Positions 1 through 35,809 of a stretch of 35,809 nt of DNA are shown piece after piece. Source of the stretch: a virus; IMG/VR virus record IMGVR_UViG_3300028196_000038, positions 1 to 35,809 of that record, one strand, 5' to 3'. Below the pieces are notes generated by a model. It was not told the origin of the DNA. It searched no databases and saw nothing but the letters and a program-made list of their open reading frames with translations. The translations under genes were made by a program, and so were the position numbers. Position 1 is the stretch's first letter. Each line of letters starts with the position of its first letter.

Positions 1-429
1 GAATTTGCTGATGAAACACCAATGAACCCATTTGATTTCTGGGAAGGTGCTGACTTCAAATTGAAGATTCGTGATGTTGAAGGTTATCGTAATTACGATA
101 AATCTGAGTTTTCATCTCCAAAGCCTATGTCAGAAGATGATGAAAAGCTTGAAACGATTTACAACAATCTTTATGATTTGCGTGAATTTGTTGATCCTAC
201 AAAATACAAATCATATGCAGAACTAGAAACTAAAATGCATAGTGTATTAGGACATACAACACCTGCACCTACTATGCATCAACAGCAACAGTTAGGCGAA
301 GAGACACCGCCTGCTATGGAAAGGGCTACTGCACCAGTAGCATTTGATACTGTTGCGACCTCTGCCGCTGCAGATACAGATGAAGATAATACTATGGAAT
401 ACTTTGCAAATCTTGTGAATGATGATTAA
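1..429 (+). CDS. 32: gp32-like single-stranded DNA-binding protein, C-terminal part
   Basis: This is the 3' end of a gene whose frame is already open at base 1, so the N-terminus is outside the window. The visible part has the FWEGADFKLKI...GYRNYDKSEF block found near the end of the DNA-binding core of T4 gp32, then a linker and a strongly acidic tail ending in NLVNDD. In T4 gp32 that acidic tail recruits replication and recombination partners. The protein coats single-stranded DNA during phage replication. The ATG at base 22 is internal and not a real start. The stop overlaps the stop of the convergent tape-measure gene by 4 bases, with no terminator visible between them. The family call is confident from the core and tail pattern. 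Confidence 0.9.
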   Translation, partial: EFADETPMNPFDFWEGADFKLKIRDVEGYRNYDKSEFSSPKPMSEDDEKLETIYNNLYDLREFVDPTKYKSYAELETKMHSVLGHTTPAPTMHQQQQLGEETPPAMERATAPVAFDTVATSAAADTDEDNTMEYFANLVNDD

Positions 430-2264
430 TTACCAAGACCTTGCAAAATATCTCTGGTATCTTGTGCATCTAAATCTTGTGAGTTTAGAATTGTAACATC
501 AGATTTATGCTGATCACCGCCATTCTGTATTATAACAGGTTGTGGTGGTGTTATCGCCTCAGATAATGCAGCTTTTGCTTCACTTAATCTCGTCAGGGCA
601 GCCTCTTCTTCGGCTGCCCTGTTTACCCTACTTTGATTGACTTCAATGACTCTATCGGTCATTCTATTTTCAACTGCTCTTGCCTTAGCACCAGAAGTAT
701 CTAATCCAGCACTAAAACCTTCAAACCCGGCAGTGACTGGATCAAATCCAGGAAGATCGATAGTAAATTGAAAACTAGGTATAGTAAGATTCAAACTTTT
801 AAATGCAGCAATCTTTATTTTATCTGAAAAATTAGCAAAGGCATTTAGAACGAAATCAAATAAACTTTCAAATACATTTTGTATTTTTATAATCTTCAAA
901 GAAATTGTAGCTTTCGCAACTTCCATTGCAGCCGAACCTATTTCAGGAATATTGGTAAATAAATGGGCCGTAAAAGTAAGAGCATCTTCAATCATATCAA
1001 ATGTACTATCTACAGTGTTACGAAAGTCAGCAATCATGTCTTTTACTGTTGTATCGAATCCTAAAGTTTCTAATGTAGAGTCAATGAATGTTACAACTTC
1101 TGCAACAACATTACTAAAAAAACTAGATATTGCAAATCCAACACTATCAACTTCAGAAAATCCGAATGATCTTGCTACAGCATTAAAAATTTCTGTTGCG
1201 GTATTATCAACTACAGCAAGTGAATTTGTACCAACTGCAGCCATCTTATCTCCAAAAGTTGCAAAGTCGCCAGATACTAAAGCATCAAATGCATCACCCA
1301 AATCGCTTGCAAGTGCAGTAAGTAACGGTCCATTTTTTACGGAGATATTGTCAAATGCAGGACCTATTTCAGTTCCAAAGAAATTGCTTATTCCTTCCCA
1401 CGCTTTAAAAAAACCATCTTCTAATAGCTTTGCAAAAGGCAATATCCAATCATTGTAAAAATTTTCTATCGCTGGGATCATAGTTTCTTTAACGTATTTT
1501 TTCATATTTACAAAAGTTTCGCTGTTAAAAAATCCTACAAGCAAAGGAATTGCTATCATTAATGCTATGCCTATAGGACCCATAAGTAATCTCAACACAG
1601 GTAAAAGACTCATCAATGGTTTAGCAAGTATACCTAAAACTGAAAATAAACCTTTAATACCGGCACCAATGCCGGCTAAAGCTACAGACCCTAAAGTTTT
1701 AATACCAGAAAAAAATCTTAATCCTAACATAGTTCCTAATATGCGTTTGACGGCTTTTAAACCGGGCACCCTCATTCGGCTTTCACTAGGAGATTGTCCT
1801 AAAGGACTTTCTGGAATTTGATTGTCAGACTGAGGTCTATTTTCTCTACTAGCCTCTAAATCGTCTAAATTAGGTTTTAATAATTCATAAATAGGTTCAA
1901 ACAAAGGCTTTAACGCAGGAACTAACTTATTAATAAGTCCATCAAAGTTCGGACTTTTCATCATTTCAAACATATTACCAAATAGCTTACTCATACCTTT
2001 AAATGGTGCTTTGATAGAATCACCGATGCCTTTCATAGAGTTTCTAACTCCACGAATTGCCTTTGATACTGGATTATTTTTGATTAAACTATCTGTTAGA
2101 TTGCCGATCATTTTCATAGGATTCAAAAACTTTGGTAGATTAAAACCTCCGGCGCGCCCACTGGAAGATGATAATTTACCTTGAAGATTAATTATTTCTT
2201 CTTTTATTTCTTGCAGAGAAATATTATTTTCTCTTAATCCTTCAGACACATCGGATAATGCCAT
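426..2264 (-). CDS. 29: Tail tape-measure protein, gp29-like
   Basis: A 612-residue protein with an amphipathic N-terminus, a long helical region and a strongly hydrophobic block around residues 175-250, rich in Leu, Ile, Gly and Ala. More helical and Phe-rich segments follow, with a polar C-terminus. This make-up is typical of phage tape-measure proteins, which set tail length inside the tube and enter the cell envelope at infection. T4 gp29 is 590 residues, so a T4-sized tail of roughly 90 nm is expected (inference). The gene lies directly downstream of gp26 and its frameshifted extension, the usual place of a tape measure behind its chaperones. An AGGA ribosome site precedes the ATG. Similarity to gp29 rests on size, composition and position rather than on a specific motif. 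Confidence 0.7.
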   Translation of the reverse strand: MALSDVSEGLRENNISLQEIKEEIINLQGKLSSSSGRAGGFNLPKFLNPMKMIGNLTDSLIKNNPVSKAIRGVRNSMKGIGDSIKAPFKGMSKLFGNMFEMMKSPNFDGLINKLVPALKPLFEPIYELLKPNLDDLEASRENRPQSDNQIPESPLGQSPSESRMRVPGLKAVKRILGTMLGLRFFSGIKTLGSVALAGIGAGIKGLFSVLGILAKPLMSLLPVLRLLMGPIGIALMIAIPLLVGFFNSETFVNMKKYVKETMIPAIENFYNDWILPFAKLLEDGFFKAWEGISNFFGTEIGPAFDNISVKNGPLLTALASDLGDAFDALVSGDFATFGDKMAAVGTNSLAVVDNTATEIFNAVARSFGFSEVDSVGFAISSFFSNVVAEVVTFIDSTLETLGFDTTVKDMIADFRNTVDSTFDMIEDALTFTAHLFTNIPEIGSAAMEVAKATISLKIIKIQNVFESLFDFVLNAFANFSDKIKIAAFKSLNLTIPSFQFTIDLPGFDPVTAGFEGFSAGLDTSGAKARAVENRMTDRVIEVNQSRVNRAAEEEAALTRLSEAKAALSEAITPPQPVIIQNGGDQHKSDVTILNSQDLDAQDTRDILQGLGN

Positions 2265-2273
2265 TATTTATTC

Positions 2274-2471
2274 CTATACTTTATTATTAGTTTGTTGTTG
2301 TTTCATTCTATCATTTTCTTCTTCTAAATGCTGTATCAATAACGAAATATATACCTCTCTTTCCCATGGCATCATATTCTCAACTTCTGTTAATGAATAT
2401 TTATATTCGTGTATCAATCTAAAGTTAATCTTATAATGGTTAATTAAACTATCATGGGAAAGAGCAATTAA
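2274..2471 (-). CDS. Start-less 65-codon frame reached by -1 frameshift from gp26 (tail chaperone-like extension)
   Basis: Between gp26 and the tape measure there is an open frame of 65 codons and a TAG stop. It follows a TGA in the same frame and has no ATG until its 32nd codon. It is in the -1 frame relative to gp26. The gp26 gene ends GAT TTT TTT TAA, a run of eight T, so a U UUU UUU slip would fuse this frame to residue 233 and give a protein of about 298 residues. The peptide looks like real coding sequence: HEYKYSLTEVENMMPWE, then a helical segment REVYISLLIQHLEEENDRMK. A short chaperone-like frame just before the tape measure matches the G/GT arrangement of lambda-type tails. Alternatives are initiation at a rare codon (ATT or TTG) or at the internal ATG pair, which would leave only 34 residues. 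Confidence 0.7.
   Translation of the reverse strand, partial: LIALSHDSLINHYKINFRLIHEYKYSLTEVENMMPWEREVYISLLIQHLEEENDRMKQQQTNNKV
2398..2405 (-). promoter_or_regulatory. Possible late promoter box before the tape measure
   Basis: The minus strand reads TATAAATA within the frameshift extension of gp26, 134 bases before the tape-measure ATG. It may give extra late transcription of that gene. Being in coding AT-rich DNA, it could be chance. Confidence 0.35.
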
Positions 2472-3169
2472 AAAAAATCATCTAATCCTCTCAACATTAC
2501 AACATTTTCTTCACCGCACGATTCGCAGATGAATTTAACTTCCTTTTCTAGTCTAGGCATTCTCTCAATAAATTCTCGTATTTTATCGAACTGATTTGTT
2601 GATAGAGAATCTATAAAGTTTTGTATTTCTTCTTTACTTTCATCTCTTAGTTCATATCTGTCATCTTTAGTGGTCAAAACTCTCATACATGCAGCAATCA
2701 AATCAAAAGTTTGTTCGGTCTCAGATTTAGTGTCATCCATTTCTAACATATCTGTCCAAACAGGATATTCCATGGTAAGTGATATTTCATCTGAAATTTC
2801 AATATTTCCATCATGTTCAATTTTAGGAACTGGAATATCGTCCAAATGAATTATAACTGAATTTGTGTGGCCACACTCGGTACACTTAATTGTAACTTCA
2901 CTTGATTCTCCAACAGATTTTGATCTAATCATTAAGAACATATACTCAATATCGAAAACATTTAATTTTGATTTATTGATATCTTCACTTACACAAGCAA
3001 GAATTGTATCAACTACAGCATTCAATGCTTGCTTTTGATCTTTGCTTTCCATAGCCATCATAAGAACTTTTTCTTCTTTTACAAGATAAGGTCTAAACCT
3101 AACTTTCTGTTCTGATGATGGTACTATTAATTCATATTTTGGTGTTTCATTTAATCTAGGTAACGCCAT
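2468..3169 (-). CDS. 26: Baseplate hub assembly protein gp26
   Basis: A 233-residue protein of the T4 gp26 baseplate family. In T4, gp26 is needed to assemble the baseplate hub. Two CxxC pairs (about residues 96/99 and 215/218, the contexts CTEC and CESC) suggest a small zinc ribbon. I place the start at the MALPRLNETP methionine: the longer frame to 3217 would overlap the upstream gene by 47 bases, whereas this start follows that gene's stop by one base and has a GGAG about 12 bases upstream. The end of the gene is a run of eight T leading into TAA, described separately as a probable frameshift site. Its position between a tube protein and the tape measure fits a role as tail or hub chaperone. 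Confidence 0.82.
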   Translation of the reverse strand: MALPRLNETPKYELIVPSSEQKVRFRPYLVKEEKVLMMAMESKDQKQALNAVVDTILACVSEDINKSKLNVFDIEYMFLMIRSKSVGESSEVTIKCTECGHTNSVIIHLDDIPVPKIEHDGNIEISDEISLTMEYPVWTDMLEMDDTKSETEQTFDLIAACMRVLTTKDDRYELRDESKEEIQNFIDSLSTNQFDKIREFIERMPRLEKEVKFICESCGEENVVMLRGLDDFF

Positions 3170-3170
3170 T

Positions 3171-3725
3171 TTATATCTCACTCCAATCGGTATATGATAA
3201 TTGTACAGAAACTTCAACTAAGCCGTTCTGTTCATTGTTTAATTCAATTGCATTTAAACTTGTAGGAAATGCATCTATCAATTTACATGAATAGACTGCA
3301 TCATATTCTGGTTTAGCTATTCCTCTCCTAGGTGCAAGCTGATGAATAGTAACATCTCTTACATAATCTTTTTTAAATCCTATTTCAGGTGTAACCGATA
3401 CACCTGTTGATCCTGTATTTACACTGGCTCTTTGCCACGCTTCAAAAAATCTTTTTACTGTATAATCATTAGTTACATGAAAATTTAGATTTACATCTGG
3501 TACAGCAAATCCGTAAGCCACTTTTTCATTAAACATTCCTACAAGTTTATCTGCGGTTAATATTTGTCTACCAGGTAACTGTATACTCTTACACATGAAA
3601 TTCAATGTTTCCATACTAATATCATTAGATATGCCCGAGGTAGGTATTTCTACTCTCCACAAGTTTGACTTTGCTAAACCATTCGTAAGTCTAGATTTAA
3701 AATTATCTATTGTATATGCTTTCAT
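3171..3725 (-). CDS. Tail tube family protein (gp19/gp54-like)
   Basis: A 184-residue protein of the T4 gp19 tail-tube family. The recognisable block runs from SNLWRVEIP through NFMCKSIQLPGR to FHVTNDYTVKRFFEAWQ, then a second half ending in LSYTDWSEI. In T4 three paralogues share this fold: gp19 (tube), gp48 (cap) and gp54 (tube initiator). gp48 is recognisable elsewhere in this window. Because the present gene lies among hub and baseplate genes instead of beside a sheath gene, it may be the short initiator (gp54 role) and not the main tube subunit; I cannot decide. It starts directly after the stop of the preceding gene, and gp26 follows after one base, so the three genes are probably read as one unit. 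Confidence 0.75.
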   Translation of the reverse strand: MKAYTIDNFKSRLTNGLAKSNLWRVEIPTSGISNDISMETLNFMCKSIQLPGRQILTADKLVGMFNEKVAYGFAVPDVNLNFHVTNDYTVKRFFEAWQRASVNTGSTGVSVTPEIGFKKDYVRDVTIHQLAPRRGIAKPEYDAVYSCKLIDAFPTSLNAIELNNEQNGLVEVSVQLSYTDWSEI

Positions 3726-4313
3726 TTACGTTACCATCTTTCTTGATTCTGCGTGAACACTACGCATAGACATTTTTTGAAAATCAGCCGTTGGTAAGAA
3801 CGTAGCAATTTCCCATTCGGGCGGCGGCACATATGCAAATCTACTTCTTACATGACTTTTTAAATATCTTTTGAAACATGGTTTGAAATATTTGTATTTT
3901 TGTACGCCGTTTAACAAATCATATTTTAAACGAAATTTTGTAGTTTCATCATACTTTTTATTATTTGTAACTTCCATGAGAGAGTCTAGAAATTTTGCTC
4001 TTAATGTCATAGGTAAATAATGTAAATTTAATCCAGTAAATCCACCTTCAGCTTTACCTACAATAATAGTCAAAGGAAAACTATCGTAGTATGGCAGTGT
4101 TGCTTTATGCTTAGGATCGTAATAGTACATGTACATATTGCCTAACGCAGACCTTTGCCTAAACTCTATAGGTTCTTCTTTCATAAGTTGGGCACGATTT
4201 ACGTTTCTTAATTTTGATGCTTTTTCACGAAACCATTTCATAGATTCTTTTGATCGTGGAGTTATACCCGCACGAAACGCCTGCATTTCTAAGTTTTGAA
4301 ATAGATTAGCCAT
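3726..4313 (-). CDS. Conserved T4-like protein of unknown role (possibly gp2-like)
   Basis: A 195-residue basic protein with no signal peptide or membrane segment. A distinctive central stretch reads MYMYYYDPKHKATLPYYD, then FPLTI and GFTGLNLHYLP. I recognise this as a conserved block in marine T4-like phages but cannot attach a proven function. In T4 the order 53-4-2 puts the DNA-end protector gp2 next to gp4, and here too the gene directly follows the gp4-like nuclease, so a head-completion or DNA-end role is possible. That is inference from position only. A perfect TATAAATA box lies 27 bases upstream of the ATG on the same strand, so late expression is likely. Confidence 0.6.
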   Translation of the reverse strand: MANLFQNLEMQAFRAGITPRSKESMKWFREKASKLRNVNRAQLMKEEPIEFRQRSALGNMYMYYYDPKHKATLPYYDSFPLTIIVGKAEGGFTGLNLHYLPMTLRAKFLDSLMEVTNNKKYDETTKFRLKYDLLNGVQKYKYFKPCFKRYLKSHVRSRFAYVPPPEWEIATFLPTADFQKMSMRSVHAESRKMVT

Positions 4314-4339
4314 ATATTACTTCCAAAGTTGCTTATTGT

Positions 4340-4347
4340 TATTTATA
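4340..4347 (-). promoter_or_regulatory. T4-type late promoter box
   Basis: The minus strand reads TATAAATA, the exact T4 late-promoter -10 box, in the short gap after the gp4-like gene and 27 bases before the ATG of the next gene. Its intergenic position and spacing make it one of the best late promoters in the window. It would drive the minus-strand unit of the unknown protein, tube protein, gp26 and tape measure. Confidence 0.7.
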
Positions 4348-4352
4348 TGATT

Positions 4353-4844
4353 TTATAGACGTTTTAATTTTTTCAGTTTTGGAAGTGGCTTTACTTGTTT
4401 AGGCATAATGCCCATTTTTTGTAATGTATATTCTGTCCATATTTGAAATGTCCAACCTCTATCTTTTGCAAATTCTTCAGCCGCTTTCCATTTATTCATA
4501 TTTTTCACATATGATAATCCCTCAGTGATATAGCGTTTTGTTTTTCTACCTGGATTCTTTGGCGGTCTTGTCTGCGAGTCTGGTTTTATTTCTACAAGAT
4601 AAATTTTACCATTCATCTTTATTTTTAGATCCATAAAATATCTATGATATTTTTTATCAACCTCATAGAAGTATGGAATCACAACTTCCTCGCTTGACCA
4701 TTCTTCTATCTCAGATGAATTATCACACCAAGCAAAACAATATCTTTCCCAGCCAGAACGATACACTACGTTATCTGGATTACCTTTGTACTTCTTATGG
4801 TTTTTTATTTTATATCTGCCTTGATGAGTTTTCATATTTTTCAT
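4353..4844 (-). CDS. 4: Head completion protein gp4-like, TnsA/PD-(D/E)xK nuclease fold
   Basis: A protein of about 163 residues resembling T4 gp4 (also called gp50/65), which completes the DNA-filled head before tail joining. It has the YRSGWERYCFAWCD block and the SSEEVVIPY, HRYFMDLKI and YLVEIKP motifs. These give a TnsA-like nuclease set of E33, D72 and E85-x-K87. I chose the methionine at 4844 (4835 is also possible). The longer frame to 4937 would overlap the divergent gp48 gene by 52 bases, and its extra residues are unlike the family. The tail is rich in Lys, Leu and Pro. It is divergent from gp48, with about 40 bases holding promoter boxes for both directions. Confidence 0.75.
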   Translation of the reverse strand: MKNMKTHQGRYKIKNHKKYKGNPDNVVYRSGWERYCFAWCDNSSEIEEWSSEEVVIPYFYEVDKKYHRYFMDLKIKMNGKIYLVEIKPDSQTRPPKNPGRKTKRYITEGLSYVKNMNKWKAAEEFAKDRGWTFQIWTEYTLQKMGIMPKQVKPLPKLKKLKRL

Positions 4845-4851
4845 ATAAATA
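4844..4851 (+). promoter_or_regulatory. T4-type late promoter box for the gp48 operon
   Basis: A perfect TATAAATA lies 35 bases before the gp48 ATG, in the divergent gap between the gp4-like gene and gp48. It overlaps the first codon of the gp4-like gene on the other strand. It is the natural start point for the long rightward structural operon. Confidence 0.7.
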
Positions 4852-4864
4852 ATAACAACATTCT

Positions 4865-4872
4865 TATTTATT
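4865..4872 (-). promoter_or_regulatory. Possible late promoter box for the gp4-like gene
   Basis: The minus strand reads AATAAATA, one mismatch from the T4 late box, 21 bases before the chosen ATG of the gp4-like gene. It lies just 14 bases from the rightward box, so the gap could be a divergent late promoter pair. In AT-rich DNA a one-mismatch box is weak evidence. Confidence 0.35.
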
Positions 4873-4885
4873 CGGATAAAACCAT

Positions 4886-5944
4886 ATGCCACAACTAAGA
4901 TATCCTTTGAACGACTCAGAAAAATATCCTGCGACAATTCAGTTTAAGGTATATAAAACCGACCCTCCTACGTTTAATTTTGTTAAAAGAACTGCTAAAA
5001 ATAATGCTAATGCATCTACGGATAATATATTAGGTGGCGAAAGTCTTGCTTCTGCGTCTCCTGGAAAAATTTCTGGAGTTATAGAAAAAGCAAAAAAACT
5101 GGCAAAAAAACAAGCAGAAGATGTTGCAAGAATTGAAAATACAAATAGAGCAAGGATAAAAGAAAGTAAAGCTAGATTCACTGGCAATAGCTGTACTCTA
5201 CACATGCCTCAAGGTTTAGTTATTAATGATGGTGTACAATATGATACTACCGAATTAGGCGTATTTGGTTCTGGTATTGAAGCTGGAATGAATGCAGGAA
5301 CTGCTCCAATTGCAGCGTTAGTAGCCGGTGGTATAAAGTCTGGGGTAGGCGATTTAACAAGGCTCATATCAGGTGCCGCTACACAACAAAGTGCAAGAAT
5401 TGCTGCAGCTAGATTTACTCCCGGTGCTGCACTAGGTGGTGCTGTTAGATCATCACTACAAACTGCGCCAAATCCTAATATGAGAGTTTTATTTAAATCT
5501 GTTGGTATTAGAGAATTTTCATTTTCATTTAAATTGATTCCTAAATCTTTAGAAGAGTCTGATGAAATTACGAAAATTGTTAGATTTTTCAGAACAGAGT
5601 TATATCCAGAACCATTGAAAGAAAAGAATATAAATTTAGCATATAAATTTCCCAATAAGATTCAAGTTGTTTTAATGTATAATGGTAAGCCATATAAAGA
5701 ATCTGCTTTAAATTTTAACCTTATGTTTTTAAAAGGAGTTGCTGCTAATTATAATCCATCACAATCTACATTTTTCACGGGAGGTAGATTTTCTGAGATA
5801 GATATGACATTAACAATGCAGGAAGATCGTACACTTGATAAATTTGATGTTGATGATGGGTTGAGTGATGAAAATTCAAATGGAATAGGTCTTGCTACTA
5901 ATAGAGTAAGTCAATATCTCAAAACTGGTTTGGGAGGTTTATAA
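4886..5944 (+). CDS. 48: Baseplate tail-tube cap protein gp48
   Basis: A 352-residue protein close in length to T4 gp48 (364). In T4, gp48 sits on the hub and, with gp54, starts tube polymerisation. The tube-fold halves are split: an N-terminal part (residues 1-35 and about 95-120, with CTLHMPQGLVINDG) and a C-terminal part with VGIREFSFSFKLIPKS, KIVRFFRTELYPE and FTGGRFSEIDMTLTMQED. An Ala/Gly-rich hydrophobic stretch (about residues 130-190) interrupts them. A Lys/Ala-rich helix lies near residues 60-90. It is the first gene of the rightward operon, preceded by a perfect late-promoter box. The next gene, gp53, starts at the last base of its stop codon. Confidence 0.82.
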   Translation: MPQLRYPLNDSEKYPATIQFKVYKTDPPTFNFVKRTAKNNANASTDNILGGESLASASPGKISGVIEKAKKLAKKQAEDVARIENTNRARIKESKARFTGNSCTLHMPQGLVINDGVQYDTTELGVFGSGIEAGMNAGTAPIAALVAGGIKSGVGDLTRLISGAATQQSARIAAARFTPGAALGGAVRSSLQTAPNPNMRVLFKSVGIREFSFSFKLIPKSLEESDEITKIVRFFRTELYPEPLKEKNINLAYKFPNKIQVVLMYNGKPYKESALNFNLMFLKGVAANYNPSQSTFFTGGRFSEIDMTLTMQEDRTLDKFDVDDGLSDENSNGIGLATNRVSQYLKTGLGGL

Positions 5945-6669
5945 TGTCATTCTTTTCAAGTTTTCCCATAGAACCATATAATTTTGGTAATGAAGTTGAT
6001 TTTTCTTTCATTCAAAATTTAACCGCTTATGTTGATATTATAGATTCTGTAAAAGATCAAGTAACTTTTTACGAATCATATGAAATATTAGAAAATGAAA
6101 GACCAGATGTATTATCATATAAATTATATGGTACAACTGAGTTTTATTGGACGTTCTATCTCATGAATGATAACATAAGACAAACTGGTTGGCCTGTAAA
6201 CTACAAAGACCTTGTCAAGTTTGTAATTAAAAAATATCCTAATACGAATTTAGTAACAAGAGATTACTTTTTTGATAAATTCTTAATAGGAGAAACTGTT
6301 GAAGGTGTATCATCAGGTACAATCGGTGTTGTTGTTAAAAGGGATGTAAATTTAGGTCATATTATTATAGAGGGAACAAAGACATTTACTGCAGGGGAAA
6401 CAATTCAAAAGCAAGGAGATTCTACAAAATCTATCGCTTTGCATTCTTCTTCTGCAGAACATCTTGCAACAAGGCATCATATTAATGCAAGTTCTGAAAT
6501 AGTTGACATTGATCCTAGTGTGGGTCCGGGAAGTCTTATTACACCAGTATCACATTTAGATCACTATAGAAATTCAAATGACGCTAATAGAAAAATCAGA
6601 GTACTTACCTCAGATAATATTGTAACAATATCTGCACAATTTGGTCGCGCACTAAAAGAGTTTAGTTAA
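5944..6669 (+). CDS. 53: Baseplate wedge protein gp53
   Basis: A 241-residue protein with the hallmark gp53 block: YESYEILENERPDVLSYKLY, GTTEFYWTFYLMNDN, then a Trp-Pro motif. In T4, gp53 (196 residues) locks neighbouring wedges together around the hub and is LysM-like in fold. A second part (about residues 115-190) looks like an inserted beta-rich module before the family's C-terminal HLDHYRNSND-type end. The ATG overlaps the gp48 stop by one base (TAATG), which suggests translational coupling. The order gp48-gp53-hub-gp5 supports the assignment. Confidence 0.85.
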   Translation: MSFFSSFPIEPYNFGNEVDFSFIQNLTAYVDIIDSVKDQVTFYESYEILENERPDVLSYKLYGTTEFYWTFYLMNDNIRQTGWPVNYKDLVKFVIKKYPNTNLVTRDYFFDKFLIGETVEGVSSGTIGVVVKRDVNLGHIIIEGTKTFTAGETIQKQGDSTKSIALHSSSAEHLATRHHINASSEIVDIDPSVGPGSLITPVSHLDHYRNSNDANRKIRVLTSDNIVTISAQFGRALKEFS

Positions 6670-6670
6670 T

Positions 6671-8023
6671 ATGGATGTTGAAGTTAGACCTAGTGAAGCA
6701 ACGGACTATAGAATATTAGAAGTAAATGTTTCTGGTGAAAGATTTCCTGGCAATACAATTAATTTAAGAAATATGATTAATGAAATAAATATCTATGAGC
6801 ATATAGATAAACCATATCTTACAGGATCTATAGTTTTTACAGACAATGAAAGTTTATCTACTCAAATAGGTTTTTTAGGAGCCGAAAGAATTAGTATAAT
6901 AATATCGGTAGATAGTATAATCGATACTGATTTTCAAATAGAAAAGAACTTCATTGTTACTGAAGTTACAAATTCGGTCAAATCGAATGATAATCATGAG
7001 GTCATTCTACTTCAATTGATGGAAGAAAAAGGATACAAATCAAGACTTACCAGAGTATCTAAATCATACACGGACACTCCTAATGTCATTATAGAAAGAA
7101 TAATGAAAGACTATTTAAACACTGAAGTAGTTTCTTTAGGAAAAGCAAATGAAGCAAATACTCCTATAAAAGTTATTATTCCGAATTTAACTCCCATTGA
7201 AGCTGCAACTTGGATCAGAACTAGAGCGACAACTATTGAAGGAATGCCGTATTTTCTTTTCTCTTGTGTAGCAGACGATAAACTAAGATTCATCGATTTA
7301 GAAACTATAATATCAGGTAAAGCTTTGAATCCAGAGTATCCTTATCTTTATTCTGATGTAGCTGCAAAGAATACAACACCACATGATATTATAAAAAATT
7401 CATATAATATTGTTTCATATAAAATGAAAGGTAAAGAAAATCAGATTGAATTAGCGTCACAAGGACTTGTTTCAGCAACTTATAATTTTTTAGATCATAC
7501 TAAAGGAACTTTTGAAAAGCAGACGTTTGATGTAAATCAGGTTTTTCAAGGTTTAAAAAATAGAAATGCTTTTAAACCTAATCAGAGTCAAGAGATTTTA
7601 GATAATACAACTTTGATAGACGGTAAAACTATGATGAATTATGATACAAAAGAAATAAGTATGTTATCTACAACCGACCTTTATACTGATGGTTCTGCTA
7701 ATTACTATGAAGCACCGGACATATCATCTCATATGAATAAAGTAAAATCTCTAGCTTTGAGGCATTTCCTACATAAATCTTCAATGAACATCACGGTACC
7801 AGGCAGAAATTTCATAAGTGATTCAAAAAACGTTAGTATTGGAAATCTTATTAATATAAAATTTTTAGTCAATCTACCCGAAAATAATAAAGTTTCAAGA
7901 GATAATAGAAAAAGTGGTGAATATATGATATATGCTGTACGACACCATTTTTCAGGTAAAGCTTATCATGCAGCCGTGTCATGTACAAAACTCACTAATC
8001 AAGAGGAGCCAGAGGCAGGATGA
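6671..8023 (+). CDS. 27: Baseplate hub protein, gp27-like
   Basis: A 450-residue protein with the start typical of hub proteins of the gp27/gpD class: an early strand segment, then NEINIYEHIDKPYLTGSIVF and a tail-hub FLGAERISI block. It ends with the segment GNLINIKFLVN, then EYMIYAVRHHFSG, which matches the usual last barrel of hub proteins. T4 gp27 (391 residues) forms a trimer at the tip of the tube and carries gp5. Position directly before the lysozyme/OB-fold protein, with an ATGA overlap, supports this role. The sequence match is of a general kind, so the gp27 label is from fold and order and not from high identity. Confidence 0.68.
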   Translation: MDVEVRPSEATDYRILEVNVSGERFPGNTINLRNMINEINIYEHIDKPYLTGSIVFTDNESLSTQIGFLGAERISIIISVDSIIDTDFQIEKNFIVTEVTNSVKSNDNHEVILLQLMEEKGYKSRLTRVSKSYTDTPNVIIERIMKDYLNTEVVSLGKANEANTPIKVIIPNLTPIEAATWIRTRATTIEGMPYFLFSCVADDKLRFIDLETIISGKALNPEYPYLYSDVAAKNTTPHDIIKNSYNIVSYKMKGKENQIELASQGLVSATYNFLDHTKGTFEKQTFDVNQVFQGLKNRNAFKPNQSQEILDNTTLIDGKTMMNYDTKEISMLSTTDLYTDGSANYYEAPDISSHMNKVKSLALRHFLHKSSMNITVPGRNFISDSKNVSIGNLINIKFLVNLPENNKVSRDNRKSGEYMIYAVRHHFSGKAYHAAVSCTKLTNQEEPEAG

Positions 8024-9315
8024 GTATTGATTATTATGGTGATGCCTTTCGATGGTTTGTAGGTATTGTCGAAAATAATTCTAGTGATCCACTAAAACTT
8101 GGTAGAGTTCAAGTTAGAATTCGTGGAGTTCACTCTGAAAATCCAGGTGATATACCTTTAAGAGATTTGCCCTGGGCACAACCCATGTTGCCATCTACAG
8201 AACCTGGAATATCTGGTGAAGGTAAGATGCCTAAACTAAAAAATAAATCTCAAGTTGTGGGATTTTTTGCAGATGGTAAAGCATCACAGATACCTATCAT
8301 CATAGGTTCACTTCCTACAGTTGAGCAAGGATCAGGTTCATCAGATAGAACAGATGAATATTTTCCTGGAGCAGATATTTCAAATATAACAGTAGATGAT
8401 GATATACTAGGAAATAGTAATGGAGAAAAGATATTCAAATTTTATCAACAACAAGGATTTTCTCCACAACAAGCTGCAGCATTCGTAGGTAATTTTGCTA
8501 TTGAATCTGGATTAGAGCCTGATATAACATCAGGTAGAAACGGATACAATCAAGGAGTTTCAAATACAAGTTCATCTTTGGTAGATTTTATAAAAAGTAA
8601 AGAAGGATTTCATGCTAAGGCATTTGACGATTATAAACAATTTTCTAATGGTTATGGCACCAAAGCATTAAGTTCAACTGAAGTAATAAGTGAGCCTGAA
8701 GCTGAAAGACGGCTACAAAGAGAATTATCGAAACATTTGGGATATGTTAATGCTAGAAAAGAAAAATACAGATATAATTGGTCACCAAGACAAGTGGATG
8801 CTTTAGCATCATTTTCATATAATTTAGGTCCAGGTCAGTTAGATAATCTGACAGCCAACGGAACCAGGAGAGATGATAACACTATAGCAAATAAAATGTT
8901 ATTATATAATAAAGCTGGTGGTAAAACCCTTCCTGGTCTTGTATCCAGACGGCAACAAGAATCTCAAATGTTTTTATCTGGTAAAGGTACACAGCCAACT
9001 CCAGTTGAAAATAGAGAACTAGAAGAACCTCAAGACGTTCCATACGGATTAGCTGGTTGGACAGGTGCTAGAAAACAAAATTTAGTTGAATATTCTAACA
9101 GTAGAAGGCTATCATATTCAAGTTTAGCTGGTCAGCTAAGATTTTCAATGTATGAATTTGAAACTAATATTGCATCTATAGGCAAGATTAAAGAAGCAAA
9201 AACTATGAGTACTGCTAGTGAAGCTGTAAAGAGACATTATCTTAAAAAAACGACAGAAGATAAAGAAGCCAGATTAAACTTAACACAAGCTGCAATTGAA
9301 AGGTATACTACATGA
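8020..9315 (+). CDS. 5: Hub lysozyme with gp5-type OB fold and nested GH24 domain
   Basis: A 431-residue protein. Residues 1-100 form the gp5-type OB fold (RWFVGIVENN, GRVQVRIRGVHSE, LPWAQPMLPS). Residues 134-172 match the start of the phage tail-lysozyme domain, with catalytic-type Glu162 in GNFAIESGLEP. Residues about 185-320 are a GH24 lysozyme: E195 in KEGF, D204 in AFDD, S209 where T4 lysozyme has its Thr, and GYGTK. Residues 340-410 then return to the tail-lysozyme domain with GLAGWTGARKQNLVEY and a helical end. So one wall-cutting domain appears inserted in another. T4 gp5 has OB fold, lysozyme and beta-helix needle in one chain; here the needle is a separate gene. The ATG overlaps the hub gene stop (ATGA). 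Confidence 0.82.
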   Translation: MSIDYYGDAFRWFVGIVENNSSDPLKLGRVQVRIRGVHSENPGDIPLRDLPWAQPMLPSTEPGISGEGKMPKLKNKSQVVGFFADGKASQIPIIIGSLPTVEQGSGSSDRTDEYFPGADISNITVDDDILGNSNGEKIFKFYQQQGFSPQQAAAFVGNFAIESGLEPDITSGRNGYNQGVSNTSSSLVDFIKSKEGFHAKAFDDYKQFSNGYGTKALSSTEVISEPEAERRLQRELSKHLGYVNARKEKYRYNWSPRQVDALASFSYNLGPGQLDNLTANGTRRDDNTIANKMLLYNKAGGKTLPGLVSRRQQESQMFLSGKGTQPTPVENRELEEPQDVPYGLAGWTGARKQNLVEYSNSRRLSYSSLAGQLRFSMYEFETNIASIGKIKEAKTMSTASEAVKRHYLKKTTEDKEARLNLTQAAIERYTT

Positions 9316-11237
9316 AAAATACAATTAGTATAGGTCAATTGGCAAACATGACTAGAAGTGTTAAGGCAAAGACCAACATATCAAAATATGCAGATCAACT
9401 TTCAACTCAATGTGAAAAAATTTCTATTGCAAGTTCAAGTATTTTGGGAAACACTCTTGATAAAGTAAACGGTGTTGAATGTTTAATCCAAGAAGTTGAT
9501 GGATTTGTAGATACTAAATTGATAAGAAACAAGGGCGTTGCTAGAATTACAGAAGAACTGCCCGGCTTTGAAAAGTTAAAGACAGAAATTGCGCCAGCAT
9601 TTACAAGCAGACTTAATACTTTTACCGGATTGGCGGACGCTGCTACATCAAATTTAAATGAGATAATAACATCTCCTGCGATTGCATCAATACAAGCAAA
9701 CGCACAAGGGGTTTTAGGTATAGCTGCGTCTGCAGCAACACTAGAGAATTTAATTCCAACAATAAACACTTCTATCATTTCAGACTTAGTTAGTTCGGGG
9801 TTTTCTAGCATCACAAGTAACCCACTTACATCTATTGCTAAAGACTTTGAAAATAGTTTAGGTGCATTGGATACAAATATTGAAGCTGCTTTAGGTAGTT
9901 TTAAAGGTGGTGTTCTCAATAGAGTAATAACTAATACAACAAATGTTTTTGAAAATGAAGTAACACAACTGTCTAAAGGCTTACTTTCAAGAGCGGAAAC
10001 AACAACTGTAATTCAGAGTATATTAGATGATGAACCTAGAGATATTATAACAAATCTTATAACAAATAAAATAGTAGAAGCGTTTCCTTTAGATAATCTC
10101 GGTGCTCTGCAAAGTGCAATATATAAAATTGATCCTTCACTTTCTAATATAATTAATAGTCAGCAAAATGATGTTCCAAATATGGGAGCTAGAAGTACGC
10201 AAAGAATAAACAATTCTGCTATAGGAAATAATTGGAGAAATGAAAAAACTGCCAATGATTATAAGTTTACTTATGTGTCGAGTGAAGAAGAACTAATATC
10301 AGACTTTAGAGAACCCGATCGTAAAATAAACGAAGTTATTGTTCATTGGACTGGAAACTATATAGACCAAGGCAATATTGGTGCTGAAGATATTCATAGG
10401 TGGAATACAGAAAAAGGTTGGAATGGAATTGGATATCATTATGTAATTAAAAGAAACGGAAATCTACAAAGAGGTAGACCAATAAATAAAATTGGATCAC
10501 ATACTAAAAATCGCAATCAATCTACTGTAGGAATTAGTTTTGTTGGAGGTTATAACTGCACTTCAGGCACTAAGAATCCAGAGAGGTTCATGAGTGCTGA
10601 GTCTTTTACGCCTGCTCAATGGAAAACGTTCGGTACTTTTATTGAAGCTTTTTATCAAGTTTATCCTGGTGGTGAAGTTCGAGGTCATACTGACATAGAT
10701 ACACAAAAAACTGATCCAGGATTTGATTGTGAGAGTTATGTTTTAAATAAGTTTGGTAAAAAGAATGGTAAATTTACAGCAATAAAAAGCGAAGAACCCA
10801 CAACTCCAGCAGCAAGTACAGTAGGTAAAGTTTATACTGATTTACCAACATTATATCATGATGTAGGTGCAGGAGATCATCCTGTAGGAACTATAATAAC
10901 ATTCTATGACAAAGATAAGCATGAAACTGCAATAGCTAATAATAAAAAGTTTCCTGGTTTAAGAAGTACAATAAATCCTAAAGATTATGAACCAGTCAGA
11001 ATGCAAGTGTGGGGCGGTCAAGGTTTATCAAATAAGCAAGACGGTTCATATTATGCACCAGCTTATATTGACGATCCAAAAAATAATCCAGCATTTGGTA
11101 GACATGGTCCAGATACAAAGAGGGTGCACAATCTTAATTTAAAAGAAAATAAATTTTCTTCAGGATACGCACATCCATCAGGATCAAAAAAGATATACAG
11201 CACATATCGATGGGTTGAAGATTCTTTCTTCACTTGA
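9312..11237 (+). CDS. Tail-associated N-acetylmuramoyl-L-alanine amidase
   Basis: A 641-residue protein. Residues 1-290 are helical, Ser/Thr/Ala-rich and unrecognised. Residues about 335-480 are an Amidase_2 (T7 lysozyme-like) domain that cuts the bond between N-acetylmuramic acid and L-alanine. Visible signatures are VIVHWTG with zinc ligand H345, GIGYHYVIKRNG with Y375, GRP, GISFVGG, RGHTDID with H459, and FDCESY with C473. The C-terminal 160 residues (about 480-641) hold Gly-, Asp- and Tyr-rich sequence with no clear match. The gene overlaps the hub lysozyme by 4 bases and precedes the spike, so it is probably a virion part of the hub or tip and not a lysis enzyme. No signal peptide or membrane segment is seen. 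Confidence 0.82.
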   Translation: MKNTISIGQLANMTRSVKAKTNISKYADQLSTQCEKISIASSSILGNTLDKVNGVECLIQEVDGFVDTKLIRNKGVARITEELPGFEKLKTEIAPAFTSRLNTFTGLADAATSNLNEIITSPAIASIQANAQGVLGIAASAATLENLIPTINTSIISDLVSSGFSSITSNPLTSIAKDFENSLGALDTNIEAALGSFKGGVLNRVITNTTNVFENEVTQLSKGLLSRAETTTVIQSILDDEPRDIITNLITNKIVEAFPLDNLGALQSAIYKIDPSLSNIINSQQNDVPNMGARSTQRINNSAIGNNWRNEKTANDYKFTYVSSEEELISDFREPDRKINEVIVHWTGNYIDQGNIGAEDIHRWNTEKGWNGIGYHYVIKRNGNLQRGRPINKIGSHTKNRNQSTVGISFVGGYNCTSGTKNPERFMSAESFTPAQWKTFGTFIEAFYQVYPGGEVRGHTDIDTQKTDPGFDCESYVLNKFGKKNGKFTAIKSEEPTTPAASTVGKVYTDLPTLYHDVGAGDHPVGTIITFYDKDKHETAIANNKKFPGLRSTINPKDYEPVRMQVWGGQGLSNKQDGSYYAPAYIDDPKNNPAFGRHGPDTKRVHNLNLKENKFSSGYAHPSGSKKIYSTYRWVEDSFFT

Positions 11238-11258
11238 TAAGTATAAAGGAAATAAAAT

Positions 11259-13643
11259 ATGGCAGAAGATGATTTAGATGATATTTCACAAAGAGCGGGA
11301 CTATTCGGTCAAGCGACTACGGTATCAGAAGGCACACCACCAAAAGGATTTTCTGATCCTAATAATGAGTATCCAAAAAAGAATTATTCTGGCGAATCTT
11401 CTATTAATAAATCTGCTAGAGGAAGTGCTATTAATAATTTAAGTGTTCACAATGCTATAGCTGGCACTCCTTTAGAATATTCACCTATAACATCTTCTTT
11501 TTATCCACTCAATCAGGTAGATGAATCTTCTTCTGGGCACATACATGAAGTAAATGATACTCCAGGAAATGAAAGAGTTTTGTTAAAACACAATAAAGGT
11601 GGCGGCATTGACATGTTGCCAGATGGCACAATTCTTATTGCGACCGGCAAAGGTATAGGAAACAGAATTGAAGTTGTTGGTGGTAATTATCAAATGACAG
11701 TTGAAGGCGATGGTACCGTTCATTATACTGGAAATATGAATATGACTGTTACTGGAGATTACAATCTAGACGTAAAAGGAGATTATAATGTAAACGTATC
11801 AGGTGATCAAAAAGTTAATATTGAAGGATCATCTAGAAACTATATTGCTGGTATTTTTGAACAGATCGTACAGGGTTCTTTTTCGACTACTGTATTGGGG
11901 TTAGTCAATAATACATACTTATCAGATTTTGTATCTAATGTCAAGGGTTCTTTTACAAATCGTGTAGAAGGCATTGGCAATTATTTTCATAAAGGCGTTT
12001 CTAAATTTACGTCTGAAACTGGTAGTGATTTTTCATCAAAGAACACAAATATTTTTGCCGATGATTTATCTGTTATAGGTGGTAAAGGTACTATAGGTGC
12101 TGATGATATGTTTATGCATTGTAAATCATTATTTGCGACCACAACAATTCATAGCAATGCCGATATTAAAGCTGAAACACGAATACATGCACCGGTGTTT
12201 AAAGGAAACTTATTTGGGCAAGCTACAGGTGCAAACTTAGCTGACAAAGCAAATTTTGCCCTCGCAAAAGGTGGCCCAGGCACACCAACTGTACCTATAT
12301 CAGATACTGGAACAATCTCACCAATAGGTGCTGATGGTAATAATCCATTTGCAGATGGTGGTCAAAGACCTAATGCGTCACTAGTTACTGAAATATTAAA
12401 CAAATCAAATCTTGGTATTAGAAAAGTTGTCATTGACAAAGACGAAGGCATCAAAAATTCTATCAATCAATCTGTGAATACTTCAGGTGTTTCAAAAACA
12501 GAATTGTCCATAGCTGGAATGAGATCCAAATTAAAAAATCTTAGTAATTTAAGTAACAAAACTTTTACTGCGGATGCTATTTCAAGAGGTGTTTTAAGTT
12601 CTAAATTTAAAGAAACTTCTCCAGAAAAGGTAGGTAGACTTAGAAGTGAAAAAAGAACTGAGATAACTGGCACAAAAGTTATAGGAGATAATCCAGCAGA
12701 ATCCAAATCTAAAGCTTTCGTCGCTTCCGAATCTTCAACTAAATCCAAACCATCAACTATATTACCAGAACGACAATTTAATGCTGCTACACAAACTTTA
12801 TTTAAAATGAATACGAAATTAACAAAACGATCAAGCTTGGCAAAATTTGTTGCTGCTCCAGCTGATGGTACTAATCTAAAGTATGTTGCTGATCAAGCCG
12901 GATTAAAACCTATATTCAGAAATCTTTTTCCTCATGCTATGATTATAGATTTATTTTATATTCTAGATGAATTTGATGGATATAATCTAAATGTTGCTGA
13001 AGGTATTTACATCTTAGGTCCTAATGAAGCTGTTCCGGCAACCGACACAACAAAAGATTTGGCTAGGGTCGGAAGATCAATAACGTATGAATTGAGAAAT
13101 ACTAAAGGAGAAATAGATAATGAAAAAACATACGATTTGGCAGTGTATCTAAAAGATAATGCACATTATGATAAATTATCACTATATTATGATACTGTAG
13201 ATCCAAATTCTGATAAAGTACACTCGCAAATTGTGATAAACACTCCAGCAATACCAGAGGACTACACAGCATTTTTTAATATGAAGGTTGATACATACTA
13301 TAATTTTGAAGTTTTGAGTAATAAAGATTTGGTAGAAGTGCCTCAACCCGAAGAAGAACCAGAACCTGCTCCGCCACCTACGTCAGAAACCGAACAACCA
13401 GAACTTGATGTTGAAAAGTCATTAACGTCTGGTGCTTTTTATGAAAAGCAAAAGCAATTGGAGACAAGTTCTGCGGAAGATTCCAAGCAAATACAAGAAG
13501 ATCAGTATCTAGCAAGACCTTATGGATCAAAAGAAATTGCTGAATACGGAATAAAAAGAACTTTAAATGGAAAATTCTTTCCAAATAGAGTATATAAAGT
13601 AATTCCTGACGGCGATGATTGGAAAATAATTAGAGTTAGCTAA
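11259..13643 (+). CDS. Baseplate central spike / beta-helix needle protein with C-terminal extension
   Basis: A 794-residue protein. Residues 85-310 have the features of the gp5 C-terminal needle: GHIHEVNDTPGNERVLLKH, then short repeats of the type VTGDYNLDVKGDYNVNVSGD that form a triple-stranded beta-helix. The T4 counterpart is part of gp5; here it is separate from the OB-fold lysozyme. Residues 310-530 are low-complexity Ser/Lys/Asn-rich. Residues about 535-665 (AADQAGL-type start, GRSITYELRN, YDLAVYLKDNAHYDKLSLYY, then KVHSQIVIN) faintly resemble the DD-peptidase/hedgehog-like domains seen in some phage hubs, which is a weak call. A Pro/Glu linker (about 695-716) and an 80-residue end follow. 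An AAGGAAAT ribosome site precedes the ATG. Confidence 0.75.
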   Translation: MAEDDLDDISQRAGLFGQATTVSEGTPPKGFSDPNNEYPKKNYSGESSINKSARGSAINNLSVHNAIAGTPLEYSPITSSFYPLNQVDESSSGHIHEVNDTPGNERVLLKHNKGGGIDMLPDGTILIATGKGIGNRIEVVGGNYQMTVEGDGTVHYTGNMNMTVTGDYNLDVKGDYNVNVSGDQKVNIEGSSRNYIAGIFEQIVQGSFSTTVLGLVNNTYLSDFVSNVKGSFTNRVEGIGNYFHKGVSKFTSETGSDFSSKNTNIFADDLSVIGGKGTIGADDMFMHCKSLFATTTIHSNADIKAETRIHAPVFKGNLFGQATGANLADKANFALAKGGPGTPTVPISDTGTISPIGADGNNPFADGGQRPNASLVTEILNKSNLGIRKVVIDKDEGIKNSINQSVNTSGVSKTELSIAGMRSKLKNLSNLSNKTFTADAISRGVLSSKFKETSPEKVGRLRSEKRTEITGTKVIGDNPAESKSKAFVASESSTKSKPSTILPERQFNAATQTLFKMNTKLTKRSSLAKFVAAPADGTNLKYVADQAGLKPIFRNLFPHAMIIDLFYILDEFDGYNLNVAEGIYILGPNEAVPATDTTKDLARVGRSITYELRNTKGEIDNEKTYDLAVYLKDNAHYDKLSLYYDTVDPNSDKVHSQIVINTPAIPEDYTAFFNMKVDTYYNFEVLSNKDLVEVPQPEEEPEPAPPPTSETEQPELDVEKSLTSGAFYEKQKQLETSSAEDSKQIQEDQYLARPYGSKEIAEYGIKRTLNGKFFPNRVYKVIPDGDDWKIIRVS

Positions 13644-13649
13644 AAATCA

Positions 13650-13657
13650 TATAAATA
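13650..13657 (+). promoter_or_regulatory. T4-type late promoter box before gp25
   Basis: A perfect TATAAATA in the 41-base gap between the spike gene and gp25, 28 bases before the gp25 ATG. This is one of the widest gaps in the rightward operon and holds little else, so the box is probably real and re-starts transcription for the wedge genes. Confidence 0.72.
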
Positions 13658-13684
13658 GAATTAAGAATAAAAAGAGACAAAAAA

Positions 13685-14155
13685 ATGGTAGTAAAAAATC
13701 TAGCTTTAGAAGATAGGGATTTATCCTCAAATGTTACGGTAACTCGTAACATAAATTCTTATTCGGATATAGACTTATCATTTACACCTAAGTCCACTAA
13801 TCCAAACAATACTAATGAAGTAAGGCGTGATATTTATAAAAAGACAGATGCAGCTTCGGTAAAACAGTCTGTAGGAAATATATTAAGAACAAATAATTTT
13901 GAAAAGCCATTTCTACCATTTTTTGGGGCAAATGTAACAGGTCTTTTATTTGATCTTGTGGATGGCACTACAACTTCTGATATTGAATCACAAATTCAAG
14001 ACGCTCTGGAAATATATGAGCCAAGAATTGCTATTTTAAATTTACAAGTTTCTTTGAAACCCGATCAAAATTCATGTTTTGTAAGGCTAGTTTTCAAAGT
14101 CTTAAATACTAATACTACAGAAACAATAGAAACAACACTATCAAGGTTAAGATAA
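13685..14155 (+). CDS. 25: Baseplate wedge protein gp25
   Basis: A 156-residue member of the gp25 wedge family, shared by T4, P2 and type VI secretion systems. Family marks are DLSFTPK near the start, the DIYKKTDAASVKQSVGNILRTN block, NVTGLLFDL, and the diagnostic EPR motif in ALEIYEPRI. In T4, gp25 joins gp6 and gp7 to form the core bundle of each wedge and helps to start sheath assembly. It is led by its own late box and overlaps gp6 by one base (TAATG), so the two are translationally coupled. The length is slightly above the T4 protein (132). Confidence 0.9.
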   Translation: MVVKNLALEDRDLSSNVTVTRNINSYSDIDLSFTPKSTNPNNTNEVRRDIYKKTDAASVKQSVGNILRTNNFEKPFLPFFGANVTGLLFDLVDGTTTSDIESQIQDALEIYEPRIAILNLQVSLKPDQNSCFVRLVFKVLNTNTTETIETTLSRLR

Positions 14156-16017
14156 TGGCAACAAATATTACATCGACTCAACTAGATTTTGAAAATATTA
14201 AATCTGCACTTAAAGTTTATTTTGAAGGACCTGCTAATAGTCCAAAAGCAGAATTTAAAGATTACAATTTTGAAGGTGCGGGACTAAACAATCTTCTGGA
14301 TGTATTAGCTTATAATACACACTTTAATGCTTTAATAGCAAATTTTGCGACGAATGAATCTTTTTTAAATACCGCACAATTAAGATCATCTGTAGTATCA
14401 CACGCTGAAGCTTTAGGATATAGACCCAGATCAAAAGTTTCATCAAATGCTACAATTAAACTTAATTTGAATCTATCCGGTGCTGGTAGTTTTCCATCAA
14501 CAATTACATTACCTTTGGGAACCACATTTACCGCATCCAATCAAACTACTTCTTATACGTTTAAAACAAGAGAAACTTATGTTGCTACAAATGATGCCAA
14601 CATCTATAAGTTTAAATCTGCGGCTGGTTCAGAAGATGTATTGGTTTATCAGGGCACGCAAAAGACCAAAACTTTTCTGATCGATAGCGTAAAAGAAGAT
14701 CAGATATATGTTATACCAGATGAAAATTTAGATACTAGCAGTGTTGTGGTAAATGTTTTTCCTTCAGTAAGTAGTACTACATTTGAAACTTACACATTTT
14801 TACAGAAAGCAATTGCAGTTGATGCAACATCAACTTATTTTGACATAAAAGAATCTCCAAATGGATATTATGAAATTAATTTTGGTGATGGTACGTCATT
14901 CGGTAAAACGCCTAATGTGGGTAGTAAAGTAGTTGTTACTTATGATTCTGTAGATGGTGAAAATGCAAATGGATCTACGTTCTACACACCTGTAAGTAAA
15001 TTAACTTTGGCAAATGGTGAAGAATATGATATCAATGTTACCTCTGAAACAGAATCTATTGGTGGTAGCGACAAAGAGTCTATGGAATCAATTCGCAAAC
15101 TGGCTCCTATACAATTTTCTGCACAACAAAGACTTGTCACGCCACTTGATTATAAAGGAATGATTCAATCAAACTTTCCTTTAGTGACAGACGTTGCCGT
15201 TTGGGGTGGTCAAGATAATATTCCTGTAGATTATGGTAAAGTTTTTATATCACTTAAATTTCCAGATGGTACTTTAGACAGTGTAAAAACTACAATTAAG
15301 AATCAGATAACAACTAATTTTACTAAAAACTTATCTATTATGTCCATCGGAAATGAATTTGTCGATCCATACGAAACATATTTAGAAATAAGTTCGGAAT
15401 TTTACTACAATCAAGGTCTTACTTCAAAAACATTGTCTGAATTAAAAACTATGGTAAGTGCATTCATTGCAAATTATTTTACTCTTAATTTGAATAAATT
15501 TAATAATGTATTTCGTAGATCAGTAATTCTTACAGGAATAGATGATTTAGATCAAGCAATTTTAAGTTCAAAAATGAATGTAAAGATGCAACAAAGATTT
15601 CTACCAGCCCTAGGTTCAACAAATTCATATACAATTAATTTTCCTGTAACTATAGCTTCTCCATCTACAAATGAAAGTTCGATAGTATCAAGTCAATTTA
15701 GTTTTAATAATGAAATGTCGTTCTTTAGAAATTCTTTCAACAGTACAAATATAGAAATAGTTAATATAGCTACATCTGCAATAACGGCATCTAATATAGG
15801 TTCGTACAATCCAGCTTTAGGTGTTGTAGAGTTGACAGGTTTTAATCCAGGGGCAATTCAAGGTGGTGTTAATTATATTAAAGTCACTGCATTACCTAAT
15901 GATCAGAGTATAGTTACACCTCTTAGAAATTACGTCATAACATTAGATATTGGTCAATTAAAAGTGTTTGGTAATATAGAAAATGATGAAACTAAGATTG
16001 CATTAGGCACAAGATAA
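14155..16017 (+). CDS. 6: Baseplate wedge protein gp6
   Basis: A 620-residue protein (T4 gp6 is 660). The N-terminal block FENIKSALKVYFEG, NLLDVLAYNTHFNALIANFA, then NESFLNTAQLRSSVVSHAEA and LGYRPRSKVS is the clear gp6 family signature. A central section with ITLPLGTTFTASN and a VDGENANGSTFYTP segment, and a later MQSNFP-type J-domain region, also fit. gp6 dimers form the inner iris of the baseplate. The last 100 residues are Ser/Asn-rich and variable. The next gene starts one base after the stop. Confidence 0.9.
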   Translation: MATNITSTQLDFENIKSALKVYFEGPANSPKAEFKDYNFEGAGLNNLLDVLAYNTHFNALIANFATNESFLNTAQLRSSVVSHAEALGYRPRSKVSSNATIKLNLNLSGAGSFPSTITLPLGTTFTASNQTTSYTFKTRETYVATNDANIYKFKSAAGSEDVLVYQGTQKTKTFLIDSVKEDQIYVIPDENLDTSSVVVNVFPSVSSTTFETYTFLQKAIAVDATSTYFDIKESPNGYYEINFGDGTSFGKTPNVGSKVVVTYDSVDGENANGSTFYTPVSKLTLANGEEYDINVTSETESIGGSDKESMESIRKLAPIQFSAQQRLVTPLDYKGMIQSNFPLVTDVAVWGGQDNIPVDYGKVFISLKFPDGTLDSVKTTIKNQITTNFTKNLSIMSIGNEFVDPYETYLEISSEFYYNQGLTSKTLSELKTMVSAFIANYFTLNLNKFNNVFRRSVILTGIDDLDQAILSSKMNVKMQQRFLPALGSTNSYTINFPVTIASPSTNESSIVSSQFSFNNEMSFFRNSFNSTNIEIVNIATSAITASNIGSYNPALGVVELTGFNPGAIQGGVNYIKVTALPNDQSIVTPLRNYVITLDIGQLKVFGNIENDETKIALGTR

Positions 16018-16018
16018 A

Positions 16019-17827
16019 ATGAGAGAAAATAGAATAAATCAAATCATACGTCCGAATTTAGTTACACAGGTTTTACCTGAGCATTTTGCTACAAGCTATC
16101 CAAAGTTGATTACTTTCATAGATGAATACTATTCTTATATGGATTCTGACGGTCAGGTTGGCTCTCTCATAAAAGATTTGATTGATATTAGAGATATAGA
16201 ATCCACAAAGCTAGAATACTTAGATAATATGTTTGGGGAAATGGCTCTTGGCGTTGGCCAACAATTTTTTACTGAACCTAGAGAAGTTTTAAGAAACTTT
16301 GCTAAATTCTTTAGGGTTAAAGGATCACTGTATTCTGCCGAAGGATTTTTCAGAGCGTTCTATAATAACAATGATGCTGAAATATTATATCCAAAAAATG
16401 ATATTTTTACGATTGGCGATTCTGCATCATTCATAGGACATGAATCACAAAAGATTTTACAAGATGGTGAAGTATATCAAGTATTGTCGATTTTTATAAA
16501 ATCTGACATATCTTTAGGCGCGTATCAAGATTTTTATAAAAGATTTGTTCATCCTGCAGGATTCTTTTTATCCGCAGAGATGCGAATTGAAAATGAAGAT
16601 AGAAGTACAAAGGTTAATGCATTTGAACCAAAACCCTATATAGATCCTGACTTAAATATAGATAGCGGATTTGATATTGCAAGAATTGGCGGTGAAATAA
16701 TACCATGCATTAGTGTAGCAGAGTATAGAGGTATCACACCAATTTATATGGAAGATAGTGTATACACTTCACCTTGGAGCTTTTCGGATTATGATAGTAA
16801 TAAATGGTTAACTATAGATTCTGGCATTGGAAGTATAATAGATTTTGGATCAGAACACACACTCAAGAATGTAGATACGTCAACTCCGCTAACTGAAATG
16901 TTTTCATCACAAGATAGTTGGGGTTATAATGGAACTTGGACAGCATCAGATTCTATAGGTAATGTACTTATTCAAGATTGGATTATGGAAGATAGTAGTA
17001 CTTTGTTTTCAGCATCACCTCCAGTAAAAAATTCTGGCTTTACTGCCAATACTTCAGGAACACAAGCTAAATTGTCTACTAGTGAGTTTCCAACACCTGC
17101 AATAAAAGCCGGAGCAGTTTCTTCAACAATAGGAAATACTCAGATTTCAACTTTTATATTCAATATTGAAGATGCTTTAATAGAAGCTGGATCTACTCAA
17201 TCTCCTCCATTATCAGCATCAGATATTACAGATGCAGATATATCTATACACCGTATTATGCACAGAGGCCTTCAAACGTCGAGCGCACATAATGAAGGAA
17301 TTTTTCAACTAAGACAGTATAATTTTTCAACTGGAATCAATACATTGGTAGTTCCTGGTTTTGGCACTACTCAAGTTATAGGTGGTGGTTTTGCATCGGG
17401 CGATCAATATCTTAATGCGCTAAGTGTGTCAGGATATGGTGGCGCAGGCGGTGCTTGGCTTACATCATTCGTTTCAGCCCTGCCGGGGTTTTCTTTAAAC
17501 GGTCAGAATGTTATTTTTGATTATGATCACGGTGGCAGTATTGGAGTTAAGAAAAGCATCAAAGGTACTTTTACTTTTCCTAATGGACATAACGTTGCAG
17601 GAGGCAGAGATGGACTTCCAAGTGGAACACTAGCCGAAGTTGCTATAACAACTTCATATGCTGCAAAACCAGCATATTATGCAGGTGCACCTAGATTCAG
17701 AAGTATTTTAGAATATGTCGCTTGTGGTGGTATAAATAGTAACGAACCAGTACATCATATAAAAAATACTCTTATCTCCGATATTGATCATAAAACTATA
17801 AACAAATTAAAAGACACATTAATATAA
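16019..17827 (+). CDS. Large baseplate wedge protein, gp7-like
   Basis: A 602-residue protein. Residues 1-190 carry a conserved block seen in T4-like marine phages: INQIIRPNLVTQVLPEHF, then PKLITFIDEYYSYMDSDGQ, DLIDIRDIESTKLEYLD, LRNFAKFFRVKGSLYSAEGF, FRAFYNNNDAEILYPKND and a YKRFVHPAGFF end. The later part is Gly/Ser-rich and beta-prone (for example VSGYGGAGGAWLTSF and AGGRDGLPSG), which could be an exposed domain. It sits exactly where gp7 lies in T4 (6-7-8), but T4 gp7 is 1,032 residues and I see no direct match to it. The label is therefore by gene order and block similarity. It has no ribosome site of strength and probably relies on coupling to gp6, whose stop is one base away. Confidence 0.62.
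   Translation: MRENRINQIIRPNLVTQVLPEHFATSYPKLITFIDEYYSYMDSDGQVGSLIKDLIDIRDIESTKLEYLDNMFGEMALGVGQQFFTEPREVLRNFAKFFRVKGSLYSAEGFFRAFYNNNDAEILYPKNDIFTIGDSASFIGHESQKILQDGEVYQVLSIFIKSDISLGAYQDFYKRFVHPAGFFLSAEMRIENEDRSTKVNAFEPKPYIDPDLNIDSGFDIARIGGEIIPCISVAEYRGITPIYMEDSVYTSPWSFSDYDSNKWLTIDSGIGSIIDFGSEHTLKNVDTSTPLTEMFSSQDSWGYNGTWTASDSIGNVLIQDWIMEDSSTLFSASPPVKNSGFTANTSGTQAKLSTSEFPTPAIKAGAVSSTIGNTQISTFIFNIEDALIEAGSTQSPPLSASDITDADISIHRIMHRGLQTSSAHNEGIFQLRQYNFSTGINTLVVPGFGTTQVIGGGFASGDQYLNALSVSGYGGAGGAWLTSFVSALPGFSLNGQNVIFDYDHGGSIGVKKSIKGTFTFPNGHNVAGGRDGLPSGTLAEVAITTSYAAKPAYYAGAPRFRSILEYVACGGINSNEPVHHIKNTLISDIDHKTINKLKDTLI
17731..17738 (+). promoter_or_regulatory. Possible internal late promoter box before gp8
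   Basis: A perfect TATAAATA inside the end of the gp7-like gene, 102 bases before the gp8 ATG. T4-like genomes often carry late boxes inside upstream genes, but in AT-rich coding DNA a chance match is quite possible. Confidence 0.35.
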
Positions 17828-17840
17828 ACAGGAAATTGAC

Positions 17841-19241
17841 ATGGCATCAATAGCAACAGAAAATTTAAAAAAAGAGATAATTGATCCTCTCTTAACTAAA
17901 ATTAATTCGGGAGCAAGTCCTGCTTTTTATATCGGTCTTTCAAGAGCAGAGCCTTGGTTCAATTCATTAGATTCAGCACCTAATGCTGTTCCAACTACTA
18001 AAGAAGAAAACGATTTTAGAAATTCTTTACAGGGTATTGCCCGTGTCAATAGCGCGTCTCACGTTGTTCCTAGACATAATTGGACTTCAGGTACAACTTA
18101 TGAACAATATGATGATAAGAAAAAACTAGAAGATTATACCGCCGCAACTCCATTTTATGTTTTAACTTTAAATCATGGAGTTTATATTTGTCTAAGAACT
18201 GGTAGATCAGATACCGCGCCATATGGAAAACAAGGATCTACTGTTGAACCAACGGGTTCAAATAATCATCCTTTTGAAACTAGTGATGGTTATGTGTGGA
18301 AATTTCTCTATACTGTGTCGGCACTTGATGCAAACTATTATTTGACAAAGAATTTTATGCCTGTAAGATTTCAAGAGTCTACAGATTCAAATTCAACAGG
18401 AATAGAATTAAAACAATTTGAAATTCAAACTACTGCAAAACGACAACATTTGGTCTCATTTATTGTCGATAGTGGTAATGGTGGAAGTAATTTCACAGAC
18501 AGTTGTAAAGTGGCAATTAATGGAACTACTTATCATAGTGCAACAGTTAAGACCGATGGCGGAGCAATCAAAAAAGTTGAATACAACAATGACTCAAGTA
18601 CTATTCATTCAAGACAAGGTTTGAGAGGAGCAGTACTCACTACGGTACATAGTACAGGTACTGGAGCTACCATACGACCGGTATTTTCATCAGCAAAAGG
18701 TATTGGAGCAAACGCAGTACAAGATTTAAAATCTCAACATATGATGTTAAACGTGAAAGTTCCCGGAAGCAATACTGATTTTATTACGACCCAAGATTTT
18801 AGGCAGGTAGGATTACTTGCAAATATGAAAGATTCTTTAGGAACTTCAGGAGTGGACTTTACAGATAATACTGGACAAGCACTATTTCATATGAAATTAT
18901 CCGCACAAAGTCCAAACTTTACAAAAGATAGGCTTGTGACAGGAGATTCAAGCGGAGCAAAGGCGTTCATTGATAATTTATCAAGTGATAACACCAAGAT
19001 ATTCTATCACCAAAACGACTCCACAGGATATTTAGATTTTAGAGTTGGCGAACCAATATCTGAAGAAGGCGGTACTGGATCAGGTACTATACATACAGAT
19101 AGTAATAGCGAAAGAATGAAACCTGAAGTCAATCCTTACAGTGGTGATGTATTATACATTGATAATAGGGCACCTATTATAAGAGTTCCTAATCAAACAG
19201 AAGATATAAAAGTTGTCATTAGACTTGATAGATGTACATAA
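17841..19241 (+). CDS. 8: Baseplate wedge protein gp8
   Basis: A 466-residue protein of the gp8 wedge family (T4 gp8, 334 residues). Signatures are FYIGLSRAEPWFN near the start, ASHVVPRHNWTSGTTYEQYD, FYVLTLNHGVYICL, STVEPTGSNNHPFETSDGYV and WKFLYTVSALDANYYLTKNF, all in the order expected for gp8. In T4 a gp8 dimer braces the outer wedge. The extra length lies in a C-terminal half (about residues 195-420) with Gly-rich beta segments such as VDSGNGGSNF and RGAVLTTVHSTGTGA. A GGAAAT ribosome site precedes the ATG, 13 bases after the gp7-like stop. Confidence 0.87.
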   Translation: MASIATENLKKEIIDPLLTKINSGASPAFYIGLSRAEPWFNSLDSAPNAVPTTKEENDFRNSLQGIARVNSASHVVPRHNWTSGTTYEQYDDKKKLEDYTAATPFYVLTLNHGVYICLRTGRSDTAPYGKQGSTVEPTGSNNHPFETSDGYVWKFLYTVSALDANYYLTKNFMPVRFQESTDSNSTGIELKQFEIQTTAKRQHLVSFIVDSGNGGSNFTDSCKVAINGTTYHSATVKTDGGAIKKVEYNNDSSTIHSRQGLRGAVLTTVHSTGTGATIRPVFSSAKGIGANAVQDLKSQHMMLNVKVPGSNTDFITTQDFRQVGLLANMKDSLGTSGVDFTDNTGQALFHMKLSAQSPNFTKDRLVTGDSSGAKAFIDNLSSDNTKIFYHQNDSTGYLDFRVGEPISEEGGTGSGTIHTDSNSERMKPEVNPYSGDVLYIDNRAPIIRVPNQTEDIKVVIRLDRCT

Positions 19242-19253
19242 GGAAATAATTAG

Positions 19254-22200
19254 ATGGTAAAGACCTACACGACAAATACATTTGCAAGTGATTACAAAGA
19301 TGATTATGATGAAAGTAAAAGCTTTCATAGAATTCTTTTTAATAATAAAAAGGCTTTGCAAGCTAGAGAATTGACACAGCTTCAAACAATTATTCAAGAA
19401 GGCATAACCAGGTTTGGTAAAAATATCTTTAAAGAAGGCGCTGCAATTTCTCCTGGTGGTATTTTTATTAATGCTAAGTATCGTTTTGCTAAGTTAGATA
19501 CCTCAATTAATTCTTTGCCAACAGGATTTAATGATCTAGTAGGAAAATCTTTTACCGGGCAAACTTCTGGCATCACTGTACAAATCTTAGAAGTTTTACC
19601 TGCGGCTGACGGCGATCCTGCAACAATTTATATTCAATACCTTGATACATCAACAGCAACATCAGGAACAACTTCAATTGCTTTAACTCCTGGTGAAGAA
19701 CTGAGTGAAGTTCAAGGTGTTACAAAATTGACAGTACAGACAACAAACACAACATTAAATCCTGCAGTTGGAATGGGAACTAGAATTTCTTTTGGTGAAG
19801 CTGATTTTTTCACTAATGGATTTTTTGTCCATGCGCCTTTGCAACATTTGATTATATCTAAGTATACAGCATCAATTACAAAAACTGTAGGATTTTTAGT
19901 AACCCAAGATATTGTTACGCCTGCGGACGATAATAGCATTTATGATAATCAAGGTGTGAATCCAAATTTTACTGCTCCCGGTGCAGATAGATTTAGAATA
20001 CAACTCACGCTCACTACAGAGGACGCAATTACAGCAAATCAAACATTTGTTTATGCTGCAAAGGTAGAAAATTCCAATATCGTTCATAGAGTAACAGGTG
20101 AAGATGGTTATAATAGAATAAATGATTTGATTGCAAAACGAACAGATGAAGAATCTGGAAATTATACAGTAAATCCTTTTCATGTTCAATTTGCAGCACA
20201 TGCAACAGATACTAAATTAAAAATAAGAGTTTCACCGGCAACGGCTTATGTTAATGGATATAGAATTGAAAAGACAGTTCCTACGTTCTTAGATGTAAAT
20301 AAATCCCAAACATCTGAGGTTGTAACAAATGATAATACTGGTGTAGGTTATGGACACTATGTTCTATTGACTGTTCCTGCAGGAGAGACTCTTAGACTTA
20401 TGCCTGATATTCAAACATTAGGAACTTTAAATTTAAGAACTGGTGAAGGTCATACTGGTTCAACAATAGGTACATGTAGGGTTAGAGCGATAGAAAATTA
20501 TAGTAGATCGGGCTCTAGTTATGCTAATCATGCAGATTTCGGTGCAGAGTATAAACTCTATATTTTTGATATTATAATTACAGACAATACAAAAACTTTT
20601 GGAGAACATTGTTTAAGTATAGGTAGTGATGTTGATAAATTCGGTAATATTTTACGACAAAGATCCGCAAGTATTATACACAAAACCCAAGAAAAATGTT
20701 TATTGGTTCCTACGACATATTATAGAATGAAGTCTGCTAATAATATTTCAATTACTCAACAACTAACGAAAAGTGTGGTAGGTAGTGGCAGTACTTCGGT
20801 ATCTATATCTTCGGGTGGATCAGATTTTACTTTCACCGATAAAGATAATTGGTTAATTTATAAAAATGGAGTTTTGGACACGGGTGCTACAACTGCATTA
20901 GTATCATCTGGTGCATCAGTAAATATTACTGCAAGTACTATTATTACGGCAGCGGATACATTAACAATTATTGCATATGTTGTAAATTCTGCGCCAGCGA
21001 TTGCAACTAAAACTCTTAGAAATACTAAAGCTACATTTTCTTATGGTGGCGCAGGTATTGATCTAAATGAATTTCATGTTAATAAAATAAATTCGATAAG
21101 ATTAGCAAGTGCGACTGGATCAGATTGTAGCCAGTCATTTGAACTTGATGATGGCTGTAAAGATGCATTTTATGATATGAGTCGATTAAGATTAAAATCA
21201 GGTAAAAAAGTTGCAGCCTCTGTAATATATGTGGACTTTGACTATTTTGATATTAGTAGTGGTGATATTATTGTTCCCAGTTCATATGGAGGAACAGGAT
21301 TTACATATAAAGATATTCCAAATTACACAAAAGAAAATGGTCAGACAGTATCCTTACAAAGCTATTTAGATTTTAGACCTAAAAAAGGAACGGATGGTAC
21401 ATTCTCACATGCATCGGCTAATTATATACCTATTCCTAAAAATGCTGTAACAGTTGAAAGTGATAGTGAATATTATTTACCTAGATATGACAGGCTTGTT
21501 ATTCAAGAAAACGGCGAATTAAAATATATTGAAGGAACACCTTCTTTTGAACCTATATATCCTTCTATTCCAGAAAAATCTATGGAACTATATCGTTTAA
21601 GAGTTAATCCATTTACACTTAATGAGCAAGATGTTTCATATAATATAGTTGATAATAAACGTTATACAATGCGTGATATTGGAAAAATAGAAAATAGAAT
21701 AAACAGAGTTGAAGATGCCGTTTCGCTTTCTTTATTAGAACTTGATACAAAAAGTATTGATGTTTTAGACGCTAATGGTAATCCAAGAACCCGAAGCGGC
21801 TTTGTTGCAGATGATTTTTCTGATCAAACTTTTACTGACACACTTTCTCCTGATCACAGAGGATCGGTAGATCCTGCAGGTGGGTTTGCTAGACCTAGTG
21901 TTAATGTTAAAAATTCTGGTCTTTATTATGATGCATCAGACGCTGGTAATAGTAATATTACAGTTAAAGGTGATATGATTTTTAAATCGTATACCAGTGT
22001 AGAAATGATAAAGCAGGCACTATGTTCAAGTACAAATAACGTAAATCCATATATCTTAGCACTTTACAGTGGTAAAATAACACTTACTCCATCATCTGAT
22101 GATTGGCACGATACAGTATATAAAGCGCCAAAAATTATTGATAATGGTTCAGCATTGAATACAGATCACGCTCAGTTATGGGATGAATGGGAATGGAACT

Positions 22201-24566
22201 GGGGCGGAACAGATATTAATGATCTTCAAATAGGAGATGCTACAAATTCAAACACTGGCCAAACAAAAAGAGAAGTCGGCGCATATAGTTATACACATGA
22301 ATGGATGGTACGATCTGGCTGGTTAAAAACTTCTAAAAGATATTACAAAAGAACGGAAACTGGAGATTACATTACTACAGGTACAGTAGTAAATAAAGTT
22401 GTATCCAGCGAAACTATAACAGAAGTTATCGGTGATAGACAAGTATCATTACACCACATACCTTTTCAAAGATCGAAGTTGGTGTATTTTGAAGCAAGAG
22501 GCTTACAGCCAAATACACAAATGTTTGCTTTCTATGATGGCGTTGATGTAAAGAATTGGGTAAAACAAGAGCCTGTGGTAGAGCATAATTTAAATAAACA
22601 AACTGAATATGGAAATTTATATAAAAATGCATTGTCACATCCATTTGGATCTTCAACTCTGGTAACTGATGCACACGGAACATTACAAGGTTCATTTTTT
22701 ATTCCGTCAACAAATACGCTTAAATTTAGCACTGGTGCGACAGAATTTAGGTTGTTAGATATTACTGTTGATAATGTAAGAGATGCCGTAAGTGTTGCGT
22801 CTGCAATGTATGCAACTACCGGGACTTTGTTCACTAGAGAAGAAGATATTCTATCAACTCGCATATTAAATATCGAAGGTGATATAACAAACCAAAAAAG
22901 ATACCACGTTGTTACTGATGAAGGACAAGCCCAGCGGTCAGGTGGATGTAGTTTCTTTGATCCTCTTGCACAATCATTTCTGGTTTCTAATACGTCAGGT
23001 CAAGGTACATTCGTAACTAAAGTAGATTTATTCTTTAATACTAAATCAGCAACAAAATCCGTTTCTGTTGAACTAAGACCTATGATAAATGGATATCCTC
23101 ATTCTAATAAAGTTATTCCTGGTTCACAGGTAACACTTGCTTCATCTCAGGTTGCAACAAGTAATGATGCTCTCAGTCCGACAACATTTGAATTTGCATA
23201 CCCAGTTTATTTGAGGCCTAATACATCTTATGCTATCGTATGTTATACAGATAATACAGATTACACGCTTTTCTGCTCAAAAGTTGGAGAATATGTATTA
23301 GGTTCAACAGATAAAAAAATCAATACACAACCATTTTTAGGCTCTTTGTTTAAATCTCAAAATAGTCAAACTTGGGAACCATCTCAGTGGGAAGATATGA
23401 AGTTTACTTTGTATCGTGCAGATTTTTCTACTGCAACATCTACTGCGGTTTTAAAGAATACAAATGTGCCCAGCAAAGTATTAGAATTTGATCCTATTGT
23501 TTTATTTGAAAATCCAGAAGATCATACAAGTGTCAGAGTAAAACATCCTAATCATGGATTTGTTGTTGGTGATAGTGTGACAATATCTGGAGTTGTAGAT
23601 GCTACATATGCAAGTTTGATAAATGGAACACAAACAATTGCGGCAGTTGATTATACTGGTTATACTTTTTTAAATTCTAGTATTAGCAATCCCGGCTTTG
23701 CGTCTTTTCCAGTCACACCTCAAGTGTTTCAAATTTTGAATACTGGTGGTGCTGTAGTTGTCGCAACTGAACAAATACCTTTTAATGTTATGTGGCCCAC
23801 AATTCAATCAATGACGCCAGGTTCCACATCTCTTACATATAAAATGCAATCTATGACTGGTAAATCTTATGCTGGTTTGGAAACTCCGTACACACAAAAT
23901 TCAGCGGCAGCAGGATATAATATTAGTATAGCGAAAAATAATTACTTTCCAGAACCTCAACTCATAGCAAGTCCTGCAAAAGAAGCTGCATTATCTAAAA
24001 AATCTGCAATTATTACGACATCTTTAAATTCGGAAACTAATACGAATGGTTTTGTTTCGCCTGTAATTGATTTGGAAAGATGTTCTATGCATTTAATTGA
24101 AAACATCATTGACAATAGTGATTCAATTTCTACAAGCATAATTAACACTTCACTAAACCAGAATGTTACTGTACCTACATTTGAAAGAGAAACTAATACA
24201 CTTGGTGGATCAGCCGCGGCAAAACATATTACAAAATCTGTTGAGTTGGTTGAACCAGCGGTAGGCATAAAAGTTATAGTAGGTGCTAATAGGCCAGTTA
24301 CTGCAAATATAGATTTTTATTACAAGGCATGTTTAAGTGATGTTGACTATTCTACGGAACCTTGGGTCTTACAAGAACCAGATACTCCTATGCCTGCAGA
24401 TAATGATCCTGGAGTTTTCAGAGATTACACATACACTATTGGAGGTATTTCTGGATTTACTAATAAATCGTTTACTAAATTTAAATTTAAAGCAGTACTG
24501 AAATCTACAAATAGTAGTCAAGTTCCAGTAATTAGAGATTTGAGGGCAATAGCGTTAGCAACATGA
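19254..24566 (+). CDS. Large gp10-like baseplate wedge protein with DUF4815-type N-terminus
   Basis: The largest gene of the window, 1,770 residues. The N-terminus KDDYDESKSFHRILFNNKKA, then LQARELTQLQTIIQEGI, is a strong signature of the DUF4815/gp10-type wedge proteins of marine T4-like phages. The central part repeats beta-rich sections. Around residues 1,190-1,240 lies GGCSFFDPLAQSFLV, a conserved motif of this family, followed by TKVDLFFNTKSATKSVSVEL and RPNTSYAIVCYTDN. T4 gp10 is 602 residues, so this version holds extra domains, probably serving as fibre attachment and outer wedge. Position after gp8 and before the fibre gene matches T4 order. A GGAAATAATT ribosome site precedes the ATG. 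The gene ends with an ATGA overlap to the next. Confidence 0.8.
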   Translation: MVKTYTTNTFASDYKDDYDESKSFHRILFNNKKALQARELTQLQTIIQEGITRFGKNIFKEGAAISPGGIFINAKYRFAKLDTSINSLPTGFNDLVGKSFTGQTSGITVQILEVLPAADGDPATIYIQYLDTSTATSGTTSIALTPGEELSEVQGVTKLTVQTTNTTLNPAVGMGTRISFGEADFFTNGFFVHAPLQHLIISKYTASITKTVGFLVTQDIVTPADDNSIYDNQGVNPNFTAPGADRFRIQLTLTTEDAITANQTFVYAAKVENSNIVHRVTGEDGYNRINDLIAKRTDEESGNYTVNPFHVQFAAHATDTKLKIRVSPATAYVNGYRIEKTVPTFLDVNKSQTSEVVTNDNTGVGYGHYVLLTVPAGETLRLMPDIQTLGTLNLRTGEGHTGSTIGTCRVRAIENYSRSGSSYANHADFGAEYKLYIFDIIITDNTKTFGEHCLSIGSDVDKFGNILRQRSASIIHKTQEKCLLVPTTYYRMKSANNISITQQLTKSVVGSGSTSVSISSGGSDFTFTDKDNWLIYKNGVLDTGATTALVSSGASVNITASTIITAADTLTIIAYVVNSAPAIATKTLRNTKATFSYGGAGIDLNEFHVNKINSIRLASATGSDCSQSFELDDGCKDAFYDMSRLRLKSGKKVAASVIYVDFDYFDISSGDIIVPSSYGGTGFTYKDIPNYTKENGQTVSLQSYLDFRPKKGTDGTFSHASANYIPIPKNAVTVESDSEYYLPRYDRLVIQENGELKYIEGTPSFEPIYPSIPEKSMELYRLRVNPFTLNEQDVSYNIVDNKRYTMRDIGKIENRINRVEDAVSLSLLELDTKSIDVLDANGNPRTRSGFVADDFSDQTFTDTLSPDHRGSVDPAGGFARPSVNVKNSGLYYDASDAGNSNITVKGDMIFKSYTSVEMIKQALCSSTNNVNPYILALYSGKITLTPSSDDWHDTVYKAPKIIDNGSALNTDHAQLWDEWEWNWGGTDINDLQIGDATNSNTGQTKREVGAYSYTHEWMVRSGWLKTSKRYYKRTETGDYITTGTVVNKVVSSETITEVIGDRQVSLHHIPFQRSKLVYFEARGLQPNTQMFAFYDGVDVKNWVKQEPVVEHNLNKQTEYGNLYKNALSHPFGSSTLVTDAHGTLQGSFFIPSTNTLKFSTGATEFRLLDITVDNVRDAVSVASAMYATTGTLFTREEDILSTRILNIEGDITNQKRYHVVTDEGQAQRSGGCSFFDPLAQSFLVSNTSGQGTFVTKVDLFFNTKSATKSVSVELRPMINGYPHSNKVIPGSQVTLASSQVATSNDALSPTTFEFAYPVYLRPNTSYAIVCYTDNTDYTLFCSKVGEYVLGSTDKKINTQPFLGSLFKSQNSQTWEPSQWEDMKFTLYRADFSTATSTAVLKNTNVPSKVLEFDPIVLFENPEDHTSVRVKHPNHGFVVGDSVTISGVVDATYASLINGTQTIAAVDYTGYTFLNSSISNPGFASFPVTPQVFQILNTGGAVVVATEQIPFNVMWPTIQSMTPGSTSLTYKMQSMTGKSYAGLETPYTQNSAAAGYNISIAKNNYFPEPQLIASPAKEAALSKKSAIITTSLNSETNTNGFVSPVIDLERCSMHLIENIIDNSDSISTSIINTSLNQNVTVPTFERETNTLGGSAAAKHITKSVELVEPAVGIKVIVGANRPVTANIDFYYKACLSDVDYSTEPWVLQEPDTPMPADNDPGVFRDYTYTIGGISGFTNKSFTKFKFKAVLKSTNSSQVPVIRDLRAIALAT

Positions 24567-24775
24567 CAAATTTAAAGCAAGTATATGATGATAGAACTTT
24601 TATGAAAGATCCAAATTCTACCGCACTAATAAATATAGATGTTGAATCTATTCGCATTGCTAAAGAAGCTAAAAGAAGAAGAATGGAAAAAGAAGAAGAA
24701 TTTGAAACATTAAAATCTGAAGTGTCTGATATAAAAAAATTACTGTTAGAGTTAAATAGAAAGATGGGTGACTAG
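24563..24775 (+). CDS. Small coiled-coil protein between gp10-like protein and tail fibre
   Basis: A 70-residue protein whose last 40 residues are heptad-like and highly charged (RIAKEAKRRRMEKEEEFETL, then EVSDIKKLLLELNRKMG), so a coiled coil is likely. I do not recognise a family. It overlaps the gp10-like gene by four bases (ATGA) and is followed two bases after its stop by the fibre gene, so it is translated with both. A role as an adaptor or assembly factor for the fibre is a guess from position. Confidence 0.7.
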   Translation: MTNLKQVYDDRTFMKDPNSTALINIDVESIRIAKEAKRRRMEKEEEFETLKSEVSDIKKLLLELNRKMGD

Positions 24776-24777
24776 AA

Positions 24778-25995
24778 ATGGCAAGAATACAAAAAGTTGA
24801 CCTCGGAAATTCTATAGAGGCTTGGAGACAGAAAACAAATCTCATTTCTAGTTATTTAGGCGATTTAGATGATTTAAATACCGATGACAGTGGCACTATT
24901 GTCGGCTCTTTAAATTCAATAGAAGCTAAAGTTGTTACGGCAGCAACTGCTAGAACGTTGATTTCAGGTGCGAATGCTGGAGCAGGAAGTTATGTATCAT
25001 TAGGATATAATAATATAACTGGTGTTATAACACTAACACGCGCGGCACTTTTACCTACAGACATACCGAACTTAGATGCTTCTAAAATTACTACAGGTGC
25101 TTTCGGCGCATCAAGAATATCAAGTGTTGACGCTACAACAATAACTTTAGGAACTGTTGCTGTTGCTAGACTTCCCAACTTAGATGCTTCTAAAATTACT
25201 ACAGGCACTTTTCCTGATGCTCAATTATCTAGTCTTAGTGTAAGCAAACTTATTGGCGGCACAATAAATGCCTCGCACATACCTAATATTACTGCAGAGA
25301 AAATTGTTCATGGACCAGATTCGGGTGATTATGGTGCAGTTGCAAAAAGCGCATTGCCTATGGATCTAGTATACACTGGTGGTAGTTATAATGGAACAAC
25401 TCCACAAACTATTACATCTGCTATGACGTTTGAAGGAGTCAATTTATTTGGTGATAGTGCAGGTTCTCCTGGCGGAACAATTACTGCTAATAAAGCAGCA
25501 ATATTTAATAGTACTGTTGAAGTGAATGATCATGTAACTACCACAACAAATAACACATTAGATATAGGTACTGCAAGCAATAAGTTTGCTAATGTTTATG
25601 CGACTACCTTTCAAGGTAATGCAACATCTGCAAACTATGCTGACCTTGCAGAAAAATATACTACTGATGAAGAACATCCTATTGGTACAGTCATGATGGT
25701 AAATCATGGTCCAAATGGGGAAACTACAAACTGTACCAATTCTGGTATTCCAGTGGGCGTTATCTCAGAAAAACCAGCTTTTCTAATGAATTCTGAAGCG
25801 GAAGGACAAGCACTTGCTCTTAAAGGTCGTGTGCCTGTAAGAATTTCTGGTCCTATTCGTAAGGGTGAAGCTGTATATGCATATCATAATGGTTGCGCCA
25901 GTGTAGAATTTAACGGCGCTCATATTATAGGAATTGCTCTCGAATCGAATGACTTTGAAGGAGAGAAAATGATTGAATGTATTCTTAAATTGTGA
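24778..25995 (+). CDS. Tail fibre protein
   Basis: A 405-residue fibre-type protein. Residues 90-180 contain repeats of the PNLDASKITTG kind (N98 and N134, with a third diverged copy PNITAEKIVHG), typical of phage fibre shafts. Then comes a Gly/Thr-rich part and a C-terminal head beginning ATSANYADLAEKYTTDEEH, a module known from the tips of many phage fibres. T4 places the short fibre gp12 at this point of the operon. No chaperone gene follows. The head domain from about residue 285 contains VRISGPIRKGEAVYAYHNG and ends in FEGEKMIECILKL. This is the last of the late structural genes before the promoter region. Confidence 0.78.
   Translation: MARIQKVDLGNSIEAWRQKTNLISSYLGDLDDLNTDDSGTIVGSLNSIEAKVVTAATARTLISGANAGAGSYVSLGYNNITGVITLTRAALLPTDIPNLDASKITTGAFGASRISSVDATTITLGTVAVARLPNLDASKITTGTFPDAQLSSLSVSKLIGGTINASHIPNITAEKIVHGPDSGDYGAVAKSALPMDLVYTGGSYNGTTPQTITSAMTFEGVNLFGDSAGSPGGTITANKAAIFNSTVEVNDHVTTTTNNTLDIGTASNKFANVYATTFQGNATSANYADLAEKYTTDEEHPIGTVMMVNHGPNGETTNCTNSGIPVGVISEKPAFLMNSEAEGQALALKGRVPVRISGPIRKGEAVYAYHNGCASVEFNGAHIIGIALESNDFEGEKMIECILKL
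25069..25097 (+). repeat. Direct repeat, copy 1 (fibre shaft)
   Basis: A 29-base stretch in the fibre gene that recurs exactly at 25177-25205, 108 bases (36 codons) further on and in the same frame. It encodes the NLDASKITTG segment. The near-perfect DNA identity, not just protein identity, suggests recent duplication or recombination of shaft units. Confidence 0.85.
25177..25205 (+). repeat. Direct repeat, copy 2 (fibre shaft)
   Basis: The second exact copy of the 29-base unit at 25069-25097. See that entry. Confidence 0.85.
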
Positions 25996-26021
25996 CTCTG
26001 ACTCTCACTAAGAAGAATCTT

Positions 26022-26049
26022 ATTATAACAGGTTTTTAATATTTGTCAA
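26022..26049 (-). promoter_or_regulatory. Sigma-70-type promoter facing left (antisense to the fibre gene)
   Basis: On the minus strand TTGACA (26049-26044) is followed after 16 bases by TATAAT (26027-26022), both exact consensus boxes. Its -35 lies in the left arm of the 13-bp inverted repeat. Transcription would start near 26015 and run antisense into the fibre gene. I see no obvious minus-strand gene there, so if used it makes an antisense RNA. It may also be a by-product of the palindrome. Confidence 0.5.
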
Positions 26050-26076
26050 CCCCTAAAATGCCCTTGACAAATATTA
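26037..26076. repeat. 13-bp perfect inverted repeat; possible hairpin terminator or operator
   Basis: The arms TAATATTTGTCAA (26037-26049) and TTGACAAATATTA (26064-26076) are perfect complements around a 14-base loop. The right arm is followed by TTTTATC, so the RNA could act as a weak, AT-rich terminator for the late transcript of the fibre gene. Each arm also holds the -35 box of one of two divergent promoters, so the same site could be an operator for a regulator. The two readings are not exclusive. Confidence 0.6.
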
Positions 26077-26092
26077 TTTTATCTGATATAAT
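26064..26092 (+). promoter_or_regulatory. Sigma-70-type promoter of the radical SAM operon
   Basis: TTGACA (26064-26069), a 17-base spacer and TATAAT (26087-26092): both boxes and the spacing are exact consensus for the host housekeeping sigma factor. The start site would be near 26099. The cassette downstream can therefore be expressed early and independently of the late structural operon. Such a start site makes an ATG at 26101 nearly leaderless and favours the ATG at 26116. Confidence 0.85.
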
Positions 26093-26115
26093 ACTTTATC
26101 ATGAAAGGAACAATT

Positions 26116-26622
26116 ATGTTTACTAAAGATCAATTTCTAAAAGCTATCCAATCAAAAATTGTATACGATCAAAATATGGTTTATTCTATAGATCAAAAAG
26201 GTCGCGAGAAGAAAGTAAAAAACTTTGCTGAAGTGATGAAGTATCCAGGTCGTTCAATTAAAATTGAAAGAATGGAAGACTATAATTCAGATATTTTTTC
26301 TTATTGTCTAGAACTAGAAGATCAATATGAACATGCAGGACCAATAACGTGTCATCTATTTTATGCAAAGCCGGGCGCGTATTCTTTTAAAGAACATACT
26401 GATCCAGATGATGTTATTATACATTGTTGCGAAGGCTCAAAAACACTAACACTTGATGATACGGTTCTTACTATTAAAGAAGGTACGTTTCTTCATATTC
26501 CTGCAGGAACAAAGCATCAAGCTATTAACGAACATGAGGCACTTACTCTCAGTTTTGGTTTAGAGAAATTTATAGAGGAAAAGGTTGACGATGAATTGGC
26601 TCTTTTATCTAAAGACAACTGA
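26116..26622 (+). CDS. Cupin/JmjC-like putative Fe(II) oxygenase
   Basis: A 168-residue protein with a cupin-type double-stranded beta-helix in its second half. The metal triad H94-x-D96 (FKEHTDPDD) and H134 (IPAGTKHQAIN) fits the cupin/JmjC class of Fe(II), 2-oxoglutarate-dependent hydroxylases. A core CEGSKTLTLDD strand pair lies between them. Such enzymes hydroxylate amino-acid side chains of proteins or peptides. I choose ATG at 26116 over 26101, because AAAGGA (26104-26109) sits 6 bases before it and the promoter start is near 26099. It is the first gene of the cassette and overlaps the radical SAM gene by 32 bases. The substrate is unknown; the neighbours suggest a peptide or protein target. 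Confidence 0.7.
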   Translation: MFTKDQFLKAIQSKIVYDQNMVYSIDQKGREKKVKNFAEVMKYPGRSIKIERMEDYNSDIFSYCLELEDQYEHAGPITCHLFYAKPGAYSFKEHTDPDDVIIHCCEGSKTLTLDDTVLTIKEGTFLHIPAGTKHQAINEHEALTLSFGLEKFIEEKVDDELALLSKDN

Positions 26623-27634
26623 GACTTGTCAACTAAATTGCGCTCACTGCTTCACAAGTGGCAGTAATGGTGCAAAGATTTACTGGAACACAGACAAGTT
26701 AGTTGATTGGATCCACAGATTTAGAAAAGAAGCGCATCTTGCTTCTAATAGACCAAGAGATGCAAAATATGATAGCATACATATGGAGTTTCATGGCGGT
26801 GAGCCATTTCTTGTACCTGTAGGACAAATGCGTAAAGTCTATGATGCTTGTGATGGTCTTTGGGACCATATGAGTTGGGGTGCAACAACTAATCTTGTGT
26901 TTAAATTAAAAGATCAGCACATTGATTTCATCAAAGGTCCTTTAAATAGTAGACTCGGCACTTCTTGGGATCGTAAAATTCGTTTCGACAACAATAAACA
27001 ATATAGCTTGTGGCATAAAAATGTCAAGACTTTATTAAGTCAAGGTGTTACTATACGTTTGTTTATTAGTTTGACTAAAGATACTCTTGAAAAAGATCCC
27101 ATCACATTGTTGAGATGGTGCCGAAGATTGGGTGTACAAGAGGTATCTTTAGAACGTCTTACAAATAACGGAAATGCTAGGCAAGCATCAGAAATATTTC
27201 CATCTAATAAAGAGCTTGATGATTATTTTTTAAAGATGCACATGCAAAGTGAAAAGTATGGTGCGAGAGACTGGTTTGAAAATGATTTTCTTGAAAATGT
27301 ATATGCTAAGTTTGAAAAAACTCTTACTACGTGTGGTACATTCTGCAGAGATTGTGAAGAAAAGCTATTTACTATAAACGGCGATGGTACAATTAGCGGA
27401 TGTCCCAACTCTGCGCCAGAATTTCAATTCGGACATTTAGATGATTCTATTAAAACTCTTATAAATAGCCCTAAGAGAATAAGAAATATATTAGAAGAAA
27501 AAATGAGAAATCCAAATTGTCTTTCTTGTCCTGTTGCTAAGTATTGTGGTGGTGATTGCCATCAGTTAGGATGGGAAGGAGATATATGCGGAGCACCAAA
27601 AAGTCTGATGATGGAATTAGCCCATTATGTCTAG
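26591..27634 (+). CDS. Radical SAM/SPASM enzyme 1 (peptide-maturase-like)
   Basis: A 347-residue radical SAM protein. The [4Fe-4S] motif is C13-x3-C17-x2-C20 (ETCQLNCAHC), and GGEP follows in HMEFHGGEPFL. The C-terminal part is a SPASM-type domain with CGTFCRDC, FTINGDGTISGCP, and the cluster C310, C313, C319, C323, C333 (CLSCPVAKYCGGDC). Enzymes of this design, such as anaerobic sulfatase maturases and RiPP maturases, make oxidations or crosslinks on peptides. The start at ATG 26591 is preceded by a GAGGAAAAGG ribosome site; the longer frame needs TTG. It lies nine bases before the CHxS-tailed protein gene, so it is the prime candidate to act on that protein. Confidence 0.9.
   Translation: MNWLFYLKTTETCQLNCAHCFTSGSNGAKIYWNTDKLVDWIHRFRKEAHLASNRPRDAKYDSIHMEFHGGEPFLVPVGQMRKVYDACDGLWDHMSWGATTNLVFKLKDQHIDFIKGPLNSRLGTSWDRKIRFDNNKQYSLWHKNVKTLLSQGVTIRLFISLTKDTLEKDPITLLRWCRRLGVQEVSLERLTNNGNARQASEIFPSNKELDDYFLKMHMQSEKYGARDWFENDFLENVYAKFEKTLTTCGTFCRDCEEKLFTINGDGTISGCPNSAPEFQFGHLDDSIKTLINSPKRIRNILEEKMRNPNCLSCPVAKYCGGDCHQLGWEGDICGAPKSLMMELAHYV
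27460..27467 (+). promoter_or_regulatory. Possible internal late promoter box before the CHxS protein
   Basis: A perfect TATAAATA inside radical SAM gene 1, 177 bases before the ATG of the CHxS-tailed protein. If used, that protein would also be made late, like a virion part. A chance match in AT-rich coding DNA is equally possible. Confidence 0.3.
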
Positions 27635-27643
27635 GAGAAAAAA

Positions 27644-28522
27644 ATGCCAATAACTGGATCAGTGAAAGAAAGTAATTTATTAGGCAGGTATCATGTACTT
27701 GTTACTGATAAAATTAATAATGCGATAAAATTTCATGATGGAAATTTACCGTCTGCAGATTTTTCATATTTAATTGATGGACCTTCTACCGGCATTACTG
27801 ATAATGCAGATTTGCCTGGTACAAATGCGATAATTGATGCGTCTGACATATATGATACTTTACTAGCAGATTTAAATAGATATACTAGAGTGAGAAACAT
27901 TAATATTAGTATATCAATTTCGTCAACTGGTGGAGGAGGTAATACGCCTATTCTTTCAAAAAACACACAAGCAATTGCAAAAGCAAAAGCGGTATTGCAA
28001 TATAATGTCAATTGGGTCACTGCAGTTACAAATGCAAAAAATGCTGCAGACACTGCGGCAAGTGCTGCAATATTAAATGCTTTTGTTGCAACTAATACCA
28101 CCAGTGGACCAACAGAACCATTTTCTTTTCCCGATCTGCTATCAGATAAAGCAAATGTACTTACTCTTTTTAATTCTAGTGTTCCACAAGCAGCACAGAC
28201 AAAGGCTGCTACAGAATATAATCAATTGTTAGGCAGAGCCGCAAGAGTACAATCATCATTTTCTGCGTCAGGTTATGGAATTTTACACCACAAGTATGGA
28301 TTTAATATTTCAAGTTCTGATGTTGCAAATCCTGCACTACTCACAACAGATGAACTTATAGATGATACTCATTTAGAAACTCTTATGAATAGTTTATATC
28401 AAGCTTGGTTATCAACTGCATCAGATGCTAGTTCGGCAAATTCTCAACTTGGATTAACTGGTGTATCTATATGTCACAACTCTTGTCATAGTTCTTGCCA
28501 TGGATCTCGCGGAAGGAGATAA
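27644..28522 (+). CDS. CHxS-tailed protein, putative substrate of the radical SAM cassette
   Basis: A 292-residue protein with no recognised domain. The first 270 residues are beta-prone at the start (GRYHVLVTDKINNAIKFHDG), then Ala/Asn/Ser-rich and helical (for example TNAKNAADTAASAAILNAF), as in phage tail or fibre proteins. There is no cysteine before residue 277. The last 16 residues are CHNSCHSSCHGSRGRR, three CHxS units and a Gly/Arg end (28472-28519). Confined, repeated Cys/His at a C-terminus beside radical SAM/SPASM enzymes is the pattern of a maturation substrate. HxS repeats are the mark of HxsA, substrate of the His-Xaa-Ser system. It is much longer than a normal RiPP precursor, so a modified structural protein is likelier. 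AGGAG precedes the ATG. Metal binding by the tail is an alternative. Confidence 0.72.
   Translation: MPITGSVKESNLLGRYHVLVTDKINNAIKFHDGNLPSADFSYLIDGPSTGITDNADLPGTNAIIDASDIYDTLLADLNRYTRVRNINISISISSTGGGGNTPILSKNTQAIAKAKAVLQYNVNWVTAVTNAKNAADTAASAAILNAFVATNTTSGPTEPFSFPDLLSDKANVLTLFNSSVPQAAQTKAATEYNQLLGRAARVQSSFSASGYGILHHKYGFNISSSDVANPALLTTDELIDDTHLETLMNSLYQAWLSTASDASSANSQLGLTGVSICHNSCHSSCHGSRGRR
28513..28518 (+). promoter_or_regulatory. Ribosome binding site inside the terminal Gly-Arg-Arg codons
   Basis: AAGGAG, ten bases before the ATG at 28529, lies within the codons GGA AGG AGA that encode the last Gly-Arg-Arg of the CHxS protein. The same bases specify the basic tail and start the next gene. 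Confidence 0.7.
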
Positions 28523-28528
28523 CTTATT

Positions 28529-29197
28529 ATGAATATGAAAAAAGTGAAAGCGCCTCTTGATATTGAAGATTTAAAATTATATTTTGAAGATAAAGATACC
28601 AGATATTTAATTGATTATTGTGAGTCTGAATTAAAAGGTGAAAAGTTGCTAGTATATCTCAGCAACCTAGAATTGCCTTGTGATATACAGATAGATAACT
28701 ATTCTGAAATGTTTGAACTTGGTAAAGCTTATTTCAATTTTACGCAAATCTTGTCTGTAGACATTTTAGAAAAATTTGCAATTAATGTACTTAATGGCTA
28801 TAAAAATTTAACCTCAATTGATGACGAACTACAATCGTTTATTACAGAAAATCGGGAAATAATTGAAAAGTGGTCTAATAGATTAGATTCATTAACATTA
28901 TATAATATGTACATTATTCAAGATGAAACTATACAAGATTTTGTAAAATCTCATACCGAAGATAAGACCGACGATATCAAAGGAATAAACTTTGTTAGCG
29001 TTTTAAAGCATGAAGATTTTTATTACTTCTACAATAAAATCGATAAAACAACACTGAAATACTATTCAAAGTATTTTAATGAATATATGTTTTCAGGTAA
29101 AAATCTATTCTACTACTGGTCCTATGAAAAAAATCCAATGTTTGTATTAACTTGGGCGGTCGGAGAAGGTTTGTTGGAAAATGTTTCATCTGTATAG
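28529..29197 (+). CDS. Unrecognised cassette protein A
   Basis: A 222-residue, acidic, helix-rich protein with many Tyr, Phe, Glu and Lys residues. I recognise no family. There is no signal peptide, membrane segment or metal motif; three Cys are scattered. It lies between the CHxS protein and the second unknown gene and overlaps the latter by 17 bases, so the two are probably made together. By position it could be a substrate-recognition or scaffold protein of the pathway, but nothing in the sequence shows this. The next in-frame ATG, two codons in, is also a possible start. Confidence 0.7.
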   Translation: MNMKKVKAPLDIEDLKLYFEDKDTRYLIDYCESELKGEKLLVYLSNLELPCDIQIDNYSEMFELGKAYFNFTQILSVDILEKFAINVLNGYKNLTSIDDELQSFITENREIIEKWSNRLDSLTLYNMYIIQDETIQDFVKSHTEDKTDDIKGINFVSVLKHEDFYYFYNKIDKTTLKYYSKYFNEYMFSGKNLFYYWSYEKNPMFVLTWAVGEGLLENVSSV

Positions 29198-30287
29198 GAA
29201 TGTATATTTAGAGACTGATGAAAATTTAGATCCTAATAAAGATAGATGCGTATATTCTAAGATAGCCGGGTTTCCCATGTGGAGTGAACTGGCACACGAA
29301 AAAGCTTTTAGTGGAAAACTACATGACTGTGGAACATCAATAGATTCTGAATCTTTTTTAAATGCTTTACAAAATTATACAAATGAAAAGAAGTTTGTAA
29401 TATATGGAGATGATGATAGTCTTGCCAAAATGTTTGCAACATGGATTAATTTTATACTTCCTAACAGTAATGAAGATACTGCATTTCTAATATACAAATC
29501 ACTTATATTTCAAAAAAATGTTACAAATCAAGCTAATGATTGGTATACAGGATCAGGTGCAATTAGTTTAGAAATTCTTGAAAATGAGTTTAGAGATTAT
29601 TACAATAAATTTAAAATGTCGAATAATGAGCAAGAAGGTAAATATGCTTTCGTGAAACAACAGCACGACATACATCCTAGTATTGAATATGTTCTAGCGA
29701 CATTTATCTCTACAGGAAAAATGCATAAACAATTGTCCGATATGATTCAAATGATAATGAGAAAAGTATCAGAAGAATATCTTGTCGAATTAAAAATAGA
29801 ATTTATGACAGAATTTAATAAAATAAAATTTTCGCAGTGCGCTAAACTAAAAAAAATATATACACTAGATAATTTGGAAGACATATATGAGGATGATAGT
29901 CCTATTGGAAATTTCTTTATGAGTAGTAGAATTTTTGGATCCAAGTATGTTTTAAAACCTTCTGCCTATGGACATAATTTAATATTTGAAAATATAACAA
30001 ATAAAGATATAGAGACATTAGAACAATATATAGAAAGTATTAAACAACCAAGAGAATATTTTGATATGTTAAAAAGACATATAAAAAATATCCAAAATGG
30101 TTTTACAAAAGATGAACTATATGAGTTTTTAACTAATGAAGCTTATGTAGGAAAAAATGAAAGTGATAGTATTTTTAGTAATGCCATATTTTCAAATACT
30201 TCTGATACTGTAAATAAATATCTCATAAATCATATTCTGAATAGAGTTGACGAGCCTGAAAAAATACGAGAGTTTTCATTAATATGA
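29181..30287 (+). CDS. Unrecognised cassette protein B
   Basis: A 368-residue protein. Residues 1-130 form a compact-looking part (YRNVYLETDENLDPNKD, VYSKIAGFPMWSELAHEKAF, KKFVIYGDDDSLAKMFATWI), and the rest is mostly helical with charged residues. I cannot name a family. It overlaps gene A by 17 bases and radical SAM gene 2 by four (ATGA), placing it firmly inside the operon. No catalytic motif stands out. Candidates are a peptide-binding partner of the maturases or an immunity or trafficking factor, none supported by motif evidence. Confidence 0.7.
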   Translation: MFHLYRNVYLETDENLDPNKDRCVYSKIAGFPMWSELAHEKAFSGKLHDCGTSIDSESFLNALQNYTNEKKFVIYGDDDSLAKMFATWINFILPNSNEDTAFLIYKSLIFQKNVTNQANDWYTGSGAISLEILENEFRDYYNKFKMSNNEQEGKYAFVKQQHDIHPSIEYVLATFISTGKMHKQLSDMIQMIMRKVSEEYLVELKIEFMTEFNKIKFSQCAKLKKIYTLDNLEDIYEDDSPIGNFFMSSRIFGSKYVLKPSAYGHNLIFENITNKDIETLEQYIESIKQPREYFDMLKRHIKNIQNGFTKDELYEFLTNEAYVGKNESDSIFSNAIFSNTSDTVNKYLINHILNRVDEPEKIREFSLI

Positions 30288-31429
30288 CATTGGCACCAGA
30301 TAATCCAGCACCATTAGATTTCTCTATATACAAATTATTGGATCAGAAAATAACAAGATCCAGTGAAATTGTTGTGATATTTTTTGAACACTGCAATTTA
30401 AAATGCGTATTTTGCCCACAAGATCATGATTCTATGGTAGGTGCTAGTAGAGAAGAAATTCTGGCTAAAAGTGATACTGTAGCTAAGTTTATCAATAATT
30501 CCCCAAGGTCAAAAGATTATAAACTACACTTATTAGGTGGAGAATTATTTGAAGATGTTTGGATTGAAAAGGGCTTTTTAGACATATATGATGAATTTAT
30601 GGATTCAGTCAGATCCAAGATTAACATTGGTGACAAAAGAATTTATTTTAATTATCTTACAAATTTCATGTTTGACAAAAAGAATTCAGATAAGATTATG
30701 GATTTTTGTAAGAAACATGATATAAAGCTTTCAACATCTTATGATCCAAGAGGTAGGTTTAACACAAATCAACTAGACATATTCTTGGAAAATGTTGAGA
30801 CTTTTAAAAATTATATTAGAAATGTTTCAATTGTTACCACTAGTCAAAATGTACAAACAATTATAACTAGCAATGATAAAAGCACCTTCGACTATTTGTA
30901 TAAAAACTTTCCTGTTGATTTTGATGCTTATATGCCATCACCACTAATCAAAGCAGATTCTAAATTAATTCCTAAAGACAGTGAGTTATTAGCGTTCAAT
31001 AAATATTTGATAGATAACTATCCTGAGTGTGAAAATATGGACGCATTTCATGATCCATTAAATCAGACTGGCGCAATGATGTGCACCAGAGGAAATTCAA
31101 TAACTATTGTTCCAGATGGTTCATCACCCGGTGGTTGTTGTGGCGTAGCGTATCAACGAGATAAAAAAACAGGTAATAAACCATTTGAAACGGGAAAAAT
31201 AGTAGAAAGCTTTTTAAAAAAGTACAATTGCTTTGAATGTGAATATTATGAAAAATGTCCATTCACATGCTTTGTAAAAGCTGATATGCCTGGAGATCAT
31301 AATGATATGGAAGAATGTGTGTTCAAAGAGACATTCAATTATGTCAAGAAAACAAAAGGATTTAAACCTTTGAGAGATGGTGAAGATGATCTTACATATG
31401 GATTTAGACAAAAAGTAAGAATGTTATGA
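30284..31429 (+). CDS. Radical SAM enzyme 2 with SPASM-like C-terminus
   Basis: A 381-residue protein with the radical SAM motif C37-x3-C41-x2-C44 (EHCNLKCVFCPQ) and GGE in LHLLGGELFED. The C-terminal third has cysteines in SPASM-like spacing: MMCTRGN, DGSSPGGCCGVAY, CFECEYYEKCPFTCF and a last Cys in MEECVFKE. Such domains hold extra Fe-S clusters and bind peptide substrates. The N-terminal 30 residues before the cluster motif are longer than in enzymes 4 and 5. It starts by ATGA overlap with unknown gene B and ends by ATGA overlap with the B12-type enzyme, so these are translated in sequence. Confidence 0.88.
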   Translation: MTLAPDNPAPLDFSIYKLLDQKITRSSEIVVIFFEHCNLKCVFCPQDHDSMVGASREEILAKSDTVAKFINNSPRSKDYKLHLLGGELFEDVWIEKGFLDIYDEFMDSVRSKINIGDKRIYFNYLTNFMFDKKNSDKIMDFCKKHDIKLSTSYDPRGRFNTNQLDIFLENVETFKNYIRNVSIVTTSQNVQTIITSNDKSTFDYLYKNFPVDFDAYMPSPLIKADSKLIPKDSELLAFNKYLIDNYPECENMDAFHDPLNQTGAMMCTRGNSITIVPDGSSPGGCCGVAYQRDKKTGNKPFETGKIVESFLKKYNCFECEYYEKCPFTCFVKADMPGDHNDMEECVFKETFNYVKKTKGFKPLRDGEDDLTYGFRQKVRML

Positions 31430-33111
31430 GTAAATTAACAATTGCGTTCATAAATCCACCACATGCTGACTGGTCACTTGCTAACAATATTGCATATTTT
31501 CAGTTTCAAAGCCACTACAATAGATTTGGAAAATATTCAGAAAACGTAGAATGGTTAGAACCACCAATTGAGTGGAATGTTTACACCGATTATTATCAAG
31601 TCTATAATCAAATATGCAGCGCAGATATTGTATTATACAGTTGCTATGCATGGAACTATACAATTTGTGATGATGTTGCGAAACTGTTTAAAGAAAAAAA
31701 TTCTGATATAATAAATGTTTTAGGTGGTCCACATATAGGTACAAATGAACCAGAGTTTCTTGCAACTAGAACGATGTATGACTACATATGTAAACCTACA
31801 AAACCTGGTGAAGTCTTTGTTGAAGATATGATTAATATGTGGTTTGAGGAAGGTATTGTAGCTGAAAACATTAGTTGGGAGTTAAGATCAGATAAACAAA
31901 CTGTTTTTAACATTGCAAAACAAGATTATTCGATATATGAAGATCACATTGACCTATTGACAAAGGCTCACAATTATGCTATGAAAGAAAACTTAGAGCC
32001 GTTCTTGACTTTTGAAACTACACGAGGATGTCCTTATCAGTGTGTTTTTTGTGAATGGGGTGGTGGCATAGGTGGTAAAGTCTATAAGAAAGAACTTGAC
32101 ATTGTAAAACGAGATATCGACGCAATTAAGAAAATAGGGCATAAAGATGTTTATTTGACAGATGCTAATTTTGGTATGTTTCAAGCAAGAGATTTAGAAT
32201 TTTTTGAATATGCGTGGAATAAAAATGTTTATCTAACAGATGTTTCAACAGTCAAATATAAAGACCTTGAGCGCCGAAAAATACTTGTGGATAAGTGGTT
32301 TGATATCATAGGAAAAAGACCGACAGAAAGAAACCAAGAAAAATATGTTGCTGTAGTGCCTACAATTTCAATTCAATCTATAAATGAAGAAGCAATGGGT
32401 ATAGCAAATCGTGTAGATTTATCTCAACAAGATAAGATTGCCATGAGTGAGCATATCAGATATAAATGTCAAATTCAAGGATATCCTTCACCTGCAATGG
32501 AATTGATCCTTGCTATGCCAGGATCAACACTAGAAGATTTTTATAAAGAGTTTAAATTACTCTGGAATTTTAGACAGTGGACTTCAAATGACTTGGGTGG
32601 ATGGTCATCTTTTAGGCATGACTATATGTTTTTTCCTGATAGTAAATTAAACTCCAAAGAGTATAAAGAAAAATATAAGATTGAAACCGTAGAAGTTTAC
32701 TCAGATATTGTAGACGAGGATGGTATAGATAACAGACATAGTTTATATAAAGATAAGACAACATATTTTAAAACAATTCGATCAAGTTATTCTTTTTCAG
32801 TGGAAGATATGTATGAAATGTGGTTTATGAATCAAGCTGGTGTTTGGTTCTTAAAAAATATTTATACTCCAATAGAACATCTCATAGATGCAGATAAGTT
32901 TGCAAAAATATGTTATAATGTAGTTAAAGAATTTAAAGAGTTTAAAAGAATTATGTTACAAATAAAAGATATACTTGATCCTAATACATCTCCTAAATCT
33001 GTGAGAAAAATAGACGGTAAGTTTAGACAGATTGCAATAGAAGATTTTTTGAATAATCAACAGATACTAATTAAACCTCTTATAATGGAAAAGATTTTAA
33101 ATGAAACTTGA
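31426..33111 (+). CDS. B12-binding-type radical SAM enzyme
   Basis: A 561-residue protein. Residues 1-140 look like a cobalamin-binding Rossmann domain (LTIAFINPPHADWSLANN, DIVLYSCYAW, then INVLGGPHIGTNEPEF). The DxHxxG axial-ligand motif is absent, as in many B12-type radical SAM enzymes. The core follows with C202-x3-C206-x2-C209 (RGCPYQCVFCEWG), then YLTDANFGMF, and a substrate-side IQGYPSPAMELILAMPGST. Family members methylate unactivated carbons or rearrange rings; some do not bind B12. A long C-terminal helical region (about 420-561) is unassigned. It overlaps the previous gene by ATGA and the following 2OG gene by 11 bases. It is the only member of the cassette with this architecture. 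Confidence 0.87.
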   Translation: MSKLTIAFINPPHADWSLANNIAYFQFQSHYNRFGKYSENVEWLEPPIEWNVYTDYYQVYNQICSADIVLYSCYAWNYTICDDVAKLFKEKNSDIINVLGGPHIGTNEPEFLATRTMYDYICKPTKPGEVFVEDMINMWFEEGIVAENISWELRSDKQTVFNIAKQDYSIYEDHIDLLTKAHNYAMKENLEPFLTFETTRGCPYQCVFCEWGGGIGGKVYKKELDIVKRDIDAIKKIGHKDVYLTDANFGMFQARDLEFFEYAWNKNVYLTDVSTVKYKDLERRKILVDKWFDIIGKRPTERNQEKYVAVVPTISIQSINEEAMGIANRVDLSQQDKIAMSEHIRYKCQIQGYPSPAMELILAMPGSTLEDFYKEFKLLWNFRQWTSNDLGGWSSFRHDYMFFPDSKLNSKEYKEKYKIETVEVYSDIVDEDGIDNRHSLYKDKTTYFKTIRSSYSFSVEDMYEMWFMNQAGVWFLKNIYTPIEHLIDADKFAKICYNVVKEFKEFKRIMLQIKDILDPNTSPKSVRKIDGKFRQIAIEDFLNNQQILIKPLIMEKILNET

Positions 33112-33640
33112 TCCGAATGAAGGCTTTATTGTTGAAAGAAATAGAACTGCATTTCAGTTTGTTGAGGATACTGTACCTAAAATTAGATGGTTAAGGGGCA
33201 TAGGCAATAGAAAAGATTATTATTATCCTCTCAACTATTATTTCTTAGGCTTGCGTAGCAAAATGTTAAATACGAGTGATTATTTATTTCATGAATATTT
33301 AAAACCTTATTCTAAAAGAAAAGAATTGATATACTATCATTTATGGAATGGTACCGAACAAACCTCTTGTCATTGGCACAATGATTTTTGTGAAGGTGCG
33401 AATATAATGTTTTTGCTATATTTTACTGATATGAAAAAAACTTTAGGTGGTGAAATTATGTTTCGTAATGTGAAAGAAAACAATAGAATTACTTGTTTTC
33501 ATTTGCCCCAAAAATATGACGTTTTAATGGGCAGCCAAGATGAAAAGTTTGAGCATAGAGTTGAGCATTTCAGAGATTCTTCGGTACAAAGAATTACAAT
33601 GAATTTTGGATTTAAGGTTGACAACTCGCCATGGACCTGA
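33101..33640 (+). CDS. 2OG-Fe(II) oxygenase 1 (prolyl-hydroxylase-like)
   Basis: A 179-residue protein with the Fe(II)/2-oxoglutarate triad H93-x-D95 (CHWHNDFCEG), H152 (KFEHRVEHF) and R164 (QRITMNFGF), plus the LLYFTDMKKTLGGEIMFRN strand pair usual between them. Related enzymes hydroxylate side chains of proteins or small molecules. It overlaps the B12-type gene by 11 bases and radical SAM gene 4 by 10. Its cassette position suggests it acts on the same substrate as the radical SAM enzymes. The exact reaction is not predictable from sequence. Confidence 0.8.
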   Translation: MKLDPNEGFIVERNRTAFQFVEDTVPKIRWLRGIGNRKDYYYPLNYYFLGLRSKMLNTSDYLFHEYLKPYSKRKELIYYHLWNGTEQTSCHWHNDFCEGANIMFLLYFTDMKKTLGGEIMFRNVKENNRITCFHLPQKYDVLMGSQDEKFEHRVEHFRDSSVQRITMNFGFKVDNSPWT

Positions 33641-34671
33641 TAATAAAACCAACAGAACTTTGTAACTTTAAATGTTCATTTTGTTCTTCATCTAAAATTA
33701 CATTTGAAGATAATACAGCTACACTTGACTTGAATAAAATATTTAAATTTCTCAATAGATTTCCAGATACAAAAACAATCATTATTAATGGCGGCGATCC
33801 TCTTATGATGCGTCCTAACTACTATTGGAAAATCATAGAATTTCTTGATAAGCATGACATGCCGGCAACGATATCACTTACAACTAATTTGTATCCGTTC
33901 TTGATGAAACCTCAAAAGTGGGTAGAACTTTTCAATCATCACAGAGTTGGAGTTGCTACTTCATTTCAATATGGCGGTGGTAGACTTAAAGGCGATTATA
34001 GTGAGTTTACAGAGGAAGATTTTTGGAAATGTTCTGATGCCATGGTTGAGCATGTAGGATATAGACCATCATTTATTGCAGTGATCGTTGAAGAAAATGA
34101 AGATACTGTAATACAGACGGTTGAACTTGCAAAAAAAATGAATGTTGTTTGCAAAGTAAATTATGCAATGGCATCAGGATCACAATCAGCACCCTACAGA
34201 TTATCAAAAATATATGAAAGATATATTCAGATATGGAAAGAGGGTCTGAGTGATTGGGAACATAATACTCAACAGATGTTAAACAGGTTGAGAGGCGGTT
34301 CAACAATATGCCCGCAAGCTAGAAACTGCGATAGTCATATTAGAACAATTCAGCCAGAAGGTGATTATTATTCTTGTGGTGCATTTGGCGACGATCTTGA
34401 CAAACCAATAGATTTTGATTATGAAATGAGAGGTGGTTTTGCAACACCTTTGAATGACGATATTCATTTAATGAGTATGAAGAAAGCATGTTTTACATGC
34501 CCAATGTATGAGATATGCAATGGATGTAAGAAAACTATCAAAGACTTAAAAGAATATAACATGGTTGAAGATCATTGTCAACATATGAAATCAATGGCAA
34601 ATGATATAATTGCTCTAAATAGATTAGAGACAGCCGTAACCCCCTATATAGACGAAAGGGAAATAGCATGA
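33631..34671 (+). CDS. Radical SAM/SPASM enzyme 4
   Basis: A 346-residue protein starting almost at the cluster motif: C11-x3-C15-x2-C18 (ELCNFKCSFCSS). NGGDPLM is the GGE-type motif. The C-terminal SPASM-like cysteines are in STICPQARNCDSH, GDYYSCGAFGDD and CFTCPMYEICNGCKK, with a last one in EDHCQHMK. The RTIQPEGDYYSCG stretch is the typical entry to such a domain. Its motif spacing equals that of the truncated enzyme 5 at the window edge, so the two may be paralogues. It overlaps the two neighbouring oxygenase genes, by 10 and 4 bases. Confidence 0.9.
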   Translation: MDLIIKPTELCNFKCSFCSSSKITFEDNTATLDLNKIFKFLNRFPDTKTIIINGGDPLMMRPNYYWKIIEFLDKHDMPATISLTTNLYPFLMKPQKWVELFNHHRVGVATSFQYGGGRLKGDYSEFTEEDFWKCSDAMVEHVGYRPSFIAVIVEENEDTVIQTVELAKKMNVVCKVNYAMASGSQSAPYRLSKIYERYIQIWKEGLSDWEHNTQQMLNRLRGGSTICPQARNCDSHIRTIQPEGDYYSCGAFGDDLDKPIDFDYEMRGGFATPLNDDIHLMSMKKACFTCPMYEICNGCKKTIKDLKEYNMVEDHCQHMKSMANDIIALNRLETAVTPYIDEREIA

Positions 34672-35279
34672 TAGAAACTATATTTCCAGTAAAAATGTTT
34701 CATGCCAAAATGCCGATGAATGATGAAGATGCATCTTCATTGAATGCAACATGTCAAGCAATATTCAGAAACCATGTTGCAATGAAAGGAATTTCATTTC
34801 AAGATGCGGGCGATGATGGTGTGCATATTCCAGTATTTACGAATGATAACATTAAAACATACAAAGAAATTAAAGAGTTGCACAATTTTTTTGCTCAATC
34901 ATTTCATATTTTGGCAAAAGAATATGATAATACAATCACATTTGAAGAAATTTTAGATTGTATGGAAGAAACCACAGGTAGACTGCCTTTTATGCGTAGA
35001 GGTGACTACAAAGGTCTGCATTGTCATAGTGGAGCATCTTTAGTTGCAGTCTTTTATCTTGACGATGTTGATAATGATAAAGAAGGTGGCAAACTTATTC
35101 TCCATGATCCTGCTTTCAATCAAGTCATAAGAACAAAACCTAAAAGTAAAATGTCAATTGATACTGAAAAACACTGCATAATTATTGTACCCGCGCACGT
35201 ATGGCATGAGGTAACTCCATATAATGGTAACGAGGATAGACTAGCAGTAGTAATGAATATTTCTTTTCCTTACAAGTAA
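34668..35279 (+). CDS. 2OG-Fe(II) oxygenase 2 (phage-type)
   Basis: A 203-residue protein similar to the 2OG-Fe(II) oxygenases common in marine phages. Motifs are GLHCHSGASLVAVFYLDD (H118, H120), GGKLILHDPAF, the second metal-side His in VPAHVWHEVTPY (H180), and R191 in EDRLAVVMNISF for 2-oxoglutarate. HxH stands where the canonical motif is HxD, as in several phage members. It begins by ATGA overlap with radical SAM gene 4 and ends one base into the start of gene 5, so it belongs to the operon. The substrate is unknown. Confidence 0.78.
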   Translation: MIETIFPVKMFHAKMPMNDEDASSLNATCQAIFRNHVAMKGISFQDAGDDGVHIPVFTNDNIKTYKEIKELHNFFAQSFHILAKEYDNTITFEEILDCMEETTGRLPFMRRGDYKGLHCHSGASLVAVFYLDDVDNDKEGGKLILHDPAFNQVIRTKPKSKMSIDTEKHCIIIVPAHVWHEVTPYNGNEDRLAVVMNISFPYK

Positions 35280-35809
35280 TGATTGTATCTGTAAACCCAT
35301 CTTATTTTTGTAATTTTCGCTGTGACTTTTGTTATCTTACCAATGAACAGTTGGGCGATCAGAAAAAAATTTCAGTTGACAGACTTGATGAATTACTATC
35401 ACAAGTACCCAATATAGAGCATGTTGATTTATACGGTGGTGAAATTGGTGCTATGAAGAAAAGTTATTTTTATGATGTAAAGAATACAATTAAAAAGTAT
35501 TATGATGGTAAAATAAATATTAACACAAACTATTCTATGATGCATGATGGCTTTTTTGATGATGATGTTTATCTGTCGGTATCTTATGATTTTGAAGCAA
35601 GAGAAAAATCAAATCTAGTTTTTCAGAATATGATGATGAGTCGAGTACCTATAGCAGTTTTAATTTTAGCTTCACCAAAAGTTCTTAGTATGAATGTAGC
35701 TGAGATAATAAATCTGTTAAATATGTGTGGTGCAGTAAAGTCGGTGGAGATAAAGCCATACTCAATCAACCAAGCAAACGCTTTTACTGTGACGCACAAA
35801 GACTTTGAA
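35279..35809 (+). CDS. Radical SAM enzyme 5, N-terminal part (cut by window end)
   Basis: The frame is open for 177 codons from ATG 35279 to the last base, so the gene continues outside. The start is MIVSVNPSYFCNFRCDFCYL, with the cluster motif C11-x3-C15-x2-C18, then DLYGGEIGAMKK (GGE motif), a SVSYDFEA strand and a VEIKPYS strand, as in the radical SAM barrel. The ATG overlaps the previous stop by one base (TAATG). Cluster position matches enzyme 4. Whether it has a SPASM domain cannot be seen. It is a clear partial gene and not a fragment. Confidence 0.88.
   Translation, partial: MIVSVNPSYFCNFRCDFCYLTNEQLGDQKKISVDRLDELLSQVPNIEHVDLYGGEIGAMKKSYFYDVKNTIKKYYDGKININTNYSMMHDGFFDDDVYLSVSYDFEAREKSNLVFQNMMMSRVPIAVLILASPKVLSMNVAEIINLLNMCGAVKSVEIKPYSINQANAFTVTHKDFE

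Follow-up and report, generated by a model that had tools for sequence, protein, structure and literature searches.

Organization of the cassette and its enzyme families

The window, meaning the whole stretch of DNA that was analyzed, is a 35.8-kb IMG/VR virus fragment. Contractile-tail genes, encoding baseplate wedge subunits, hub/lysozyme-like and tube-cap proteins, lie upstream of the cassette, and from position 26116 to the end of the window there are eleven genes on a single strand, many of them overlapping (Table 1). In relatives, the cassette extends beyond the position where the window stops. Promoter matches of at least 11/12 were present ahead of the cupin gene at 35 of 154 loci, compared with 2 of 770 shuffles.

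Table 1. Positions of features in and next to the cassette, numbered from the first nucleotide of the window
Feature	Position	Strand	Basis or remark
Tail-fiber-domain gene adjoining the cassette	24778..25995	+	C-terminal domain phrog_22593/phrog_19602 (tail fiber), weak Peptidase_G2-like
Sigma-70 consensus promoter of the cassette, TTGACA-17-TATAAT	26064..26092	+	Perfect, 12/12
Cupin/JmjC-like Fe(II) oxygenase (cupinA)	26116..26622	+	Cupin_2; invariant HxD...H
Radical SAM enzyme A	26591..27634	+	Full SPASM domain
Tagged protein, 292 aa, predicted substrate	27644..28522	+	C-terminus is CHNSCHSSCHGSRGRR
16-residue C-terminal tag CHNSCHSSCHGSRGRR	28472..28519	+	Tag-pattern search and residue/codon counts
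Protein E, function unknown (phrog_20767)	28529..29197	+	Conserved; with class-1 tagged bodies and in Bdellovibrionota
Protein F, function unknown, variable	29181..30287	+	Present in 41/54 class-1 loci
Radical SAM enzyme B	30284..31429	+	Six further invariant Cys
B12-binding radical SAM enzyme, KedN5-like, accessory	31426..33111	+	E 1.1e-26; present in 32/54 loci
2OG-Fe(II) oxygenase G	33101..33640	+	HxD...H...R invariant in 46 relatives
Radical SAM enzyme C	33631..34671	+	Eight further invariant Cys
2OG-Fe(II) oxygenase H	34668..35279	+	PF13759
Radical SAM enzyme D, truncated at contig end	35279..35809	+	Four further conserved Cys in relatives

A first-pass annotation, made from the sequence alone, had proposed five CxxxCxxC radical SAM genes (26591, 30284, 31426, 33631 and 35279), three Fe(II)-oxygenase-like genes (26116, 33101 and 34668) and a candidate substrate, arranged as an overlapping cassette after structural genes. 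All five radical SAM genes are at these places, the oxygenase-like genes hold on the basis of Cupin_2, HxD...H...R and PF13759, and the overlaps and the position behind the contractile-tail genes also held. The candidate substrate was confirmed as the gene at 27644-28522, which ends in CHNSCHSSCHGSRGRR; its modification is unproven. The proposed SPASM-type cysteines held for enzyme A, which exceeds the domain model cut-off, while enzymes B and C have further invariant cysteines and enzyme D has conserved ones.

Conservation of the catalytic motifs was shown across relatives: CxxxCxxC was invariant in enzymes A-D and the B12 enzyme, and the auxiliary cysteines were invariant in enzymes A-C and nearly so in D. 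Enzyme A met the SPASM domain model TIGR04085 (38.1 bits, cut-off 27), with a complete SPASM cysteine pattern that was invariant in 33 relatives, and all of its cysteines were invariant or near-invariant across sets of 33 and 78 relatives. The enzyme B of Atu_ph07 scored only 15.5 bits with the SPASM model against the cut-off of 27. When enzymes A-D were compared with curated families, no full-length model was above its cut-off and only the SPASM domain model passed. Their best curated matches were mostly peptide or protein maturases (DynA, CbpB, anaerobic sulfatase maturase, PapB and HxsB/HxsC), as were most of the nearest solved relatives of the radical SAM enzymes. The HxsB/HxsC cut-offs were not reached (enzyme A, 34.7 vs 370 for HxsB; enzyme C, 30.3 vs 267.9 for HxsC; overall, approximately 28-35 bits vs 268-370). 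SPASM enzymes act mostly on peptides and proteins. Because no full-length enzyme family was above cut-off, the substrate type is argued from distant relatives. Grouping of the enzymes with families acting on sugars, lipids or nucleotides, which had been named beforehand as an outcome that would refute peptide modification, was not observed, enzymes A-D being mostly nearest to peptide or protein maturases.

The B12 enzyme was below the cut-off of the KedN5-type model NF033712 (93.3 bits vs 700; E 1.1e-26), which is the nearest named subfamily only, and its closest solved structures were TokK and CysS. Gene 33101 encodes a 2OG-Fe(II) signature (H93, D95, H152 and R164) that was invariant in 46 relatives, with no Pfam match, and gene 34668 matched PF13759 (39.8 bits, cut-off 27); by motif and by family match, respectively, both satisfy the criteria for 2OG-Fe(II) oxygenases.

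The protein E model had a pLDDT of 94, and that of the class-1 tagged protein consisted of a folded body (pLDDT 87) and a tag modeled as a low-confidence, loose tail. Neither protein E nor the tagged body gave a significant match in fold searches of the PDB. In BFVD, the significant matches were uncharacterized or unnamed phage proteins, including the tagged protein of Atu_ph07.

A C-terminal tag linked to the enzymes

Genes for a cupin and radical SAM enzyme A, a small gene and additional radical SAM genes followed each other in the same order as in the window in Atu_ph07, Phosso, FLC6, SURPRISE13 and DT01, and in each the small gene ended in CHxSCHxSCHx[SA]RxRR, with strongly diverged bodies. 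The tagged protein is gp170 in Atu_ph07, gp72 in FLC6 and QTH80265.1 in DT01. The 16-residue consensus was C-H-x-S-C-H-x-S-C-H-x-S-R-G-R-R. A tblastn search of the phage collection using a 24-residue tag gave no match, probably as a result of low-complexity masking, and a degenerate DNA pattern, containing no stop codon, was used instead. This pattern was found at 120 or more IMG/VR loci. The frame stopped exactly after the 16th residue at 117 of 120 loci; of the other three, two were low-complexity or ran on and one had 15 residues. As the pattern specifies no stop codon, this exact C-terminal placement shows that the tag is not a chance match. Among 257 Gb of bacterial and archaeal genomes there were 19 matches, of which 12 were real tags; the other 7 were low-complexity or occurred by chance.

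For 66 distinct proteins encoded at the loci retrieved with enzyme A, residues and codons were counted; the filter fixed Cys, His and three Arg and left the Ser positions free. These positions were Ser in 55-60 of the 66 proteins and were encoded by both AGY and TCN codons, indicating that selection acts at the amino-acid level. In the alignment of phage class-1 proteins, all invariant columns fell within the last 16 residues.

Linkage was also shown in the opposite direction. A profile search with enzyme A, which was blind to the tag, returned 377 relatives, the closest 80 of which were fetched; the tag gene was directly downstream of enzyme A in all 74 loci with sufficient room. Since these loci were drawn from the closest relatives, the count does not speak for all 377. 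Gene content was determined for 54 class-1 loci having at least 9 kb of room: protein E and enzyme A were present in 54, B in 53, C in 52, D in 52, the cupin in 50, oxygenase G in 49, protein F in 41, oxygenase H in 33 and the B12 enzyme in 32.

Class-2 phages contain two adjacent tagged genes of approximately 130 residues each, and a profile of these proteins aligned to class-1 proteins over the last 56 columns only. Their enzyme cluster (cupin-A-C-D-B) is without proteins E and F and is separated from the tagged pair by at least several kb, making the linkage one of genome and not of operon: of 18 contigs checked, 14 carried the tag genes at another site, and the remaining four were fragments of 36-57 kb. 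Thus a cassette lacking the CHxS-tailed gene, the other outcome named in advance as a refutation, was not seen in either class among the loci with room and the contigs checked, short fragments excepted. Both classes were present on one 151-kb contig. As the same tag is carried on a mostly unrelated body while the cupin and four radical SAM enzymes are kept, the tag is the common denominator of the enzymes. Together, tag and enzymes were found in hundreds of further phage contigs.

Fiber genes and Bdellovibrionota relatives

Linkage to fiber genes was shown in both phage classes. In 69 of 71 class-1 loci, a tail-fiber-domain gene (phrog_22593/19602 type) was present upstream of the tag gene and ended no more than 6 kb from it, and in all 24 class-2 loci such a gene ended within -10 to +4 bp of the first of the two tagged genes. 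According to the published virion proteome of Atu_ph07, most virion proteins are encoded by three clusters, CDS 170-215 being one of them. This cluster begins with CDS 170, which encodes the tagged protein, and the numbering is consistent for the portal (gp198) and prohead core (gp204). It is possible that the Atu_ph07 tagged protein belongs with the virion proteins, but the evidence is indirect, resting on a cluster boundary given in the main text of the published proteome.

Several of the tag matches in bacterial genomes were in Bdellovibrionota, which are relatives of predatory bacteria, with chromosomal neighbors such as mutL-/miaA-like or respiratory genes (names judged by eye from sequence). 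A survey using a protein E profile was positive for 17 of 369 Bdellovibrionota genomes, and one locus was on a 4.15-Mb contig. Fully covered loci contained relatives of radical SAM enzymes A, B, C and D, protein E and extra radical SAM genes, and several had a cupin. The tags vary (CHGNFPPPCHGSRGRR, CHSACHDNCHSSRGRR, CHSNHCSHSNHGSRGRR and CHSSHSSHSSHSSRGRR). Homology of the Bdellovibrionota tagged proteins to those of phage class 1 was shown using hhalign (99.9%, E 8.6e-31, 185 columns), with the shared tag contributing part of the score; when a bacterial tagged protein was used as query (short patterns), no viral relatives were found. In the enzyme C tree, phage and Bdellovibrionota sequences were on opposite sides of a single branch (93/92; moderate, rough support, with long branches). 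The split therefore does not look recent, and no recent transfer is indicated.

A Peptidase_S74 gene was beside the cassette in at least 8 of 10 wide Bdellovibrionota loci. The prepilin N_methyl match was above cut-off in four of the S74-gene loci, and others had a prepilin-like start below cut-off. Peptidase_S74 is a chaperone domain of phage fibers and of the mosaic adhesive trimeric (MAT) fibers of Bdellovibrio (PMC10769870).

Interpretation, alternatives and related systems

The best explanation, which we regard as likely, is that a radical-SAM system modifies the C-terminal tail of a fiber-associated surface protein; the chemistry and the virion location are inferred, without mass, structure or knockout data. 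In this model, the cassette would be a dedicated protein-maturation line, whose substrate would be the 16-residue C-terminal tail that protrudes from a small folded protein, itself a product of the operon. This tail would be modified by the cupin oxygenase and the four SPASM/twitch-type radical SAM enzymes, all present in both phage classes, and thioether or carbon-carbon links and hydroxylation may be introduced at Cys, His and Ser residues within the repeats. The 2OG oxygenases and the B12-type methyltransferase-like enzyme would be accessory in many phages, the latter perhaps adding optional C-methylation. The mature protein may remain with the particle, capping the adjacent tail fiber or serving as its tip partner, the Bdellovibrionota homolog performing the equivalent service for the Peptidase_S74 fiber, and the modified tail could, for example, engage the attacked cell's envelope through a rigid or metal-binding contact. 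Modification of the tag, the types of bond formed and the location of the product are all inferences. Near-invariance of the tag, set against a variable body, makes it probable that the modified tail acts in a host-independent step of the attack on another cell. A bolder reading is that phages and predatory bacteria share an undescribed form of fiber arming, in which a radical-SAM line turns a fixed tail into a chemically new tip that is effective on nearly any Gram-negative envelope; on present evidence we lean slightly against it.

The main alternative, considered unlikely, is a RiPP with a released product, for which the body would serve as a long leader and the modified tag would be cut off to yield a small molecule that works in infection or predation as a signal, a toxin or a carrier of metal. 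The SPASM enzymes, accessory oxygenases and B12 enzyme resemble those of RiPP pathways, and an invariant tail on a variable body looks like a fixed core on a leader. However, no protease, transporter or immunity gene was recognized among the cassette genes, and the proteins of the two classes have nothing but the tail region in common, leaving no shared leader. Because the class-1 body is predicted to fold, a tail-fiber gene is adjacent and the virion-protein cluster of Atu_ph07 opens with the tagged gene, modification of a virion protein fits better. The first-pass hypothesis of peptide or virion-protein modification is strongly supported, with the modification itself inferred.

Three further alternatives are each judged very unlikely. 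The tag could be an unmodified metal-binding tail, with the enzymes acting on another part of the fiber or virion: Cys/His-rich repeats could themselves bind iron or zinc, and a fiber gene adjoins. Against this, enzyme A is consistently accompanied by the tag gene (74/74), the two classes share the tag and not the body, and the spacing and RGRR end are stricter than metal binding alone seems to require. Unmodified metal binding by the tag alone is not excluded. Alternatively, the enzymes could be producing a small molecule, or their targets could be nucleotides, sugars or tRNA; the tagged protein would then serve as a carrier, chaperone or Fe-S donor. Enzymes that modify nucleotides and sugars are known from phages, and DHFR-like genes occur in some cassettes, but no glycosyl- or nucleotidyltransferase was found in the cassette, no such family was above cut-off, and the SPASM pattern is typical of peptide maturases. 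An anti-host or defense system resembling viperin, already disfavored, draws on weak viperin matches to the radical SAM core; these are confined to the common core motif, far under curated cut-offs, and the idea leaves the tag, the SPASM cysteines and the fiber linkage unexplained. As an identity for enzyme A, viperin (PADLOC pVip) was rejected (26.2 bits vs 180, core motif only).

Of the known systems, those of the His-Xaa-Ser type and the SPASM maturases come nearest to the cassette. HxsABC (HxsA with the HxsB/HxsC maturases; TIGR03978, TIGR03977) also joins two radical SAM maturases to a protein with a His/Ser repeat tail, the better of the weak matches include HxsB for enzymes A and B and HxsC for enzyme C, and one Bdellovibrionota tag is CHSSHSSHSSHSSRGRR. 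The phage tag differs in having Cys and a fixed RGRR end, and the cassette in having four radical SAM enzymes plus oxygenases; when seven tagged proteins were compared with NCBIfam, there was no match to a His-Xaa-Ser family at E ≤ 1. The SPASM maturases of RiPPs and proteins (DynA, CbpB, PapB and anaerobic sulfatase maturase) share the enzyme architecture and a genetically linked substrate, whereas the substrate here is inferred to be the tail of a folded, probably virion, protein and no full-length cut-off was reached. In polytheonamide-type pathways, a single peptide is processed by B12-type radical SAM C-methyltransferases and further radical SAM enzymes and is also hydroxylated. The cassette likewise combines B12-type and other radical SAM enzymes with oxygenases, but the enzymes are different, the target is a fixed 16 residues and the setting is a phage or predator fiber.

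MAT fibers (PMC10769870) have Peptidase_S74-type fiber genes, and S74 genes adjoin the tag cassette; the main text of that paper, however, does not contain the words radical or pilin, whereas the cassette-adjacent genes mostly have a prepilin-type start. In T4-like marine viral genomes, as many as 12 radical SAM genes have been described together with genes for Fe-S assembly (PMC5332604). These genomes probably contain the same kind of cassette, recorded as gene counts, but they were interpreted as Fe-S metabolism, with no substrate or tag in the relevant passages. Other earlier genome papers gave the cassette genes singly, and radical SAM was not mentioned in a jumbo-phage overview. No description of the tag was found in the open-licence literature searched, although absence there is no proof of novelty.

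If the proposed modification is correct, the tagged protein would, to our knowledge, be the first case of a virion protein matured by a dedicated radical SAM assembly line. The system would be widespread (hundreds of IMG/VR contigs), present in the cultured phages Atu_ph07, FLC6, Phosso and DT01, and shared with fiber neighborhoods of predator relatives. It might also explain the many radical SAM and Fe-S assembly genes of T4-like marine phages. Mass spectrometry on cultured phages would test this reading directly.

Some cassettes also contained DHFR-like genes. In the 26 cassette records checked for Fe-S proteins, A-type carriers were present in 8 and IscU in 2.

Divergent promoters upstream of the cassette

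A second perfect sigma-70 consensus promoter lies between the fibre gene and the cassette, oriented opposite to the cassette promoter, and the -35 boxes of both are held within an inverted repeat, AATATTTGTCAA...TTGACAAATATT. This arrangement could possibly serve as an operator or give rise to an antisense RNA against the fibre gene.

Positions of promoters and of features at individual loci (local coordinates for loci)
Feature	Sequence	Position	Direction
Second sigma-70 consensus promoter	window	26049 to 26022	opposite to cassette promoter
Inverted repeat and both promoters	window	26022-26092	
Variant tag protein gene	L301	11013-11702	
Tandem-tag protein gene	L122	7832-8512	
Radical-SAM-motif-rich locus	L334	1-19901	
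Dihydrofolate-reductase-like gene pair	L003	14406-15583	
Dihydrofolate-reductase-like gene pair	L006	14325-15538	

Tag variants and proteins resembling the tagged body

At locus L301 a natural variant of the tag, CHYSCFTSSCHFSRGRR, was found, with one His fewer and one residue more than the usual tag. The tagged protein at locus L122 carries a tandem pair of tag units (CHSSCHDSCHSNVVCHSSCHDSCHSARGRR). Locus L334 belongs to one of the genomes in the set for the phylum Bdellovibrionota, and approximately 10 CxxxCxxC-motif genes there surround a divergent tag, CHSNCYTPPPKSRSRR. Three longer proteins, all from Myoviridae sp. ctijX18 (BFVD matches A0A8S5USJ8, A0A8S5USJ7 and A0A8S5USV2), were similar in fold to the body of the tagged protein.

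Other genes

An A-type Fe-S carrier above the cut-off was phage-encoded in 8 of 26 cassette records, and an IscU-like protein in 2 of 26. Burkholderia phage cassettes (L003 and L006) contained an adjacent pair of dihydrofolate-reductase-like genes. At the loci L331, L332, L335 and L337, a protein of ~122 amino acids with a signal-like N-terminus adjoins the Peptidase_S74 gene and is followed, in three of the four, by one of ~190 amino acids; both are constant neighbours.
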